A stretch of DNA of 64,000 bases from Sphingobium arseniciresistens (lineage in GTDB: Bacteria; Pseudomonadota; Alphaproteobacteria; Sphingomonadales; Sphingomonadaceae): the NCBI GenBank assembly GCA_029167225.1, contig JARFNK010000007.1, positions 62,001 to 126,000 on the forward strand, read 5' to 3'. Below the pieces are notes generated by a model. The model worked only from the letters and a program-made list of their open reading frames with translations. It was not told the origin of the DNA and did not search any database. Position numbers and translations under genes: made by a program. The stretch's first letter is position 1. Each line of letters opens with the position of its first letter. Below are positions 1 through 64,000 of the stretch, in pieces.

Positions 1-228
1 GCCTCCCAGCCATCCACGGCCGAACATCAGGATGCCGAGGCCCAGCATGGCGAGGAAGGACGCGGCGTTCATCCAGATGGAAACATTCCACCCGACCGCC
101 GCGACCCAGCAGACATAGAGGATGACCATCAGCACCGGAAACAGGTTGGCGATCCGCAGTGAGGCGATATCCTGCAGGGCAGCGAGTGCCAGCACCAGGG
201 CTGCGGCGAGCGGTATCAGCTGGATCAT
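1..228 (-). CDS. cpaA: Prepilin peptidase CpaA/TadV, partial (C-terminus outside window)
   Basis: Partial A24-type prepilin peptidase, the membrane aspartyl protease that trims Flp pilin and TadE-like pseudopilins at the inner membrane. Only about 76 N-terminal residues are in the window. They start MIQLIPLAAALVLALAALQD and contain two hydrophobic segments. The 'QDIASLRIANLFPV' stretch after the first segment matches the place where this family carries its first conserved Asp. The ATG overlaps the stop of the upstream TPR gene (ATGA), so it looks translationally coupled as the last visible gene of the tad operon. The second catalytic Asp (GXGD) would lie beyond base 1, so activity cannot be judged. 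Confidence 0.75.
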   Translation of the reverse strand, partial: MIQLIPLAAALVLALAALQDIASLRIANLFPVLMVILYVCWVAAVGWNVSIWMNAASFLAMLGLGILMFGRGWLGG

Positions 229-1097
229 CGGGAACCATCCTTCGCGAGCAAGTCGAGCCCGTCGGTTGCGCCATAATATTCGGCGGTGGTGAGCGCCTGG
301 GCGGAGAGCAGGCGGGCCTCGGCGTCCTGCCCTGCCTGCCGGGCGGCACGCGAGGCATTGGCGAGCCGGCTCGCGGTCACGGCCGAAGTCTCGTTCTCGC
401 CAAGATCACGCAGGGGCAGGCCGGCGACCGTGCGGGCGGCGTCTTCGTTGATGCGATAGCGCGGATTGGTGCCGTCCAGGCGGGCGGCCTCGGCAAACAG
501 GTTCGCCGCTTCTGTTGCGCGGTTCTGGTGCAGCAGGGACATGCCATAATTATTGGCGACCCGCGCCGGGCGGTCGGTCAGCCGAAAGGCGGTCTCGAAG
601 GCCGCCGCGCTTTCCTTCCATGCGGCTTGGCGATCATGCGCCATGCCCAGTGCCTCCCATGCCTGCCACTGGTTGGGGCAAGCCGCCACCGCGCGTTCGA
701 GGGCGGCGAGGGCATCGGTATCGCGCCCGGTGCGCAGATAGCCGCTGCCCAATGTCTGGAGCAGCCGGCAGGATGTGTCGCCGGACGCCAGCAGCGGTTC
801 GAGGCGCGCGACCACTTCCGGCGCCTGGTCCTCGCCTAGAGCCAGTTGCGCGCTGGCGACCTGATAGCGCGGGCTCTGGCGCACGGTCATGTCGGCGCCG
901 ATGCGCGAGAGCAGCAGGCTTGCCTGAACCATGCGCCCGGCATCGATGGCCTCTTCCGCCGCCGTGATGTCATCCTGCGCGTGCGTCACGGAGACCGGCG
1001 CCGGGGCCTCGGCTGCTGTCGGCTCTGTCGCCAGCGCCAGGGCAGCCATGAAGCCGGGCAGGGCGGCAAGCGCCAGCGCGGCAACCCGCCAGCGCAT
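225..1097 (-). CDS. Exported TPR-repeat protein of the tad locus (second TadD-like)
   Basis: 290-residue protein with an N-terminal signal-like hydrophobic stretch (about residues 5-24) followed by tetratricopeptide-type helices. Clear TPR-like signatures are 'LGSGYLRTGRDTDALAALE' and 'ALGMAHDRQAAWKESAAAF', at about residues 115-190. It probably acts as a periplasmic scaffold or assembly factor for the Tad secretion apparatus. It follows tadD with an ATGA overlap and is followed by cpaA with another, so it is part of the same translation-coupled run. There is no lipobox, unlike the neighbouring TadD. The specific partner is unknown, and assignment as a TadD paralogue is inferred from fold and location. 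Confidence 0.75.
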   Translation of the reverse strand: MRWRVAALALAALPGFMAALALATEPTAAEAPAPVSVTHAQDDITAAEEAIDAGRMVQASLLLSRIGADMTVRQSPRYQVASAQLALGEDQAPEVVARLEPLLASGDTSCRLLQTLGSGYLRTGRDTDALAALERAVAACPNQWQAWEALGMAHDRQAAWKESAAAFETAFRLTDRPARVANNYGMSLLHQNRATEAANLFAEAARLDGTNPRYRINEDAARTVAGLPLRDLGENETSAVTASRLANASRAARQAGQDAEARLLSAQALTTAEYYGATDGLDLLAKDGSR

Positions 1098-1879
1098 CAG
1101 GATTGCTCCTTCGCGTCGGGCACCTGTCGCCGCTGATGAAGGACGGGGGTGAGGAAGGGCGCTGCATTGCCCCCGCGCAGATGGTTGGCCGCGACATGCG
1201 GGGGCTGATCGGCCGGCGCTGCGATATCGGCCTGCTCGGCCGCTGCGTCCTTTTCTGCGCCCCGGTTGAGGATGGTGACGGTGATCTGCGGCGTGAACCG
1301 GCCCAGATTTTCGCCTTGGTCGAGCGCGAGCGTATCCAGCCTCACTTCGGTAAGCGACTGGCGGACAAGGAAGGCGGGCGCGGGCGCGCCATTGCTCCGG
1401 GCCGCTGCGACGGGCCGTGCGGCAATCTGCGCCAGGGTCGTGCGTGGCGTCGCGGGCAGTGTGCCGGGCGCGGCAAGGCTGGCGAGCAGCGCACGGCTCT
1501 CGTCATGCCGGCCCTGCTGCTCCAGGCAGCGCGCGAAATTGCGCCGGACCTTGGTGTCGGCCGGCGCGAAGGACAAAGCGAGCTGGAAGAAGCGGTCGGC
1601 AATGTCATAGCGGCCCATCGCCGCATAGCTGATGGCAAGGCCGTTATAGGCGTCGGCATCGCCCGGATCATGGCGCAGCACCTGGCGATAGGCATCCATC
1701 GCCAGCGCATATTCGCCACGCTGGAACAGCGCATGGCCGGCGGCGATCCCCGCCGACTGGACGCCACCCTGCCGGGGCGAAAGCGGACGGATCTCCAGTT
1801 GCGCCTTGTGCAGGCCGGTGCAGCCGGCCGCCCCGGCCAGTGCCAGTGCGCCGAGCAGCAGGACTGTGCTCTTCATCAT
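1097..1879 (-). CDS. tadD: Tad pilus assembly lipoprotein TadD (TPR)
   Basis: 260-residue lipoprotein with TPR repeats, the TadD component thought to help the secretin assemble or localise. The signal peptide ends in a lipobox (LAGAAGC, Cys20). TPR units follow, for example 'GHALFQRGEYALAMDAYRQ' and 'AYNGLAISYAAMGRYDIADR' at about residues 48-110. The reading frame stays open upstream to 2386, but the start at 1879 is chosen because its ATG overlaps the tadC stop (ATGA) and immediately precedes the signal peptide. The C-terminal third is low complexity and rich in Ala/Pro. Its stop overlaps the ATG of the next TPR gene. Confidence 0.87.
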   Translation of the reverse strand: MMKSTVLLLGALALAGAAGCTGLHKAQLEIRPLSPRQGGVQSAGIAAGHALFQRGEYALAMDAYRQVLRHDPGDADAYNGLAISYAAMGRYDIADRFFQLALSFAPADTKVRRNFARCLEQQGRHDESRALLASLAAPGTLPATPRTTLAQIAARPVAAARSNGAPAPAFLVRQSLTEVRLDTLALDQGENLGRFTPQITVTILNRGAEKDAAAEQADIAAPADQPPHVAANHLRGGNAAPFLTPVLHQRRQVPDAKEQS

Positions 1880-2856
1880 CACGACCCCCCTCCCATGGCT
1901 GGCAGCAATGTCCGCACGACGCGGATCATTGCCGGCAGCATCAACACGCCGATCATCACCGGCAGCATGCAGGCGACCAGCGGGATGGAAAGCAGGACCG
2001 GCAGCTTGTGCGCCTTTTCCTCTGCCCGCATCCGGCGCTTTTCCCGCATTTCCCCGGCATAGACGCGCAATGTCTGGCCGACGCTGGTGCCCAGCTGGTC
2101 CGACTGGATCAGCAGCGTGGAAAAGGCGCGGATCTCGTCGATCTCGACATCGTCGGCCATGCGGCGCAGCGCATCGCTGCGGCTGCGGCCGGCGCGCAGT
2201 TCCAGCACGACCTTGCCCAGCATCTGTGACACCAATGGATGGGAGAGCGACATTTCCCGGCCGACGCGATCGAGCGCGGCTTCCAGCCCCAGTCCTGCCT
2301 CGACGCAAACCAGCAGCAGGTCGAGCGCATCGGGGAAACCGTTGACGATCGCTTCCTGCCGGCGGCCCGCGCGTGCCGAAATCCACAGATTGGGCAGGTA
2401 CAGGCCGACCAGCGCGACGCCGACGCCAAACACATACAGCTTGAAGAGGCTCGGTGGCTGGCTGGAGGTAAGGCTGAGCGCGACGAGGATCGCGGGCAGC
2501 ACCAGCGTCAGCACCATCCGCAGCAGGGTGAAGATGCGCGGGGCTTCCGGCGTGTTATAGCCTGCGGCGGCCAGACGCTTGCGCAGCTTCTCGTTGTTGG
2601 TGTCCACCAGCGAGATGCCCGATTTCTCGATGCGGTCGACGATCCGGCGCCATTCGGTGCTGGCGCGGGTCGCGCGCAGGCTCATCTGCCCGGTCGTATC
2701 GCCGGCGCCGCCGCCACCAGCCACGCCCATTTCCTCCAGCCGCCGCCGAACCGCCACGTTGCGGTTGACGATGGCGCTCGCCAGCATCACCCCGCCGACG
2801 ACGAGCAGGAACACGATGGCGAGGAACAGCGGGCGGGAGGCGAGAAGATCGTTCAT
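1879..2856 (-). CDS. tadC: Tad secretion inner-membrane protein TadC
   Basis: 325-residue T2SS-F-domain protein, one of the two polytopic platform proteins of the Tad/Flp pilus machine, thought to couple the CpaF ATPase to pilus polymerisation. It has an N-terminal TM (about residues 10-28), a pair of TMs around 115-160, a cytoplasmic F domain ('FPDALDLLLVCVEAGLGLEAAL', conserved in this family) at about 180-275, and a C-terminal hydrophobic hairpin ending near residue 318. It lies 3 bp downstream of tadB, and its stop overlaps the tadD start. Length and topology are normal for TadC. Confidence 0.92.
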   Translation of the reverse strand: MNDLLASRPLFLAIVFLLVVGGVMLASAIVNRNVAVRRRLEEMGVAGGGGAGDTTGQMSLRATRASTEWRRIVDRIEKSGISLVDTNNEKLRKRLAAAGYNTPEAPRIFTLLRMVLTLVLPAILVALSLTSSQPPSLFKLYVFGVGVALVGLYLPNLWISARAGRRQEAIVNGFPDALDLLLVCVEAGLGLEAALDRVGREMSLSHPLVSQMLGKVVLELRAGRSRSDALRRMADDVEIDEIRAFSTLLIQSDQLGTSVGQTLRVYAGEMREKRRMRAEEKAHKLPVLLSIPLVACMLPVMIGVLMLPAMIRVVRTLLPAMGGGS

Positions 2857-2859
2857 GTC

Positions 2860-3861
2860 CTAGACCTTCAGGTTGACCATGCGGCGGATCGTGACGAAGC
2901 CGACGATGTAGAGCAGGGCGAGGCCGACGAAGCCGGTCAGGAACATGCTGTCCTGCGCGACGTCGAGGTAGAATCCGGGGTTGATGATGAACAGCCCGAC
3001 AAAGGCGAAGATCGGCAGCACCGTCAGCATCAGGGCGGTCATCCGCCCTTCTGAACTCAGCGCCCGCACCTTCATGTAAAGGCTGTGCCGCTCCCGGATG
3101 ACGGCCGACAGGTTTTCAAGGATCTCAGCCAGGTTTCCGCCGGTCTCGCTCTGGATGGAAAGCGATACGACGAACATGTGCAGGTCGTTCATGCCCCACC
3201 GGTCGGCCATGCGTTGCAGGGCGTCGCGCAGGTCGGAGCCATAGGTGACTTCGTCCGCGACGATCCCGAATTCGCTGCCGATCGGATCCTTCATCTCGAC
3301 CGTGAGCAGGTCGAGGGCAGCCGCTACCGGATGGCCCGCGCGCAGGGCGCGGACGAAGGTGTCGAGCGCGACCGGGAACTGGTCCTCCATCTTCTTGTGC
3401 CGCTTCTGGTTCATGCGCGAGAGGATGGCGAGCGGCAGGCCGGCACCCAGCGCGCCGGCAAAGACCAGCGCGAGCAGCAGCACGCCGCCGGTCAGCGCAT
3501 AGCCATAGGAACCGGCGCCCAGCAGCACGAGCATGAACAGCGCCGCGACCATCGCCGCCATGGCGGCGAATATGGCGCTGGCGGTGTAGGAAACCCCCGC
3601 GCCATGCAGCATCCGCACCATGCCGAGGCCGATGCGGCCATGCAGCGTCTCCGGGTTCCACCGGGCGGAATCGTCGTCGCGCCGCAGCTTGGAGAGGATC
3701 GCCACCCGTCCCGCGCCCCGCGCGATCATGTCCAGTCGCCTGTTGATGGCGCGGCCGCCGCCGATCCGGCTGCGATACCAGCTGACGCCGGCTTCGATCG
3801 CCAGCATGATCGCCGCGAACAGCAGCACCAGCACGAGCATCCGGATGGCGTAGCTAGGCAT
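2860..3861 (-). CDS. tadB: Tad secretion inner-membrane protein TadB
   Basis: 333-residue T2SS-F-domain protein, the partner of TadC in the inner-membrane platform of the Flp pilus. TM segments lie near residues 5-24, 95-140 and 275-325. The central cytoplasmic F domain carries 'FPVALDTFVRALRAGHPVAAAL' and 'ALQRMADRWGMNDLHMFVVS', characteristic of TadB. The start codon overlaps the cpaF stop by one base (TGATG), so it is probably translated by re-initiation. It is directly followed by tadC. Confidence 0.92.
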   Translation of the reverse strand: MPSYAIRMLVLVLLFAAIMLAIEAGVSWYRSRIGGGRAINRRLDMIARGAGRVAILSKLRRDDDSARWNPETLHGRIGLGMVRMLHGAGVSYTASAIFAAMAAMVAALFMLVLLGAGSYGYALTGGVLLLALVFAGALGAGLPLAILSRMNQKRHKKMEDQFPVALDTFVRALRAGHPVAAALDLLTVEMKDPIGSEFGIVADEVTYGSDLRDALQRMADRWGMNDLHMFVVSLSIQSETGGNLAEILENLSAVIRERHSLYMKVRALSSEGRMTALMLTVLPIFAFVGLFIINPGFYLDVAQDSMFLTGFVGLALLYIVGFVTIRRMVNLKV

Positions 3862-5225
3862 CAGGAGATCACTCCATCGGGCCGGAACAGTTCGGCGGGC
3901 AGGTGAATGCCCTGGTCGGCCAGTTCGCTCAGGAAACGGGGGCGGATGCCGGTGGCCTCGAAATGCCCCAGCACATTGCCATGCTCGTCCCGCCCGGTCA
4001 GGCGGAAGCGGAAGATTTCCTGCATGGTGATGACATCGCTCTCCATGCCGGTGACTTCCGACAGGCTGAGCAGCCGTCGGCGCCCATCGGCCAGGCGCCC
4101 GGACTGGACGACGACGTTGATGGCCGATGCGATCTGCGCGCGGGCGGAGCGCGGCGAGATCTCGATGCCGCTCATGCCGATCATCTGCTCGATGCGGGCG
4201 AGCGCGTCGCGCGGCGTGTTCGCATGGACGGTGGTCATCGACCCGTCATGGCCGGTGTTCATCGCCTGCAGCATGTCGAACGCCTCGCCGGCGCGCACCT
4301 CGCCCACGATGATGCGGTCCGGCCGCATGCGCAGGGCGTTCTTCACAAGGTCGCGCTGAGTCACCTCGCCGCGGCCCTCGATATTGGCGGGGCGGGTTTC
4401 AAGCCGCGCGACATGATGCTGGCGCAGCTGGAGTTCGGCCGAATCCTCGATCGTGAGGATGCGTTCGCTATGCGAGATATATTCCGACATCGCGTTGAGC
4501 ATCGTCGTCTTGCCTGATCCGGTGCCGCCCGAGATCAGGATATTGCGCCGGCCCGCGACGATGGCGCTCAGCACCTCCGCGATCGGCCGGGTCACGCTGC
4601 CCAGTTCGATCAGCTTGTGCATGTCTATGGGCACGCGCGCGAACTTGCGGATGGAGAGCAGCGAGCCATCCACCGCGAGCGGCGGCACGATGGCATGGAC
4701 GCGGGAGCCGTCCGCCAGCCGCGCATCGACATAGGGGGAGGATTCGTCGATCCGCCGGCCGACCGCGGACACGATCTTCTGGATGATACGCAGCAGATGC
4801 TTTTCATCCTTGAAGCGCACCGGTGTTTCCACCAGCCGACCCTGCCGCTCGACGAACACGGTCTCGCATCCGTTCACCAGGATGTCGTTGACGGTCGGGT
4901 CCTTGAGCAGCGGCTCCAGCGGGCCAAGCCCCAGCAGCTCGTCCAGCACGTCGCCGATCAGCTTGCGGCGCTCCTCCTGGTTGAGGGCGTGCTTCTGCAG
5001 CGCGAGCTGTTCATAGACGATCTCGCCGATCTCGGCCTCCACCTGCTGGCGGGACATGGTCTCGAGCGCGGAAAGGTTGATGAGGTCGAGCAGCTTCTGG
5101 TGCAGCGCGACCTTAAGGTCGATATGGCGCTGGTCCTCCTGATCGGGGACGACGCTCCTGCCGTCCTCCAGGGGTTCGCTGCAGCGGGCGAGCAGGTCGC
5201 CGCTGCCCTTGGATATCTGCCACAT
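3861..5225 (-). CDS. cpaF: Tad pilus secretion ATPase CpaF/TadA
   Basis: 454-residue type II/IV secretion ATPase that powers Flp pilus extension and, in some relatives, retraction. An N-terminal helical domain (to about residue 110) precedes the RecA-like motor. Visible motifs are Walker A GGTGSGKT (233-240), the Asp box 'TIEDSAEL' (258-265), Walker B 'RIIVGEVRAGEA' (304-315) and the His box 'GHDGSMTTVHANT' (325-337). All catalytic elements are intact and the length is normal. The start codon overlaps the cpaE stop by one base. Confidence 0.96.
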   Translation of the reverse strand: MWQISKGSGDLLARCSEPLEDGRSVVPDQEDQRHIDLKVALHQKLLDLINLSALETMSRQQVEAEIGEIVYEQLALQKHALNQEERRKLIGDVLDELLGLGPLEPLLKDPTVNDILVNGCETVFVERQGRLVETPVRFKDEKHLLRIIQKIVSAVGRRIDESSPYVDARLADGSRVHAIVPPLAVDGSLLSIRKFARVPIDMHKLIELGSVTRPIAEVLSAIVAGRRNILISGGTGSGKTTMLNAMSEYISHSERILTIEDSAELQLRQHHVARLETRPANIEGRGEVTQRDLVKNALRMRPDRIIVGEVRAGEAFDMLQAMNTGHDGSMTTVHANTPRDALARIEQMIGMSGIEISPRSARAQIASAINVVVQSGRLADGRRRLLSLSEVTGMESDVITMQEIFRFRLTGRDEHGNVLGHFEATGIRPRFLSELADQGIHLPAELFRPDGVIS

Positions 5226-6451
5226 CAGACCTTCTCCCCCTCAACGGCATCGGCCATGCAGGCGTCCACAAGGGTCCGCAGATCCTTGCACACCCGGCTC
5301 TTCGCCTTCAGTTCCTCCACCAGCACCCCCTGATCGAGCGCGGAATTCACCAGCGGAAAATCATTGGCGATGCTGAACCTGACAGGGTGGCCCAGCGCCT
5401 TTTCCGCCGATCCAAGGCCGATCGGCCGGAACAGCTGCTTTTCCACGCGGTTGGCGACCACATGCAGGCGGGATGCGTCGATGCCCTCGCTCTGCAGCAG
5501 CGCGATCTGCCGCCGGGCCTGGCGCAGGCTGGCGATCGACAGCTCCACCACCAGCAGCACGATGTCGGACCGGGCGACGAGCGAAAGCGACCAGTTCGTC
5601 CAGTTGCCGGGCAGGTCCAGATAGACGCTGTCATATTCGCGCTGCGCCAGTTCGACGATGCGATAGACCTGCTTGGCGTTCACCGTCTCCATCGGCATGA
5701 TGTCGTTGGGCGCCGTCACCAGGTGCAGGCCGGATGCGGTTTCCACCGTTACCGTGCGCAGCAGGGCGGGGTCGACGCGATTGCCGGCGGTCAGGAGGTC
5801 GTTCAGCGTCAGCGAGCTGGCCGCGCCAAGATAGGTCGCGGCATTGCCGAACTGCAGGTCGAGGTCGATCAGGCAGACCTGTCGGCCGTCTTCCCGACCC
5901 AGCCGGGCCTCGAGGCTTGCTGCCTGGGTGGCGATGGTGGTCGATCCGACGCCGCCGACGCTCTTGATGCAGCTTATCAGCCGCCCGGTCCTCACCGTAT
6001 CCCGGTTGCGCTGTTCCAGCAGGCCGGAGAGGTCGCGCATCACAGCCGCCAGTTCGCTGGCCTGCAGCGGCAGGGCGATGACGTCGTGAACGCCGCTGCG
6101 CATCAGCGCGCGCACGTCGGAAAGCTCTGGCGCGCGCACGGCAGCGACGATCGGCATGTTGGGGTGAGACGCGCGCAGCGTTTCCAACCGGTGCATCGAT
6201 CCGGGATTGGTGGGCTGCACCTCCAGGATCACGGCCTGGGTCCGGTCGGCGATCTCGGCGGGAACCATGTTGGCCGGGGGCATCATGTCGAGCCTCAGCA
6301 CCACATCGTTCAGCCCGTCGGCCGTCAGGTCCGAGCAACGGACCTCCTGCTCTGAGAGAATGACGTCGATGCCGCCCCTGCCATCATCAAGGGCCCAGAT
6401 GTCGGCTTCGCCTGTCTTGGTTGCAATGCCCACGGGTTCGTTGTCCTTCAA
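5225..6451 (-). CDS. cpaE: Pilus localisation/assembly protein CpaE (TadZ family, ParA/MinD-like)
   Basis: 408-residue protein with an N-terminal receiver-like domain (about 30-145) fused to a ParA/MinD-like P-loop domain. CpaE/TadZ proteins position the Tad machine, typically at a cell pole. The P-loop is atypical: 'CIKSVGGVGSTT' (about 161-172) replaces the usual KGGVGKT, leaving no Lys directly before the Thr pair. That is common among CpaE/TadZ proteins and suggests altered or weak ATP use. The downstream 'LIDLDLQFGNAATYLG' and 'YDSVYLDLPG' elements are conserved. Its start overlaps the stop of the TadE-like gene (ATGA). Confidence 0.92.
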   Translation of the reverse strand: MKDNEPVGIATKTGEADIWALDDGRGGIDVILSEQEVRCSDLTADGLNDVVLRLDMMPPANMVPAEIADRTQAVILEVQPTNPGSMHRLETLRASHPNMPIVAAVRAPELSDVRALMRSGVHDVIALPLQASELAAVMRDLSGLLEQRNRDTVRTGRLISCIKSVGGVGSTTIATQAASLEARLGREDGRQVCLIDLDLQFGNAATYLGAASSLTLNDLLTAGNRVDPALLRTVTVETASGLHLVTAPNDIMPMETVNAKQVYRIVELAQREYDSVYLDLPGNWTNWSLSLVARSDIVLLVVELSIASLRQARRQIALLQSEGIDASRLHVVANRVEKQLFRPIGLGSAEKALGHPVRFSIANDFPLVNSALDQGVLVEELKAKSRVCKDLRTLVDACMADAVEGEKV

Positions 6452-7062
6452 TTTGAACGGCTGCCCTTCGCGTCTTCCATGGTCAGCGCGGCGCTGAAGC
6501 TGGGAAGACCGATGCTGGTGTTGAACAGGATGAGGGTGATCGGCTGGAACTGGACGGTGCCGGGCAGCAGCCGGACGGTGACGACCGGTGCCACATCCGG
6601 GCCATTGGGATCGCCGGCATAGCCAAGACCCGAATAGCCATAGTCCACCCGGACGTTGCTGGCCGCGATCTCCGGCATGAACAGCCGCATCCGGCCCACG
6701 ATGTTGGTGAAGGCGGTGCTATTATACGGCGTGAGCGTGGGGCAGGTGGCGCCCGTATTGCACGTGCAGCTGGTCGAACTGCACGAGGCTCCGCCGAAGG
6801 ATGCCAGCGGAATGGCGTCTCCCTGCGGGATACCGCCGCTGGTGGCAAAGCTGTAATTTGCGAGCCCGGTGGGCACCATGGTCGTCACGACCGCATAGCG
6901 CACGCCGATCTGGGTCGCCTTCTCCGCCCGGTTCCAAGTCCACATCAGGCGGCCGACGTCGACCATGCCAAGCAGGAAGAGCAGCAGCAAAGGCAACACC
7001 AGCGCGAATTCCGCGGCGGAGCTGGCGCGCGTGTCGCGCAGAAGGCGGCGGGGGTGCGTCAT
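6448..7062 (-). CDS. TadE-like pseudopilin/pilus assembly protein
   Basis: 204-residue protein with a short positively charged N-terminus, the TadE-like motif 'RASSAAEFALVLPLLLLF' (residues 12-29) and one TM segment, then an extracytoplasmic domain. TadE/TadF proteins are pseudopilins processed by the prepilin peptidase, and the Glu in AAEF is the expected conserved Glu after the cleavage site. The mature domain has a Cys-rich Ser/Thr loop ('SCSSTSCTCNTGATC', about 93-107). It is coupled by ATGA overlaps to the TadE-like gene upstream and to cpaE downstream. Whether it is TadE or TadF cannot be fixed from sequence alone. Confidence 0.85.
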   Translation of the reverse strand: MTHPRRLLRDTRASSAAEFALVLPLLLLFLLGMVDVGRLMWTWNRAEKATQIGVRYAVVTTMVPTGLANYSFATSGGIPQGDAIPLASFGGASCSSTSCTCNTGATCPTLTPYNSTAFTNIVGRMRLFMPEIAASNVRVDYGYSGLGYAGDPNGPDVAPVVTVRLLPGTVQFQPITLILFNTSIGLPSFSAALTMEDAKGSRSN

Positions 7063-7580
7063 ATGCCCATCACCGCGGCTTCGGATTCGGCGTTCATCTG
7101 CAGCGTCGTGCTGGTGAGGCCAAGATCGTTGAACAGCGAATGATAATCGACCGTGGCCCTGACCTTGACCCTGGGCACATCCGTCCGCCCGGCATAGATC
7201 CCGCTATAGTTGCCGCTGGTGATCGCGGTGCAGCTGAGCGTGACCGTGACGGTCGGAACGGTGCCCTGCATGTCGGCCCAGCCCGGCAGCCGGGCGGTGC
7301 CGCCGCTCGCGACCTGCCCGGTGCGGGTCACGTTCCTGATCTGGCCGTTGACGGTGCTGTCCACCGTCGCAGGGCAGCTATAGGCGGTGATCGGCATCCG
7401 GGACGCGTAGCGGGCGCCGTCGCGCACCGCCTTCACCACCACATGCTCGCTCAGGAAGTAATTGCCCAGCTCGAACGATCCGAACATCAGCACGATGAGC
7501 ATCGGCGCCACCAGCGCCATCTCCGCGCCGGCCGTGGCCCGGTCGCTCCTGAGCAGGGAGGGGCGGGCGCGCGGCTTCAT
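7059..7580 (-). CDS. Second TadE-like pilus assembly protein
   Basis: 173-residue single-span protein. A basic N-terminus is followed by 'ATAGAEMALVAPMLIVLMF' (about 15-33), the TadE-type pseudopilin segment with conserved Glu, then a beta-rich extracytoplasmic domain. The frame is open upstream to 7733, but the start at 7580 is preferred because its ATG overlaps the stop of the TadG-like gene (ATGA) and places the hydrophobic segment near the N-terminus as the family requires. Two adjacent TadE-like genes plus a TadG-like gene is the usual minor-pilin set of such loci. Confidence 0.84.
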   Translation of the reverse strand: MKPRARPSLLRSDRATAGAEMALVAPMLIVLMFGSFELGNYFLSEHVVVKAVRDGARYASRMPITAYSCPATVDSTVNGQIRNVTRTGQVASGGTARLPGWADMQGTVPTVTVTLSCTAITSGNYSGIYAGRTDVPRVKVRATVDYHSLFNDLGLTSTTLQMNAESEAAVMGI

Positions 7581-9178
7581 TTCAGCAGATACGGCACTGA
7601 GCGCTGGATGACCTGCGCGTTGGTCGCGCCGCTGCCACCCGCGGGGGTCTGGTCGATCACCTCGACATAGATGTCGCCAGCGCTCGTGCGATCGCGGTTG
7701 AGCGAGGGCTCGACGAGGAAGGTGTCGATCCACTTTTCGACCGGGACGTTCGTGGAAGAACCGTTGACGCTGTTGGCCGTGCAGTTGACCACGGCCACCG
7801 ACAGCCGCCGCCTGTCGACGATATTGCCGCCCGGCACGGTGCCGCTGCCATAGCCCTGGCCTGAGCTGCAGACCGGGCCGTCATGATCCATCAGGGCGTT
7901 GGCGCCGCTGCCCGATGCCGTGCGCGAGGCCAGGATCGTCCTGCCCCCGATCGTCTGTCCGCGATGGGCGATTTCCCAGCTATAGACATTGTAGCGGCTG
8001 GCATAGTTGCTCGCCGTGACCGCGACTGCCGAGGACAGCCCGGTGTTGCTTTGCCACTGGGCCGGCGTCCAGCCATAGTTCACGCGGAAATAGGCGTCCC
8101 TGTCCCACAGCCCGTCGCCGATCGGCCCGGTGCAGGCGCCGGAGGTGCCGCTGGTGACGGCATGGCACATGTCGCGGGGATGGCCCATGGCGGTGGGCGT
8201 TGTCGCGATCGGCGTGGTCGCGGATGCCGGGAGGTAGCGGCCGGCCGAGGCGACCTCCTGCCATCCCTGGTTGTGCATCCTGCAGGCGTTGTTGCCGTTC
8301 GCATTGTTGGGGCGCACCAGATCCTTCACGGCATTGATGGATGCGGGGCATGCGCCGCCGTTCGGGCAGGAGACATTGCTGTCGTAGATGTCGAAGCGCG
8401 TGTTCAGCGCGTCGGTGACGGAGACGGTGGCGCCGGGCTTGGTATCCACGCCGGTCTGGGCGATGCAGTCGCCGGGCGCGGTCGTCCAGCCCAGCGCCTC
8501 GCGCAGCCCCGGCGCACCGTTGCTGCCGGCGCCCGAGTTGAGATAGCCGAAATTGCCGGGCGCCCAGCCGCCGCCATTGCCGACGGAAACGAGTTTCAAT
8601 CCCTTGCCGATCAGTGCCGACACGTCGAAGGAGGTATTGCCCCCGGTTTCCTGCGGGTTGCAGATCATCACCGGCGGCACCTTGCAGATCGCCTGGCCAA
8701 GGCCGGCAACGGCCGAGGCGTTGATGTTGCCGGAGTTAAACGCGGCGACGACCGGGGTTAGGGCATAGCGGGCCTGCCGCGGCGCGACCGTGACCTGCAC
8801 GAACTTTGCAGCCGTCGGGCTGGTCGTCACCGTGCCGGTGTCGTTCGTCGCATCATAGGCGGAATAGAAGGTCAGCGTCGGCACCGTGATGGTCGTGCCG
8901 CTCGCATTGCCGTCATTGGAGAACAGTGTCGCGTTGCGCACCAGGTTCTGCGCGGCGGTGGTCGCGCGGGTGATGGCGGTTGATTTTCCGTCCAGCTGCG
9001 TTGCCGCCGCGAGCGCCGCCTGGTCCGCCGCGCCCTGCAGTTCGGAATCCATGCCGGCCAGCCGCGCATAGTCGAAGGCGATGCCACCGACCGCGATCAG
9101 GGCGAAGAGCGAAAGGGCAACGGTAGGCGCGACTGCGCCCCCGCATGCTCCGATCAGGCTCTTCTCCCAGGCAGTCAT
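7577..9178 (-). CDS. TadG-like pilus assembly protein
   Basis: 533-residue protein with an N-terminal TadE/TadG-type segment (about residues 12-36, 'AVAPTVALSLFALIAVGGIA') followed by 'AADQAALAAATQLDG', the classic TadG helix, and a large extracytoplasmic domain rich in Asn, Ser, Thr and Cys. The start at 9178 is supported by a GGAGGG ribosome site 6-7 bases upstream and by the family N-terminus; an earlier in-frame ATG (9319) would add about 47 unrelated residues. It is the first gene of the tightly overlapping 3' part of the operon. The 174 bp between it and the small lipoprotein gene hold nothing I can assign. Confidence 0.84.
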   Translation of the reverse strand: MTAWEKSLIGACGGAVAPTVALSLFALIAVGGIAFDYARLAGMDSELQGAADQAALAAATQLDGKSTAITRATTAAQNLVRNATLFSNDGNASGTTITVPTLTFYSAYDATNDTGTVTTSPTAAKFVQVTVAPRQARYALTPVVAAFNSGNINASAVAGLGQAICKVPPVMICNPQETGGNTSFDVSALIGKGLKLVSVGNGGGWAPGNFGYLNSGAGSNGAPGLREALGWTTAPGDCIAQTGVDTKPGATVSVTDALNTRFDIYDSNVSCPNGGACPASINAVKDLVRPNNANGNNACRMHNQGWQEVASAGRYLPASATTPIATTPTAMGHPRDMCHAVTSGTSGACTGPIGDGLWDRDAYFRVNYGWTPAQWQSNTGLSSAVAVTASNYASRYNVYSWEIAHRGQTIGGRTILASRTASGSGANALMDHDGPVCSSGQGYGSGTVPGGNIVDRRRLSVAVVNCTANSVNGSSTNVPVEKWIDTFLVEPSLNRDRTSAGDIYVEVIDQTPAGGSGATNAQVIQRSVPYLLK

Positions 9179-9352
9179 GGTCCTATCCCTCCACTTGGTT
9201 CTCGCGGTTGCATTTTTGCATACCGGTTGACCGTTTTCTGATGTCCTGGAGCGCTGCGTGAAATGAGATGCAGATCGCGCTCCAGCCCTTGTCGTCATGT
9301 CGTCCTTGCGTCGCTTCATGCGGGAAGCAGCTTTCCGCCCGGTCGCGATGCC

Positions 9353-9643
9353 CTAGTTGGCGCCGGAACCCGTGGAGGCCCCCGATCCGCCGCCCGACGA
9401 TCTGCCGGTCGTGCTGATGGAACGGGGCTGCTTCACCGTGTCGGTGCGATAGCGCTGCACGGCCGCGGCCGTGCGTGCGCCATCGCCGCCCTCCATCACA
9501 TCGCCCTGATAATGGGGATCGGGATCGATCACCTGCAGCGCATAATTGTGCCGCAGCGAACCACCCAGGGTCGGATCATTGGGCGTGCAGGCGACCAGCA
9601 GCGGGAGGTGTGCCAGCAGCAGCAGGAAGGGAATTATCCGCAT
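9353..9643 (-). CDS. Small lipoprotein at the CpaD position of the tad locus
   Basis: 96-residue lipoprotein. The signal peptide is MRIIPFLLLLAHLPLLVAC with lipobox Cys19. The mature part contains 'HNYALQVIDPDPHYQG' and ends in a flexible Gly/Ser-rich tail. A strong GGAGG sits 8 bases before the ATG. It lies directly between cpaC and the TadG-like gene, where other loci encode CpaD, an outer-membrane-associated Tad lipoprotein. It is much shorter than Caulobacter CpaD (over 200 residues), so it is either a reduced functional equivalent or an unrelated pilotin-like protein. Assignment rests on position and lipobox. Confidence 0.7.
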   Translation of the reverse strand: MRIIPFLLLLAHLPLLVACTPNDPTLGGSLRHNYALQVIDPDPHYQGDVMEGGDGARTAAAVQRYRTDTVKQPRSISTTGRSSGGGSGASTGSGAN

Positions 9644-9653
9644 CGTGATCCTC

Positions 9654-11261
9654 CTAAAGCTCGTAGCCGCCAGCCGTGGCGGTCTGTCGGGGCGCCGTAT
9701 CGGCGGATGCCGGTGCCGCAGCATCATTGCTGCCTGAAGTGGGTGCAGGCGGCGTGGACGGCCGCGATGCCTTTGGCGCCTCCGGCGGCATCGCGTCGGG
9801 GTCGAGCGGGTTGATGCCCACTGCCTTGTCCGTCCGCCCCATCAGGAACAGGTCCAGCTCATGCGGGTTGCCGACGCGATCGGTCGGCAGGCGCACTTCG
9901 CTGGCCGGCATGGATTTGACCAGGCGCGGCGTGACGATCATCACCAGTTCCGTTTCCTGCTTCTGGAAGCCGGTGGAGCGGAACAGCGTGCCGATGATCG
10001 GCAGCGACCCCAGGATCGGCAGCTGGCGCACGGTGTCCTGGAAATCATTGCGCAGCAGGCCGGCAATGGCGAAGGACTGGCCGTCGCGCAGCTCCACGAC
10101 CGTCTTGGCGCGGCGCGTGAGCAGTCCGGGTACGACCAGCCCGTTGATGGTGATCGAGGCGGACGGATCGATCGAGCTGACCTCCGGTTCCACCACGAGG
10201 TTGATGACGCCATCGGACAGGACGGTGGGGGTGAAGCCCAGGCTGACGCCGAAGGGCTTGAATTCCACGGTGATCCCGCCACCGCCGCCATTGCCCCCGC
10301 CGCCTCCGCCACCACCGCCGTTGTTGTTCTGCAGCACCGGAATGGGGAACTCGCCGCCGGCAAGGAAAGATGCGGTCTCGCCCGAAAGCGCGACCAACGT
10401 CGGCTCCGCGAGCGTCTTCACCAGCCCCTTGCGTTCCAGCAGGTCGAGCGCGGAGAAGAGGTTGAGGCTGCCGATCGAATAGGCCAGCGTGCCGACACCG
10501 AAGGCGTCCGACAGGCCGTCTATGGCGATGACGGGCCGCGCAATGCCATTATTCTTTATGCCATCGCTGATGCCCAGCGTGGAATCCGTCGCCAGATTGC
10601 CGACGCTGCCATAGGTCTTGTTGCCCACGAAGCTGTGGTTGAAGCCGATCTGCTTGGCCGCCTGCCGGTTCACTTCGGAGAAGCGCACCTCCAGCATCAC
10701 CTGTTGGGACGAGCCCACGGACAGCATGTTCACGACCTTTTCGGTGCTGCCGGCATAGGTCTTGGCGATGTCTGCCGCGCGCTGCACGGCTGACGGGCTG
10801 GAGACCGTGCCGCTCAGCACGATGGCATCGTTGGAGATGCGCGCGCCGACCGCTTCGCCGGGCAGCAGTTCGGACAGCTGGCGCTTGAGCGTCACGATAT
10901 CCGGCCCCACCGCGACATCGACCACGGCGATCAGCATGTTGCGGCTGTCGTAGAGCGTAAGGCTGGTCGTCCCCATCTTCTTGCCCAGGACATAGAGCGA
11001 GCGGTTGGTCATCGGCAGGATGTCCGCCACCTCGTCATTGCCCACCAGGGCCTTGGTGAAAGGACGGTCGACCGTCAGAACCTGGCTCTTGTTGAGCGGT
11101 ACATCGAGCTGCCCGGCATGAAGGGCATCGCTCGTGCGGACCGCGCCGCCCAGTATCTGTGCCTGGGCGGAAGGGACCGCCCCAAGCAGGCCGACCGCCA
11201 GTACGCCTCCGGTCACGGCGCTCTCCAGCGCCAGCCGCAGCATCCCCCTATTTTGTGCCAT
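9654..11261 (-). CDS. cpaC: Tad outer-membrane secretin CpaC/RcpA
   Basis: 535-residue type II/III secretin family protein that forms the outer-membrane channel for the Flp pilus. A signal sequence (to about 35) is followed by the pilus-secretin N-domain ('RPFTKALVGNDEVADILPM') and a BON-like stretch. The secretin core carries 'QVMLEVRFSEVNRQAAKQIG', 'PTLVALSGETASFLAGGEFP' and 'LLTRRAKTVVELRDGQSFAI'. A Gly-run loop lies near residues 315-330. The C-terminal tail is Pro/Ala-rich and probably disordered. Start 11261 overlaps the cpaB stop by 14 bases and has GAGG nine bases upstream; an ATG at 11243 is the alternative. Confidence 0.94.
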   Translation of the reverse strand: MAQNRGMLRLALESAVTGGVLAVGLLGAVPSAQAQILGGAVRTSDALHAGQLDVPLNKSQVLTVDRPFTKALVGNDEVADILPMTNRSLYVLGKKMGTTSLTLYDSRNMLIAVVDVAVGPDIVTLKRQLSELLPGEAVGARISNDAIVLSGTVSSPSAVQRAADIAKTYAGSTEKVVNMLSVGSSQQVMLEVRFSEVNRQAAKQIGFNHSFVGNKTYGSVGNLATDSTLGISDGIKNNGIARPVIAIDGLSDAFGVGTLAYSIGSLNLFSALDLLERKGLVKTLAEPTLVALSGETASFLAGGEFPIPVLQNNNGGGGGGGGGNGGGGGITVEFKPFGVSLGFTPTVLSDGVINLVVEPEVSSIDPSASITINGLVVPGLLTRRAKTVVELRDGQSFAIAGLLRNDFQDTVRQLPILGSLPIIGTLFRSTGFQKQETELVMIVTPRLVKSMPASEVRLPTDRVGNPHELDLFLMGRTDKAVGINPLDPDAMPPEAPKASRPSTPPAPTSGSNDAAAPASADTAPRQTATAGGYEL

Positions 11262-12186
11262 AGCGCTTTACCTCGTAAGAACTGCCCTTGGTGCCGCGCA
11301 CGACTTCGATCGTGGCGGTATTGGACGGCGCGGCCGGGCGGGCCGCGACGGGGCGCGGGCGCCATGCTGCCGGGGCCGGTGCGACCGACATGTCGGCCGG
11401 CAGGCCAGCGAGCGCCGGTGGAACGGATGAGCGGCGATAGCCGCCGACATAGGCGCCATCGCGCAGATCCTCGATGTCGACCGTCTGGACGGCCAGGGTC
11501 GGCTTGTCGGTGATCTTGCGCAGCACCAGCGTCAGCTGGCCCACGCTCTGGCCAAGGACGAGCTTCTGCGCGTCGACCTGATTGGTCTCTAGCGTCGCCG
11601 TCTTGCCCACGGTCGGGTCTTTCGTGCTGTCATTGGCGTTCTGATCGATGGCGATCACCCGCACGCCCTGCAGCAACACGTCGGTAATTTGTTCGGACTT
11701 GCCGCCCATGGCACCTTCAAGCTGGCGGGTGACGAGGACGTCCACCGTGTCGCCGGGCAGCACGAAGCCGCCGGCGGCTGCCACGTCGCTGACCCTGACG
11801 GCGGTTGCCCGCATGTCCGGGCGCAACAGGCCGGTGATGGATGCGCGACCGTCATCGCCCGAAAGCTTGGCCGCAAGGACAGGCTCGTTGGCCTCGATCG
11901 CGCGGGTCACGACCCTGGTCTTGCCGAAGGATGTGAGCTGCGCGGGTGAGTGGAAGGATCCGGCCGGCAGAGAGGCTGCCGGCCAGTCCACGACCCTCAC
12001 ATTTTCATTGGTGACTGCGGTCCCGAAGGGCATCGCGACACGCGCGACGACCACCTTTGCCATGCCCTGGGGGACTTGTGCCTGTAGCTGTTCCTTCCGG
12101 ACCAGATAGGCGTTGGCGATATACACCGCCGCGAGGCCAAGCAATATTGCGAGGCCGAAGATGATCAAGGACCGACGCTGCCCCAC
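11248..12186 (-). CDS. cpaB: Flp pilus assembly protein CpaB/RcpC
   Basis: 312-residue protein with an N-terminal TM anchor (about 7-26) and a SAF/AFP-III-like domain ('VARVAMPFGTAVTNENVRVV', residues 47-66) plus the RcpC domain ('PGDTVDVLVTRQ' and following). CpaB is a periplasmic component that works with the secretin. The start codon is GTG, preceded by a G-run (GGGGGGAT) that can serve as ribosome site. It lies just downstream of a strong hairpin that separates it from the pilin gene. Confidence 0.92.
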   Translation of the reverse strand: MGQRRSLIIFGLAILLGLAAVYIANAYLVRKEQLQAQVPQGMAKVVVARVAMPFGTAVTNENVRVVDWPAASLPAGSFHSPAQLTSFGKTRVVTRAIEANEPVLAAKLSGDDGRASITGLLRPDMRATAVRVSDVAAAGGFVLPGDTVDVLVTRQLEGAMGGKSEQITDVLLQGVRVIAIDQNANDSTKDPTVGKTATLETNQVDAQKLVLGQSVGQLTLVLRKITDKPTLAVQTVDIEDLRDGAYVGGYRRSSVPPALAGLPADMSVAPAPAAWRPRPVAARPAAPSNTATIEVVRGTKGSSYEVKRYGTK

Positions 12187-12213
12187 GACTTATCCCCCCA
12201 CATGTTATTATTG

Positions 12214-12251
12214 TTTGAAGCCTTGCCGCTATTATACGGCAAGGCTTCAAA
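12214..12251 (-). terminator. Hairpin between pilin gene and cpaB (partial terminator/attenuator)
   Basis: Perfect 15-bp stem with an 8-base loop; arms 12214-12228 and 12237-12251, core GAAGCCTTGCCG / CGGCAAGGCTTC. On the minus strand it follows the pilin stop by 7 bases and is not followed by a real U-run. It is therefore more likely a partial terminator or mRNA-stabilising structure that lets pilin transcript exceed the rest of the operon. Confidence 0.7.
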
Positions 12252-12258
12252 ATTATGC

Positions 12259-12444
12259 TCAGCAGGTGCCGTTGGTCGGACCGTTGTCGATGCAGTCCGT
12301 GGCATTTTCCATCGCGTTCGAGATCGAGCCGCCCAGGGCAAAGGCCGCGCCGGCAATGCCGGTGCCGACAATGGCCAGGATCAGCGCATATTCAGCAGCC
12401 GATGCGCCGCTTTCGTCGTTCCACAGTTTCTTGATAACGTTCAT
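12259..12444 (-). CDS. pilA: Flp/Fap-type major pilin
   Basis: 61-residue Flp pilin, the structural subunit of the Tad pilus. After a short leader comes the prepilin peptidase site: cleavage after the Gly of 'DESGASAAEYALILAIVGTG' leaves ASAAEY with Glu at +5 and Tyr at +6, the Flp signature. A single hydrophobic helix follows, then a short tail with two Cys ('CIDNGPTNGTC') that could form a disulfide. An AGGA ribosome site lies 5 bases before the ATG. It is the first gene of the tad operon, preceded by a long AT-rich intergenic region. Confidence 0.95.
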   Translation of the reverse strand: MNVIKKLWNDESGASAAEYALILAIVGTGIAGAAFALGGSISNAMENATDCIDNGPTNGTC

Positions 12445-12847
12445 TTTCCTACCCCTATGCTCTGCCGGATTAGCCCGGCTATTTCGCTTTCGCGTCGGAG
12501 TTTTGAACGGTGCGACCCCGACGGCGCCTTTGTGGGACGCCTGCCCGATTTGGCAGTTTCCACGAAAGCTGAGGCAAGTAACTGCTTAGTCTTGGAATCT
12601 GTCAATATAGCAAATTTTATTGTTATATTTCAGTAGTTTGAAGTGAATTTTTGTTAACCATATTGGCTTATCTGGGGAAAATTCACCAAATCAAACTCGA
12701 ATCAAACAAGTATATCTTTAGATATACCCATGTATTGATTCGTTTTTATTTGCCTTCATGATAATCAATATCACGGCTTTACATGAAGGTGTGGAGGGAT
12801 TTCTGTGCGCTGCAGCATGCGCGGCGGCGGAAGGCGCGGCGCATCCG
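12445..12847 (-). promoter_or_regulatory. AT-rich control region upstream of the pilin gene
   Basis: About 400 bp without a gene. Bases 12601-12780 contain 52 G+C of 180 (29 %, hand count), far below the surrounding coding DNA. A TTGACA hexamer on the minus strand (12605-12600) faces the pilin, but its -10 match (GTTACT) is weak. A perfect inverted repeat GTATATCT-TT-AGATATAC lies at 12710-12727. A second pair, CCTTCATG / CATGAAGG (12753-12760 and 12782-12789), brackets a GATAATCAATATC stretch. This is the natural place for pilin promoter and regulator binding; the regulator is unknown. Confidence 0.6.
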
Positions 12848-13663
12848 TCAGGCAGGGATGCGATGCCGGAAGGTGATGTTTACGCGCGACGAGAGGATCA
12901 GATAGGGCAGCCAGATGGCGGCGCTGATCAGCACCTTGTTGAGATTTCCGGCAAGCATCGTTGCGAGCGGGCCAGCAACGGCGCTCGGCAACCCGCCGGT
13001 GCCTGCCGCGACATGGGCGATGGTCAATTGCGCCAGCAGATCGAGGCCCCAGACGAGCAGCAGGAAGCGGGGAAACAGCGGATGCAGGCGAAAGGCCATG
13101 GCAAAGGCGAACATGTAGAGGCTGCTGATGATCGCGCAGTCCAGCAGCATCACATGGAAGACGCCGGTGAACCAGTCTGGCGAGTGGCTGCCAAGTGCCG
13201 GCATGGCCGTGAGAAACTCGATCGTGCGGACCGGGACGTTGAGGAGCAGGCCGACGAGCAGCGACGCCATCATGCCGAACAGGCCATGGTCTGACAGTCG
13301 CCGGGCGGTCAGGCAGTCGACCTGGCGCCAGCGGCCCACGCGGGCCAGCCGGATTGCCGGCTGATCGAAAACCCCGCCGCGCGGGAAAAGGGACAGGCCG
13401 ATACCGAGTGCGGCCAGCGGTACGCCGATGACGAGCATATAGGGCAGCAGCGCGCCGGCGACATTCAGCAACCCATGCTCCTGCGGGGTCGCCGGGAAGG
13501 CGATGCGCAGGCCGCAGAGAAATGCCGCGACCAAGACCCAGCCGGTCACGATGGCGCGCAAGTTGAATTCAAGCATGTTCACGGCCGCAATACTTTTGCG
13601 GTACAGGATAGACGAGATGTTCTTCCAGGCTTTCATTGCCAGCACCCGATCCTGTTTCCCCAT
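12848..13663 (-). CDS. Polytopic membrane protein, DUF2569-like
   Basis: 271-residue integral membrane protein with about five hydrophobic segments (around 35-55, 65-92, 125-145, 168-190 and 205-225). The C-terminus 'LPYLILSSRVNITFRHRIPA' resembles the end of DUF2569 proteins (Y-x-S-x-RV-x-x-TF). No catalytic motif is visible and the function is unknown. The gene is transcribed toward the pilin gene but is separated from it by the AT-rich control region, so I do not place it in the tad operon. Alternative Met starts exist at residues 10 and 30; no convincing ribosome site distinguishes them. Confidence 0.55.
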   Translation of the reverse strand: MGKQDRVLAMKAWKNISSILYRKSIAAVNMLEFNLRAIVTGWVLVAAFLCGLRIAFPATPQEHGLLNVAGALLPYMLVIGVPLAALGIGLSLFPRGGVFDQPAIRLARVGRWRQVDCLTARRLSDHGLFGMMASLLVGLLLNVPVRTIEFLTAMPALGSHSPDWFTGVFHVMLLDCAIISSLYMFAFAMAFRLHPLFPRFLLLVWGLDLLAQLTIAHVAAGTGGLPSAVAGPLATMLAGNLNKVLISAAIWLPYLILSSRVNITFRHRIPA

Positions 13664-13769
13664 CTCATGGTCGTAACAGAGATGTGTTCAACAAGTCGTA
13701 AATGCGCGATGCGGGTTTTGGCTCCCCGGTTGTGCGCGCCTGCCATGGGCGGAGAGGCAAGGCGCGCGG

Positions 13770-14612
13770 TCATGGCATGGGACCGGGACGTAGCGGGACC
13801 GACGCGTCATCCCATGTGACGGTGGATGACGGCCCAGGATCGGGCATAGCCGACGCGGTCTCCTGCGGCAGGAGGTCCGTCATGGGAAGGGCATCCGGGC
13901 TCGGTGTTCTGGCGAGCGGCACCGCCATGCCCGCAACGGGCGCTGCAATGTCTTCTGCCGGGGCTCCTGCCGGTGTGGTGCCCTCCGTCAGCGATGGCTG
14001 GGGCGCGGCTGGCCGGGGTAAGGGCGCCGTAGGTAAGGGCGGGGGCGTTGCCGCCAGGGCAAGCTGCGCCGCACGCTGCTCCATGTGCCGGCTTTGCGGG
14101 CTGGACGGGCCGGTGGTTCGTTTCAGCGTGGCGAGCGCCCAGGCGGCCAGGTCCTGCGCCACCTGATATTGTTTACGCGACGCGTGGAAGTCGATCAGGT
14201 TTTCGGCGGCGAGCAGCGTATTCTGGTCGTCTTCGCCGCGTGAGCGCAGATAGGTGTCGAAGGCCCGCCGCAGCAGTGCTTCCGCTTCCCGGTCCTGATG
14301 CAGGGCATCGAGGTTGAGCGCGAGGTCGTTCACGGAAATCAGCGTGCGAGGATCGTCCTCGTCGAATATCTCTTCCGCAATGGCCAGTGCCTCGCTGGCG
14401 TGCGAAGCGCCCTCGCTCGTCTGTCCTGCCGCATACTCCTTTTGCGCCTGCGCCGTCAGCGATCGCCATTGCTGTTCGCGGGCTTCCGTCACGTCGGGAA
14501 TATAGGGCTGGCGCCCGGCGACCAAGGGCGAAGCGATCGCGGCGACGAGCAGCAGGGTGGCCATTGGCCTCCTGCATTTGCGCCTTGCCACCCCTGGCCA
14601 GCGTCCAGACAT
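13770..14612 (-). CDS. Exported TPR (kinesin-light-chain type) protein
   Basis: 280-residue predicted exported protein. A basic N-terminus precedes a hydrophobic segment (about 17-32, 'MATLLLVAAIASPLVAG'), so translation may start at that internal Met rather than at 14612. Residues 45-165 hold TPR-like repeats with the NPH-type spacing of kinesin-light-chain repeats ('EEIFDEDDPRTLISVNDLAL', 'YLRSRGEDDQNTLLAAENL'). The C-terminal 100 residues are Pro/Ala-rich and probably disordered. Function is unknown; it may be a scaffold in the envelope. A perfect 30-bp palindrome lies upstream (14677-14706). Confidence 0.65.
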   Translation of the reverse strand: MSGRWPGVARRKCRRPMATLLLVAAIASPLVAGRQPYIPDVTEAREQQWRSLTAQAQKEYAAGQTSEGASHASEALAIAEEIFDEDDPRTLISVNDLALNLDALHQDREAEALLRRAFDTYLRSRGEDDQNTLLAAENLIDFHASRKQYQVAQDLAAWALATLKRTTGPSSPQSRHMEQRAAQLALAATPPPLPTAPLPRPAAPQPSLTEGTTPAGAPAEDIAAPVAGMAVPLARTPSPDALPMTDLLPQETASAMPDPGPSSTVTWDDASVPLRPGPMP

Positions 14613-14676
14613 GAACCTGCCCCTCCCGCGGCGGGATACATGCCCCGCCGATCATGCCGCGAGGATAGCAGTTTGG

Positions 14677-14706
14677 CGCGTCCACGCAAAGCTTTGCGTG
14701 GACGCG
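14677..14706. promoter_or_regulatory. Perfect 30-bp palindrome upstream of the exported TPR gene
   Basis: Two 15-base arms, CGCGTCCACGCAAAG and its exact reverse complement, abut with no spacer (centre 14691/14692, HindIII-like AAGCTT at the axis). With no loop it is a poor terminator but a good dimeric-protein operator or cruciform. It lies 65-94 bases upstream of the start at 14612, in the only intergenic space between that gene and the methyltransferase-like gene. Confidence 0.5.
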
Positions 14707-14821
14707 AGCGGCCAACGTCACCGGGCATTTTTAGGCGGCCAAGCGGAGGTGAGCGTCGCCTCACGCGCAGGCTCACCGATGATCGGGGATGGCGCAGATG
14801 CAAGCAGAGCCATCAAGTAAA

Positions 14822-14859
14822 GACATGGGGCGCGCCGGTCTATCCGGCGCACCCATGTC
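14822..14859 (-). terminator. Terminator-like hairpin downstream of the methyltransferase-like gene
   Basis: Hairpin with arms GACATGGG / CCCATGTC and GCGCCGG / CCGGCGC around a 5-base loop, with a small internal loop. It begins 16 bases after the stop at 14875, reading on the minus strand, and is followed by UCUUUACUU, a modest U-rich tail. Confidence 0.6.
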
Positions 14860-14874
14860 CGGTCGGAAAATGGA

Positions 14875-15612
14875 TCAGCCGCGTGGCTTGCGGAAGCGCA
14901 GCACGAACTGGTCGGTCTTGCCGCGGATGCCGCTTTCCTGAACTTTCAGCGTGTGTTCGTCCGCCGAGTGGCGCAGGATCGGGCTTTCGCGATCTAGCAC
15001 GAAGCCTGCGGCCTTCACTTCGCTGATCACCGTGGCATCTTCGATCCGGTGCAATGTCGATGTAACGCTGCTGCCGGCGCCCTTGGCCGCCTGATGATCG
15101 ACGATGAAATAATAGCCGCCCGGCTTCAGCGCCTTGAAGGCGGCGGCGTTGGTCAGCGTTGCCGCGTCGTTTTCGCCTACTTTGGCGTTCTTGAAGTCAT
15201 GATAGTTGAGCGTCGTCCACACGACGTCCACTGGCGCGGGTACGGTGATCTCGCCCGGCTTGATGCTCACCAGGGTCAGGTTGGGGCGGCTGGGTGCATA
15301 TTCTTCCAGCGCCGGGGAGGGGCGGCTGAGCATCGCATAGACATGGCCCTTTGCGCCCACGGCGCCGGTCAGGATGCGGGTGAAATAGCCGCCACCCGGC
15401 GCCAGTTCGGCCACCGTGTCTCCCGGCTTGATTCCGGCTGCGGCGATGACGGCGGCCGGCCTCCGATCCTCGTCTCGCGCGCGGTCCGCCTCGGGGCGGG
15501 CGGGGTCGGCGAGCACGGCCTTCAGGTCGACACGCGGACTGCTGGCGGCACTGGCAAGGCCCGCCGCAAGACAGGCCATCAGGCCTACACTTCCCAAGCG
15601 CAACAGCTTCAT
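14875..15612 (-). CDS. Exported class I SAM-methyltransferase-like protein
   Basis: About 245 residues. The signal peptide 'MKLLRLGSVGLMACLAAGLA' is followed by a Rossmann methyltransferase core: motif I 'VAELAPGGGYFTRIL' with the Gly-rich loop, and later 'LKPGGYYFIVDH', the typical motif between strands 4 and 5. It belongs to a group of predicted periplasmic methyltransferase-like proteins (COG4798 type). How SAM would be supplied outside the cytoplasm is unclear, so it may have another activity. Start 15612 is preferred (AGAGG seven bases upstream); MIMKLL at 15618 and a longer frame to 15654 are possible. Confidence 0.7.
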   Translation of the reverse strand: MKLLRLGSVGLMACLAAGLASAASSPRVDLKAVLADPARPEADRARDEDRRPAAVIAAAGIKPGDTVAELAPGGGYFTRILTGAVGAKGHVYAMLSRPSPALEEYAPSRPNLTLVSIKPGEITVPAPVDVVWTTLNYHDFKNAKVGENDAATLTNAAAFKALKPGGYYFIVDHQAAKGAGSSVTSTLHRIEDATVISEVKAAGFVLDRESPILRHSADEHTLKVQESGIRGKTDQFVLRFRKPRG

Positions 15613-15690
15613 GATCATGCCTCTCCGTTCAGACTGCAGATATCCGGTCGCCATCCTAGGGCCGAAGGCGCCACCTGCAAGCGCTCACTT

Positions 15691-16320
15691 TCAGCCTTTC
15701 AGCGCGTCCTCGATCAGCGCCTTCGCCTCCGGCCCGGTCCAGTCCATCGCGCCCGTCACCCGCGCGACCTCCTTGCCCTTGGCGTCATAGAGCACGCTGG
15801 TCGGCAGCAGGCCGGTGGCATAGTGGAAGCCGAACTGGTTTTCCGGGTCGCGCCATGCCTTGAGATGCTTGAACTTCTTCGCGGCGAAGAAGGCGTCGAC
15901 CCGCTGGGCGTCCTGGCTGTCCTGCGAGATGGTGAGGATCTGCAGCCCTCGTGGCGCATAGGTGGCGGCGATCGCGTCGAGCGTCGGCATCTCCGCGACG
16001 CAGGGCGCACACCATGTCGCCCACAGGTTGACCAGGATCGGCTTGCCGGCGAAATCGGCGAGCTTGCTTTCCTTGCCGCCCGGTGCGGCGAAGACGAAGG
16101 CCGGGGCTGGCGTGCCCGCCTTGGCCTTGTCCACCGTGAAGCTGAAGCCGCTGCCTTGATTTCCGGCGGACTCCGTCGCCTCGTCGCTGGAGGGTACTTC
16201 GTCGGATGTCGCCGCGGCAGCCGCATTGGCGTGTTGCCCCTGCGGCCCGGATTGCCTATCGCAGGCGCTCAACACGCCCCCTGCCAGCAGCAGGGCCATT
16301 ACGGAACGCAATGATATCAT
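15691..16320 (-). CDS. TlpA-like thioredoxin-fold lipoprotein
   Basis: 209-residue envelope thiol-disulfide oxidoreductase. The signal peptide has lipobox Cys20 (GVLSAC), then a low-complexity linker to about residue 55, then a TlpA/ResA-type thioredoxin domain with the active site 'WATWCAPC' (Cys104 and Cys107) and a conserved cis-Pro region '[11 protein letters not shown]'. It probably reduces periplasmic disulfides, for example in cytochrome c maturation. The open frame extends far upstream on this strand, but only as antisense of argH. The ATG at 16320 gives a proper signal peptide and overlaps the argH start (CATG). Confidence 0.82.
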
Positions 16321-17770
16321 GACGGGACCGGCAGACCGGACGGACGAGACGAATGTGGGGCTGGGCAAGGGTTCGGGCTCCAACAGCATGTGGGGCGGGC
16401 GTTTCGCGGCCGGCCCGGCTTCGGTCATGCGCGAGATAAATGCCTCGATCCCCTTCGACAAGCGATTGTGGCAGCAGGACATCGCCGGATCGCGCACGCA
16501 TGTCGCCATGCTGGCCAAGCAGGGCATCGTTTCCGTGGCCGATGCGGAGACCATCACGCAGGGTCTGGCGCAGGTCGCGGCTGAATATGAGGCCAATGGC
16601 GTCCCGGAAAATCTCGACCTTGAAGACATCCACATGGCGACCGAGTCGCGGCTGGCCGAGTTGATCGGCCCGGTCGCCGGCCGCCTGCACACGGCGCGCT
16701 CGCGCAACGATCAGGTCGCGACCGACTTCCGCCTGTGGGTGCGCGATGCGATCGACATGGTGGAGGCGGGCCTTGCCGGCCTGCAGCGCGCGCTGGTGGC
16801 GCGGGCACAGGAACATGCCGATGCGGTGATGCCGGGCTTCACCCATCTCCAGTCGGCCCAACCGGTGACGCTCGGTCATCATCTGATGGCCTATTATGAA
16901 ATGATCCGGCGCGACCGCAGCCGCTTTGCCGATGCGCGCGTCCGCATGAACGAGTGCCCGCTGGGCGCCGCCGCGCTCGCCGGCACCGGCTTTCCGCTGG
17001 ATCGCCACGCGACGGCGGCGGCGCTGGGCTTCGACCGGCCCACCGACAACAGCCTCGACAGCGTGTCCGACCGTGATTTCGCGCTCGACTATCTGATGGC
17101 GGCGACCCAGTGCAGCCTGCACCTCTCGCGCCTCGCCGAGGAATTCATCATCTGGGCGAGCCAGCCCTTCGGCTTCATCTCGCTGCCGGACGCCTATTCG
17201 ACCGGCAGCTCGATCATGCCGCAGAAGCGTAATCCCGATGCGGCGGAGCTGGTGCGCGGCCATGCCGGGCGGATCGCGGGCGCCATGAACGCGCTGGTCA
17301 TCACCATGAAGGGCCTGCCGCTCGCCTATTCCAAGGACATGCAGGACGACAAGCCGCCGGTGTTCGAGGCGCACGACCTGCTGGGCCTCTCGATCGCGGC
17401 GATGACCGGCATGATCGAGACCGTAACCTTCCGCACCGACCGGATGCGCGCGCTGGCGGAGAGCGGCCATGCGACCGCGACCGACCTTGCCGACTGGCTG
17501 GTGCGCGAGGCGAACGTGCCGTTCCGTGAGGCGCACCACATCACCGGCCGCGCCGTGAAGCTCGCCGATGACAGCGGCGTGTCGCTCGCCGCGCTGCCGC
17601 TCGCGGCGCTGCAGGAAATCGACGCGCGGATCGACGAGCGGTTGTTCGCGGTACTCACCGTCGATGCCTCGGTCGCCAGCCGCCGCAGCCATGGCGGCAC
17701 CGCGCCCGATCAGGTCCGTGCTCGCATCGCGCAGGCGCTGGCGGCGCTCAACCAAGGAGCCGAGACATGA
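16319..17770 (+). CDS. argH: Argininosuccinate lyase
   Basis: Last step of arginine biosynthesis: argininosuccinate to arginine and fumarate. The fumarase/aspartase signature '[19 protein letters not shown]' is intact (about residues 300-318), with '[17 protein letters not shown]' upstream and the N-terminal '[14 protein letters not shown]' that usually starts this enzyme. With start 16319 the protein is 483 residues including a 23-residue extension. The ATG at 16388 (MWGGRF) is a plausible shorter start, though it has no better ribosome site. It is divergent from the TlpA gene and coupled by ATGA to the downstream lipoprotein. Confidence 0.95.
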
Positions 17771-18021
17771 CCAGTCGGATCGCCATTGCCCTGGCGCTTG
17801 GCGCGCTTGCCGGGTTGTCGGCCTGTGGCGGGCGGGCGGCGCTCAAGCCGCCAAGCGGCACGGCGCGCGTCCCGGTGCCGATCGGCGCGACGGCGCAGCC
17901 CACGCCCCAGCAGTTGATGACGCCGTCGGTGCAATCCCGGCCGGAACGCAACGCTGAACTGCTGACAAAATCGCAGGAGCGCGAGGACGACTCCTTCGAT
18001 CTCCCGCCCGAATCCAACTGA
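17767..18021 (+). CDS. Small LptM/YifL-like lipoprotein
   Basis: 84-residue lipoprotein with signal peptide and lipobox (GLSAC, Cys20), followed by 'GGRAALKPP', which matches the short conserved start of LptM. LptM promotes disulfide maturation of the LPS translocon subunit LptD. The rest is Pro/Gln-rich and probably disordered. The ATGA overlap with argH and the 13-bp gap to lysA reproduce the argH-lptM-lysA order found in many proteobacteria, which is the best support for the assignment. Confidence 0.75.
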
Positions 18022-18034
18022 GGAACGCTGCCAG

Positions 18035-19300
18035 ATGGACCATTTCGAGTATCGCGGTGGCGCGATGCATGTTGAGGACGTGCCTGTCGAGGTGATCGCC
18101 GAAGCGGTCGGCACGCCTGTCTATATTTACTCCACCGCCACGCTGACCCGCCATGTCGGCGTGTTCCGCGACGGGCTGTCCGAACTGGCCGATCCGTTGA
18201 TCGCCTTTGCGGTGAAGGCCAACCCCAATGCCGCCGTGCTCGGCACCCTGGCGAAACTCGGCCTTGGCGCCGATGTCGTATCCGCTGGCGAGTTGCTGCG
18301 TGCGCTGGCGGCTGGCATCCCGGCGCGCAAGATCGTCTTCTCCGGGGTCGGCAAGACCCGTGAGGAAATGCGGCTCGCGCTGGAAAAGGGCATTTTCCAG
18401 TTCAACCTGGAAAGCGAGCCGGAGGCGGAGATGCTGTCCGAGGTTGCGCTGTCCATGGGGCTCGTCGCCCCCGTCGCCTATCGCATCAACCCGGATGTCG
18501 ACGCCGGCACCCATGCCAAGATTTCCACCGGCAAGGCGGAAAACAAGTTCGGCATCCCCTATGATCGGGCCATTGCCGCCTATGACCGGGCGGCGCAGCT
18601 TGCCGGGCTGGATGTGCAGGGCGTCGCCGTCCATATCGGCAGCCAGCTGACCGATCTCGCCCCGCTGGAAGCCGCCTTCACCAAGGTCGGCATGCTGATC
18701 GAGGCGCTGGGCGATGAAGGGCATGACATCCGCACCGCCGATCTCGGCGGCGGCCTGGGTGTGCCCTACGACCCCTCGCTGCCGGCTCCGCCCAGCCCCG
18801 CCGACTATGGCGCGATGGTGACGCGCGTGACCCGCGGCTGGAAGGTCAGGCTGATGTTCGAGCCGGGCCGGGTGATCGTGGGCAATGCCGGCGCTCTGGT
18901 GAGCCGCGTGGTGCGCGTGAAGCAGGGCGCGAGCCAGCCCTTCGTCATCGTCGATGCGGCGATGAACGACCTGCTGCGCCCCAGCCTGTACGACGCGTGG
19001 CATGATATTCGCGCGGTGCAGCCAAGCGGCCGCACGACGAAGGCCAATGTCGTCGGCCCGGTGTGCGAGAGCGGGGATACCTTCGCCACAGACCGCGCGA
19101 TGGACCATGTGCAGGCGGACGACCTCGTCGCCTTCATGACGGCCGGCGCCTACGGCGCGACGATGGCGGGCACCTATAACAGCCGTGCGCTGACGCCTGA
19201 AGTGCTGGTGTCGGGCGATCGCTGGGCCGTGGTGCGTCCCCGTCCGCCGATCGAGGCGCTGATCGCGGGCGACATCATCCCCGACTGGGTCAAGGCGTAA
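18035..19300 (+). CDS. lysA: Diaminopimelate decarboxylase
   Basis: 421-residue PLP enzyme of fold type III converting meso-diaminopimelate to lysine, the last step of lysine synthesis. The PLP lysine lies in 'FAVKANPNAAVL' (about residue 62). The Gly-rich phosphate loop 'DLGGGLGVPY' and the C-terminal active-site motif 'CESGDTFATDR' are present. Length is normal. It follows the LptM-like gene by 13 bp in one transcription unit with argH. Confidence 0.96.
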   Translation: MDHFEYRGGAMHVEDVPVEVIAEAVGTPVYIYSTATLTRHVGVFRDGLSELADPLIAFAVKANPNAAVLGTLAKLGLGADVVSAGELLRALAAGIPARKIVFSGVGKTREEMRLALEKGIFQFNLESEPEAEMLSEVALSMGLVAPVAYRINPDVDAGTHAKISTGKAENKFGIPYDRAIAAYDRAAQLAGLDVQGVAVHIGSQLTDLAPLEAAFTKVGMLIEALGDEGHDIRTADLGGGLGVPYDPSLPAPPSPADYGAMVTRVTRGWKVRLMFEPGRVIVGNAGALVSRVVRVKQGASQPFVIVDAAMNDLLRPSLYDAWHDIRAVQPSGRTTKANVVGPVCESGDTFATDRAMDHVQADDLVAFMTAGAYGATMAGTYNSRALTPEVLVSGDRWAVVRPRPPIEALIAGDIIPDWVKA

Positions 19301-19307
19301 CGCGCCG

Positions 19308-20090
19308 ATGGACGCACTGCCGCTGTTCCTGCGCATCGCGGGCCGGCCGGTGATCCTGCTGGGCGAAGGTGAGACGGCGGACGCCAAGCGGCGCCTGCTG
19401 GAACGCGCCGGCGCCCTCGTCACGCAAGATGAAAGTGCCGATGCGGCGATCGCCATCGTCGCGGTCGAGGATGAGGCGGCGGCGCAGGCGGCCGTCGCGC
19501 GGCTGAAGGCACGGGGCGTGCTGGTCAATGCCGTCGATCGCCCGGCGCTGTGCGACTTCACCCTGCCCGCAATCGTCGATCGCGATCCGCTCATCATCGC
19601 GGTGGGGACGGGCGGCGCATCGGCGGGGCTTGCCAAGGCGGTGCGGCAGCGGATCGAGGCGCTGCTGCCTTCGCGGCTGGGCACTTTGGCGCTGGCATTG
19701 TCGCGTGCGCGCGGCGCGATCAGGCAGCGCTGGCCGGCGGCTGCGCAGCGGCGCCGGGCAATCGACGCCGCATTGGCGGCCGGCGGCGCGCTGGACCCTC
19801 TGGGCGATGACGATGATGGCGATGCGCGCGTCGCTGCATGGGTCGCGCGGACCGGGGCGGAGGAGCAGGCCAGCCGCCTGATCGCGCTGCCCCTCGCATC
19901 GGCGGACCCCGACGACCTCACGCTGCGGACGGCGCGGCTTCTGGGTGAGGCGGACCGGGTCTATCACGCGCCCGATGTGCCTGCCGCGATCCTGGTGCGG
20001 GCACGGGCGGATGCGGCGCGGATCATGGCGGATGCCCCGCCTGTCGCTCCTGGACCGGGCCTGTCGCTCTGGCTGGAAATCGGCCGATGA
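19308..20090 (+). CDS. Siroheme synthase: precorrin-2 dehydrogenase/ferrochelatase with a truncated methyltransferase remnant
   Basis: 260 residues. Residues 1-150 match the CysG N-terminal module: NAD-binding 'RPVILLGEGETADAKRRLL', then 'FTLPAIVDRDPLIIAVGTGG' and the dimerisation region. This catalyses precorrin-2 oxidation and iron insertion to make siroheme. Residues about 203-240 ('PDDLTLRTARLLGEADRVY') closely resemble the DPDLLTLRALRLL motif of uroporphyrinogen-III methyltransferase, but only a fragment of that domain is present. A separate methyltransferase must act upstream. It is 7 bp after lysA and coupled (ATGA) to the transporter gene. Confidence 0.85.
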   Translation: MDALPLFLRIAGRPVILLGEGETADAKRRLLERAGALVTQDESADAAIAIVAVEDEAAAQAAVARLKARGVLVNAVDRPALCDFTLPAIVDRDPLIIAVGTGGASAGLAKAVRQRIEALLPSRLGTLALALSRARGAIRQRWPAAAQRRRAIDAALAAGGALDPLGDDDDGDARVAAWVARTGAEEQASRLIALPLASADPDDLTLRTARLLGEADRVYHAPDVPAAILVRARADAARIMADAPPVAPGPGLSLWLEIGR

Positions 20091-21055
20091 GCCTCGTCCT
20101 CGTCCATGATGGCATCAGCGTGCGCGAGATCACGCTGGACGCATGGTGCGCGCTCGCGACACCACCGGCCTTCACATGGTTTCACATCGACGGGCGGCAT
20201 GAGGATGCGCGCGCGCTCGCCGGGCGGCTGGCCAATATGCCTGACGCCGCGCTCAGGGCCTTGGTCGCGCAGGAGACGCGGCCGCGCTGCACCTTCATGA
20301 GCGCGGGCGGCATCGCCGGCGCGCTCGTCAACCTGCGCGGCCTGTGCGGTGGGGCTGAGCCCGATGGCGATCCGCTGGTCTCCATCCGCCTATGGGCGCA
20401 GAAGGGGCTGATCGTCTCTGCCATCTATCGCGATCTTGCCGCGCTGCCGAGGATGATCGAGCAGATGAAGAGCGGGACGATCAGCGACCCGGGTGATTTC
20501 ATCGCCTGTCTCGCGCAGGAGATCACCGACGAACTGGACCCCGATGTCGCCGAACTGGGCGATGATCTGGACGATATCGAAAGCGGCCTGAGCGAGGAGG
20601 GGCTGGCCGAATCGCGTCGTCGCGTGGCGCATATCCGCGCGACCGCGATCGCCTATCGCCGCTTCCTCTCGCCGCAGCGGCAGGCGGTGGAGCGGCTGGC
20701 GATGGCCGACGCCCGCTGGCTGGAGGAAGACGACAAGCTCCACCTCCAGGATGCCGCCGATCGCTGCGCCCGCATGGCCGAGGAGCTGGAGGCGGTGCGC
20801 GAACGGTCTGCGCTGACCCATGAGGCACTGACCGACCTGCGCGCCGAGCAGATGAACCAGCAGGCGCTGGTTCTGGCGGTGGTCGCGCTCGTCTTCCTGC
20901 CGCTGACCTTCATCACCGGCCTGCTGGGCATGAACGTGGATGGCATTCCCTTTGCCCATGAACATTGGGCCTTCTGGGGCGTGACCGGCTTTTGCGTGGC
21001 GACGGCGCTGGCCATCGCGGGCTGGTTCGCGGCGACGAACTGGCTCAAGCAGTAA
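20087..21055 (+). CDS. zntB: CorA-family divalent cation transporter, ZntB-like
   Basis: 322-residue transporter with a large cytoplasmic N-terminal domain and two C-terminal TMs. The first TM ends in the family signature 'TGLLGMNVDGIP' (GMN at about 281-283), where the following residues guide metal selectivity, and the second TM ends 'GWFAATNWLKQ'. Overall shape and C-terminus fit ZntB (Zn2+ transport) better than Mg-specific CorA. The assignment between the two is inference. It starts inside the stop of the siroheme synthase gene and ends that operon. Confidence 0.82.
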   Translation: MSLVLVHDGISVREITLDAWCALATPPAFTWFHIDGRHEDARALAGRLANMPDAALRALVAQETRPRCTFMSAGGIAGALVNLRGLCGGAEPDGDPLVSIRLWAQKGLIVSAIYRDLAALPRMIEQMKSGTISDPGDFIACLAQEITDELDPDVAELGDDLDDIESGLSEEGLAESRRRVAHIRATAIAYRRFLSPQRQAVERLAMADARWLEEDDKLHLQDAADRCARMAEELEAVRERSALTHEALTDLRAEQMNQQALVLAVVALVFLPLTFITGLLGMNVDGIPFAHEHWAFWGVTGFCVATALAIAGWFAATNWLKQ

Positions 21056-21059
21056 AAGT

Positions 21060-21076
21060 CCGACATCCGATGTCGG
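21060..21076. promoter_or_regulatory. 17-bp inverted repeat after zntB
   Basis: CCGACATC-C-GATGTCGG, perfect 8-base arms around one base, 5 bases after the zntB stop. It could fold as a 6-bp stem with a 5-base loop but has no U-run, so it may be a weak terminator or a protein-binding site upstream of ybgC. Confidence 0.35.
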
Positions 21077-21210
21077 GCGGCAGGATCGGGCGGATCGGCC
21101 CGGAAATGGGCGTTTCCAGCGACGGGCCGAGGCACATATGCGAGAAAAGGTTTCGTTTCCGTCATTTTACGGCTTTGCGCTGCGGCATGGAACGTGGTTA
21201 AACGGCCCGC

Positions 21211-21675
21211 ATGTCCCCCGTGCCGCCTGCGCCGGCGACCGGCATCTTCATGGCCGGCGTCCACCATTTTCCCGTCCGCGTCTATTTCGAGGATACGGAC
21301 CTGTCCGGCATGGTCTATCATGCCAATTATCTGCGCTACATGGAGAGGGCGCGGTCCGACATGCTGCGCCTTGCGGGCATCGACCAGCGCGGGAACCATG
21401 AAGGCGGAACGGGCGTCTATGCCGTGGCGGACCTTGCGATCGCCTATCGCCGCCCGGCCCGGCTGGACGACGACCTGATCGTGCGCAGCCATGTGACCAT
21501 GGTCGGCGCGGCCTCCTGTGCCATCCACCAGGAGGTGGCGCGCGGAGAGGAAATTTTGACCCAGGGCGACGTCAAAGTCGCCTTTCTGAGCCCCCAGGGT
21601 CGCCCGCAACGGCAACCGGCGCCCTGGATCGCATTGTTCAACCGCCTTCTTCAAGGGGAAGACCCGAGTTTATGA
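21211..21675 (+). CDS. ybgC: Tol-Pal system-associated acyl-CoA thioesterase YbgC
   Basis: 154-residue hotdog-fold thioesterase. The catalytic signature 'FEDTDLSGMVYHANYLRYME' has the conserved Asp and the YHANYLRYMERAR helix. YbgC hydrolyses short acyl-CoAs and is regularly the first gene of tol-pal operons. An internal ATG (21250) would give a 141-residue protein nearer the usual length, so the true start is uncertain. The stop overlaps the tolQ start (ATGA), placing it in the operon. Confidence 0.93.
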   Translation: MSPVPPAPATGIFMAGVHHFPVRVYFEDTDLSGMVYHANYLRYMERARSDMLRLAGIDQRGNHEGGTGVYAVADLAIAYRRPARLDDDLIVRSHVTMVGAASCAIHQEVARGEEILTQGDVKVAFLSPQGRPQRQPAPWIALFNRLLQGEDPSL

Positions 21676-22394
21676 GCCTGTCCCTGCCCATATTTTCCGC
21701 CGCGCTGGCGCTGGCCGACGGGCCGACCGTCATCTCGCCGCTCAAGCTGTTCCTTCAGGCCGACATCGTCGTGAAGGGCGTGATGCTGGGGCTGTTGCTC
21801 GCCTCCATCTGGACCTGGGCGATCATCCTTGGCTTCGGTTTTTCCTTCGGCCGGACCCGCAAGGGCTGCGTAACCTTCGAGACCGATTTCTGGAAGACGG
21901 AGGATATCGACCGCTTCTATGAGGCGCGCGCCAAGGGCAACCTGCCCAGCGCCAAGGTGATGGCGGCGGGGGTATCCGAATGGCGCCGTTCCACCGCGCA
22001 GAAGGTGGTCGACCGTGAAGGCACGCGCGATCGCCTGTCGACCGCCATGGGCAGTGCGGTTGCGGCGGAGATTGACCGCCTTTCCGACCGGCTCAACATT
22101 CTGGCGACGGTTGGCGCAGTGGCGCCTTTCGTTGGCCTGTTCGGCACGGTCTGGGGCATCATGCGCGCCTTCACCTCGATCGCGGCGGAACAGAACAGCT
22201 CGCTCGCGGTCGTGGCGCCGGGTATTGCAGAGGCGCTCTTCGCCACCGCCATCGGCCTGTTCGCAGCCATCCCTGCGGTGATCGCCTACAACCGGTTCAG
22301 CCATGCCATCAACCGGCTGGAGGCAAGGCTGCATCGTTTCGCCGATGGCTTCTACGCGACGCTGAGCCGCGAATTGGAAAGCCAGCGCCAGTGA
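21672..22394 (+). CDS. tolQ: Tol-Pal protein TolQ
   Basis: 240-residue inner-membrane protein of the MotA/TolQ/ExbB family, which forms the proton-driven motor with TolR. TM1 lies near residues 35-58 ('VMLGLLLASIWTWAIILGFG'). TM2 and TM3 lie around 140-165 and 185-210, within the conserved 'APFVGLFGTVWGIMRAF' and 'GIAEALFATAIGLFAAIPAV' motifs that include the Thr and polar residues of the ion path. It has normal length and is coupled to ybgC upstream, with tolR 48 bp downstream. Confidence 0.96.
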   Translation: MSLSLPIFSAALALADGPTVISPLKLFLQADIVVKGVMLGLLLASIWTWAIILGFGFSFGRTRKGCVTFETDFWKTEDIDRFYEARAKGNLPSAKVMAAGVSEWRRSTAQKVVDREGTRDRLSTAMGSAVAAEIDRLSDRLNILATVGAVAPFVGLFGTVWGIMRAFTSIAAEQNSSLAVVAPGIAEALFATAIGLFAAIPAVIAYNRFSHAINRLEARLHRFADGFYATLSRELESQRQ

Positions 22395-22442
22395 TCGTCG
22401 AGGTTTCGATCACGCACGCGCTGGCGCAGGGAGGGCGCTGAC

Positions 22443-22934
22443 ATGGGCATGGGAACGCCTCCCTCCGGCCGCAGGGGCGGCCGCCGCGCGCCGATGGCGG
22501 ATATCAACGTCACCCCGCTGGTGGACGTGATGCTGGTGCTGCTCATCATCTTCATGGTGACGGCGCCGCTGCTGGTGACGGGTGTGCCGGTGAAGCTGCC
22601 GGACAGCCGCGCCAAGGCGCTCGACCAGGATGAAAAGCCCACGGTGCTCTCCATCGAGAAGAGCGGTCGGCTGTTCATCGACGATGTGGAGATCAGCGAG
22701 GCCGACCTCCCAGGCCGGCTTGCCGAAATCCGCTCCGCAACCGCAGGCGCGGAGCCGCCGCAGGTCTTCCTGCGTGGCGACACCGGGCTCGATTATGGCG
22801 CGGTGATGCGGGTGATGGGTGAGCTCAACCGCGCGGGCCTCAGCCGCGTGGCGCTGGTCAGCAGCAGCGCGAGCGACGGCGTGCCAGACGCCGCGCCAGC
22901 GCCTGTCAGCGCTGGTTCAGGACAGGGCGAATAG
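22443..22934 (+). CDS. tolR: Tol-Pal protein TolR
   Basis: 163-residue ExbD/TolR protein: cytoplasmic N-terminus, one TM ('PLVDVMLVLLIIFMVTAPLL', about 25-44) with the essential membrane Asp, and a periplasmic domain. Together with TolQ it converts proton-motive force into TolA movement. The last 20 residues are Ala/Pro/Ser-rich. The GMGTPP...RRAPMADINVTPL N-terminus is typical of alphaproteobacterial TolR. Confidence 0.96.
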   Translation: MGMGTPPSGRRGGRRAPMADINVTPLVDVMLVLLIIFMVTAPLLVTGVPVKLPDSRAKALDQDEKPTVLSIEKSGRLFIDDVEISEADLPGRLAEIRSATAGAEPPQVFLRGDTGLDYGAVMRVMGELNRAGLSRVALVSSSASDGVPDAAPAPVSAGSGQGE

Positions 22935-22943
22935 GGGCGATGC

Positions 22944-23864
22944 ATGGAGCGCGCTGAACAGATCGGCCTTGGCATCGCCACGGCGGGACATGTCCTGCTG
23001 TTCGTCGTGCTTTCGGTCGGTTTCCTTCCCACGCCCAACCCGCTGAAGCTCAACTCGCCGCCGATGGACGTCTCCATGGTGGATGAGGTTGCGCTGCAGA
23101 GCATGGCGCCGCGGGTCTCGACCACCCCGCCGCCGCCATCGCAGGCGCCCGAGCAGGGACCGACCGAAGATGCCGCGCCGGCACCTGCCCCCCAGGCACA
23201 GCCAGAGCCCGAGCCGGAAGTCGTGCCGGCGCCTCCGCCGCCCAAGCCAGCGCCGCCGCGCCAGGTCGCCGAAAAGGCGCCGCCCAAGCCCAAGCCGCCG
23301 GCCGCGCCGCCCAAGGCTGCGCCCAAGCCAACGCCGCCCAAGGCCAAGCCCGCCGCCAAGCCGACGCCTGCGAAAGAGACGCCCAAGGCCAAGCCCGCGC
23401 CGGAGAAGCCCAAGGCGAGCGGCAGCGGGACGGCCACGCGCCAGCGCGGATCCCTGCTCGGCCCGGATTTCCTCAAGGGTATCCAGACCGAGAAACCGAC
23501 GCGTCCGGCAACCCCTTCGCCCGCGCCCGCCGCCGCGCTCGGCCCGCAGCAGAAGGCCGCGCTGGACCAGGAAATCCGCAGGCAGCTGAAAGCGCACTGG
23601 CGCCCGCCCTCGGGCGCGGACGCCGATCAGCTGGTGACGCTGCTGAGCGTGCGGCTCGACAAGAACGGCCGGGTCGTCGGCTCGCCCGAACTGGTCGACC
23701 AGCTCGGCGTGACCGCCAGCAACCGGCCGCAGGCGAAACTCCATGCCGAACGCGCGATCCAGGCCGTGATGCTTGCCTCGCCGTTCCAGAACCTGCCACA
23801 GGAATATTATGAGCAGTGGAAGTGGCTGAAGCCGCTCCGCTTTGATGCGAGGCTGAACCGATGA
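22944..23864 (+). CDS. tolA: Tol-Pal protein TolA
   Basis: 306-residue protein spanning the periplasm. It has an N-terminal TM anchor (about 8-28), a long Pro/Ala/Lys-rich linker (about 55-190, dense PPK/KPK repeats) and a C-terminal globular TolA/TonB-like domain from about 200 ('ALDQEIRRQLKAHWRPPSGA'). The linker is proline-rich rather than the long alpha-helical Ala/Lys coil of enterobacterial TolA, a pattern common in alphaproteobacteria. Its stop overlaps the tolB start (ATGA). Confidence 0.92.
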   Translation: MERAEQIGLGIATAGHVLLFVVLSVGFLPTPNPLKLNSPPMDVSMVDEVALQSMAPRVSTTPPPPSQAPEQGPTEDAAPAPAPQAQPEPEPEVVPAPPPPKPAPPRQVAEKAPPKPKPPAAPPKAAPKPTPPKAKPAAKPTPAKETPKAKPAPEKPKASGSGTATRQRGSLLGPDFLKGIQTEKPTRPATPSPAPAAALGPQQKAALDQEIRRQLKAHWRPPSGADADQLVTLLSVRLDKNGRVVGSPELVDQLGVTASNRPQAKLHAERAIQAVMLASPFQNLPQEYYEQWKWLKPLRFDARLNR

Positions 23865-25189
23865 AGCGCTTGAAGATTCTGATCGTCGCGGCGGCATGTG
23901 CGCTCGGCATGACGCCGGCCATGGCCCAGCTTTCGGTCGACGTGACCGGCGAGATCGACAGTAACCTCAAGATCGCGGTGCCTGTCATGCCCGCGCAGCA
24001 GCAGGTGACGACGCCCGCGGGCACTACCGACGAGCTTGGCCGCAAGATCGCCGAGGTCATCGCGTCCGATCTGCGCGGCTCTGGCCTGTTCGATCCCATG
24101 GGACCGGCAGGATTGAAATCGGTGACCGTGCCGGAAGTGACCTTCCCGGCCTATGACCACTGGGCGGGCACGGGCGCGCAGGCGCTGGTGCAGGGTTTCG
24201 TGCGCTCGGCCGGCGGCGACAACGACATTACCGTTGGCTGCTATCTCTACGACGTGGCGCTGAAGCAGGAACTCACCCGGCAGGGCTATGTCGTCTCGCC
24301 CCGCGACTGGCGCCGCGCCGCCCATAAATGCGCCGACGCCATCTATGCGCGCCTGTCGGGCGAAAGCCCCTTCTTCGACAGCCGCATCGCCTATATCGCC
24401 GAGAGCGGCCCCAAGGATAACCGCGTGAAGCGCCTGGCGATCATGGATTCCGATGGCGCCAACCACCGCTTCATCACCAATGGCCAGTCGCTGGCGCTCA
24501 CCCCGCGCTTTTCGCCGGACTACAAGTCGATCGTCTATGTGAGCTATCTGGGCAGCCGGGTGCGCATCTATGTCTACGACATCGGCACCGGCAAGCAGCG
24601 GCTGGTGACGGAAAGCAACAACCCGACCTTCGCGCCGCGCTGGTCGCCCGATGGCCGCTTCATCCTCTTCTCGATGGCAGTGGCGGGCAATACCGACATC
24701 TATCGCGTGTCGAGCAACGGCGGTGCTCCGGTACGCCTCACCACTTCGCCCTCGATCGACGTCGGCGGCAGCTATTCCCCTGACGGCACCAGGATCGTGT
24801 TCGAAAGCGATCGGTCCGGCGGCCAGCAGATCTATGTGATGAATGCCGACGGATCGAACCAGCAGCGCATCAGCCATGGCGGCGGGCGCTATGCGACGCC
24901 CGAATGGAGCCCGCGCGGCGACCTGATCGCCTTCACCAAGATCAGCGGCGACTTCAAGGTCGCGGTGATGACGCCCAGCGGCGATAATGAGCGGATCCTG
25001 ACCAATGGCTGGCAGGACGAGCAGCCCAGCTGGTCGCCCAACGGCCGCGTGCTGCAGTTCTTCCGCACGACGCCGGGTCGCCAGGGCACCAGCCAGGTCT
25101 GGCAGGTTGACCTGACCGGCGTGAACGAACGGCGCATCCCCACGCCGCTCAACGGCTCCGATCCTGCCTGGGGTCCGTTGCTGCCGTGA
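23861..25189 (+). CDS. tolB: Tol-Pal protein TolB
   Basis: 442-residue periplasmic protein with a cleavable signal peptide (ends near 'TPAMAQ'), an N-terminal alpha/beta domain (about 25-165) and a six-bladed beta propeller made of repeats such as 'NPTFAPRWSPDGRFILF', 'GGSYSPDGTRIVFESDRSGG' and 'QPSWSPNGRVLQFFR'. TolB interacts with Pal and TolA during outer-membrane constriction. Intact and of normal length. Confidence 0.97.
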   Translation: MKRLKILIVAAACALGMTPAMAQLSVDVTGEIDSNLKIAVPVMPAQQQVTTPAGTTDELGRKIAEVIASDLRGSGLFDPMGPAGLKSVTVPEVTFPAYDHWAGTGAQALVQGFVRSAGGDNDITVGCYLYDVALKQELTRQGYVVSPRDWRRAAHKCADAIYARLSGESPFFDSRIAYIAESGPKDNRVKRLAIMDSDGANHRFITNGQSLALTPRFSPDYKSIVYVSYLGSRVRIYVYDIGTGKQRLVTESNNPTFAPRWSPDGRFILFSMAVAGNTDIYRVSSNGGAPVRLTTSPSIDVGGSYSPDGTRIVFESDRSGGQQIYVMNADGSNQQRISHGGGRYATPEWSPRGDLIAFTKISGDFKVAVMTPSGDNERILTNGWQDEQPSWSPNGRVLQFFRTTPGRQGTSQVWQVDLTGVNERRIPTPLNGSDPAWGPLLP

Positions 25190-25338
25190 GCGAGGATCGG
25201 GCGATTGTGGACCATTTTGCGCGTGAAAATGCGGTTTGATGGAACTCAATCGTCCTGACAGCGTAACAATCTGGTATTGCATCGTTACGACAGCATAATC
25301 GATCGGGTAGCCCCCAGCTCATCCCCAAGGAGAAACAT

Positions 25339-25848
25339 ATGAAACATCTTTCCCGGACCATGCTCACGGCCTGCGCCATCATCGCCCTGGCCGCATGTTC
25401 GAAGAAGCCCCCCAAGGAACTGCCACCGGCACCCGCGGGCTCCACGACCGAGCAGACCGCACCCGCGCCCACCGGCCCCGTAAAGGGCAGCCAGGAGGAC
25501 TTCATCGCCAGCGTGTCTTCCGACCGCGTCTATTTCGACACCGACAAATATGATGTCGATGCGGAGGACCAGGCGACGCTGCGCAGCCAGGCGACCTGGC
25601 TGCAGGCAAACCCGAATGTGCGCGTGACGATCGAAGGCCATGCCGACGAGCGCGGCACCCGCGACTATAACCTTGCTCTGGGCGAGCGCCGCGCGAACTC
25701 CGCGAAGAACTACCTGGCATCGCTGGGGATCGATTCCAGCCGCATCACCACGGTCAGCTATGGCAAGGAACGCCCGGCTGCACTGGGATCGGATGAGGCC
25801 GCATGGGCGCAGAACCGCCGCGCAGTGACTGTTACGGTTCAGTATTGA
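25339..25848 (+). CDS. pal: Peptidoglycan-associated lipoprotein Pal
   Basis: 169-residue outer-membrane lipoprotein. Lipobox IALAAC (Cys20), a Pro-rich linker, then an OmpA-like peptidoglycan-binding domain with 'VRVTIEGHADERGTRDYN' and 'LGERRANSAKNYL', which include the conserved Asp and Arg that bind diaminopimelate. A strong AAGGAG lies 7-8 bases before the ATG. The 149 bp separating it from tolB leave room for a promoter of its own. No cpoB (ybgF) gene follows. Confidence 0.97.
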   Translation: MKHLSRTMLTACAIIALAACSKKPPKELPPAPAGSTTEQTAPAPTGPVKGSQEDFIASVSSDRVYFDTDKYDVDAEDQATLRSQATWLQANPNVRVTIEGHADERGTRDYNLALGERRANSAKNYLASLGIDSSRITTVSYGKERPAALGSDEAAWAQNRRAVTVTVQY

Positions 25849-25901
25849 TCCAACGATATCCCTGAAGGCCGACTATAGGATTGGCCCTTGCGGAGATTTC
25901 G

Positions 25902-25933
25902 AGGCCCGGCAGCATCTCTGCCGGGCCTTTTTT
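25902..25933 (+). terminator. Rho-independent terminator after pal
   Basis: Ten-bp GC-rich stem GGCCCGGCAG / CTGCCGGGCC with a 5-base loop followed by six T, 54 bases after the pal stop. It closes the tol-pal operon. Confidence 0.92.
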
Positions 25934-26020
25934 GTTGCGCGCGATAACCTCCGCTTAGCGTGTCGTTCCTATGATGCGCTTGGAGGCCGGGGAGCCTCCG
26001 ACATTGGGGAATTGCATATC

Positions 26021-26677
26021 GTGCGTAATCTTGTTTCTGCTTCTGTTATTTCAGCAATCTTCCTGTTGGCCACGCCTGCGTTCGCGCAGGGCGACGACGC
26101 GCGGCTGACTGCAAGCGTCTCCGCCGGCTCGCTCGGCGTCGGTCCCGAACTCGCCTATCGCCTGTCCGACACCATCGGCATTCGCGGCAATGCGAGCCTG
26201 CTGTCGGTGAGCCATGATTTCGATTCCGACGACCTGACCTATGACGGCAAGGTGAAGCTGCGTTCGGCGGGCTTGATGCTGGACGTCTATCCCTTTGGTG
26301 GCGGCTTCCGCATTTCCGGCGGCGCCCGGATCAACGGCAACAAGGGGCGCGTGATCGCGGCGCCAGCCAGCGCCGTCACCATCAATGGCACCAGCTACAC
26401 GCCGGCACAGATCGGCACCCTGCGCGGCGAGGCAGAGGTTAAGGACTTCGCCCCTGCGCTGACGCTTGGCTATGGCGGCGGCATGGGCCGGGGCTTCGCC
26501 TTTGGCGTGGAAGCCGGCGCGCTGTTCCAGGGCAAGGTGAAGATGCGCAACTTCACGTCCAGCTCGGGCCTCGTTTCGGCGGCGGACCTTGAGGAGGAGC
26601 GCCAGTCGATCCAGGATGACGTGGATGACTACAAGCTCTATCCGATCCTGCAGTTCTCGCTGGGCTATCGCTTCTGA
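26021..26677 (+). CDS. Outer-membrane beta-barrel protein
   Basis: About 218 residues with a cleavable signal peptide (ends 'LLATPAFAQG') and alternating aromatic/polar strands that end in 'ILQFSLGYRF', a terminal Phe signal typical of BAM-inserted barrels. It probably has eight strands. Similar sphingomonad proteins are annotated only as outer-membrane or porin-family proteins. The GTG start at 26021 is preferred because GGGGA lies ten bases upstream; a TTG at 26012 would be one base from that site. It stands alone between two terminators. Confidence 0.72.
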   Translation: MRNLVSASVISAIFLLATPAFAQGDDARLTASVSAGSLGVGPELAYRLSDTIGIRGNASLLSVSHDFDSDDLTYDGKVKLRSAGLMLDVYPFGGGFRISGGARINGNKGRVIAAPASAVTINGTSYTPAQIGTLRGEAEVKDFAPALTLGYGGGMGRGFAFGVEAGALFQGKVKMRNFTSSSGLVSAADLEEERQSIQDDVDDYKLYPILQFSLGYRF

Positions 26678-26710
26678 TCCAGCGCAGCGGCGGCCGGCAT
26701 CCGGTATAAG

Positions 26711-26745
26711 AAAAGCCCGCCGATCGTGATGATCGGCGGGCTTTT
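26711..26745. terminator. Bidirectional terminator between convergent genes
   Basis: Perfect 15-bp stem AAAAGCCCGCCGATC / GATCGGCGGGCTTTT with a 5-base loop. The A-run and T-run at its ends let it work on both strands, for the barrel protein gene on plus and the small conserved gene on minus. Confidence 0.92.
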
Positions 26746-26777
26746 CCGTTTGCTTCAGTCATCCGGCGGCGCGGGCG

Positions 26778-27080
26778 TCAGACCCGGCGCTTGCCGGTCA
26801 TCGCGGCGCTGCCGAAGGCGCCGAGCTGGATCGTGCCGGTCAGCGTATCGCCCTCGACCACGGCTTCGGCTTCCAGCGTCATCGGCATGGGGATGGTCAT
26901 GTCCATCGTCCAGGTCAGGCGATTCCCGTCGACCTTGCCGTTCTTCACGTCCAGCGAGCCGAGCGGGCTGGCATTGGTGCCGTGAAAGGTCGCGCCGTTG
27001 CTGATGACGGTGAACACGCTGGTCTGGTCGCCCATCGGGGTCTTGGTCACGCAATCATAGGCGCCATCGACTTCGGCCAT
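26778..27080 (-). CDS. Conserved hypothetical protein, about 100 residues
   Basis: 100-residue protein without signal peptide or TM. The sequence alternates beta-strand-like stretches ('TVISNGATFHGTNASPLGSL', 'LTGTIQLGAFGSAAMTGKR'), suggesting a small lipocalin-like or beta-barrel fold. I recognise no family-specific catalytic residue. It is convergent with the barrel gene and follows the M16 peptidase gene by 57 bp on the same strand, so the two may be cotranscribed. Confidence 0.7.
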   Translation of the reverse strand: MAEVDGAYDCVTKTPMGDQTSVFTVISNGATFHGTNASPLGSLDVKNGKVDGNRLTWTMDMTIPMPMTLEAEAVVEGDTLTGTIQLGAFGSAAMTGKRRV

Positions 27081-27137
27081 TCTATTTACTCCTGTTCCTG
27101 TCCGCCTTCATTCCTGTCGGTCCGTGCGGGTCGGCCC

Positions 27138-30020
27138 CTATTTGGCGGGAACGGCCGTGCTGTCAACGGCGGCGGGGGTAAGGGCGTCCGCTTTGGGCTC
27201 CTCCACGCTGACCGGCATGTTGAGCGCCTTGAGCTGCGGCAGCACCTGGCCCGGATCGCCCACCACGACCCAGCGGATGTTCGCCGGATCAATGACGGCG
27301 CGGGCGGCCTCGTTCATGTTCTGTGGCGTCAGCGACTTATACTGGGTCGCCAGCGTCTCGACATAGTTGAACGGGCGACCGAACAGCACGTCCGCGCGCA
27401 TCTGCGCCAGGACAGCGCCGGCCGTTTCATATTGCCCCGGCAGCGCCGCGATATTGCCCTTCACCACCCGGTTGAACTCGGCCGGGGTGACGCCCTTGGG
27501 ACCAAGGAAATCCTTGATGTCGGTCAGGATGGCGCTGATCGCCGGCCCGGTCTTGTCCGCCTGCACCGGCGCGACGATGATATAGGGGCTGCGCTCCGCC
27601 CGTTCGGCGAGGTAGGACGCCGCACCATAGGACCAGGCCTTGGTCTCGCGGATGTCGACATTGATGCGGGACTGAAAATCCTCGCCCAGCACGTTGTTCG
27701 CGGCGTTGAACGGCACCAGCGGATCGCGGCCCGTCACATTGGTCACGAAACCGCCAAGGATGACCGACTGGGGCGATTGCGGGCGCGGGATGAAGGTGAT
27801 GCCGGGGTTTGCCGGAGGCACGGCGGCCGAGAAGTCCTTCGTGCCCTTCATGTCCCGCGTCGAGCGCCAGGTGGTGAAGCGCGCTTCCAGCAGCGGCTTG
27901 ATCGCTGCCAGGGTCGTGTCGCCGACGATGAAGATCTCCGCATTATCCGGCCTGATCCAGCGATGATGATAGCTGGCGAGCTCCGACTGCGTCAGCCTGC
28001 CGACGGTCGGCGTGTCGCCCAGGCCGCGGCTCGGCACGCCATAGGGGTGCCGGGCGCCATAGAGCAGCGGGAAGATCGCCCGGCCGGCAAGGCCCTGCGG
28101 ATTGGCCTTTTCCTGCGCGATCTGGGTCAGCTGGATGGCGCGCATCCGCTCGACCTCGCGCGGGGCGAAGGCCGGGTTCTGGATGACGTCCGCCAGAAGA
28201 TCCATCGACGGCGCCAGATTTGCGGTCAGGGCGAAGAGCGAGATGGTCGTGCGGTCCATCGATTGCCCGGTGGAGATGTTGGCGCCGAGCCGCTCCTGTT
28301 CCTCCGCGATCTGGACGGAGGTGCGGGTGCGGGTGCCTTCCTCCAGCAGGGAGAGCATCAGCTGGCTGACGCCAAGCTGGTCCCTGGGATCGGACGCGAT
28401 ACCGGCGTCGAAGCTGACCGACATCTGCAAGGTAGGCACGGTCGATCGGCGGGCGAAATGCACCTTGATGCCGTTGGAAAGCGTGGTGCTCTCCACATCG
28501 GGGAAATCGACGCCGGGACTGGGCTTTACCTCGGGCATGGCCATGGTCGGCTTGGGCGGCACGACTTCGACCTGCGTGGCGGTGCTCGCCGGGCCTTGCG
28601 CTTCCTCATAGGCGTCGCGCTCGCCCGGATCGACGCGCAGCGCATAGACCGGCCGGGTCAGCCACTTCTGCATCGCCGCCTTCACGCTCGCGGGCGTCTG
28701 CGCGGCGAGGTTGGCAAGGGCTTTCTTGTAGAAGGCGGGATCGTTCGAATAGAGCGCGCCCTCCGCCAGCGTCGACGCCTTTCCGCCAAAGCCGCCGACG
28801 ACTTCCAGCCCGCCGATCTGCGCCGCGATCTGCCGCGCGATGACGCGCTGGACTTCATCCTGCGTCGGCCCCTTGGCGATCAGGTCCGCGATGATCGCGT
28901 CGAGCCGGGCGGAGACCTTGGCGGGGTCCACGCCGGGCTTCACGTCCACCGACGCCTCGAACTGCGACATCTGCTCGAAGCTCTGCAGCCCGGCGGTGAC
29001 GGCGACGGCCAGCTGCTCGTCGCGCACCAGGATATTGTCCAGCCGGGAACTGGCAAGGCCGCCCAGCACCGCCCCGCCGATGTCCAGCGGCGCATTGTCG
29101 GGATCGTTGAGGCCAGGGACGATCCATGTGCGGTAGAGGCGCGTGGTCGCGACCCTGTCCTTCATCACCTGATCGACACGGGCGGGCAGGGTGGGGACGG
29201 GCGCGGCGGGCAGGACGACGGGCTTCCCCTTCGGGATCTTCGCGAAATATTTTTCGATCAGTGGTTTTGCGTTCTTCGCGTCGATATCGCCCGCCAGCAC
29301 GAGGATGGCGTTGTTCGGGCCATAGTGATCGGTGAACCAGCGATGCACGTCCTGCAGGCTGGCGGCGTCCAGATCGGCCATGGAGCCGATGGTGGTGTGG
29401 CCATAGGGGTGATCGGGCGGGAACAGCGCGGCGGTCTGCGCATATTGGACAAGCCCGAAGGGCTGGTTGTCGCCCTGCCGCTTTTCGTTCTGCACGACGC
29501 CGCGCTGGGCATCGAGCTTGGGCTGGGTGACGGCGCCGAGCAGGTGGCCCATGCGGTCGGCCTCCATGAACAGCGCAAGGTCGAGCGCGCCGGTGGGCAC
29601 GGTCTCGATATAATTGGTGCGGTCGAACCAGGTGGAGCCGTTGGTCGGCGTGGAGCCCGCCGCCGTCAGTGGCTCGTCGAAATTGGGGACATTTTCCGAT
29701 CCGCCGAACATCAGATGCTCGAACAGATGGGCAAAGCCGGTCTTGCCCTTCGGCTCGTTCTTGGAACCGACCCGGTAATAGACGGTGACCCCGACCACCG
29801 GCGCCTTGCGATCGGTGTGGACGATGACCCGCAGCCCGTTCGCTAGCGTGAATTCCTCATAAGGAATGTCGACCTTCGCCGCGAGGGTGGAGACCGGCGC
29901 GGGGGCTGCACTGGCCGATGTGGCGCTCTGGGCAAGGGCTGGCGCGCTGCCCGCGCAAAGGGCGATGGGCGATACGGCGAGCGCCAGGGCAAGGCTGAAA
30001 CGGATCGTGCGATTGGGCAT
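27138..30020 (-). CDS. M16 family zinc peptidase (two tandem M16 units), exported
   Basis: 960-residue exported pitrilysin-type metallopeptidase. The signal peptide spans about 1-31. The zinc site HXXEH is 'HLFEH' at 98-102, followed about 70 residues later by the conserved Glu region ('GVVQNEKRQGDNQPFG'). A second M16 half from about residue 500 has no HXXEH and is the usual inactive structural half. The frame is open to 30089, but the Met at 30020 directly precedes the signal peptide and has AGAGGAT upstream. It probably degrades peptides in the periplasm. Divergent from the M28 peptidase gene. Confidence 0.9.
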   Translation of the reverse strand: MPNRTIRFSLALALAVSPIALCAGSAPALAQSATSASAAPAPVSTLAAKVDIPYEEFTLANGLRVIVHTDRKAPVVGVTVYYRVGSKNEPKGKTGFAHLFEHLMFGGSENVPNFDEPLTAAGSTPTNGSTWFDRTNYIETVPTGALDLALFMEADRMGHLLGAVTQPKLDAQRGVVQNEKRQGDNQPFGLVQYAQTAALFPPDHPYGHTTIGSMADLDAASLQDVHRWFTDHYGPNNAILVLAGDIDAKNAKPLIEKYFAKIPKGKPVVLPAAPVPTLPARVDQVMKDRVATTRLYRTWIVPGLNDPDNAPLDIGGAVLGGLASSRLDNILVRDEQLAVAVTAGLQSFEQMSQFEASVDVKPGVDPAKVSARLDAIIADLIAKGPTQDEVQRVIARQIAAQIGGLEVVGGFGGKASTLAEGALYSNDPAFYKKALANLAAQTPASVKAAMQKWLTRPVYALRVDPGERDAYEEAQGPASTATQVEVVPPKPTMAMPEVKPSPGVDFPDVESTTLSNGIKVHFARRSTVPTLQMSVSFDAGIASDPRDQLGVSQLMLSLLEEGTRTRTSVQIAEEQERLGANISTGQSMDRTTISLFALTANLAPSMDLLADVIQNPAFAPREVERMRAIQLTQIAQEKANPQGLAGRAIFPLLYGARHPYGVPSRGLGDTPTVGRLTQSELASYHHRWIRPDNAEIFIVGDTTLAAIKPLLEARFTTWRSTRDMKGTKDFSAAVPPANPGITFIPRPQSPQSVILGGFVTNVTGRDPLVPFNAANNVLGEDFQSRINVDIRETKAWSYGAASYLAERAERSPYIIVAPVQADKTGPAISAILTDIKDFLGPKGVTPAEFNRVVKGNIAALPGQYETAGAVLAQMRADVLFGRPFNYVETLATQYKSLTPQNMNEAARAVIDPANIRWVVVGDPGQVLPQLKALNMPVSVEEPKADALTPAAVDSTAVPAK

Positions 30021-30189
30021 GAATATCCTCTGGATCGACAGGGAACGGCCGGCATTCGGGGCGTCCGGCTCGCGCATGGCCATCAACATAGCGGGGCGTT
30101 ATAGCGGTGCAATACGCTTTCCGCTGGACAGGGCCGTTGCCCGCGATAGGCTCCCGCGCCATGAACGGATAAGAGGGAACCCCCTGGAA

Positions 30190-31848
30190 ATGAAACTGCC
30201 TTTTGCCGCGATGGCACTCTGCCTTGCCGCTGCGGCCTCCGCCCAAAGCACCGCCCCGGCCCCGTCGGACCCCGTGTTCACGGCTGCCCAGGTGCGCGCG
30301 CACGTCGATTTTCTTGCCGACGACCTGCTTGAAGGCCGCGACACCGGCAGCCGCGGGCATGAGATCGCCGCCCGCTATGTCGCCAGCCGTTTCGAGGCAC
30401 TGGGGCTGAAGCCCGGTGGCGACAATGGCGGCTGGTATCAGACCATCACCTTCCAGCAGACCGACCGGACGGAAACGCCGGGCTCCGTCAGCATCACTGG
30501 TCCTGCCGGCGAGAAGAGCTGGACCCATGGCACCGACGTCCTGGTCAGCCTGCCCGCCAACGGCACGAAGGAGGATGTCACCGCGCCGCTGGTGTTCGTG
30601 GGCTATGGTATCGAGGATGCGCGGCTTGGCATCAACGATTATGCCGGGCTGGACGTGAAGGGGAAGATCGTCGTCGCCCTGCGCGGCTATCCCCGTGGCC
30701 TGCCGAGCGAGGAAGGCGCGCATGTCTCCGCGACCAAGGCGAAGGCGGCGCAGGCCCATGGCGCGATCGGCATGCTGAGCGTCGGTACCGCGCTGTCGAT
30801 GAAGACGCGTCCCTGGTCGCGCATGGTGCAGGTCGCCGACGAGCCCGACTTTTCCTGGGTCGACAAGGATGACAAGCCGTTCGACGAGGCGCCCGGCATC
30901 CGGGTGACGGCATCGCTGAACGATCCTGCGGTAGCGGCGGTGTTCGCAGGGGCACCCAAATCCATCGCGGCGATCCGTGCGGAAGCCGACAAGAGCGGCG
31001 GTCGGCCGAAGGGCTTCCCGCTCAAGACCAGCGCCCATGTGTCCGTGGAGGGGCATGGCGTTCGCGTGACCAGCCCCAATGTCGTCGCCATCCTGCCGGG
31101 ATCGGACCCGAAGCTCGCGGCGCAATATGTCGCGCTCTCCGCCCATCTCGACCATATCGGCATCAGCAAGCCGAAGCCGGGAGACAAGCCGGGCACCGAC
31201 TATATCAACAATGGCGCGCTCGATAATGCCGCCGGCATCGCCACCATGCTGGAAGTCGCGCGGGCGATGGCGGAGGCGCCGGTGAAGCCGCGCCGCTCGA
31301 TCATCTTCGTGGCCTCGACCGGCGAGGAAAAGGGGCTGCTTGGCGCCGACTATTTCGCCCGCCATCCGTCCGTGCCGGTGTCGCAGATCGTCGGCAATGT
31401 CGATCTCGACATGCCGTTGCTGCTCTATCGCTTCACGGACCTGACCGCCTTTGGCGCGGATCACTCCACGCTGGGGCCGATCGTGGCGAAGGCTGTCGCA
31501 CCGATGGGCGTGAAGCTCTCGCCCGATCCGATGCCGCAGGAGGGCATCTTCACCCGTTCCGACCATTATATGTTCGTGAAGCAGGGCGTGCCCGCCGTCT
31601 TCCTCGCCACCGGCTATGCCAATGGCGGCGAAAAGGCCTGGGGCGCCTTTCTGAGCGGCAACTACCACCATCCGGGCGACGACATGAAGCAGGCGATCGA
31701 TTGGGACTCCGGCGCACGCTTTGCCGAGGCGAATTACCGCATCACCCGCGCCATGGCGGACGACGACGCGCCGCCGATGTGGTTCAAGGGCGACTTCTTC
31801 GGCGACACCTTCGCGCCGAACGCGCCCAAGGCCGACAAGGCGAAGTGA
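30190..31848 (+). CDS. M28 family aminopeptidase, exported
   Basis: 552-residue zinc aminopeptidase of the M28 (PA-domain containing) group. The signal peptide is 'MKLPFAAMALCLAAAASAQ'. A protease-associated domain lies in the middle, around residues 110-250. Metal and catalytic motifs follow: 'SAHLDHIG', 'GALDNAAGIA', 'STGEEKGLLGADYF' and 'NVDLDM'. It probably removes N-terminal residues from peptides in the periplasm, complementing the divergently encoded M16 enzyme. An internal ATG is chosen for the start because it begins the signal peptide; upstream in-frame sequence is antisense to the M16 gene. Confidence 0.9.
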   Translation: MKLPFAAMALCLAAAASAQSTAPAPSDPVFTAAQVRAHVDFLADDLLEGRDTGSRGHEIAARYVASRFEALGLKPGGDNGGWYQTITFQQTDRTETPGSVSITGPAGEKSWTHGTDVLVSLPANGTKEDVTAPLVFVGYGIEDARLGINDYAGLDVKGKIVVALRGYPRGLPSEEGAHVSATKAKAAQAHGAIGMLSVGTALSMKTRPWSRMVQVADEPDFSWVDKDDKPFDEAPGIRVTASLNDPAVAAVFAGAPKSIAAIRAEADKSGGRPKGFPLKTSAHVSVEGHGVRVTSPNVVAILPGSDPKLAAQYVALSAHLDHIGISKPKPGDKPGTDYINNGALDNAAGIATMLEVARAMAEAPVKPRRSIIFVASTGEEKGLLGADYFARHPSVPVSQIVGNVDLDMPLLLYRFTDLTAFGADHSTLGPIVAKAVAPMGVKLSPDPMPQEGIFTRSDHYMFVKQGVPAVFLATGYANGGEKAWGAFLSGNYHHPGDDMKQAIDWDSGARFAEANYRITRAMADDDAPPMWFKGDFFGDTFAPNAPKADKAK

Positions 31849-31895
31849 AAAGCAATGGGCCGGGCAGCTGGATGCTTCCCGGCCCATTGCTTTTC
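31847..31895 (+). terminator. Long hairpin terminator overlapping the M28 gene stop
   Basis: Eighteen-bp stem (arms 31847-31864 and 31878-31895, core AAAAGCAATGGGCCGGG) with a 13-base loop, ending in TTTTC. The left arm begins inside the TGA stop codon, so termination is immediate. Confidence 0.85.
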
Positions 31896-31987
31896 CGTCA
31901 TGCTGAACTTGTTTCGGTCCCCGTCCCTCCCCATAAATTCGAGCGCGGGAGGATGGATGCTGAAAGACGGTCAGCATGACGAAGGAA
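31896..31987. repeat. REP-like inverted pair (CGTCATGCTGAAC family)
   Basis: CGTCATGCTGA at 31896-31906 and its exact reverse complement TCAGCATGACG at 31971-31981 bracket about 64 bases. The longer unit CGTCATGCTGAACTTGTTTC recurs in variant form at 57152-57171 in this window. Such elements are dispersed between genes in sphingomonads. Confidence 0.6.
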
Positions 31988-32062
31988 AGAGGTGGCGCGT
32001 GGGCCTGCTGCTTGTCGTCGCCCCTTGTTCCACCCCGTAGCATTGCGGATAGACGGCAACCC

Positions 32063-32091
32063 CTTGTGTTGCAAAATTGCAACATTATATC
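32063..32091 (+). promoter_or_regulatory. Probable clpB promoter with embedded palindrome
   Basis: CTTG (32063-32066) and CATTAT (32083-32088) are spaced 16 bases, fitting an alphaproteobacterial RpoH-type heat-shock promoter; the overlapping TTGTGT/TATATC pair would fit a housekeeping sigma. A perfect inverted repeat GTTGCAA-AA-TTGCAAC (32068-32083) fills the spacer, a position where bound protein would block RNA polymerase. The clpB start is 40 bases downstream. Confidence 0.5.
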
Positions 32092-32130
32092 GCCGTCGTT
32101 CGTTCCCGTTACCGGAGCTGTGTTGACCCA

Positions 32131-34710
<2,580 letters not shown>

Positions 34711-34728
34711 GGCGGACTGGATGTGAGA

Positions 34729-34764
34729 GAAGGGGCCGGGCGGCGAGGGTCGCCCGGCCCCTCC
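34729..34764 (+). terminator. Hairpin after clpB
   Basis: GC-rich stem AGGGGCCGGGCG / CGCCCGGCCCCT with an 8-base loop, starting about 20 bases after the clpB stop. The following sequence (CCTTC) is only weakly T-rich. Confidence 0.65.
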
Positions 34765-34769
34765 TTCAC

Positions 34770-35340
34770 CATTGGCTACGGTTTTTTGCGAGGGTGAGGC
34801 CTGCAAGGGACAGGCCGAGCAAATTGGCCCGACCGTGATGTCGGTCACGCCCATCTTCTGACCCCCGCTTTACATCCGAATCGGATGTTTTGCGCTCGCA
34901 GCAAGTCGAATCGTTTTCAGAGCAATCGACGGCTTTCGGGCGCCTTTGGGGGCTATTGTGTCTGTTCTGACTTTCGACTTCGTTGGTGCGCCATGGGCAC
35001 GGATATCGGCGACGATGACCGAAGTGGCCTGTGACCTGGCATTTTCGCCGGCTGCCGTGAATATCACGGTCAGCCGCCATTTTCAGGCTCAGGTGGCGCG
35101 ACTCGTCCGCGACCTTGGCATCGAGGATTTTGTCGAAATCATCGTGGCTGATGATCGTCCAGCTCGGACCAGGATGATGCAAGCGCGCATCTTCAGACGG
35201 CGCGTCATGCAATGAACTGCAAACGCATCATCATCTTTGTCGAAGTGATTGTCCTCATGACGATCATGGCCGTCATGCTCGTCGTGATGGGCGCACCGTC
35301 CCTCGTGCTTGGTTGAACGTCGAGCGCCGGCAACTGCCCC
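34770..35340. other. Unresolved 570-bp stretch: possible decayed His-rich gene (minus) or two small coupled ORFs (plus)
   Basis: No confident gene. On the minus strand, bases near 35310-35230 translate to a His/Asp-rich run ('HHDEHDGHDRHEDNHFDKDD') of metal-binding type; the similarly composed continuation 'SHDDFDKILDAKVADESRHL' is in another frame, and a third frame carries 'FTAAGENARSQATSVIVAD'. That pattern fits a frameshifted remnant of an exported or metal-related protein. On the plus strand, 34946-35215 (89 codons) and 35212-35316 (34 codons, one hydrophobic segment) overlap by ATGA and could be a small coupled pair. A palindrome ACATCCGA-A-TCGGATGT lies at 34872-34888. Codon composition does not decide between strands. 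Confidence 0.3.
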
Positions 35341-36363
35341 TCAATCGAACAACCCATCCTGCGCGCCCTCTGGCGGGTTCAGGCCGAGATGCTTCCACCC
35401 GCCCGCATTCAGGCATCGTCCGCGCGCGGTCCGCGCGATGAGGCCCAGTTGGATGAGATAGGGCTCGATCACTTCCTCGATAGTGTCGCGCGGCTCGGAA
35501 AGGCCGGCGGCGAGGGTCTCCACGCCCACCGGGCCGCCCTTGTAGATGTCCGCGATCATCATCAGGTAGCGGCGGTCCATCAGGTCGAGGCCCAGATGAT
35601 CGACATCCAGCCGGGTGAGGGCGGAATCGGCGGCCCTGGCGTCGACCACCTCGTGCCCAGCGGCATGGGCGAAGTCGCGCACGCGGCGCAGCAGGCGGCC
35701 CGCGATGCGCGGGGTGCCGCGTGACCGGCGGGCGATTTCCCGTGCGCCGTCCGGGGCTATGGGGAGGCCCAGCAGCCCGGCGGCGCGGCGGATTACCAGT
35801 TCCAGCTCGTCCACCGTGTAGAAATTGAGCCGCACCGGAATACCGAAGCGGTCGCGCAGCGGGTTGGTCAGCAGCCCTTGCCGCGTCGTGGCGCCGACCA
35901 GCGTGAACTGCGGCAGGTCGATGCGGACGGAACGGGCGGACGGCCCCTCGCCGATCATCAGGTCGAGCGCGCGGTCCTCCATCGCGGGGTAGAGGATTTC
36001 CTCCACCGCCGGATTGAGCCGGTGGATCTCGTCCACGAACAGCACGTCGCCCTCGTCGAGGTTGGTGAGCAGCGCGGCCAGATCACCCGACTTGGCGATG
36101 ACTGGGCCGGATGTCGCGCGGAAGCCCACGCCCATTTCCTTGGCGACGATCTGCGCCAGCGTCGTCTTGCCAAGGCCGGGCGGACCGAAGAACAGCACAT
36201 GGTCCAGCGCCTCGCCCCGCGCCTTCGCCGCCTGGATGAAGATGCGCAGATTCTCCCGCGCGCCCTTCTGCCCGACGAACTCGTCCAGTGTCTTGGGGCG
36301 CAGCGCGGCGTCGACATCCTCGACGCGGCGGGCGGGGGTGATGAGGCGGTCGCTGTCGGTCAC
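35341..36363 (-). CDS. ruvB: Holliday junction branch migration helicase RuvB
   Basis: 340-residue AAA+ motor of the RuvAB complex. The N-terminal '[18 protein letters not shown]' is typical. Walker A is '[12 protein letters not shown]', Walker B '[11 protein letters not shown]', and sensor/arginine-finger regions follow ('[20 protein letters not shown]'). A winged-helix domain forms the C-terminal third. Its start overlaps the ruvA stop by four bases, so RuvA and RuvB are made from one transcript. Confidence 0.97.
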
Positions 36364-36965
36364 TTCGCCGCCTTCCGCAGGGCGAGGCGGACCAGTGCGT
36401 CGAGCGTCGCGCCTTCACCCATTTCCTCTTCGGCGGCGGCGACGGCTGTGCTGGCTTCATGCGGCTTGAAGCCCAGATTCTGCAGCGCGGAGACTGCGTC
36501 GGCGCCGTGGCTGCCGCTGGGCAGGGGCGCGCTACCCGCCGCGAGGGCGCTGCCGGCAGGCGCCACGCCGATCTTGTCCTTGAGTTCATTGACGATGCGC
36601 ATGGCGAGCTTCGGGCCGACGCCGTTGGCGCGTGCGACCATCGCCTTGTCGCCCATGGCGATAGCGCGGTGCAGTTCCGAAGGCTCGAGCGCTGAGAGGA
36701 TGGCGAGCGCCACGCGCGATCCCACGCCCTGCACGCCGGTCAGCAGGCGGAACCAGTCGCGTTCCTCGCCGCGCGCGAAGCCGACGAGGCGGATCGAATC
36801 CTCGCTCACCAGCATTTCTGTATGGATGGTCACGGCCTCGCCGATCTTGCCGAGTGCCGCCAGCGTACGCGCCGACGCGCCCACCAGATAGCCCACGCCG
36901 CCCACGTCGATCACCGCATGGTCCAGCCCGGTGCTGTCCAATATGCCCCTGAGTTTGGCGATCAT
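36360..36965 (-). CDS. ruvA: Holliday junction branch migration protein RuvA
   Basis: 201-residue DNA-binding subunit. An N-terminal OB domain ('[20 protein letters not shown]'), tandem helix-hairpin-helix motifs in the centre ('[18 protein letters not shown]', 'KANGVGPK'-type '[18 protein letters not shown]') and a C-terminal UBA-like domain that contacts RuvB. It is first gene of ruvAB; ruvC lies separately about 1 kb away on the same strand with a DUF486 gene between. Confidence 0.96.
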
Positions 36966-37122
36966 GCTTCCGGCCCCGCGATCATGTTATGTTCTTTAGC
37001 GGATCGTCGCGCGAGCGCCAGCTTTTTGCGCGCTGCGGCGGCGCATCTGGGTGTCGACGGCGAACCCGGCGACGGAATCGATCATGGACAAGGCGCGCAC
37101 GGGGAGGCAGGGATGCGCAGCC

Positions 37123-37458
37123 ATGCCTGTCGTCATCCTCCTCGTCCTCTCCAACCTGTTCATGACCGTCGCCTGGTACTGGCACCTGAAAGGCGGGATG
37201 TCGAAGCCGCTGCTGCTGGTCATCATGATCAGCTGGGCGATCGCCTTCGTCGAATATTGCCTGGCGGTGCCGGCCAACCGCATCGGCTATGCCAGCGGCT
37301 GGAGCGCGGGGCAGCTCAAGGTCACGCAGGAGGCGATCGCACTGATTATCTTCGGCGGCTTCATGGTGCTGGTGCTGAAGGAACCGCTGCACTGGCGGCA
37401 TCTGGCGGCCTTTGCCTGCCTGATGGCGGCGGTGGGCTTCATCTTCAGCGGGAAATAG
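37123..37458 (+). CDS. DMT-family membrane protein, DUF486
   Basis: 111-residue protein with four predicted TM segments, the DUF486 member of the drug/metabolite transporter superfamily. The N-terminal 'LLVLSNLFMTVAWYWHLKGG' and the 'AWAIAFVEYCLAVPANRIG'-like middle are diagnostic. Substrate is unknown. The frame is open from 37051, but start 37123 gives the family's normal length and places TM1 at the N-terminus. Inserted between ruvA and ruvC on the opposite strand. Confidence 0.8.
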   Translation: MPVVILLVLSNLFMTVAWYWHLKGGMSKPLLLVIMISWAIAFVEYCLAVPANRIGYASGWSAGQLKVTQEAIALIIFGGFMVLVLKEPLHWRHLAAFACLMAAVGFIFSGK

Positions 37459-37488
37459 CGCCGGGCGACGTGAGCCGGCCCAAGCGAA

Positions 37489-37974
37489 TTAACGTGGGAT
37501 GCGCCGTGCCGTGGCGACATGATGGGCATGGGTGATGGCGACGGCGAGTGCGTCGGCCGCGTCGGCGCCGGCGATCTTCACGCCCGGCAGCAGGCGACTG
37601 ACCATCGCATGGACCTGATCCTTGCTGGCATTGCCCACGCCGACCACGGATTTTTTTACAAGCCGCGCGGCATATTCGCCCACCTCCATGCCCGAGCGGG
37701 AGGCGCCGAGCAGCACGACGCCGCGCGCCTGCCCCAGCTTCAGCGTGGATTGCGGGTTCACGTTGACGAACACCTCCTCCACCGCCGCGCTGTCCGGCCG
37801 ATGCTCAAGGATCAGGTCGGTCAACGCGAGGTCGATCGCCAACAGGCGCGTCGCCAGCGACATGGCGCTGTCGGTCTTGATCTGCCCATTGGCGATGTGC
37901 GTCAGGCGATTGCCGTCCGCCGCGATGACACCCCAGCCGGTCGTGCCCAGGCCGGGGTCGAGGCCCAGGATGAT
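37489..37974 (-). CDS. ruvC: Holliday junction resolvase RuvC (non-canonical start)
   Basis: About 161 residues. The catalytic N-terminus '[17 protein letters not shown]' carries the first active-site Asp, and the later '[20 protein letters not shown]' (Glu) and '[16 protein letters not shown]' (Asp/His) complete the site. No ATG, GTG or TTG in this frame precedes that N-terminus; the first ATG (37863) would delete the first 37 residues including the Asp. The best start is ATC at 37974 or 37971, or ATA at 37977, with GGAG about 7-13 bases upstream inside the end of yebC. The gene overlaps the yebC stop, so it is probably coupled to it. Confidence 0.87.
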
Positions 37975-38717
37975 TATCCCAGCTTCTCCATCACGTCGTC
38001 GGAGATCTCGTAATTGCCCCAGACGGTCTGCACGTCGTCATCGTCGTCCAGAACGTCGATCAGCTTGAGCAGCGTGCGGGCATCGTCTTCGCCGACATCG
38101 CTCTTGATGCTGGGCTTCCAGGCGAGCTTCACCGCCTCGGCTTCGCCCAGCGCCTTTTCCAGCTCGCGCGCGACTTCGTGTAGCGCGTCCATGCTGGTCC
38201 AGATGGAGTGGCTGTCCTCGTCGCTCTCGACATCGTCGGCGCCGGCCTCGATCGCAGCCTCGAGCACTTTCTCCTCGTTGCCGACGCTGCCGGGATATTC
38301 GATGAGGCCAAGCCGCTCGAAACCATGGCTCACCGCGCCCGACGCGCCCAGGTTGCCGCCATTCTTGGCGAAGGCGGTGCGGACATTGGTGGCGGTGCGG
38401 TTACGGTTGTCGGTCAGCGCCTCGACGATCAGCGCGACGCCGCCGGGGCCATAGCCCTCGTAGCGGATCTCTTCGTAATTATCGCCTTCGCCCTTGGTCG
38501 CCTTGTCGATCGCGCGCTGGATATTGTCCTTGGGCATCGACTGCGCCTTGGCCGCGTTGACGGCGGCGCGCAGGCGGGGGTTCATGTCCGGGTCGGGCAT
38601 GCCCATCTTGGCGGCCACGGTGATTTCGCGGCTGAGCTTGGAGAACATGGCGGAGCGCTTCTTGTCCTGCGCGCCCTTGCGATGCATGATGTTCTTGAAT
38701 TTACTATGGCCGGCCAT
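37974..38717 (-). CDS. yebC: YebC/PmpR (TACO1) family protein
   Basis: 247-residue protein with the invariant N-terminus '[20 protein letters not shown]' and conserved '[20 protein letters not shown]'. The family is described both as a DNA-binding regulator and as a translation factor acting on ribosomes stalled at polyproline. Acidic C-terminus. It commonly precedes ruvC, as here, and its last codons contain the ribosome site for ruvC. Confidence 0.95.
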
Positions 38718-38833
38718 GTCTGCCTATCCGTGCCCTATGGTTCTGATGAACGCGTTGTGATGAAGGATGGCGGCGGCCTTACATCAGGAGTCGCGCAAAG
38801 GGCAAGCCGGCGGATGGAGAAGGGCGTGCACCC

Positions 38834-39187
38834 TTATGGCAGGAGCCGCCCTATCTTGGTTTCCAGCAGCGCGACGAGAGCCGGGTCCATGAAGGCGTAA
38901 TCATCTGGAATGTCCAGGCAGATGATCCGCTTGCCGCCCAGCCGATCGCGAAAGCGGCGTTGCACCTTGCTGCGGTGGATGCGTTCCATGACGATGATCA
39001 CATCCGCCCAGTCGACCAGTTCGCCGCCCAGCGGCTGTTCGGCATCATGATTGGTGCCGGCGGAATCCACCTCCCAGTCCGGGCGCCGGGCGAAGACCTG
39101 CTCCGCCGTCGGGCTGCGCAGCCGGTTCTGGCTGCAGACGAACAGGACGTGGAGCGGGCTGCCCCGGGCACGTCCCGCTTTCGTCAA
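38834..39187 (-). CDS. Low-molecular-weight phosphotyrosine phosphatase-like protein
   Basis: 117-residue protein with '[19 protein letters not shown]' (about residues 14-32), the C-x5-R-S P-loop of LMW phosphatases, and a later '[17 protein letters not shown]' that supplies the acid Asp region (COG4551-type). Substrate unknown. The start is TTG, overlapping the stop of the YbjQ gene (TTGA), so the two are coupled. Confidence 0.78.
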
Positions 39188-39510
39188 ACAAGGACTGCCG
39201 TGCCGGTCGCGGACACCATCAGCATTGATCCGTTCGACCCCAACACTTCATAGTCGAGATCGACGCCGATCACCGCATTGGCACCGAGCGAGGCGGCGCG
39301 GGTGCGCATTTCCTGCAGCGCCTGCTCGCGGGCGCGTTGCAGCACGTCCTCATAGGCGCCCGAGCGGCCGCCTACGATATCGCGCACGCTGGCGAACAGG
39401 TCACGAAACAGGTTGGCGCCCACGATCACCTCGCCGGTGACGATGCCGAAATATTGCTGCGCCGGGCGCCCCTCGACGCTGTGGGTCGTGGTCACGATCA
39501 TTTCGGACAT
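39184..39510 (-). CDS. YbjQ family protein (UPF0145)
   Basis: 108-residue protein of the YbjQ/UPF0145 family with '[20 protein letters not shown]' and '[17 protein letters not shown]', the two conserved blocks. The family forms small oligomers, has a proposed heavy-metal-binding role, and is otherwise uncharacterised. It lies between gapR and the phosphatase-like gene in one direction. Confidence 0.88.
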
Positions 39511-39539
39511 CGCGTCGGTCTCCTTGGCGACAGGCGGGC

Positions 39540-39782
39540 TCAGTCGATGCCGAGCGCGTTCTTGTACGTTTCCAGCAGCGCTTCGGCTTCCTGGCGCACA
39601 TGGCTTTCCAGCTTGCGCAGGCGCACGATCGACCGCATCGTCTTTACGTCATAGCCGTTGGACTTGGCTTCCAGATAGACGTCCTTGATGTCATCGGCGA
39701 TGCCCTTCTTTTCCTCTTCGAGGCGCTCGATGCGTTCGATGAAGAGGCGCAGCTGTTCGGCGGCGACATTGTCCTCGCTCAT
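39540..39782 (-). CDS. gapR: Nucleoid-associated protein GapR (DUF2312)
   Basis: 80-residue, largely helical protein matching GapR end to end: '[20 protein letters not shown]' forms the coiled-coil dimerisation helix and '[19 protein letters not shown]' the DNA-contacting part. In Caulobacter GapR is essential, binds overtwisted AT-rich DNA ahead of replication and transcription machinery and stimulates topoisomerases. Length is normal. Confidence 0.93.
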
Positions 39783-39820
39783 ATTCTAACTCCAGTGGAT
39801 GTGAATCGGATCGCGGTGCT

Positions 39821-40132
39821 CTAATGAGAGTCGGCGTTCTTCGCCACGCTTTCCTTCATGCGCGCGAGTTGCTCCGGGCTCGCTTCACCCTGATAGCGGC
39901 TCTTCCAGTCCTCGAAGGGCATGCCATAGATCAGTTCGCGTGCCTCGCCCTTGCTCAGCGGTTTGCCCTGTTCGGCCGAGGCATCGGCGATCCAGTCGGC
40001 CAGGCAATTGCGGCAGAAGCCCGCCTCGCCCATCAGGTCGACATTCTGCACGTCGGTGCGATGACGCAGGTGATCGAGAAGGCGACGGAAGGCGGTTGCG
40101 GCGACCGAATCGTCTATTATGCTGTCAGGCAT
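39821..40132 (-). CDS. DUF1244 domain protein
   Basis: 103-residue protein of the DUF1244 family. The conserved block 'VDLMGEAGFCRNCLADWI' includes a CxxC pair, and 'KGEARELIYGMPFEDWKSRY' follows. Function unknown. The start at 40132 is set by GGAGA eight bases upstream; the frame is open further but upstream sequence is antisense of pyruvate kinase. Divergent from pyk. Confidence 0.85.
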   Translation of the reverse strand: MPDSIIDDSVAATAFRRLLDHLRHRTDVQNVDLMGEAGFCRNCLADWIADASAEQGKPLSKGEARELIYGMPFEDWKSRYQGEASPEQLARMKESVAKNADSH

Positions 40133-40226
40133 GGACTTATCTCCGTGAGTTCGTATCGGGTTTCTCCAATGCCATAGCCCATCGTGCGGGGGGCGAAATA
40201 GGCGCAGTGTTGCAATAGGAGTGTCA

Positions 40227-41684
40227 GTGAAGAAGTTTCCCCCCCGCACGCGCAAGGTGCGCATCCTTGCAACCCTTGGCCCCGCCAGCAACAGCCCGGA
40301 GATGATCCGGCGGCTCTTCCTGGCCGGTGCGGACGCCTTTCGCATCAACATGAGCCATGGCGCCCATGCCGACCATGCCGAGCGGATCGCCTCCATCCGC
40401 GCGCTGGAAAAGGAATATGGCCGGCCGACGACCATCCTCGCCGATCTGCAGGGGCCGAAGCTGCGCGTGGGCACTTTTGCCGACGACAAGGCGATCGTGC
40501 TGGAAGTCGGCGCGCCCTTCGTGCTCGACCGCGATCTCACGCCGGGGGATGTCACCCGCGTCAACCTGCCGCACCCGGAAATCTATGAAGCGCTGATCCC
40601 CGGCACCCGGCTGCTGATCGACGACGGCAAGCTGGTGCTGCGCGTGAAGGCAGTGAGCCCGGAGCGGATCGACACGGTGGTCGAGGTCGGCGGGCCACTT
40701 TCCAATCGCAAGGGCGTGAACGTGCCCGACGTGGTGGTGCCCATGGCGGCGATGACCGACAAGGACCGGCGCGACCTCAGCTTCGCCATGCAGCAGGGCT
40801 GCGACTGGATCGCGCTCAGCTTCGTGCAGCGGCCCGAGGATCTGGCCGAGGCGCGCAAGCTGATGGGCGGCTATGGCGCGCTGCTCGCCAAGATCGAAAA
40901 GCCCGCGGCGGTGCAGCGGCTGGACGAGTTGCTGGAGCTGGCCGATGCGGTGATGGTGGCGCGTGGCGACCTGGGCGTGGAACTGCCGCCCTATTCGGTG
41001 CCGCCGATGCAGAAGCAGATCGTGGAGAGCGCGCGCCGGCTGGGCAAGCCGGTGGTTGTCGCCACGCAGATGCTCGAATCGATGATCGTCGCGCCCACGC
41101 CGACCCGCGCGGAAGTGTCCGACGTCGCGACCGCTGTCTATGACGGTGCGGACGCGATCATGCTCTCGGCCGAAACCGCGGCCGGCGCATGGCCGGAGGA
41201 AGCGGTGGCGATGATGGACGCGATCGCCCATTCGGTGGAGCGCGATCCGGGCTATCTCGCGCGCCTGCACTTTACCGAGACCAAGCCCGACCCGACCACT
41301 GCCGATGCGCTGGCCGAGGCGAGCGCCACCATCGTCTCGACCGTGGGGGCGAGCACCATCTGCTGCTTCACCTCGACCGGCAGCACCGTGCGCCGCGTGG
41401 CCCGCGAGCGGCCCTCCGCACCGATCCTGGCGCTCACGCCGCGGCAGGATACTGCGCGGCGCATGGGCCTCATCTGGGGCGTCCATGCGGTACGCACCAA
41501 GGATATCGGCAGCTTCGAGGAGATGATCGGCAAGGCCCGCCGCATGGCGCTGCGCCACGGCATGGCGGCGGCGGGGCATAAGGTGATCGTGCTGGCCGGC
41601 GTGCCCTTCGGCATCGCGGGATCGACCAATGTGCTGCACGTCGCGACGATGCGCGGCGATGAATTGAAGGGACGCGAGGATTGA
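40227..41684 (+). CDS. pyk: Pyruvate kinase
   Basis: About 485 residues, converting phosphoenolpyruvate and ADP to pyruvate and ATP. The N-terminal 'RKVRILATLGPASNSPEMI', the K+/Mg2+ site 'MVARGDLGVELP' with catalytic Lys in 'LLAKIEKPAAV', and 'ATQMLESMIVAPTPTRAEV' are all present. The C-terminal allosteric domain is complete. The GTG at 40227 is favoured since AGGAG ends five bases before it; a GTG at 40221 overlaps that site. Confidence 0.95.
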   Translation: MKKFPPRTRKVRILATLGPASNSPEMIRRLFLAGADAFRINMSHGAHADHAERIASIRALEKEYGRPTTILADLQGPKLRVGTFADDKAIVLEVGAPFVLDRDLTPGDVTRVNLPHPEIYEALIPGTRLLIDDGKLVLRVKAVSPERIDTVVEVGGPLSNRKGVNVPDVVVPMAAMTDKDRRDLSFAMQQGCDWIALSFVQRPEDLAEARKLMGGYGALLAKIEKPAAVQRLDELLELADAVMVARGDLGVELPPYSVPPMQKQIVESARRLGKPVVVATQMLESMIVAPTPTRAEVSDVATAVYDGADAIMLSAETAAGAWPEEAVAMMDAIAHSVERDPGYLARLHFTETKPDPTTADALAEASATIVSTVGASTICCFTSTGSTVRRVARERPSAPILALTPRQDTARRMGLIWGVHAVRTKDIGSFEEMIGKARRMALRHGMAAAGHKVIVLAGVPFGIAGSTNVLHVATMRGDELKGRED

Positions 41685-41739
41685 GGGGCTTGGGTGGGTG
41701 TGAGGTGTTTCCCTTGCATTCACCCGTTTCCCGCTCCCG

Positions 41740-41764
41740 CCGTTCGGCCTGAGCTTGTCGAAGG
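41740..41764 (+). repeat. REP-like repeat, left copy flanking the GIY-YIG gene
   Basis: 25-base unit containing CCTGAGCTTGTCGAAGG, ending 7 bases beyond the GIY-YIG stop codon. The reverse complement recurs at 42082-42106 with one mismatch. Units with this core (GTTCG..CTGAGCTTGTCGAAGG) are a widespread sphingomonad intergenic repeat; degenerate forms are at 54099 and 59224. Confidence 0.75.
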
Positions 41765-41771
41765 CCCGTTC

Positions 41772-42056
41772 TTATCCTTCGGGCTTGCGGGAGAGTCTGC
41801 TGACCGCATCCCAATCGCCGCGGATCAGCGCCATTTTCTTGGCGCGGGACCAGCCCTTGATCCGGCGCTCCATTTCCATCGCTTCGATGCGCGTGGAAAA
41901 GGTCTCCGACCAGACCAGCATCACCGGCCGCTTGTCGCGGGTGAAGCCGGGCAGATCGTCCTGCTCATGCTGGGCAAGGCGACGTTCCAGATCATCGGTA
42001 TGCCCGACATAGAAAGCGCCGCCCGCACAGTGCAGCATATATGTCCAGAAGGCCAT
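41772..42056 (-). CDS. GIY-YIG nuclease superfamily protein
   Basis: 94-residue single-domain GIY-YIG protein (UPF0213/YhbQ-like). The two tyrosine motifs are 'TYMLHC' (5-10) and 'FYVGHT' (15-20), followed by an Arg (25/26) and the Glu helix 'RIEAMEMERRIKGWSRAKK' (57-74). The family cleaves or nicks DNA, and the in vivo role of these stand-alone versions is not known. The gene sits exactly between inverted copies of a REP-like repeat, 7 bp from its stop and 25 bp from its start. Confidence 0.88.
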   Translation of the reverse strand: MAFWTYMLHCAGGAFYVGHTDDLERRLAQHEQDDLPGFTRDKRPVMLVWSETFSTRIEAMEMERRIKGWSRAKKMALIRGDWDAVSRLSRKPEG

Positions 42057-42081
42057 TGCCGCAGCTCAGCAGAAGGACGGT

Positions 42082-42106
42082 CCTTCGACAAGCTCAGGAC
42101 GAACGG
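42082..42106 (-). repeat. REP-like repeat, right copy flanking the GIY-YIG gene
   Basis: Inverted copy of the 41740-41764 unit, 24 of 25 bases identical when reverse-complemented (core CCTTCGACAAGCTCAGG on the plus strand). Together the two copies form 25-bp inverted repeats 342 bp apart around one gene. Confidence 0.75.
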
Positions 42107-42148
42107 CAGTAGCAAATGGGGGGCGGGGACTCATGCCCCCGTCACCCC

Positions 42149-43480
42149 TCACGCAAATTCGGTTGTCTCGAAGCGCACGGGCTCGCCCACCGCGTCGTTC
42201 GCCAGCGTGTCTTCCCACATCACGCGGTGGCCGCGGATGATGGTGCCGATCGCCTTGCCGGTCAGCTCCATGCCCTCGAAGGGCGACCAGTTGCAGCGCG
42301 AGGCGAGCCAGTCCGGCCCCACCGTCCAACGCTTCTTGAGATCGACGATGGTGAAATCGGCGTCATAGCCCGCCGCGATCCGACCCTTGCCGACCAGCCC
42401 GAAGACGCGCTGTGGCCCCGCGCTCGTCAGCTCGATGAAGCGGGCGAGGGTGGTGCGGCCGTTCGCCACATGATCGAGCAGCAGCGGCACGAGCGTCTGC
42501 ACGCCCGGCATGCCGCTGGGCGAGGCGGGATAGACCTTCGCCTTTTCCTCGATCGTGTGCGGCGCATGGTCCGATCCCAGCACGTCGGGCACGCCCTGGT
42601 TGAGCCAGTGCCACAGGCCGTCGCGATGCGCCCCGCTGCGGATGGGCGGGTTCATCTGCGCATAGGAACCGAGGCGCGGATAGGCGTCCTCGCCCGCCAA
42701 GGTCAGGTGCTGCGGCGTTACCTCGCAGGTCGCGATGTCCTTGTGCGCGCTGATATATTCCAGCTCGGCGGGAGTAGTGACGTGCAGGATGTGGATGCGG
42801 CGGCCGGCGGCGCGGGCAAGCGCGATGATCCGCTTCGTCGCGATCATCGCGCTTTCATCGTCGCGCCAGACGGGGTGGGAAGATGCGTCGCCTTCCACCC
42901 GCAGGTTCTTGCGCGCGTTCATCCGCGCCTCGTCCTCGGCATGGATGGCGACGCGGCGATAGCCGGAGGCGAGCACGCGGGCGAGCGCGCCGTCATCGTC
43001 CACCAGCAGGCTGCCGGTCGATGCGCCCATGAAGATCTTGACGCCGGCGGTGCCGGGAATGCGCTCCAGGTCCTTCAGCTGCTCGGCATTGTCGGCCGTC
43101 GCGCCGACATAGAAGGCGTGGTCGCACCACATGCGATGATGGGCGCGCTTCAGCTTGTCGGCAACGCGCTCCGCGCTGTCGGTATTAGGATTGGTATTGG
43201 GCATCTCGAACACGGCGGTCACGCCGCCCAGCACCGCCGCGCGGCTGCCCGATTCGAGGTCTTCCTTATATTCCAGGCCCGGCTCGCGGAAATGTACCTG
43301 GCTGTCGATCACGCCGGGCAACACGTCCAGCCCGGTGCAGTCGATCGTCTCGCCGCCTCCGCCCAAGCTGGCACCGATCGCGATGATCTTGCCGCCGGTC
43401 ACGCCGACATCGGCGCTGACAGGCCCGCCGGGCGTATGGACGGTGCCGTTGCGAAGGATGAGGTCGAAGGTCTGGGGCAT
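42149..43480 (-). CDS. pyrC: Dihydroorotase, class I type
   Basis: 443-residue amidohydrolase of pyrimidine synthesis (carbamoyl-aspartate to dihydroorotate). Metal-binding 'VLPGVIDSQVHFREPGLEYK' (DxxHxR), the carbamylated-Lys region 'GVKIFMGASTG', the His sites 'HILHVTTPAELEY' and the Asp motif 'DVLGSDHAPHTIEEK' are complete, so it looks like an active enzyme rather than a pseudo-DHOase. The Met at 43480 is chosen at the conserved start 'MPQTFDLILRNGTVHTPGG'. Allantoinase is a less likely alternative. Confidence 0.88.
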   Translation of the reverse strand: MPQTFDLILRNGTVHTPGGPVSADVGVTGGKIIAIGASLGGGGETIDCTGLDVLPGVIDSQVHFREPGLEYKEDLESGSRAAVLGGVTAVFEMPNTNPNTDSAERVADKLKRAHHRMWCDHAFYVGATADNAEQLKDLERIPGTAGVKIFMGASTGSLLVDDDGALARVLASGYRRVAIHAEDEARMNARKNLRVEGDASSHPVWRDDESAMIATKRIIALARAAGRRIHILHVTTPAELEYISAHKDIATCEVTPQHLTLAGEDAYPRLGSYAQMNPPIRSGAHRDGLWHWLNQGVPDVLGSDHAPHTIEEKAKVYPASPSGMPGVQTLVPLLLDHVANGRTTLARFIELTSAGPQRVFGLVGKGRIAAGYDADFTIVDLKKRWTVGPDWLASRCNWSPFEGMELTGKAIGTIIRGHRVMWEDTLANDAVGEPVRFETTEFA

Positions 43481-43561
43481 GGGGCCTGCTCCGGCATGGC
43501 GCTCGCGCACAATATCCGCGAACGACTTGGAAGGGGATCGCTTCTCCCCTACCTAAAGCCG

Positions 43562-44335
43562 ATGCCTGATACCACCCTTGCCGCGACGACCGCCATCACA
43601 TTGACGGCCACCACATTGATGGATCGCGCCGTCATCCGCCTTTCCGGGGAAGAGGCGCGCGCCTTCCTGCAGGGACTTGTGACGCAGGATGTGCTTGGCC
43701 TCGTGCCCGGCGTGCCGCGCTGGTCGGCGTTGCTTTCGCCGCAGGGCAAAGTATTGTTCGATTTCCTGCTGTGGGCCGATGGCGAGGATGTGCTGATCGA
43801 TTGCGAGGCCACGCAGGCCGATGCGCTCGCGCGTCGCCTGACTCTCTATCGCCTGCGCCGCAAGGTGGTAATCGCCGTCGATCCGGCGCTGCTGGTGCAT
43901 TGGGCGCTCCAGTCGCCTGATGCCCCGCACGACCCGCGCCTGCCCGCACTCGGCCATCGCTGGTTGTCGAATGTGTCGGATGGCGATGCGTCGGCGGCAT
44001 GGCGCAGCCATCGCCTGTCGCTGGGCGTGCTGGAGGGCGCGGAGGAACTGGGGCGGGACCAGACGCTGTGGCTGGAGGCTAATGCCGGTGAACTGGGCGG
44101 CGTCGATTTCACAAAGGGCTGCTATGTGGGGCAGGAGAATACAGCGCGCATGCATTATCGCAGCAAGGTGAACCGCCGCCTCGTCGCGGTGCCGCTGGAC
44201 CAGGCCAATGAGAAGCGCCAGCGCGTGGCCCTGCCGGAACTCGGCCTGTCGGTGGAACTGCGCCGGGTGGAGGATCTGGTGCCCGCCGACCTGCCCGACT
44301 GGCTCGCCGCCGCCATTGCGCAGGGGGCGGAGTAA
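43562..44335 (+). CDS. ygfZ: Folate-binding protein YgfZ
   Basis: 257-residue GcvT-like tetrahydrofolate-binding protein involved in Fe-S cluster assembly or repair. Diagnostic motif 'KGCYVGQENTARMHYR' with the essential Cys (about 189) and N-terminal 'FLQGLVTQDVLGLVPG'. A shorter start at 43619 (MDRAVIRLSG) is possible. Divergent from pyrC with 81 bp between start codons, and followed after 6 bp by the cyclotransferase gene. Confidence 0.92.
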   Translation: MPDTTLAATTAITLTATTLMDRAVIRLSGEEARAFLQGLVTQDVLGLVPGVPRWSALLSPQGKVLFDFLLWADGEDVLIDCEATQADALARRLTLYRLRRKVVIAVDPALLVHWALQSPDAPHDPRLPALGHRWLSNVSDGDASAAWRSHRLSLGVLEGAEELGRDQTLWLEANAGELGGVDFTKGCYVGQENTARMHYRSKVNRRLVAVPLDQANEKRQRVALPELGLSVELRRVEDLVPADLPDWLAAAIAQGAE

Positions 44336-44341
44336 GCACCG

Positions 44342-45109
44342 ATGCGAATCATGGCCGGGCTGGTCTCAGCATTTCTTCTCGCGGTAACGCCTGCCGCGCT
44401 CGCGCCCGCCCATGCCGACACCGGCTGGAGCCTCGTCAAAAGCTATCCGCATGATCGCACCGCCTTCACCGAGGGGCTGATCTATGTCGATGGCAATCTC
44501 TACGAAAGCACCGGCCAGCCCGGCGTTTCCGACATTCGCGAGGTCCGGCTGAAGGACGGCAAGGTGCTGCGCCGGGTTCGCCTCGAGCCGCAATATTTCG
44601 GCGAGGGCATCGTCAACTGGGGCGACCGGCTGGTCAGCCTCACCTGGCGGCACCGGCAGGGCTTCGTGTGGAAGCGGGCGGATTTCAGCCAGCTTTCGGA
44701 CTTCCGCTATGAGGGCGAGGGCTGGGCGCTCACGCAGGATGGCCATCATATCATCATGAGCGACGGCACCGCGCAGCTGCGCTTCCTCGATCCCGAAACG
44801 CTGGCCGAGCAGCGCCGAATCACCGTGACATGGGACGGCAAGCCGGTGCCGCTGCTCAACGAGCTGGAATTTGTGAAGGGCGAGGTGCTGGCGAATGTCT
44901 GGTACAGCAACAGGATCGCCCGGATCGACCCCGCGACCGGCGCGGTGATCGACTGGATCGACCTGTCCTCCATCGCGACGAAGATGAATGCGCAGGCCGC
45001 CGATCAGGGCGCGGTGCTGAACGGCATCGCCTATGACGCGAAGGGCGATCGGCTGTTCGTGACCGGCAAATACTGGCCCCAGCTGTTCGAGATCAAGTTG
45101 CAGCGCTGA
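44342..45109 (+). CDS. Glutaminyl-peptide cyclotransferase (plant-type), exported
   Basis: 255-residue exported protein: signal peptide (ends near 'LAPAHAD'), then the five-bladed propeller of plant/bacterial glutaminyl cyclases. Recognisable blocks are 'YPHDRTAFTEGLIY', 'LYESTGQPGVSDIREV', 'LLNELEFVKGEVLANVW' and 'VLNGIAYDAKGDRLFVTGKYWP'. It converts N-terminal Gln of exported proteins or peptides into pyroglutamate. It follows ygfZ by 6 bp. Confidence 0.92.
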   Translation: MRIMAGLVSAFLLAVTPAALAPAHADTGWSLVKSYPHDRTAFTEGLIYVDGNLYESTGQPGVSDIREVRLKDGKVLRRVRLEPQYFGEGIVNWGDRLVSLTWRHRQGFVWKRADFSQLSDFRYEGEGWALTQDGHHIIMSDGTAQLRFLDPETLAEQRRITVTWDGKPVPLLNELEFVKGEVLANVWYSNRIARIDPATGAVIDWIDLSSIATKMNAQAADQGAVLNGIAYDAKGDRLFVTGKYWPQLFEIKLQR

Positions 45110-45231
45110 ACGGCGCCGCGCCGTGCTCCTGCGAAGGCAGGAGGTCAGGGTTCACGACCAGAGCATGTCCACGCGAATCGCGTCACCTGCCCGATTCGGG
45201 TCATGCTCAGGAGAATCGCGCGCACGCAACA

Positions 45232-45258
45232 AGGCGCCCGATCGTGGATCAGGCGCCT
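45232..45258 (-). terminator. Terminator for rpmJ
   Basis: 12-bp stem AGGCGCCTGATC / GATCGGGCGCCT (one G-U pair) with a 3-base loop, about 60 bases after the rpmJ stop on the minus strand, followed by TTGTTG. Confidence 0.65.
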
Positions 45259-45320
45259 CGCAGGGGACTTGCCGTCCCGAAAACCGCAGGCGATGCCGTC
45301 AGGCGCCGCCTACCGCAGTC

Positions 45321-45446
45321 TCAGCCCTGGCGGGCCTTGAAGCGACGGTTGGTCTTGTTGATGACATAGGTACGGCCGCGACGACGGATCACGCGGTTAT
45401 CGCGGTGACGGTCCTTGAGCGACTTCAGCGAGTTGCGGATCTTCAT
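45321..45446 (-). CDS. rpmJ: 50S ribosomal protein L36
   Basis: 41-residue basic ribosomal protein of the 50S subunit, '[18 protein letters not shown]...' ending '...NRRFKARQG'. It is the zinc-ribbon-degenerate (C-minus) L36 type with no CxxC and CxxxxH ligands, common in alphaproteobacteria. Eleven of the first 25 residues are Lys or Arg. It is a stand-alone gene, as usual for this L36 form, with its own terminator-like hairpin downstream. Confidence 0.95.
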
Positions 45447-45756
45447 GAGCGCAGCTTTCGATTGATTCTGTGTGTCGGAAAAACGAAGCGCAGCCCCTAT
45501 GGGGGGACAGGGGCAAAGTCAAGGGCAGCTCCCAGCTTTCCATCGGTCGCGGTGCTTTTATCGCTTCCCTCATCCCTCACCCGTTCATCGCAAGTGCATC
45601 CGCCGTGGCGCAGCCGGTGCGGTGGACGGCTTGCCGACGGCGGCCGGGCGATCACGCCATGGCGCATCCTTCCCTGGCGCGCTACGGAGAATGCGTGACG
45701 GCGGCGTCCTGCCGATGTGAGTCCCCTGACGAACCCTCCGCCGCGGAGTCGATAAC
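45447..45756. other. Intergenic region between rpmJ and the DUF4136 gene
   Basis: About 310 bp between two divergent genes. Open frames here are short, overlap each other in different frames and match no protein I recognise. It presumably holds both promoters. GGAG at 45745-45748 is the ribosome site for the gene at 45757. I see no RNA gene. Confidence 0.5.
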
Positions 45757-46368
45757 ATGTCTGTTTCTTCCCTTTCTTTCGCCCGCCCCCTGATTCTCGC
45801 GGCTTTGGCCGCGCTGCCGCTCGCCGGCTGCGCGACCGCCGTGCCACCTGTCGAGGTGACGCGCTTCCACACCGGCGCGCCCGCGACCACGGGGTCGATC
45901 GCGGTGGAGGAGATGCTGGGCAATCCCGACGTCAGCCTGGAATTCCGCACCTATGCCGCCGCCGTCTCCCGCGAGTTGCAGGGCGTCGGCTTCAGCGAGG
46001 GTGATGCCAAGTCGAGCGACTTCATCGCCTCGGTCGCGTTCCGCCGCGCCTTCCGCCCCAGCGGCATCGATCGTTCCGGCAAGCCCGTCAGCGTCGGCGT
46101 GGGCGGATCGACCGGCAGCTATGGCAGCGGCCTTGGTGTCGGCATCGGCATCAACCTGTCGGGCAAGCCCAAGGATATTGTAAGCACGGAGATGTCCGTC
46201 CGCATCAAGCGTCGCTCCGATGGGACGGTGCTGTGGGAAGGCCGGGCGCTGACCGAAGCGAAGCAGGGCACGCCCGCGTCCCAGCCCGGCCTTGTCGCCG
46301 GCAAGCTCGCGAGCGCGCTCTTCAAGGGCTATCCGGGCCAGTCGGGCCAGACTATACGGGTGAAATGA
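45757..46368 (+). CDS. DUF4136 lipoprotein
   Basis: 203-residue lipoprotein, lipobox LAGC at Cys25. Residues 40-195 fit DUF4136: a beta-rich domain with 'LEFRTYAAAVSRELQGVGFS' and 'STEMSVRIKRRSDGTVLWEG'. A Gly/Ser-rich loop lies in the middle ('SVGVGGSTGSYGSGLGVGIG'). Its function is unknown; it is probably in the periplasmic face of the outer membrane. The stop overlaps the start of the carboxypeptidase gene (ATGA). Confidence 0.82.
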   Translation: MSVSSLSFARPLILAALAALPLAGCATAVPPVEVTRFHTGAPATTGSIAVEEMLGNPDVSLEFRTYAAAVSRELQGVGFSEGDAKSSDFIASVAFRRAFRPSGIDRSGKPVSVGVGGSTGSYGSGLGVGIGINLSGKPKDIVSTEMSVRIKRRSDGTVLWEGRALTEAKQGTPASQPGLVAGKLASALFKGYPGQSGQTIRVK

Positions 46369-47483
46369 CACTCAGCATTTCCAGTGCCTTTGACGCAGGC
46401 AATATCCGCGTCCTCGCCGCCACCGACACCACTGCAGAGCTGGAGATCGTGAAGGATCACCAGAGCGACTTCTACCAGTGGTTCCATTTCCGGGTGTCAG
46501 GCGGCGCGGGCAAGGCGCTGGCATTGACGATCACCAATTGCGCGGGCGCGGCCTACCCGGACGGCTGGCCCGCCTATCAGGCGCGGGTGAGCGAGGATCG
46601 TGAGAACTGGTTCCTCGCCGATACCGACTATGCCGACGGCAAGCTGACGATTCGCGTCGAGCCGGATGGCAATGCGCTGTGGGTCGCCTATTTCGCGCCC
46701 TATTCCATGGAGCGGCATCACGATCTGGTCGCATGGGCGGCGCAGCAGCCCGGCGTTACGCATCGCGAGCTTGGCCTGACGCTCGACGGCCAGCCGCTGG
46801 ACTTGTTGACGCTGGGCGAAGGCCCGAAACAGGTCTGGCTCTATGCCCGCCAGCATCCCGGCGAGAGCATGGCGGAATGGTGGATGGAAGGGGCACTTGA
46901 GCGCCTCTGCGACATGGAGGATTCGGTCGCCCGGCTGCTGCGGCGCGAGGCGACCTTCCATATCGTGCCGAACATGAACCCCGACGGCAGCAGGCGCGGC
47001 CACCTGCGCACCAATGCGGCGGGCGTGAACCTCAACCGCGAATGGCATGAGCCCAGCATGGAGCGCAGCCCGGAAGTCTATCTGGTGCGCGGCGCGATGG
47101 ACGAGACCGGCGTGGATTTCGCGATGGACGTGCATGGCGACGAGGCGATCCCGCATGTCTTCATCGCCGGCTTCGAAGGCATTCCGTCGATGAAGGAGCG
47201 CCAGCACGCGCTGTACCATCGCTATCGCGATACGCTGGCCGCGCGCACGCCCGATTTCCAGACGAAGGTGGGCTATCCGGTGGCGCCGGCGGGGCGGGCG
47301 AACCTCACCATGTCGACCAACCAGCTGGCCGAGCGCTTCGGCGCGGTCAGCATGACGCTGGAAATGCCGTTCAAGGACAATGACGACCTGCCCGATCCCG
47401 ATTTCGGCTGGTCGCCGGCGCGCTCGGCGCAGCTTGGCCGCGATTGCATGGCGGCGCTGGCGGAAATCATCGCCGACATCTGA
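46365..47483 (+). CDS. M14-type carboxypeptidase (cytosolic carboxypeptidase-like)
   Basis: 372-residue zinc carboxypeptidase of the M14 AGBL/CCP-like group. An N-terminal beta domain (1-125, 'YQWFHFRVSGGAGKALALTI') precedes the catalytic domain. Zinc ligands lie in 'YARQHPGESMAEWW' (HxxE) and 'DFAMDVHGDEAIPH' (His). The substrate-binding 'NPDGSRRGHLRTNAAGVNLN' and the catalytic Glu region 'SMTLEMPFKDND' are also present. No signal peptide, so it acts in the cytoplasm. Substrate unknown. Coupled to the DUF4136 gene by ATGA. Confidence 0.9.
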   Translation: MTLSISSAFDAGNIRVLAATDTTAELEIVKDHQSDFYQWFHFRVSGGAGKALALTITNCAGAAYPDGWPAYQARVSEDRENWFLADTDYADGKLTIRVEPDGNALWVAYFAPYSMERHHDLVAWAAQQPGVTHRELGLTLDGQPLDLLTLGEGPKQVWLYARQHPGESMAEWWMEGALERLCDMEDSVARLLRREATFHIVPNMNPDGSRRGHLRTNAAGVNLNREWHEPSMERSPEVYLVRGAMDETGVDFAMDVHGDEAIPHVFIAGFEGIPSMKERQHALYHRYRDTLAARTPDFQTKVGYPVAPAGRANLTMSTNQLAERFGAVSMTLEMPFKDNDDLPDPDFGWSPARSAQLGRDCMAALAEIIADI

Positions 47484-47523
47484 AGGCGTGGGCGGCTGCG
47501 ACTGGCCGGACCGCTGATTCGGG

Positions 47524-48318
47524 TCAGGCCGGCGAGGCAGGCGTGTCGCCCTCCATGGGAAACAGCAACACCAGCTTCATGCCCGGATGCCCCGCGGGGA
47601 TGAGCGTAAGCTGATCGAAGTGCAGCGTGCCGCGCACGGGATGATCGAAGGCGCGGGCGCCGCCCTCCCGGCCCATCACCTGCTGCTCGTTCCACCCTGT
47701 GTCGAACTCCGGGCTGTTGGCGCACAGTCGCTCGATCAGGTCGGCGATCGCCCCGCTGTGCTGGCTGCGGCCATAATCCAGCCGAAATTCGGCCAGCAGC
47801 CGCCGGGCGCGCTCCGGCCAGTCCCGGATCAGCGTCCGTGCCTGCGGATCTTCGAACACGAAGCTCAGCAGGTTGCCGCCCGCGGCCATCCACGGACCGA
47901 AAAGGGCAATCGCCAGGTCGTTGGCGGCGATGACGGTCCACAGCGGATCGAGCATATAGGCCGGGCCATCGAACTGCGCGACGCATCGCTCAAGCGAAGC
48001 CGGCAGCTCTGCGCTGTCGTCCGCCATCGCCGCGGGATCATGGCGACCGGCCAGCGCGAACATGTGCGCTCGTCCCGCCGGGTCCAGTTGCAGCGCATCC
48101 GCGATGCGCGCGAGACTGTGGGTGCCGACTGCCGCTGCCTTTCCCTGCTCGATCCGCATGTACCAGATCGCGCTCATCCCGGCGCGGAAGGCGACTTCTT
48201 CCCGCCGGAGGCCGGGCGTGCGGCGACGGCGGCCCGTGCTTTCGCCGGCGGGCAGGCGTTCACGCTGTGCCCGCAGAAATGCGCCGAGCGCCAGGCCGGA
48301 GGGGGATGGGGGTGTCAT
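47524..48318 (-). CDS. XRE-family transcriptional regulator, MmyB-like
   Basis: 264 residues: an N-terminal helix-turn-helix (about 10-75) with 'RTPGLRREEVAFRAGMS' typical of MmyB-like regulators, and a C-terminal MmyB ligand-binding domain ('LDPLWTVIAANDLAIALFG'). Members often control a divergent neighbouring oxidoreductase or transferase gene, and here the methyltransferase gene begins 81 bases away on the other strand. The effector is unknown. Confidence 0.87.
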   Translation of the reverse strand: MTPPSPSGLALGAFLRAQRERLPAGESTGRRRRTPGLRREEVAFRAGMSAIWYMRIEQGKAAAVGTHSLARIADALQLDPAGRAHMFALAGRHDPAAMADDSAELPASLERCVAQFDGPAYMLDPLWTVIAANDLAIALFGPWMAAGGNLLSFVFEDPQARTLIRDWPERARRLLAEFRLDYGRSQHSGAIADLIERLCANSPEFDTGWNEQQVMGREGGARAFDHPVRGTLHFDQLTLIPAGHPGMKLVLLFPMEGDTPASPA

Positions 48319-48398
48319 TTATACCAGGATAAACTGGCTCATTTTACCAGTCTATAGGGCAGGTTAGGGGCGTTCTGGATGATTAACGGAGAACAGTG

Positions 48399-49199
48399 AT
48401 GACCGATATCGCCGAGGATGCCACCGCTACCGACCAGCATCGCCTGGTGGTCGACCAGTTCGGCGTGCGCGCCGACGCCTATGTGGCGAGCGCCGTCCAT
48501 GCCGCCGGGCCTGATCTGGACTGGATGGAAGCCCAAGCCCGGCAACAGGATCAGGGCAGCGCGAATCGCCGTCTGCTCGATATCGGCTGCGGCGGCGGCC
48601 ATGTATCCTATCGCCTGGCGCCGCATTTCGGAGCGGTCGTCGCCAGCGACCTGTCTTCCGACATGCTGGCCGCGGTCGAGGTGGAGGCGGCGCGAAGGGG
48701 CATTGCGAACATCGGCACGGTCGCCGCGCCCGCCGAGCGGCTGCCTTTTGCCGACGCGCATTTCGATGTCGTCGCCAGCCGCTTTTCGGCGCATCACTGG
48801 CATGATCTGGGCGCCGGCCTGCGGGAGGCGGCGCGGGTGCTGCGGCCCGGCGGGCAGGCACTGTTGGTCGATGGCCGCTCTCCGGGGGTGCCGCTGCTCG
48901 ATACCCATTTGCAGGCGATCGAGCTGCTGCGCGACCCCAGCCATGTCCGTGACTATGCGACGGCGGAATGGCTGGGTGCGATCGAGGCGGCGGGCTTCGT
49001 GCCGCTGGAGGTGAGGACGGCGCGGCTCCGCATGGATTTCGCCAGCTGGACCGCGCGGATGGGCACGCCCGCCGCCATTGTCGACGCGATCCGATACCTC
49101 CAGCGCCGCCTGCCCGCCGATGCGAAGGCCTGTTTCGGGCTGGAGGATGACGGCAGCTTCCAGCTCGACACGATCTGGATTGCGGCGCGACGGAGCTGA
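48399..49199 (+). CDS. Class I SAM-dependent methyltransferase (UbiE-like)
   Basis: 266-residue cytoplasmic methyltransferase. Motif I is 'LLDIGCGGGHVSYRLAPHF' (about 55-73), then 'VVASDLSSDMLAAVEVEAAR', 'LPFADAHFDVVASRFSAHHW' and 'VLRPGGQALLVDGRSPG' for later motifs. It resembles small-molecule methyltransferases; the substrate is unknown. The ATG at 48399 has GGAGA six bases upstream. Divergent from the MmyB-like regulator, which probably controls it. Confidence 0.85.
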   Translation: MTDIAEDATATDQHRLVVDQFGVRADAYVASAVHAAGPDLDWMEAQARQQDQGSANRRLLDIGCGGGHVSYRLAPHFGAVVASDLSSDMLAAVEVEAARRGIANIGTVAAPAERLPFADAHFDVVASRFSAHHWHDLGAGLREAARVLRPGGQALLVDGRSPGVPLLDTHLQAIELLRDPSHVRDYATAEWLGAIEAAGFVPLEVRTARLRMDFASWTARMGTPAAIVDAIRYLQRRLPADAKACFGLEDDGSFQLDTIWIAARRS

Positions 49200-49211
49200 G
49201 TTCGGCTGGCC

Positions 49212-49931
49212 CTAGGCGAAGATTTCCTCCAGAAAGTCGCTCATCGCCTTCCAGCTGCGCCGGTCGGCGTCGGGCTGGTAGCCCATGCCATGCGTCGCCA
49301 TGTCCACGGCTTCATCTGTGAAGGCGTGGCTGGTGTGGCCATAGGCGTGGATTTGCCAGTCGGCGCCGGCGTCCGTCAGTTCTTTTGCGAGGCCGACGGT
49401 CACATCGGGCGGGGCGATGGGGTCGTCCCAGCCATGGCAGACCAATATCTTCGCGGCGATCGGCGTGACGCTGTCATAGGGCGCGGGATCGTAGACGCCA
49501 TGGAAGCTGACGACGCCCTTCACGCCCAGACCGGCGCGGGCGATGTCGAGCACGCATTTGCCCCCGAAGCAGAAGCCGATGGCGGCGCACCGGCCGGCAT
49601 CCACGCCCGGCATCGCCTTCAGCGTCGCGAGCGAGGCTTCCAGCCGTGCCTTCAGCAAGAGGCGGTCGGCATTCAACTCGGCCATGTAGCGGCCCATGTC
49701 GGGCTCGCCGCGCTGGGTGCGCTTGCCCTGGCCGAAGACATCGGCGACGAGCACGGCATAGCCCAGGGCCGCGAGCCGCTCGGCGCGGACGAAATCGGCT
49801 TCCTTGGTGCCCAGCACATTGGGGATCAGCAGCACGCCGGGCTGCGTGCCGGCCGAATCATCACTGACCGCCATGCCTTCGAAAGGGCCGCCCGGACCTT
49901 CATACAGGGTCACAGTGCGCTTGATCGTCAT
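49212..49931 (-). CDS. Dienelactone hydrolase family protein
   Basis: 239-residue alpha/beta hydrolase with the dienelactone hydrolase nucleophile elbow '[13 protein letters not shown]' (Cys at about 120), the Asp region '[14 protein letters not shown]' and the His in '[10 protein letters not shown]'. It hydrolyses lactones or related esters; the substrate here is unknown. Start 49931 has GGAG nine bases upstream. It is convergent with the methyltransferase gene, 12 bp apart. Confidence 0.88.
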
Positions 49932-50034
49932 AGGTATAACTCCGCTTTGGCTACTCCCGGCTCCGGCCGCTTGCATGGCGGAGAACAGCCGTTATGGAAA
50001 GCCGCGACATTCCCTCGCGCTGGAGAAAATGCCC

Positions 50035-50721
50035 ATGCCGACTCTCGTCCTTATCCGCCACGGCCAGTCTTCCTGGAATCTGGAAAACCGTTTCACCGGC
50101 TGGTGGGATGTCGATGTGACGGAAAAGGGCGCGGCCGAGGCAAAGGCGGCCGGCGAGCTGATGAAGGAGAAGGGGCTGGATTTCGACAGCTGCTTCACCA
50201 GCGTCCAGACCCGCGCGATCAAGACGCTGAACCTCGCGCTGGAGGCCATGGGCCGCCTGTGGCTGCCGGTCGAGAAGGACTGGCACCTGAACGAGCGCCA
50301 TTATGGCGGGCTGACCGGCCTGAACAAAGCGGAGACGGCGGCCAAACATGGCGACGCGCAGGTGAAGATCTGGCGCCGCAGCTTCGACATCCCGCCGCCG
50401 CCGCTGGAAGCGGGCGGCGAGTTCGATCTCAGCAAGGATCGCCGCTATGACGGTATCCCCATCCCCGCGACGGAAAGCCTGAAGGACACGATCGCGCGCG
50501 TGCTGCCCTATTGGGAAAGCCGGATCGCGCCGGAGCTGAAGGCGGGCAAGCGGGTGCTGATCTCCGCCCATGGCAATTCGCTGCGTGCGCTGGTGAAGCA
50601 TCTTTCCGGTATTCCCGACGACGAGATCACTGAGTTGGAGATCCCGACCGGCCAGCCCATCGTCTATGAGCTCGACGACAATCTGGCGGCGATCGACCGC
50701 TATTATCTTTCCGAACGCTGA
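50035..50721 (+). CDS. gpmA: 2,3-bisphosphoglycerate-dependent phosphoglycerate mutase
   Basis: 228-residue glycolytic/gluconeogenic enzyme interconverting 3- and 2-phosphoglycerate. The phospho-His motif '[20 protein letters not shown]' (His at 9) and the second His in '[17 protein letters not shown]' are intact, with '[18 protein letters not shown]'. GGAG nine bases upstream supports the Met at 50035 rather than the one six bases earlier. Single gene, divergent from the hydrolase gene. Confidence 0.96.
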
Positions 50722-50856
50722 TCGGGCGCGCGGGACGTGATGTTCATGTCCCGCCCCTGCCGATACGCGAAAAACGGCGATGAAGGGGGCTTGCCGGGGC
50801 TTGCCGTTCGCGCCCTACGCCCCTAATGCGCTGTGCTTCTCCAAGAGGGGCGGACG

Positions 50857-51387
50857 ATGGGCGAAGCAGCGACAAATGGTAACGCAGGCGTGGTCGACGT
50901 CGGCATCATCATGGGCAGCCGCTCGGATTGGGAAACCATGCGCCACGCGGCCGAGACGCTGGAAGCGCTTGGCATCCCCCATGAATGCAAGGTCGTTTCC
51001 GCCCACCGCACGCCCGACCGGCTCTATGATTATGCCAAGGGCGCGGCGGGGCGGGGGATCAAGGTCATCATCGCCGGCGCGGGCGGCGCGGCCCATCTGC
51101 CTGGCATGACCGCATCGATGACGCGCCTGCCGGTGCTGGGCGTACCCGTCGAATCGAAGGCGTTGAAGGGCATGGACAGCCTGCTTTCCATCGTCCAGAT
51201 GCCCGCCGGCATTCCCGTGGGCACGCTGGCCATCGGCCGGGCGGGCGCGGTGAACGCTGCGCTGCTGGCTGCGGCGATGCTGGCGACGACCGATGATGCG
51301 CTGGCCGGCCGGCTGGACGACTGGCGCACCCGCCAGACCGCGGCGGTCGATGAAAGCCCTGTAGACATGGACAGCGAAGCGGCCTGA
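50857..51387 (+). CDS. purE: N5-carboxyaminoimidazole ribonucleotide mutase PurE
   Basis: 176-residue class I PurE of purine synthesis. It has '[19 protein letters not shown]' near the N-terminus, '[18 protein letters not shown]' and the '[19 protein letters not shown]' active-site loop. GAGGGG seven bases before the ATG fixes the start, though a GTG exists at 50833. Its stop overlaps the purK start by one base (TGATG). Confidence 0.96.
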
Positions 51388-52457
51388 TGACGACCATCGC
51401 ACCCGGCGGCACCATTGGCATATTGGGGGGCGGCCAGCTCGGCCGGATGCTCGCCATGGCGGCGGCGCAGCTGGGCTATCGCACCCATGTCTACGCGCCC
51501 GAGGCGAGCGGCCCGGCCGCCGACGTGTCGCCGCGCTGGACGCAGGCGGCCTATGAGGATGCCGACGCGCTCGCTGCCTTTGCCGACGGTGTCGATGTCG
51601 TCACCTATGAATTCGAGAATATCGACGCGGGCGCCGTCGATGTGCTGGCCGCCCACGGGCTGGTGCGGCCGGGCGTCAAGGGCCTGCGGATCGCGCAGGA
51701 CCGTTTGGCGGAAAAGCGCTTCGTCAACGATCTGGGCGGCGTCACCGCCCCCTTCGCTGCCGTTGGCAGCCTCGACGATCTGGAGATCGCGCTGGACGAG
51801 ATCGGCTGCCCGGCGATCCTGAAGACCAACCGCATGGGCTATGACGGCAAGGGGCAGGCGCGGATCATGGTGCCGGGCGACGCTGTAGGCGCATGGAACG
51901 CCATCGGCCGCGTGCCGGCGATCCTTGAAGGCTTCGTGACCTTCGAGGCGGAATTTTCCGTGATCCTGGCGCGGGGCGCGGATGGCGACATCCGTTTCTG
52001 GGACAGCGCGGTGAACGTCCACCGCGACGGCATCCTCGCCACCTCCACCGTGCCCGCGCCCGATGTCGTGCTGGCGCAGATCGACGCGGCCCGCGCGATG
52101 GCGCGCGATGTCGCCGATGCGCTGGATTATATTGGCGTGCTTACGCTGGAATTCTTCGCATCGCCCGAAGGCCCGGTGTTCAACGAAATGGCGCCGCGCG
52201 TCCACAATAGCGGGCACTGGACGATCGAGGGCGCGCTCACCAGCCAGTTCGAGAATCACGTCCGCGCCATTTGCGGCCTGCCGCTGGGCGACACCGCGCT
52301 CACCGCCCCGCGCGTGGAAATGCACAACCTTCTGGGCGATGAGGCCGGTCAATGGCTTGCACTGCTTTCGGACCCTAGCAATCACCTGCACCTTTATGGC
52401 AAGGGAGAGGCCCGGCCGGGACGCAAGATGGGGCATGTCACCCGCCTCATGCGCTGA
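51387..52457 (+). CDS. purK: 5-(carboxyamino)imidazole ribonucleotide synthase PurK
   Basis: 356-residue ATP-grasp enzyme making N5-CAIR, the substrate of PurE. The N-terminal Gly-rich 'IGILGGGQLGRMLAMAAAQL', ATP-grasp 'AILKTNRMGYDGKGQARIM' and the metal site 'VFNEMAPRVHNSGHWTIEGA' are present. It forms a two-gene unit with purE by stop/start overlap. Confidence 0.96.
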   Translation: MTTIAPGGTIGILGGGQLGRMLAMAAAQLGYRTHVYAPEASGPAADVSPRWTQAAYEDADALAAFADGVDVVTYEFENIDAGAVDVLAAHGLVRPGVKGLRIAQDRLAEKRFVNDLGGVTAPFAAVGSLDDLEIALDEIGCPAILKTNRMGYDGKGQARIMVPGDAVGAWNAIGRVPAILEGFVTFEAEFSVILARGADGDIRFWDSAVNVHRDGILATSTVPAPDVVLAQIDAARAMARDVADALDYIGVLTLEFFASPEGPVFNEMAPRVHNSGHWTIEGALTSQFENHVRAICGLPLGDTALTAPRVEMHNLLGDEAGQWLALLSDPSNHLHLYGKGEARPGRKMGHVTRLMR

Positions 52458-52553
52458 CCGCCGCCAGAGAGGGCCACAAGAGCAGACGATGAGGATGCCA
52501 GTCATGACCCGCCGCAGTCCCGCGCACGGTAGCGCCCACCGCAGCAGCGCCCA

Positions 52554-53045
52554 ATGAACCGCCCGGAAATCGTATTGATGCTGGCGCGCGCCGACAATGG
52601 CGTGATCGGACGGGATGGCAAGCTGCCCTGGCACCTGCCCGCCGACCTGCGCCGCTTCAAGATGCTGACGCAGGGCCGGCCGATGGTGATGGGCCGCAAG
52701 ACCTTCGAAAGCCTGCCCGGCCTGCTCGACGGGCGCCGGCACATCGTCCTCACCCACGATGCCGACTGGCAGGATGAGGGCGCCGAGGTGGTCCATGACG
52801 TCGAGGGCGCGATTCGCGTCGCCAATGCGCCGGTGATTTCCGTGATCGGCGGCGCGGAGATTTTCCGCCTGTTCGCCGATCGCGCCGACCGGGTGGAATT
52901 GACGCAGGTGCATGGCGACGTCGTTGGCGACGTTACCGTGCCGCCGTTCGATCCCGCCATCTGGGAAGATGTCGCGCGTGAGGATCATGCGGCGGAGAAT
53001 GGGCGCCCGGCCTACAGCTTCGTCACGCTGCGGCGGCGGATGTGA
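52554..53045 (+). CDS. folA: Dihydrofolate reductase
   Basis: 163-residue enzyme reducing dihydrofolate to tetrahydrofolate. Conserved 'ADNGVIGRDGKLPWHLPADL' carries the active-site Asp of the WHLPADL motif, and 'MGRKTFESLPG' follows; 'GGAEIFRLF' is the NADPH site. The ATG overlaps the stop of a 22-codon frame upstream. It lies 96 bp after purK and 88 bp before ribF. Confidence 0.95.
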   Translation: MNRPEIVLMLARADNGVIGRDGKLPWHLPADLRRFKMLTQGRPMVMGRKTFESLPGLLDGRRHIVLTHDADWQDEGAEVVHDVEGAIRVANAPVISVIGGAEIFRLFADRADRVELTQVHGDVVGDVTVPPFDPAIWEDVAREDHAAENGRPAYSFVTLRRRM

Positions 53046-53133
53046 TCGTGCCGGGCCTGATGGCGGGCAGGCTCCCGTTCGCGGGCATTCTGCCGCATTG
53101 CGCCGCGCCCCGGCGCCTCCTATAGCGCGGCCG

Positions 53134-54075
53134 ATGGAGCGGCTGGACAGCGGAGCCCCGGCGCCCGCGCATCTGCGGGGCGCCATCGTGGCCCTGGGCA
53201 ATTTCGATGGCTTTCACCTGGGGCACCAGGCGGTAGTGGCGCGCGCCGTCGCGCTGGCACGCGCGCAGGGCCGCCCGGTCATCGTCGCCACCTTCGATCC
53301 GCATCCGGTTCGCCTGTTCCGCCCGGATACGCCGCCCTTCCGCCTGACCACGCTGGACCAGCGCGAGCGGCTGTTCGCACGCGCCGGGGCGGATGCGATG
53401 CTGGTCTTCCACTTCGACCGTGCCTTTGCCGCGCTCACCGCCGATCAGTTCATCGACCTGCTGGTCGACGGCATCGGTGCGGCGGGTGTCGTCACCGGGC
53501 AGGATTTCACCTTCGGTTCGGGGCGCAGCGGCAATGTCGCGCGGTTGCTGGAGGCGGGCGTGGCGCGCGGCTTCACGGCCGAAGCGCTCGCCCCGGTGGC
53601 GGATGCCGATGGGCAGGTGATCTCCTCCAGCCGCATCCGCGCAGCATTGCAGGCAGGCGATTGCGCCACGGCGACGCGGCTGCTCACCCGCCCCTTCGCG
53701 ATCGAGGGCGTGGTGCAGCATGGCGACAAGCTGGGCCGCACCATCGGCTTTCCCACCGCCAATGTGGACATGGGCCCCTATCTGCGCCCCGCCTATGGCA
53801 TCTATGCGGTTCGCGGCCTGCTGCCCGACGGCCGGGTGCTGGATGGCGCGGCGAACCTGGGCATCCGCCCGACCTTCGATCCGCCCAAGGAATTGCTGGA
53901 GCCGCATTTCTTCGATTTTGCTGAAAGTCTCTACGACCAGCGGATCGAGGTGCAGCTGATCGCATGGCTGCGCGGCGAGGAGAAATATGACGGGCTGGAG
54001 CCATTGATGGCGCAGATCGCGAAGGACTGCGACGATGCCCGGCAAATCCTTGCGGCGACGCCCCACCTCGCCTAA
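53134..54075 (+). CDS. ribF: Bifunctional riboflavin kinase/FAD synthetase RibF
   Basis: 313 residues: N-terminal FMN adenylyltransferase ('VALGNFDGFHLGHQAVVARA' with the nucleotidyltransferase HxGH, and 'VISSSRIRAAL') and C-terminal riboflavin kinase ('KLGRTIGFPTANVDMGPYL', 'GAANLGIRPTFD'). Makes FMN and FAD. It precedes ileS, a classic ribF-ileS-lspA order. The frame is open upstream but overlaps folA; the ATG at 53134 begins the conserved domain. Confidence 0.96.
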   Translation: MERLDSGAPAPAHLRGAIVALGNFDGFHLGHQAVVARAVALARAQGRPVIVATFDPHPVRLFRPDTPPFRLTTLDQRERLFARAGADAMLVFHFDRAFAALTADQFIDLLVDGIGAAGVVTGQDFTFGSGRSGNVARLLEAGVARGFTAEALAPVADADGQVISSSRIRAALQAGDCATATRLLTRPFAIEGVVQHGDKLGRTIGFPTANVDMGPYLRPAYGIYAVRGLLPDGRVLDGAANLGIRPTFDPPKELLEPHFFDFAESLYDQRIEVQLIAWLRGEEKYDGLEPLMAQIAKDCDDARQILAATPHLA

Positions 54076-54098
54076 TGCGCTGAGCACGATTTTTCGGC

Positions 54099-54178
54099 CC
54101 GTTCGGGCTGAACCCGCCGAAGCCCCGCACGTCCCCCGACAAAACAGGACGGCCCTTTGGCAGGTTCAGGGCGAACGG
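54099..54178. repeat. REP-like inverted pair between ribF and ileS
   Basis: Left arm 54099-54122 (CCGTTCGGGCTGAACCCGCC..) and right arm 54155-54178 are reverse complements at 20 of 24 bases. It is a degenerate relative of the GTTCG..CTGA..GTCGAAG family found at 41740. It lies 23 bp after the ribF stop and could act as a structured RNA element. Confidence 0.6.
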
Positions 54179-54203
54179 ACCCTGCTTTTTTGACCGGACC
54201 CGC

Positions 54204-57137
54204 ATGACCGACCAGCCTGCCAAAGAAACCCCGGACTACAAGTCCACCGTCTTCCTGCCCGTCACCGACTTTCCGATGAAGGCGGGACTGGCGCAGAAGG
54301 AGCCGGCGATCGCCGCCCGCTGGGACGCGATGGACCTCTACGGCCAGCTGCGCGCCCGCCGCGCCGGGCGGGAGCGCTTCATCCTGCATGACGGCCCGCC
54401 CTATGCCAATGGCGACATCCACATGGGCCATGCGCTGAACAAGGTGCTCAAGGACATCATCGTGCGCAGCCAGAGCCTGCTCGGCAAGGATGCGCCCTAT
54501 GTGCCCGGCTGGGATTGCCACGGCCTGCCGATCGAATGGAAGATCGAGGAGGAATATCGCAAGAAGAAGCTGAACAAGGACGAGGTGCCCGCGCAGGAAT
54601 TCCGCGCCCAGTGCCGCGCCTATGCCGACAAATGGGTGGGCGTGCAGAAGGAGCAGTTCAAGCGCCTTGGTGTGATGGGCGACTGGAACGACCCGTATCT
54701 GACCATGAAGTATGAGGCGGAGGCCGCCATCGTCGGCGAGCTGTTGAAGTTCGCGGAAAGCGGCCAGCTCTATCGCGGCGCCAAGCCCGTCATGTGGTCT
54801 CCGGTGGAAAAGACCGCGCTGGCCGAGGCGGAAGTGGAATATGAGGACGTCACCTCGACCCAGATCGACCTGGCGTTCGAGATCACCGAAGCGCCGAACG
54901 CGCCGGAAATCCAGAAGTTGATCGACGCTGGCGAGAAGGTCTCGGCGGTAATCTGGACGACGACCCCGTGGACGATCCCGGTGAACCAGGCGATCGCTTA
55001 TGGGGAAAAAATCGAATATACATTAATATCGCATGAGGGCGCGTATTACTTAGTCGCCGAAGATCTTTACCAATCACTATTGGTCCGAATTGGAGAGTGG
55101 CCCAGTTTAGAAGAAATCTTGGGTGGCGATTTAGGAGATTCCGCACAGCCGAGTAAGGAACGGCTCACATTGACGAGCCTCGATGTGTCCGAGGTAAAGG
55201 AGTCGCCTAAAATTGAGGGCTCCCAACTCGCCGGCGCCGTCGCCCGTCACCCGATGCACCATCTCGGCGGCTTCTTCGCGCGGCCGCGTCCGCTGCTGCC
55301 CGCCGACCATGTCACCATCGACGCCGGCACCGGCCTCGTCCACATGGCGCCGGACCATGGCGAAGAGGATTTTCTTGCGTGCAAGAAGCTGGGCATCGAT
55401 CCGGTCTTCGCGGTCGATGACGCCGGTTTCTACCGCGCCGACTGGGAATGGCTGCCGGGGCAGGGCAGCGTCATCAACACCAAGTTCAACGGACCCGAAG
55501 GCCCGATCCTGAGCGATCTGCGCGAAGTGGGGGCGTTGCTTTCCGCCGGCGACTTCAGGCACAGCTACCCGCATAGCTGGCGGTCGAAGGCGCGCATCAT
55601 CTTCCGCTGCACGCCGCAATGGTTCATCCCGATGGACGATCGCCATACAAGTGCCGAGAACGCAGCGGAGCTGGCGGCTGCTGCCGGAAATGCGGCCACC
55701 TTGCGCGAAGTCGCGCTGGATGCCATCGCCCACACCCGCTGGGTGCCGGAGCGTTCCACCAACCGTATCCGTTCCATGGTGGAGGGCCGCCCGGACTGGG
55801 TGATTTCCCGCCAGCGCGCATGGGGCGTGCCGATCGCGCTCTATGTCCACCGCAAGAGCGGCCATTATCTGAACGACCCGGCCGTCAACGCGCGCATTGT
55901 CGAGGCGTTCAAGGCCGGCGGCGCGGACGCATGGTTCGGTGCGGATCATCAGGCGCTGCTCGGCCCGGATTATGCGCTGGACGATTATGAGGTGGTCAAC
56001 GACATCCTCGACGTGTGGTTCGACAGCGGATCGACCCACGCCTTCACCGTCGAGGCGCGCTATGGGCAGGGCACCCGCGCGGACCTGTATCTGGAAGGGT
56101 CGGACCAGCATCGCGGCTGGTTCCAGTCCTCGCTGCTCGAAAGCTGCGGCACCCGTGGCCGCGCGCCCTATGAGGCGGTGCTGACCCACGGCTTCGCGCT
56201 GGACGGCAATGGCCGCAAGATGTCCAAGAGCCTGGGCAATGTCGTCGATCCGCTCAAGATCATGGGTGAGAGCGGCGCCGACATCCTGCGCGTCTGGGTG
56301 GCGAGCACCGATTATTTCGACGATGTGCGCATCGGCAAGGAAGTGCTGGCCGGCGCATCCGACGCCTATCGCAAGCTGCGCAACACCTTCCGCTATCTGC
56401 TGGGCGCGCTCAGCGACTTCACCGAAGACGAGAAGGTCGCGCCGGCCGACATGCCGGAACTGGAGCGCTACATGCTCCACCGCCTGGCGGAGCTGGACGC
56501 GGAACTGCGCGGCGTAGCGGACAAGAGCGCGGGATCGGAAAGCTGGCTGGAATTCAGCCGCTACACCCGCGCGCTGATGGACTTTGCCAACAGCGATCTC
56601 TCCGCCTTCTTCTTCGATATCCGCAAGGACTGCCTCTATTGCGATGCGAAGACCGACCTGAAGCGCCGCGCCTATCGCACCGTGCTCGACACGCTGTTCC
56701 ACGCGCTGGTGCGCTATGCGACGCCCATCATCCCCTTCACGGCGGAAGAAGTGTGGCAGAGCCGCTTCCCGAACGAGGCGGAGAGCGTGCATTTCCTTGA
56801 GTGGCCGGAAGTGGATGCCGGATGGCGCGATACGGCGCTGGGCGAGAAGTGGGCGAATATCCGCGCGACCCGCGATCAGGTGAACGAGGCGATCGAGCCG
56901 CTTCGCCGCGAGAAGATCGTCCGGTCCAGCCTTGAGGCTGACGTGAAGATGGCGGGCGTTCCCGCCGCCGTCGACTTCGCCGAAATCTGCATCGTCGCGA
57001 AGATAGAGGATGCCGCCGAAGGGATCAGCGTCACCCCGTCCGACTGGCACAAATGCGGCCGCTGCTGGCGCCTGCTGCCCGAAGTGACCGAAGACGGCGC
57101 GCTCTGCGACCGCTGCGACGATGTGCTGACGGCATGA
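54204..57137 (+). CDS. ileS: Isoleucyl-tRNA synthetase
   Basis: 977-residue class I aminoacyl-tRNA synthetase. The HIGH motif appears as 'PYANGDIHMGHALNK' (about 66-80), the editing CP1 domain carries 'TTPWTIPVNQAIAYG' and 'DAGTGLVHMAPDHGEEDF', KMSKS is 'GRKMSKSLGN' (about 671-680), and the C-terminal zinc finger is 'CGRCW' and 'CDRC'. All catalytic elements are intact. An in-frame low-GC segment (about residues 270-344) replaces the expected CP1 linker sequence; see the separate entry at 55013-55235. Flanked by repeat elements on both sides. Confidence 0.95.
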   Translation: MTDQPAKETPDYKSTVFLPVTDFPMKAGLAQKEPAIAARWDAMDLYGQLRARRAGRERFILHDGPPYANGDIHMGHALNKVLKDIIVRSQSLLGKDAPYVPGWDCHGLPIEWKIEEEYRKKKLNKDEVPAQEFRAQCRAYADKWVGVQKEQFKRLGVMGDWNDPYLTMKYEAEAAIVGELLKFAESGQLYRGAKPVMWSPVEKTALAEAEVEYEDVTSTQIDLAFEITEAPNAPEIQKLIDAGEKVSAVIWTTTPWTIPVNQAIAYGEKIEYTLISHEGAYYLVAEDLYQSLLVRIGEWPSLEEILGGDLGDSAQPSKERLTLTSLDVSEVKESPKIEGSQLAGAVARHPMHHLGGFFARPRPLLPADHVTIDAGTGLVHMAPDHGEEDFLACKKLGIDPVFAVDDAGFYRADWEWLPGQGSVINTKFNGPEGPILSDLREVGALLSAGDFRHSYPHSWRSKARIIFRCTPQWFIPMDDRHTSAENAAELAAAAGNAATLREVALDAIAHTRWVPERSTNRIRSMVEGRPDWVISRQRAWGVPIALYVHRKSGHYLNDPAVNARIVEAFKAGGADAWFGADHQALLGPDYALDDYEVVNDILDVWFDSGSTHAFTVEARYGQGTRADLYLEGSDQHRGWFQSSLLESCGTRGRAPYEAVLTHGFALDGNGRKMSKSLGNVVDPLKIMGESGADILRVWVASTDYFDDVRIGKEVLAGASDAYRKLRNTFRYLLGALSDFTEDEKVAPADMPELERYMLHRLAELDAELRGVADKSAGSESWLEFSRYTRALMDFANSDLSAFFFDIRKDCLYCDAKTDLKRRAYRTVLDTLFHALVRYATPIIPFTAEEVWQSRFPNEAESVHFLEWPEVDAGWRDTALGEKWANIRATRDQVNEAIEPLRREKIVRSSLEADVKMAGVPAAVDFAEICIVAKIEDAAEGISVTPSDWHKCGRCWRLLPEVTEDGALCDRCDDVLTA
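55013..55235 (+). other. In-frame low-GC patch inside ileS
   Basis: Within ileS, bases 55021-55200 contain 88 G+C of 180 (49 %), against 43 of 60 (72 %) in the line 55261-55320. Codons avoided elsewhere in the gene (TTA, CTA, ATA, TTG, ACA) cluster here. The translation 'EKIEYTLISHEGAYYLVAED' to 'KESPKIEGSQLAG' stays in frame and keeps the CP1 domain plausible, and it seems longer than the usual linker ('PSLEEILGGDLGDSAQPSKE' region). The junctions are sharp on both sides. It looks like a localised replacement or insertion from a source of different base composition. Confidence 0.7.
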
Positions 57138-57151
57138 CGACTTCTTCCTTC

Positions 57152-57227
57152 CGTCATCCTGAACCTGTTTCAGGATCCATCGTGCCGTTAAGCGCCCCGC
57201 TTGTGGTGGCGCAGGTTCAGCATGACG
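57152..57227. repeat. REP-like inverted pair between ileS and lspA
   Basis: Arms CGTCATCCTGAACCTG (57152-57167) and CAGGTTCAGCATGACG (57212-57227) match as reverse complements at 15 of 16 bases. The left arm also folds on itself, ATCCTGAA with TTCAGGAT (57156-57163 and 57169-57176). Same family as the pair at 31896. Confidence 0.65.
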
Positions 57228-57254
57228 CAATCTTGGCAGGCTAAGGGACGCATC

Positions 57255-57758
57255 ATGGCCATCACCCATCGCCCCGTCGGCCTTGCCGTCGCCGCACTCA
57301 CGCTGGTCCTCGACCAGCTCGTCAAATATGTCGTCACCTATCCACTGGCGCTGCAGTCGCGCGGGGAGGACGGGATCGACATCCTGCCCTTCTTCCGCCT
57401 GCACTGGCTGGAGAACCGGGGTGTCTCCATGGGCTTCCTGCACGCGGACAACAGCACGATGCGCTGGCTGCTGGTGGGCATGACGGTCGTCATCGCGGCG
57501 GTCGTGGCGGTGTGGATGTGGCGGGAGAAGGCGCGCTGCGACGTGGCGGCGCTGGGGCTGGTGCTCGGCGGCGCGCTCGGCAACATTGCCGACCGGATGC
57601 GGCTGGGCTTCGTGGTCGATTATGCCGATCTGCACATCGGCGAATGGCGGCCCTTCCTGATTTTCAACCTGGCCGACGCCGCGATCACCATCGGCGTGCT
57701 GATCCTGCTTGCGCGGGCGTTGCTGCTGCGCGAGAAGGGCGCAAATACGGAGTCATGA
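57255..57758 (+). CDS. lspA: Lipoprotein signal peptidase II
   Basis: 167-residue inner-membrane aspartyl peptidase that removes lipoprotein signal peptides after diacylglyceryl transfer. Four TMs; catalytic Asp residues lie in 'LGNIADRM' (about 108-115) and 'FNLADAAITIG' (about 137-147); 'LTLVLDQLVKYVV' near the N-terminus and 'ENRGVSMGFL' are conserved. AAGGGA lies six bases before the ATG. Its stop overlaps the bamF start (ATGA). Confidence 0.95.
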   Translation: MAITHRPVGLAVAALTLVLDQLVKYVVTYPLALQSRGEDGIDILPFFRLHWLENRGVSMGFLHADNSTMRWLLVGMTVVIAAVVAVWMWREKARCDVAALGLVLGGALGNIADRMRLGFVVDYADLHIGEWRPFLIFNLADAAITIGVLILLARALLLREKGANTES

Positions 57759-58180
57759 CCATAATGCGTAAATACACCCTGATGACCGGCCTGCTGATCG
57801 CCGCCGCCAGCTTGAGCGGCTGCGGCTCTTCGGGCCTGCTCAACCGCGATCGGCCGGACGAGTTCGCCGTGTCGCGTCAGGCGCCGCTGGTCATCCCGCC
57901 AGACTTCGCGCTGGTGCCGCCGGCACCGGGCGCCGCGCCTTCCGCCGGCACCGATTCGGCGCGTCAGGCGATGGAAGCGATGTTCGGTGGCCCCGCCGCC
58001 CGCAGCGCGACCGAAAGCGCTGCCCTGCGCGCGGCCGGCCGCGGCGACGCTGCGCCGGGCATCCGCTCGGACGCCGCCGATCCCGGCACGACCGTGGTCG
58101 ACAAGGGCACGACGACGCGCGACATCATCGCTGCGCCCGAAGGCGACGGCCAGAACGCACGGGCCGCGACGCCGCAATAA
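57755..58180 (+). CDS. BamF-like lipoprotein (DUF3035)
   Basis: 141-residue lipoprotein with lipobox SLSGC (Cys23), then 'RPDEFAVSRQAPLVIPPDF', the hallmark of the DUF3035/BamF family. BamF is an alphaproteobacterial accessory subunit of the outer-membrane barrel assembly machine. The C-terminal half is Ala/Gly/Asp-rich. The ATGA overlap with lspA and downstream position in ribF-ileS-lspA-bamF support the call. Confidence 0.85.
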   Translation: MTIMRKYTLMTGLLIAAASLSGCGSSGLLNRDRPDEFAVSRQAPLVIPPDFALVPPAPGAAPSAGTDSARQAMEAMFGGPAARSATESAALRAAGRGDAAPGIRSDAADPGTTVVDKGTTTRDIIAAPEGDGQNARAATPQ

Positions 58181-58202
58181 AATCCTTTGAGGGGCGAGGG
58201 CG

Positions 58203-58309
58203 CTAGAGCAGATTTCGATCCGATTGCATCGGTTCGGCTGCTCTAAGCTTTTGGTTTACCGCATTTTCCGAGCCAGCAGCCGATTCCGTCTGCTGGGAAA
58301 ATGCTCTAG
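58203..58309. repeat. Structured intergenic repeat (TAGAGCA family)
   Basis: 107-bp element bounded by inverted CTAGAGCA / TGCTCTAG, with an internal hairpin AGAGCAG / CTGCTCT and a second GCATTTTCC / GGAAAATGC. I recognise the ends and the internal palindromes as a widespread alphaproteobacterial intergenic repeat. The ArsR-gene stop codon (TAG, 58308-58306) lies inside the right end, so the repeat supplies its 3' end. Confidence 0.7.
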
Positions 58310-58662
58310 GCGCCGCCGCCCTCTTCATGTCCGGTCTCGACGAATGCTTTGAGCCGGGCAAGCGCACCATCCCATTGCGCGCCGATCTCGGCCAGCCATG
58401 TGCGCGCATCCTCGATTGCTTGTCGCTGCAGGGCGAAATGGACTTCCCGGCCGCTCTTCTGGCGCCGCACCAGCCCGGCCTGATGCAGCACATCCAGATG
58501 CTTGGCGACCGCCTGCCGGCTTATCGGCAGCCCTTCCCCGATCTGGACGATGGATTGGGCCTTGCCCCTGCTCAGCCGCCCGATCAGCGCGATCCGCGTC
58601 GGATCGCCCAGCGCCGCGAAGACCGCCGCCGGGTCGGGCGCGCCCATGTCAGCGCTCGGCAT
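58306..58662 (-). CDS. ArsR-family regulator of the SRPBCC neighbour
   Basis: 118-residue winged-helix regulator: 'ALGDPTRIALIGRLSRGK' and the recognition helix region 'ISRQAVAKHLDVLHQAGLV', then 'RREVHFAL'-like wing ('GREVHFALQ'). No Cys metal ligands of classical ArsR are seen. Its start overlaps the stop of the SRPBCC gene by 14 bases. ArsR and AHSA1-domain proteins commonly form such pairs. It probably controls its own operon. Confidence 0.88.
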   Translation of the reverse strand: MPSADMGAPDPAAVFAALGDPTRIALIGRLSRGKAQSIVQIGEGLPISRQAVAKHLDVLHQAGLVRRQKSGREVHFALQRQAIEDARTWLAEIGAQWDGALARLKAFVETGHEEGGGA

Positions 58663-59107
58663 AGTCGCAGATATTCTTCACCTGCTGTTCCCAGCCGCCG
58701 TCATTGCTGCGCATCACATTGCTCCGGCGCGGCTCCGGCACCCTATCGAACCCGCTTTCGGTGACGGTCAGGCGGGTGCGGTCGCCCGGCAACGCTTCGA
58801 GCAGGAATTCGCACAGCGTCCATTCGGGCACCGGCACGCCGCTTTCCATCAGCGCCTTGTCGCCGCCGGTCGCGGGCCATTCATAGGCGAAGCGGGTCAT
58901 CGGCTCGATGGCGACCACCCGCGCATGCCAGCGATAATCCTCATAGCCCGGATAGGTCATGTGTCCGGTCGACGGCTGGCCCATGGCAAAGGGCTGGTCG
59001 AGCGCGACACGGAACCATGCGCCGAACTTTTCATGATCGGTAAGCGCGTCCCACACCTTGTCGATGGGCGCTGCGATCTCGATGGTCTTGATGATGGAAT
59101 CGGTCAT
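58649..59107 (-). CDS. SRPBCC (AHSA1-like) domain protein
   Basis: 152-residue START/SRPBCC-fold protein: 'IEIAAPIDKVWDALTDHEKF' at the N-terminus and 'VPEWTLCEFLLEALPGDRTR' in the later strands. Members bind hydrophobic ligands in a central cavity. The frame stays open upstream to 59425, but the Met at 59107 is the family start and has GGAGG nine bases upstream. Cotranscribed with the ArsR gene. Confidence 0.85.
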   Translation of the reverse strand: MTDSIIKTIEIAAPIDKVWDALTDHEKFGAWFRVALDQPFAMGQPSTGHMTYPGYEDYRWHARVVAIEPMTRFAYEWPATGGDKALMESGVPVPEWTLCEFLLEALPGDRTRLTVTESGFDRVPEPRRSNVMRSNDGGWEQQVKNICDYAER

Positions 59108-59222
59108 ATGGGCAACCTCCGGGTTGCTTATATGTGTCGGGATCAGCTCGATATGCAACCAATAGATTGCATATAAAGCCTGGAGCATCGCGCCTCTTAT
59201 CGCGATCGCCGCCTCGCTCGCC

Positions 59223-59281
59223 CCGAGCTTGTCGAAAGGGCGTCTTGCTTTTGAAGAAGGAAGGGCTTCGATAAGCTCCGT
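59223..59281. repeat. Degenerate REP-like inverted pair upstream of the SRPBCC gene
   Basis: CGAGCTTGTCGAA (59224-59236) and TTCGATAAGCTCCG (59267-59280) form an imperfect inverted pair of the CTGAGCTTGTCGAAGG family, about 115 bases upstream of the SRPBCC start. Confidence 0.5.
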
Positions 59282-59322
59282 CAGAACGGTTCCGATTTCA
59301 GGCCGAGATGCTCCGGGCCCTG

Positions 59323-59577
59323 TCAGATCCTGTCCCTGGCATAGCGGATGATCCGGTTGATGAGCCATCTGGCTATCAACCCGGTGCCGGCCGAGATGGC
59401 GATCGCGGGGATCAAAAACCGCCACAGCAATCCGTCATGGCAGCGCACGCCTTCAGCGCAATCGCCGAAGCTGCCGGCGACGAAGGCCCCGAGAATCAGG
59501 GGCATGCCGACCAGCGCAGAGAACAGGCAGCCCAATATGCTACCCGCAGAGGGGCCACTGCGAAATTCGTCAGCCAT
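59323..59577 (-). CDS. Small two-TM membrane protein, unknown function
   Basis: 84-residue protein with two hydrophobic segments (about 13-35 and 50-72) and a short polar loop that contains two Cys ('CAEGVRC'). No family recognised. Met 59577 is followed by a polar N-terminus 'MADEFRSGPSAGS'. It stands between dxs and the SRPBCC gene; low expression or a small membrane regulator are both possible. Confidence 0.55.
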   Translation of the reverse strand: MADEFRSGPSAGSILGCLFSALVGMPLILGAFVAGSFGDCAEGVRCHDGLLWRFLIPAIAISAGTGLIARWLINRIIRYARDRI

Positions 59578-59637
59578 GGCCCGCGATCATAGGCTTGGCC
59601 GCGCCGCGCCATGAGGCGTCGGGCGCGGGCGCGAGTA

Positions 59638-61563
59638 TCAGGCCCGCGCTCCCGCGCTCACGCCCGCGCTGTTGTGGCGCAGCGCCGTTAGCACCGTGTC
59701 GACGATGGCATCGGCATCCAGCCGGGCGTCGGCATATTGCACTTCGGGCTTGTCCTGATCCTGGAAGATGTCGGGCAGGCGGAGCGTGCGGATCTTGAGG
59801 CCGGTGTCGGTCAGGCCAAGGTCGCTGGCCAGCGTCAGCACATGCGCGCCAAGCCCGCCGATCGCGCCTTCCTCCACCGTCACCGCCACTTCATGGGTGG
59901 TGAGCAGGCGGCGGATCATCGCCTCGTCCAGCGGCTTGGCGAAGCGCAGGTCGGCGACGGTCGCGGAGAGGCCCTTGGCCTCCAGCGCGTCGGCCGCCTT
60001 CATCGCTTCTTCAAGGCGCGTGCCGAGCGACAGGATCGCCACGGTCTTGCCCTCGCGCACGATCCGGCCCTTGCCGATCTCCAGCCGCTCTGGCGTCTCG
60101 GGCAGGGCGACGCCGGTGCCGTTGCCGCGCGGATAGCGCACCGCGATCGGGCTGCTGTCATGCATGGCGCAGGTGTGGACCATGTGGACCAGTTCCGCCT
60201 CGTCCGCCGCCGCCATCACCACGAAATTCGGCAGGGACGCGAGATAGGTGACGTCGAAGCTGCCCGCATGGGTGCTGCCGTCCGCACCCACCAGTCCGGC
60301 ACGGTCGATGCCGAAGCGCACCGGCAGGTTCTGGATCGCGACATCATGCACGACCTGATCATAGGCGCGCTGCAGGAAGGTGGAGTAGATCGCGCAGAAC
60401 GGCCGCATCCCCTGCGCGGCAAGGCCGGCCGCGAAGGTGACGGCATGCTGCTCGGCAATGCCGACGTCGAAGGTGCGATCGGGGAAGGCCTGCTGGAACT
60501 TGTCGAGGCCGGTGCCGGAGGGCATGGCTGCGGTGATCGCGCACACGGTCGGGTCGCGATGGCCCTCGGCGATCAGCGCCTGGGCAAAGACATTGGTATA
60601 GCTGGGCGGTCCCGGAGGCGCCTTCGCCTGCGCGCCCGTCACCACGTCGAACTTCTGCACGCCATGATATTTGTCGGCGGCGTTCTCGGCCGGGGCATAG
60701 CCCTTGCCCTTCTGCGTCACGACATGGACGAGGCAGGGGCCTTCGGCGGCATCGCGCACATTTTCGAGCACGGGGATCAACTGGTCGAGATTATGGCCGT
60801 CGATCGGGCCGACATAATAGAAGCCCAGTTCCTCGAACAGGGTGCCGCCCATGGCCATGCCGCGCGCGAACTCGTCAGTCTTGCGTGCGGCCTTGTGCAG
60901 CGGCGAAGGCAGCTTGCGGGCAAGACGCTTCAAGGTGTCGCGTACCGACAGGAACTCGCGGCTGGACACGATCCTGGCGAGATAGGCGGAAAGCCCACCC
61001 ACCGGCGGGGCGATCGACATGTCATTGTCGTTGAGGATCACGACGAGGCGATTGCCCGCCTCGCGCGCATTGTTCATCGCCTCATAGGCCATGCCGGCGG
61101 ACATCGCGCCATCGCCGATCACGGCGATGCCCTTGCCCGGCGTTCCTGCCAGCTTGTTGGCGACGGCAAAGCCGAGCGCCGCGCTGATCGAGGTGGAACT
61201 GTGCGCCGCGCCGAAAGGGTCGTATTCGCTCTCTGACCGCTTGGTGAAGCCGGAAAGGCCGCCGCCCTGGCGCAGGGTGCGGATGCGGTCGCGCCGCCCG
61301 GTCAGCACCTTGTGCGGGTAGCATTGATGGCCCACGTCCCACACCAGCCGGTCGTCGGGCGTGTTGAACACATAGTGGATGGCGGTGGTCAGCTCGACGA
61401 CGCCAAGACCAGAGCCCAGATGGCCACCGGTCACGCCCACGGCAGCGATGACTTCCTGCCTCAACTCGTCGGCAAGCTGGCGGAGTTGGGTGGTTTCGAG
61501 TCGCCTCAGGTCAGCGGGCAGCTTCACCTGATCCAGCAACGGGGTCTGCGGTCGATCGGACAT
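59638..61563 (-). CDS. dxs: 1-deoxy-D-xylulose-5-phosphate synthase
   Basis: 641-residue thiamine-diphosphate enzyme, first step of the non-mevalonate isoprenoid pathway. It has the ThDP motif '[17 protein letters not shown]', '[12 protein letters not shown]' and the transketolase pyrimidine domain '[20 protein letters not shown]'. C-terminal domain complete. Length is normal. It is a single gene here, next to the Zur-type regulator gene on the same strand. Confidence 0.97.
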
Positions 61564-61604
61564 CGTTCGTGCCTAGCCTGTTTAAGCGCGCGTGTCGAAC
61601 GCGA

Positions 61605-62069
61605 TCAGGCGGCGCACTTGGCGCAGGTGCCCAGCACTTCGATGACGGGGCGCTCGGCGGTGAAGCCTTCATGCGCTGCGACCTGACGGACTTCGCCGGT
61701 CACGGCGTCGTCGTCCACATGCGTCGCCTCCCCGCAGCGGCGGCAGACCAGGAAGATGCAATCGTGCAGGCAACCGGGATGGGCATTGGCGATATAGGCA
61801 TTGGCGCTTTCCACCCGCATGGCCAGGTTCGACTGAACGAACAGGTCGAGGATGCGATAGACGCTGTTGGGCGCGACCCGCTTGCCGCGCGCCTTCGACA
61901 CCACGTCCGCGATATCGTAAGCCGAAGTCGGCTTGTCCTCGGACGCAAGCGCCTCGAAGATCGCGGCGCGCATCGGCGTCCACTGCTCGCCCTTGCCCTC
62001 AAGCGTGGATTGCGCGGCGCTCGCCAGCGAAATGCCGGTCGGCTCGTGATGATGGTGGTGCTGGCCCAT
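61605..62069 (-). CDS. zur: Fur-family zinc uptake regulator (Zur-type)
   Basis: 154-residue Fur-superfamily repressor. Residues 4-8 are five His ('MGQHHHHHEP'), then the winged helix ('KPTSAYDIADVVSKARGK', 'NSVYRILDLFVQSNLAMRVE') and the metal-binding domain with 'HDCIFLVCRRCGEATHVDDD' and C-terminal 'GTCAKCAA', a four-Cys zinc site. The Cys pattern and His-rich N-terminus favour Zur over Fur. It would repress zinc uptake genes when zinc is ample. Confidence 0.87.
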   Translation of the reverse strand: MGQHHHHHEPTGISLASAAQSTLEGKGEQWTPMRAAIFEALASEDKPTSAYDIADVVSKARGKRVAPNSVYRILDLFVQSNLAMRVESANAYIANAHPGCLHDCIFLVCRRCGEATHVDDDAVTGEVRQVAAHEGFTAERPVIEVLGTCAKCAA

Positions 62070-62140
62070 CCGCTCTATTTATGCCTGACGAGGGGGCGCG
62101 GCAAGGGGCGCCGCGCGCTTCCTCTCGCTTGTCTGCTGTA

Positions 62141-63481
62141 TCAGACCGTCGCGAGTTCCGGCGAGGCGGCATCGTCCTCCACGACCTTGCCGGCATAGAC
62201 CGCTTCGTCCAGCAGCCCCTCGCGCTTGGCCACGATGGTCGCGACCAGCGCCTGCCCGGCGACGTTGACGCCGGTGCGGCCCATGTCGAGGATCGGGTCG
62301 ATGGCGAGCAGCAGCCCCGCGCCCTCCAGCGGCAGGCCGAGGGTGGAGAGGGTCAGCGTCAGCATCACCGTTGCGCCGGTCAGGCCCGCCGTCGCCGCCG
62401 ATCCGATCACCGAAACAAAGGCGATCAGGGCATAATCGGCCGGGCCAAGGTGCAGGCCGAAGAAGCCCGCGACGAAGATCGCCGAGATGGCGGGGTAAAT
62501 GGAGGCGCAGCCGTCCATCTTGGTCGTCGAGGCCAGGGGAATCGCGAAGGAGGAATAGGCGCGGGCGACGCCGAGCCGGCTTTCCGTTACCCATTCGGTG
62601 ACGGGAAGGGTGCCGACCGACGAGCGCGAGACGAAGCCGAGCTGGATCGCCGGCCATGCCGCGGCGAAGAAGCGCAGCGGGTTGAGACCGTTCAGCATGA
62701 GCAGCACAGGGTAGACGCCCAGCAGAACGATCGCCAGGCCGATATAAATTGCCGCCGCGAACCAGCCGAGCGAGGCAAGCGCGCCCCAGCCATAGGTCGC
62801 GACCGCCGATCCGATCAGCGCGGCCGACCCGATCGGCGTCAGGCGGATGATCCAACCCAGGATCGTCCGCACGATCGCCAGGAAGGAAGCGACGAAGGCA
62901 AGGAACGGCTCGGCCTTCTCGCCTGCCTTGATCGCGGCCAGGCCGACGGCGATGGAGATGACGAGCAATTGAAGGATGTTGAAGCTCAGCGTCGTGGTGG
63001 CGCCGCTGCCGTCTTCCGCCAATTTGGTACTGCCCGACAGGCCAAGGCTGTTGCCGGGGACGAGCCCTTTGAGGAAATCGAGCCAGCCACCGACCGAATC
63101 GGGGCGCGATCCGGCCAGGGCGGCGGCATTCACGCCAAGGCCGGGCTGGATGATGAGGCCCACCGCCAGGCCTACGACCACGGCAATCAACGCGGTGATC
63201 GCAAACCACAGGATCGTTTGCCCGGCGAGGCGCGCGGCATTGTCCAGCGCGCGAAGGTTGGCGATGCTGGCGACGATCGCGGCAAAGACCAGCGGCGGCA
63301 CGATGGCTTTGAGCAACTGCACGAAGATCGACCCCGTCGTGTTCAACACTACCGTCAGCCCATTGGGTTCGCCCGCCGCGTCCACGCCCAGATGTCGGGC
63401 GAGAAAGCCCAGTGCGAGGCCCGCGACCATGCCGGCCAGCACGAGCAGCCCGAAATTGCGGTAGGATGTGGTCTTTGCCAT
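62141..63481 (-). CDS. Dicarboxylate/amino acid:cation symporter (DAACS family)
   Basis: 446-residue transporter with about eight TMs plus two re-entrant hairpins. Recognisable blocks are 'ASSVGTLPVTEW'-like 'SRSSVGTLPVTEWVTE' (HP1 region), 'TKMDGCASIYPAI' (the NMDGT-equivalent in TM7) and 'GLTGATVMLTLTLSTLGLP' (HP2/TM8). It takes up C4-dicarboxylates or acidic amino acids with Na+ or H+. Met 63481 has AAGGG nine bases upstream. Confidence 0.9.
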   Translation of the reverse strand: MAKTTSYRNFGLLVLAGMVAGLALGFLARHLGVDAAGEPNGLTVVLNTTGSIFVQLLKAIVPPLVFAAIVASIANLRALDNAARLAGQTILWFAITALIAVVVGLAVGLIIQPGLGVNAAALAGSRPDSVGGWLDFLKGLVPGNSLGLSGSTKLAEDGSGATTTLSFNILQLLVISIAVGLAAIKAGEKAEPFLAFVASFLAIVRTILGWIIRLTPIGSAALIGSAVATYGWGALASLGWFAAAIYIGLAIVLLGVYPVLLMLNGLNPLRFFAAAWPAIQLGFVSRSSVGTLPVTEWVTESRLGVARAYSSFAIPLASTTKMDGCASIYPAISAIFVAGFFGLHLGPADYALIAFVSVIGSAATAGLTGATVMLTLTLSTLGLPLEGAGLLLAIDPILDMGRTGVNVAGQALVATIVAKREGLLDEAVYAGKVVEDDAASPELATV

Positions 63482-63891
63482 GCGCGAACCCTTTATGCGT
63501 GGCCCTGCTCCCAAGGGGATCGGCCTGTGCTTTCCATATTGGTGGCGATCACGCGCATGTCGCCCAAGCTTTTCTAGCCGGTAGCAAAGCGCGCATTGCG
63601 GTGAAGGGTGGCTCGCTGTCGAGTACGACCCGTGGACGTGACGGTTGTTCCAGCCGGATATTCCGGCGCCGCCGACAGCATTTCCATGGTTAGCCGTGCA
63701 GCCGGAAATGGTCCGTGTCCGGGCCTATTCTATGATAAAGACCCGCCGGTCGGCAAGGCTCCGGCACCGTGCGAAGGTCAGTGAAATCATTATCCATTTC
63801 TTGAACGAAATTGGGAAAAATTATCTCGCCCATGCGTTGATGGTTCCAAGTTGGAAATGCTTTTCGCATTTCTTGGTGCGAAACTGAGTTC
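63482..63891. promoter_or_regulatory. Intergenic region between the symporter and phhA genes
   Basis: About 410 bp with no gene I can support; it must hold divergent promoters. The 3' part is AT-rich, with TTGAAC at 63801 facing phhA but no well-spaced -10. An inverted repeat GAAATGC-TTTTC-GCATTTC (63854-63872), itself bracketed by CCAAG / CTTGG, lies 20 bases before the phhA start and could be an operator or mRNA hairpin. Confidence 0.45.
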
Positions 63892-64000
63892 ATGGCAGAG
63901 GAATGCATCTTACGGCCTGCAGAGGCCGCCGCGGACTGGACGATCCCGCAGCAGTGGGATCGCTACACCGCGGACGAGCATGCGATGTGGGACCGGCTGT
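63892..64000 (+). CDS. phhA: Phenylalanine 4-monooxygenase, partial (C-terminus outside window)
   Basis: First 36 residues only, 'MAEECILRPAEAAADWTIPQ' then 'QWDRYTADEHAMWDRL'. The pattern W-x-I-x-Q-x-W-x-x-Y-T-x-x-E-H-x-x-W is the N-terminal signature of bacterial phenylalanine hydroxylase, which converts phenylalanine to tyrosine with Fe(II) and a pterin. The catalytic core lies beyond base 64000, so completeness is unknown. Confidence 0.85.
   Translation, partial: MAEECILRPAEAAADWTIPQQWDRYTADEHAMWDRL

What the first reader, a model, noticed from the sequence alone, without database searches (positions are those of the whole stretch)
55013..55235. Low-GC, atypical-codon patch recombined in frame into ileS
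A sharply bounded stretch of about 220 bp inside isoleucyl-tRNA synthetase falls to 49 % GC (88/180, hand-counted for 55021-55200) between flanks near 70 %. It uses TTA, CTA, ATA and TTG codons rare elsewhere in the gene, yet keeps the frame and a plausible CP1 linker. The simplest reading is localised homologous replacement or insertion from a distant donor in the editing domain. Editing-domain changes can alter fidelity or inhibitor sensitivity, but that consequence is only inference.
Basis: partly seen in the sequence, partly recalled or inferred. Interest (0 to 1): 0.75.

Follow-up and report, generated by a model that had tools for sequence, protein, structure and literature searches.

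The report
Swapped hypervariable segment inside IleRS
A short stretch of an essential protein-making enzyme in these bacteria is replaced so often by unrelated versions that even close relatives usually carry different ones, which is unexpected for a housekeeping enzyme and hints at an arms race against something unknown.

Summary
In detail: 55021-55200 is 88/180 GC, and the gene's TTA and CTA codons lie only in 55008-55217. The one-off reading is too narrow. Window aa 269-338, in the IleRS editing (CP1) region, is a hypervariable cassette across sphingomonads. Over 212 ileS genes its identity hardly depends on flank identity (median 0.30 even with flanks 98-100% identical; Spearman 0.05); length runs 38-104 aa; fourfold-site GC is 0.58-0.63 against 0.86-0.91 in flanks. 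Of 12 closest pairs, 10 carry different versions. 15 of 24 multi-member allele families span Sphingobium and other genera; two pairs show recent ~300-bp swaps. Within families selection is mostly purifying. In Brevundimonas and Paracoccus, and in most loci read from other families of the order, the segment is not like this. Between two close Sphingobium genomes, ileS is the only credible such gene among 420 pairs. Best reading: an old pool of functional alleles swapped by short-tract recombination, probably kept diverse by an unknown antagonist (inferred). Nine literature searches found no report. The low GC is unexplained; loss of GC-biased gene conversion is a testable idea.

The parts
54204..57137 (+). 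ileS, isoleucyl-tRNA synthetase, 977 aa
   Evidence: ORF and translation; TIGR00392 788 bits over cut-off 621.4; Pfam tRNA-synt_1 and Anticodon_1
55008..55217 (+). hypervariable low-GC segment, aa 269-338 (70 codons), the exchanged allele
   Evidence: unalignable between relatives; GC 0.462, GC3 0.49
54945..55019 (+). conserved left flank with the editing Thr-rich motif WTTTPWT (aa 251-257, 54954-54974) and the conserved Tyr272
   Evidence: listed blastn pieces of other Sphingobium genomes end at about query 104-121; invariant residues
55218..55330 (+). conserved right flank beginning GSQLAGAVARHPM
   Evidence: listed blastn pieces resume at about query 313-369; per-nucleotide profile
55050..55088 (+). 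conserved scaffold inside the segment: LVA..L......R, aa 283-295 (strand then helix)
   Evidence: A 95%, L 97%, R 96% over 212 aligned segments; AlphaFold strands 271-277 and 280-285, helix 286-295
55092..55211 (+). low-confidence loop of the segment, aa 297-336
   Evidence: pLDDT blocks 301-310, 311-320 and 321-330 are 60, 50 and 50
55638..55703 (+). second indel site of the same gene, aa about 479-500; in many other sphingomonads it holds repeat-like peptides

Best explanation
SHOWN: the low-GC patch is one allele of a hypervariable cassette inside the editing region of IleRS in sphingomonads. Conserved flanks surround a 38-104 aa segment that keeps a small scaffold (Y, LVA..L...F..R, GxxLAG) but is otherwise mostly unalignable between alleles. 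Alleles are shared between species and genera in patterns that contradict the tree of the flanks, and two recent cases show tracts of about 300 bp, so short-tract homologous recombination in the flanks moves them. Within most allele families the protein is under purifying selection. INFERRED: allele diversity is kept by selection that favours rare or new alleles, most simply because the segment is a surface that an unknown antagonist of IleRS (phage protein, competitor toxin, natural product) recognises allele-specifically; recombination swaps the surface without touching aminoacylation or editing residues. INFERRED, weaker: low GC arises because an unalignable segment takes part in little homologous gene conversion and so drifts toward an AT-biased mutational equilibrium.
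For: Median segment identity is 0.29-0.30 in every flank-identity class from 0.40-0.50 to 0.98-1.00 over 21945 pairs, Spearman 0.05, against 0.15-0.66 for four neighbouring 60-aa windows. 130 allele families (106 singletons) in 212 genes; 15 of 24 multi-member families hold both Sphingobium and other genera. 7 of 7 Sphingobium allele families with 3 or more members are rejected as clades on the flank tree (AU p from 7e-4 to 5e-67). L030/L043: identical tract of 325 nt, segment dS 0 against flank dS 0.24; L035/L079: about 302 nt with one mismatch, segment dS 0.03 against 0.39. Segment older than flank: L077/L083 dS 1.2 against 0.33. 10 of 12 closest pairs differ in allele; 41 of the 45 closest by another measure have segment identity under 0.45. 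ileS is the only credible gene of this kind among 420 orthologue pairs of G026/G027. Within-family dN/dS 0.04-0.28 for all but a few pairs. Controls: one continuous alignment across the homologous segment in 55 of 60 other Brevundimonas and 48 of 60 other Paracoccus genomes, against none of the 88 other Sphingobium genomes whose matches one search lists. 11 of the 16 loci read from other families of the order have exactly 50 aa. No second good match of the region in the own genome.
Against: No antagonist, binding partner or phenotype is known; the selective driver is inference. One genome per species was available, so within-species polymorphism was not seen. Some vertical signal remains: the share of pairs with segment identity over 0.5 rises from 0-0.6% at flank identity up to 0.85 to 3.5-4.8% above 0.95, and the multi-member families need 30 changes on the flank tree where 15 is the minimum (no shuffled value was obtained). 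Many within-family dS values exceed 1 and their ratios are imprecise; L177/L183 has dN/dS 0.42. Flanks of the closest pairs show only a slight divergence gradient, so most swaps are inferred from mosaicism. In Paracoccus 12 of 60 did not align across in one piece, 7 of them giving two flank pieces. The genome comparison covers about 800 kb of two genomes. 9 of 88 Sphingobium and 22 of 124 other sphingomonad genes have a GC3 dip of 0.1 or less.
Confidence: 0.7

Rival explanations
1. Neutral tolerance: the segment is a permissive surface region with relaxed constraint; ordinary recombination shuffles old variants and nothing selects for diversity.
For: Residues 301-330 have pLDDT 50-60 and length varies widely; some alleles contain repeat-like peptides, so foreign DNA is tolerated there.
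Against: Within-family dN/dS is 0.04-0.28 for all but a few pairs; scaffold residues at 95-100%; replacement in 10 of 12 closest pairs while most neighbouring 60-nt bins stay under 20% mismatch; only ileS among 420 pairs; the homologous segment aligns through in most Brevundimonas and Paracoccus genomes and is 50 aa in 11 of 16 loci of other families of the order.
Confidence: 0.2
2. The DNA, not the protein, is the target: a sequence-specific nuclease, integrase or self-targeting system acts on this site and drives sequence turnover.
For: Sharp boundaries at nucleotide level and turnover at all three codon positions.
Against: Synonymous change would suffice to escape, yet proteins are replaced wholesale and then conserved within families; the window's allele has no match in phage or plasmid records. 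CRISPR spacers and nucleases were not searched.
Confidence: 0.08
3. One reading: a single replacement in this strain from a distant low-GC donor.
For: GC and codon usage are atypical.
Against: The same dip lies at the same place in 79 of 88 Sphingobium and 102 of 124 other sphingomonad genes; the nearest allele found is in a GC-rich sphingomonad (G188; flank GC3 0.75).
Confidence: 0.02
4. Local hypermutation, a diversity-generating element, silent donor cassettes, or repeated insertion and decay of palindromic repeats creates the alleles in place.
For: Repeat-like peptides in five alleles noticed by eye (L024, L071, L089, L107, L309).
Against: Allele families are shared across genera; no second good match of the region in the own genome (other genomes not checked for this); the repeat-bearing alleles have GC3 0.60-0.69, above the usual; within-family dN/dS is low. 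No search for a diversity-generating retroelement was made.
Confidence: 0.05

Closest known systems
Flagellin hypervariable region, dual-level diversity (PMC7018530, abstract and section list seen)
   Same: Shared region plus a variable region divided into forms too divergent to align, with variation within forms.
   Different: Flagellin is a surface antigen (H antigen); IleRS is an essential cytoplasmic enzyme with no known variable partner.
HsdS target-recognition-domain exchange and pilE/tprK cassette systems (recalled; tprK abstract start seen in the listing)
   Same: Recombination between conserved flanks swaps a variable segment.
   Different: No donor cassette was found in the own genome, and the segment is not known to bind DNA or antibodies.
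Isoleucyl-tRNA synthetase, TIGR00392
   Same: A full member by score and motifs; it lies between ribF-like and lspA-like ORFs (names recalled from the translations).
   Different: The segment after the Thr-rich editing motif is hypervariable and AT-rich, unlike the 50-aa segment of 11 loci from other families of the order.
Negative frequency-dependent selection models for prokaryotes (PMC4410459, abstract seen)
   Same: Treats loci kept diverse by viral predation, with locally raised recombination.
   Different: Its abstract places such loci in variable regions with mobility genes, not in a core tRNA synthetase.
GC-biased gene conversion in bacteria (PMC4450053, abstract seen)
   Same: Gene GC rises with evidence of intragenic recombination; an unalignable segment should lose that push.
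   Different: That work compares genes; here the contrast lies inside one gene and is only a hypothesis.

Membership tests
IleS equivalog (TIGR00392) | Score above the curated cut-off | tested here: met
   788 bits against 621.4
IleS equivalog (TIGR00392) | HMGH, KMSKS and WTTTPWT motifs (motif names recalled) | tested here: met
   H73, G75, K672, S674-S676 and W251-T257 among the invariant columns of A1, M673 nearly invariant; HMGH read in the sequence
Hypervariable-core / conserved-flank genes (flagellin type) | Core forms not alignable between close relatives while flanks are | tested here: met
   Per-nucleotide identity 0.17-0.61, mostly under 0.46, inside the segment for 113 pairs with flanks over 88% identical and segments under 40%
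Hypervariable-core / conserved-flank genes (flagellin type) | Exchange of core forms by recombination | tested here: met
Hypervariable-core / conserved-flank genes (flagellin type) | A known selecting agent (immune system, phage) | not testable with these tools
   No partner known; the window's allele had no phage or plasmid match
Silent-cassette gene conversion (pilE, tprK type) | Donor cassettes in the same genome | tested here: not met
   Own genome only: the ileS locus, then short matches of at most 49 bases with E of 7e-4 or worse
In-frame palindromic-element insertion (Rickettsia RPE type) | A repeat-derived sequence in the segment | tested here: inconclusive
   None seen in the window's allele by eye; repeat-like peptides in a few alleles elsewhere; repeat families not searched formally

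The most novel reading that the evidence does not exclude
The IleRS editing-domain segment is a recognition surface in an arms race: allele-specific antagonists (phage-encoded or competitor-made) hit the essential synthetase, and sphingomonads escape by swapping this one surface across genera. At the same time the segment is a natural non-recombining island inside a recombining gene whose GC falls to about the mutational level, which would make GC-biased gene conversion in bacteria directly testable.
Probability: 0.4. Interest if true: 0.92.

Novelty: new variant of a known kind. Interest (0 to 1): 0.8.

Why it matters
Aminoacyl-tRNA synthetases are treated as conserved core enzymes and phylogenetic markers. 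Here one of them carries a segment that differs in most of the closest species pairs examined, at a site where 11 loci from other families of the order keep exactly 50 aa. That points to an unknown agent attacking or reading IleRS, gives many natural allele pairs for finding it, and offers an in-gene contrast for the open question of why bacterial GC exceeds the mutational expectation. It also warns against using this part of ileS for typing sphingomonads.

Tried and rejected
Assembly artefact or contamination: rejected, because relatives from independent assemblies show the same kind of segment and the flanks match Sphingobium; reads were not available. Silent cassettes: rejected for the own genome. 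Phage or plasmid origin of the window's allele: no tblastn match up to E 0.1; no DNA match in plasmids; the 20 viral-contig loci found with the whole protein are at most 40% identical and were not read further. Literature: searches listed no report of a hypervariable IleRS segment in sphingomonads; only top rows were listed where many papers matched, and the library is open-access PubMed Central. The pdb_via comparison was not available.

Dropped or weak rows: five of 94 Sphingobium genomes were not examined in detail (G063 without a match; G004, G056, G064 and G076 matched but are not listed). Of 58 order-level genomes with a match, only the 30 best-scoring gave loci; 16 loci lie outside family f1 (of 44 such genomes with a match). 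Of the 255 family genomes with a match, only part was fetched (30 loci plus 60 stretches). L062 and the outgroup L160 were mis-bounded; one search repeats the main figures without L062 (212 genes) and the outgroup dip count without L160, while still include them (fourfold-site GC comes). 14 of 124 other sphingomonad and 25 of 41 outgroup segments were bounded by a BLAST anchor instead of the motif. Pairs with short flanks were left out (21945 of 22366 possible). Allele families are by single linkage at 50% identity, so the largest may chain. Searches used cruder boundaries and are superseded. In one search the second hit (G026 591165-591923) looks like a wrong upstream start and is not counted as real; one search's figure of 256 is replaced by 227 + 193 = 420 examined. 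A notebook entry of mine gives 17 of 24 cross-genus families; the recount is 15 of 24. The link of GC3 dip with allele rarity is modest (rho -0.33; -0.23 after length), and amelioration with age would predict it too.

Full report
Observation. The patch is real and exactly as counted (88/180 GC at 55021-55200). The variable unit is 55008-55217, aa 269-338 of a 977-aa intact IleRS. Its GC3 is 0.49 against 0.84 in the rest of the gene, and none of 5000 codon-order shuffles reaches it. It is the lowest of 2962 60-codon windows in the called ORFs of the 64 kb.

Relatives. The genome is one of 94 of its genus in the held set. A contig length identifies the genus as Sphingobium: G024:C56 has 91672 bases, as has NZ_ATDP01000056.1 of S. 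lactosutens. 92 of the 93 other genomes match; for 88 of them matches are listed, and no listed alignment crosses the segment: they stop at about query 104-121 and resume at about 313-369. I extracted the segment from 89 Sphingobium and 124 other sphingomonad ileS genes after removing duplicates, and from 41 other alphaproteobacteria. Without two mis-bounded rows (L062, L160), lengths run 39-91 aa in 88 Sphingobium, 38-104 in 124 other sphingomonads and 45-54 in 40 other alphaproteobacteria; the GC3 dip against the flanks exceeds 0.1 in 79 of 88, 102 of 124 and 6 of 40. At fourfold sites GC is 0.578 (Sphingobium) and 0.633 (others) inside, against 0.912/0.860 and 0.909/0.894 in the flanks; outgroup 0.782 against 0.764/0.767 (mis-bounded rows included).

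Uncoupling. Over 21945 pairs, median segment identity is 0.29-0.30 whether the flanks are 40-50% or 98-100% identical (Spearman 0.05); four neighbouring 60-aa windows give 0.15-0.66, and the outgroup segment gives 0.35 and is over 0.5 identical in nearly all outgroup pairs with flanks over 0.7. A weak vertical signal remains: segment identity exceeds 0.5 in 0-0.6% of pairs with flanks up to 0.85 and in 3.5-4.8% above 0.95. For 113 Sphingobium pairs with flanks over 88% identical and segments under 40% identical, per-nucleotide identity inside the segment is 0.17-0.61, mostly under 0.46, and rises to near 1 at first and second positions within a few codons on either side. Among pairs with under 10% mismatch in both far flanks, 10 of 12 have different alleles; of the 45 closest pairs by near-flank identity, 41 have segment identity under 0.45. 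L042/L052, 3% different in the first 600 nt upstream, have segments 29% identical.

Alleles and exchange. At 50% identity, 212 genes fall into 130 families, 106 of them singletons, the window's among these; 15 of the 24 larger families hold both Sphingobium and other genera. All 7 Sphingobium families with at least three members are rejected as clades on a quick tree from flank DNA at least 120 nt away (AU p from 7e-4 to 5e-67); members of multi-member families need 30 changes where 15 is the minimum. L030/L043 share an identical tract of 325 nt across the segment (48 upstream, 189, 88 downstream), while 37 of the first 600 upstream positions differ; the downstream comparison beyond it is disturbed by an indel. 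L035/L079 share about 302 nt with one mismatch. Segment dS is 0 and 0.028, flank dS 0.242 and 0.391. Other same-allele pairs have segments older than their flanks, for example L077/L083 (dS 1.2 against 0.33), L072/L076 and L007/L055. So pieces are both younger and older than the gene around them, as exchange from an old allele pool predicts.

Constraint. Within allele families dN/dS in the segment is 0.04-0.28 for all but a few pairs (0.42 in L177/L183; undefined in some; values with dS over 1 are imprecise). Tyr272 is conserved in essentially all of 212 aligned segments, the Ala of LVA in 95%, Leu288 in 97%, Arg295 in 96%. The AlphaFold model (mean pLDDT 90.1, 60 sequences) shows two strands, a helix and a low-confidence stretch (pLDDT 50-60 at 301-330). 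The editing motif just upstream is invariant in alignment A1.

Specificity. In Brevundimonas 55 of 60 other genomes, and in Paracoccus 48 of 60, align in one piece across the homologous segment; of the 12 remaining Paracoccus genomes 7 give two flank pieces. Of 16 order-level loci outside family f1, 11 (f2, f5, f6, f8) have exactly 50 aa with GC3 within about 0.11 of the flanks; L312 (f8), L313 (f3) and L322-L324 (f4) vary in length, 40-71 aa. Between G026 and G027 (median 98% protein identity), 420 orthologue pairs from about 800 kb gave ileS and one probable ORF-calling artefact.

Mechanism. Shown: alleles under constraint that move by short-tract homologous recombination. Inferred: something selects for change here. 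The bounded target, the retained scaffold and editing motif, the within-family constraint and the high turnover between close species fit allele-specific recognition by an antagonist better than neutral looseness. I give the antagonist reading about 0.4-0.5 and the exchange itself above 0.9. Low GC: the only donors seen are GC-rich sphingomonads, so foreign origin does not readily explain it; pooled fourfold GC in Sphingobium segments (0.58) is even below DNA outside called ORFs in two 400-kb blocks of G026 (0.62-0.65). Loss of GC-biased conversion in an unalignable segment (compare PMC4450053, abstract) would explain it and predicts a smaller dip in common alleles, which is seen weakly (rho -0.33, partial -0.23), but amelioration with time predicts the same.

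Known context. The closest pattern is the flagellin hypervariable region (PMC7018530, abstract): forms too divergent to align beside a shared region. No paper on such a segment in an aminoacyl-tRNA synthetase appeared in nine searches of the held open-access library. By score and motifs the protein is an ordinary IleRS; what is new is the cassette.

Noticed in passing
window 55638-55703 and homologous sites (alignment A1, rows L094-L130): A second indel site of IleRS (aa about 479-500) holds palindromic-repeat-like peptides (for example SPEGEG and MPAKAGIS types, recognised by eye) in many sphingomonads, reminiscent of Rickettsia palindromic elements.
   Followed up: partly
L022, L063, L089, L093, L117, L121: A third site, just after the ARHPM-like motif, carries 98-135 nt of repeat-like insertion; in frame in five loci, but 98 nt in L022, so that copy may be broken or misassembled.
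   Followed up: partly
L400 (NZ_CP076395.1 27230-37542): A 404-kb plasmid of Sphingopyxis indica, typed conjugative, carries a riboflavin kinase gene, ileS and lspA together, with an IS6100 transposase gene nearby: a possible vehicle for ileS exchange. Its segment is 58 aa with GC3 0.59.
   Followed up: partly
window 12202-12636: A called ORF with low GC3 overall (0.50), possibly acquired or not a gene.
   Followed up: no
G000: The assembly is 6.6 Mb with 6.0% estimated contamination, the largest of the genus set listed.
   Followed up: no
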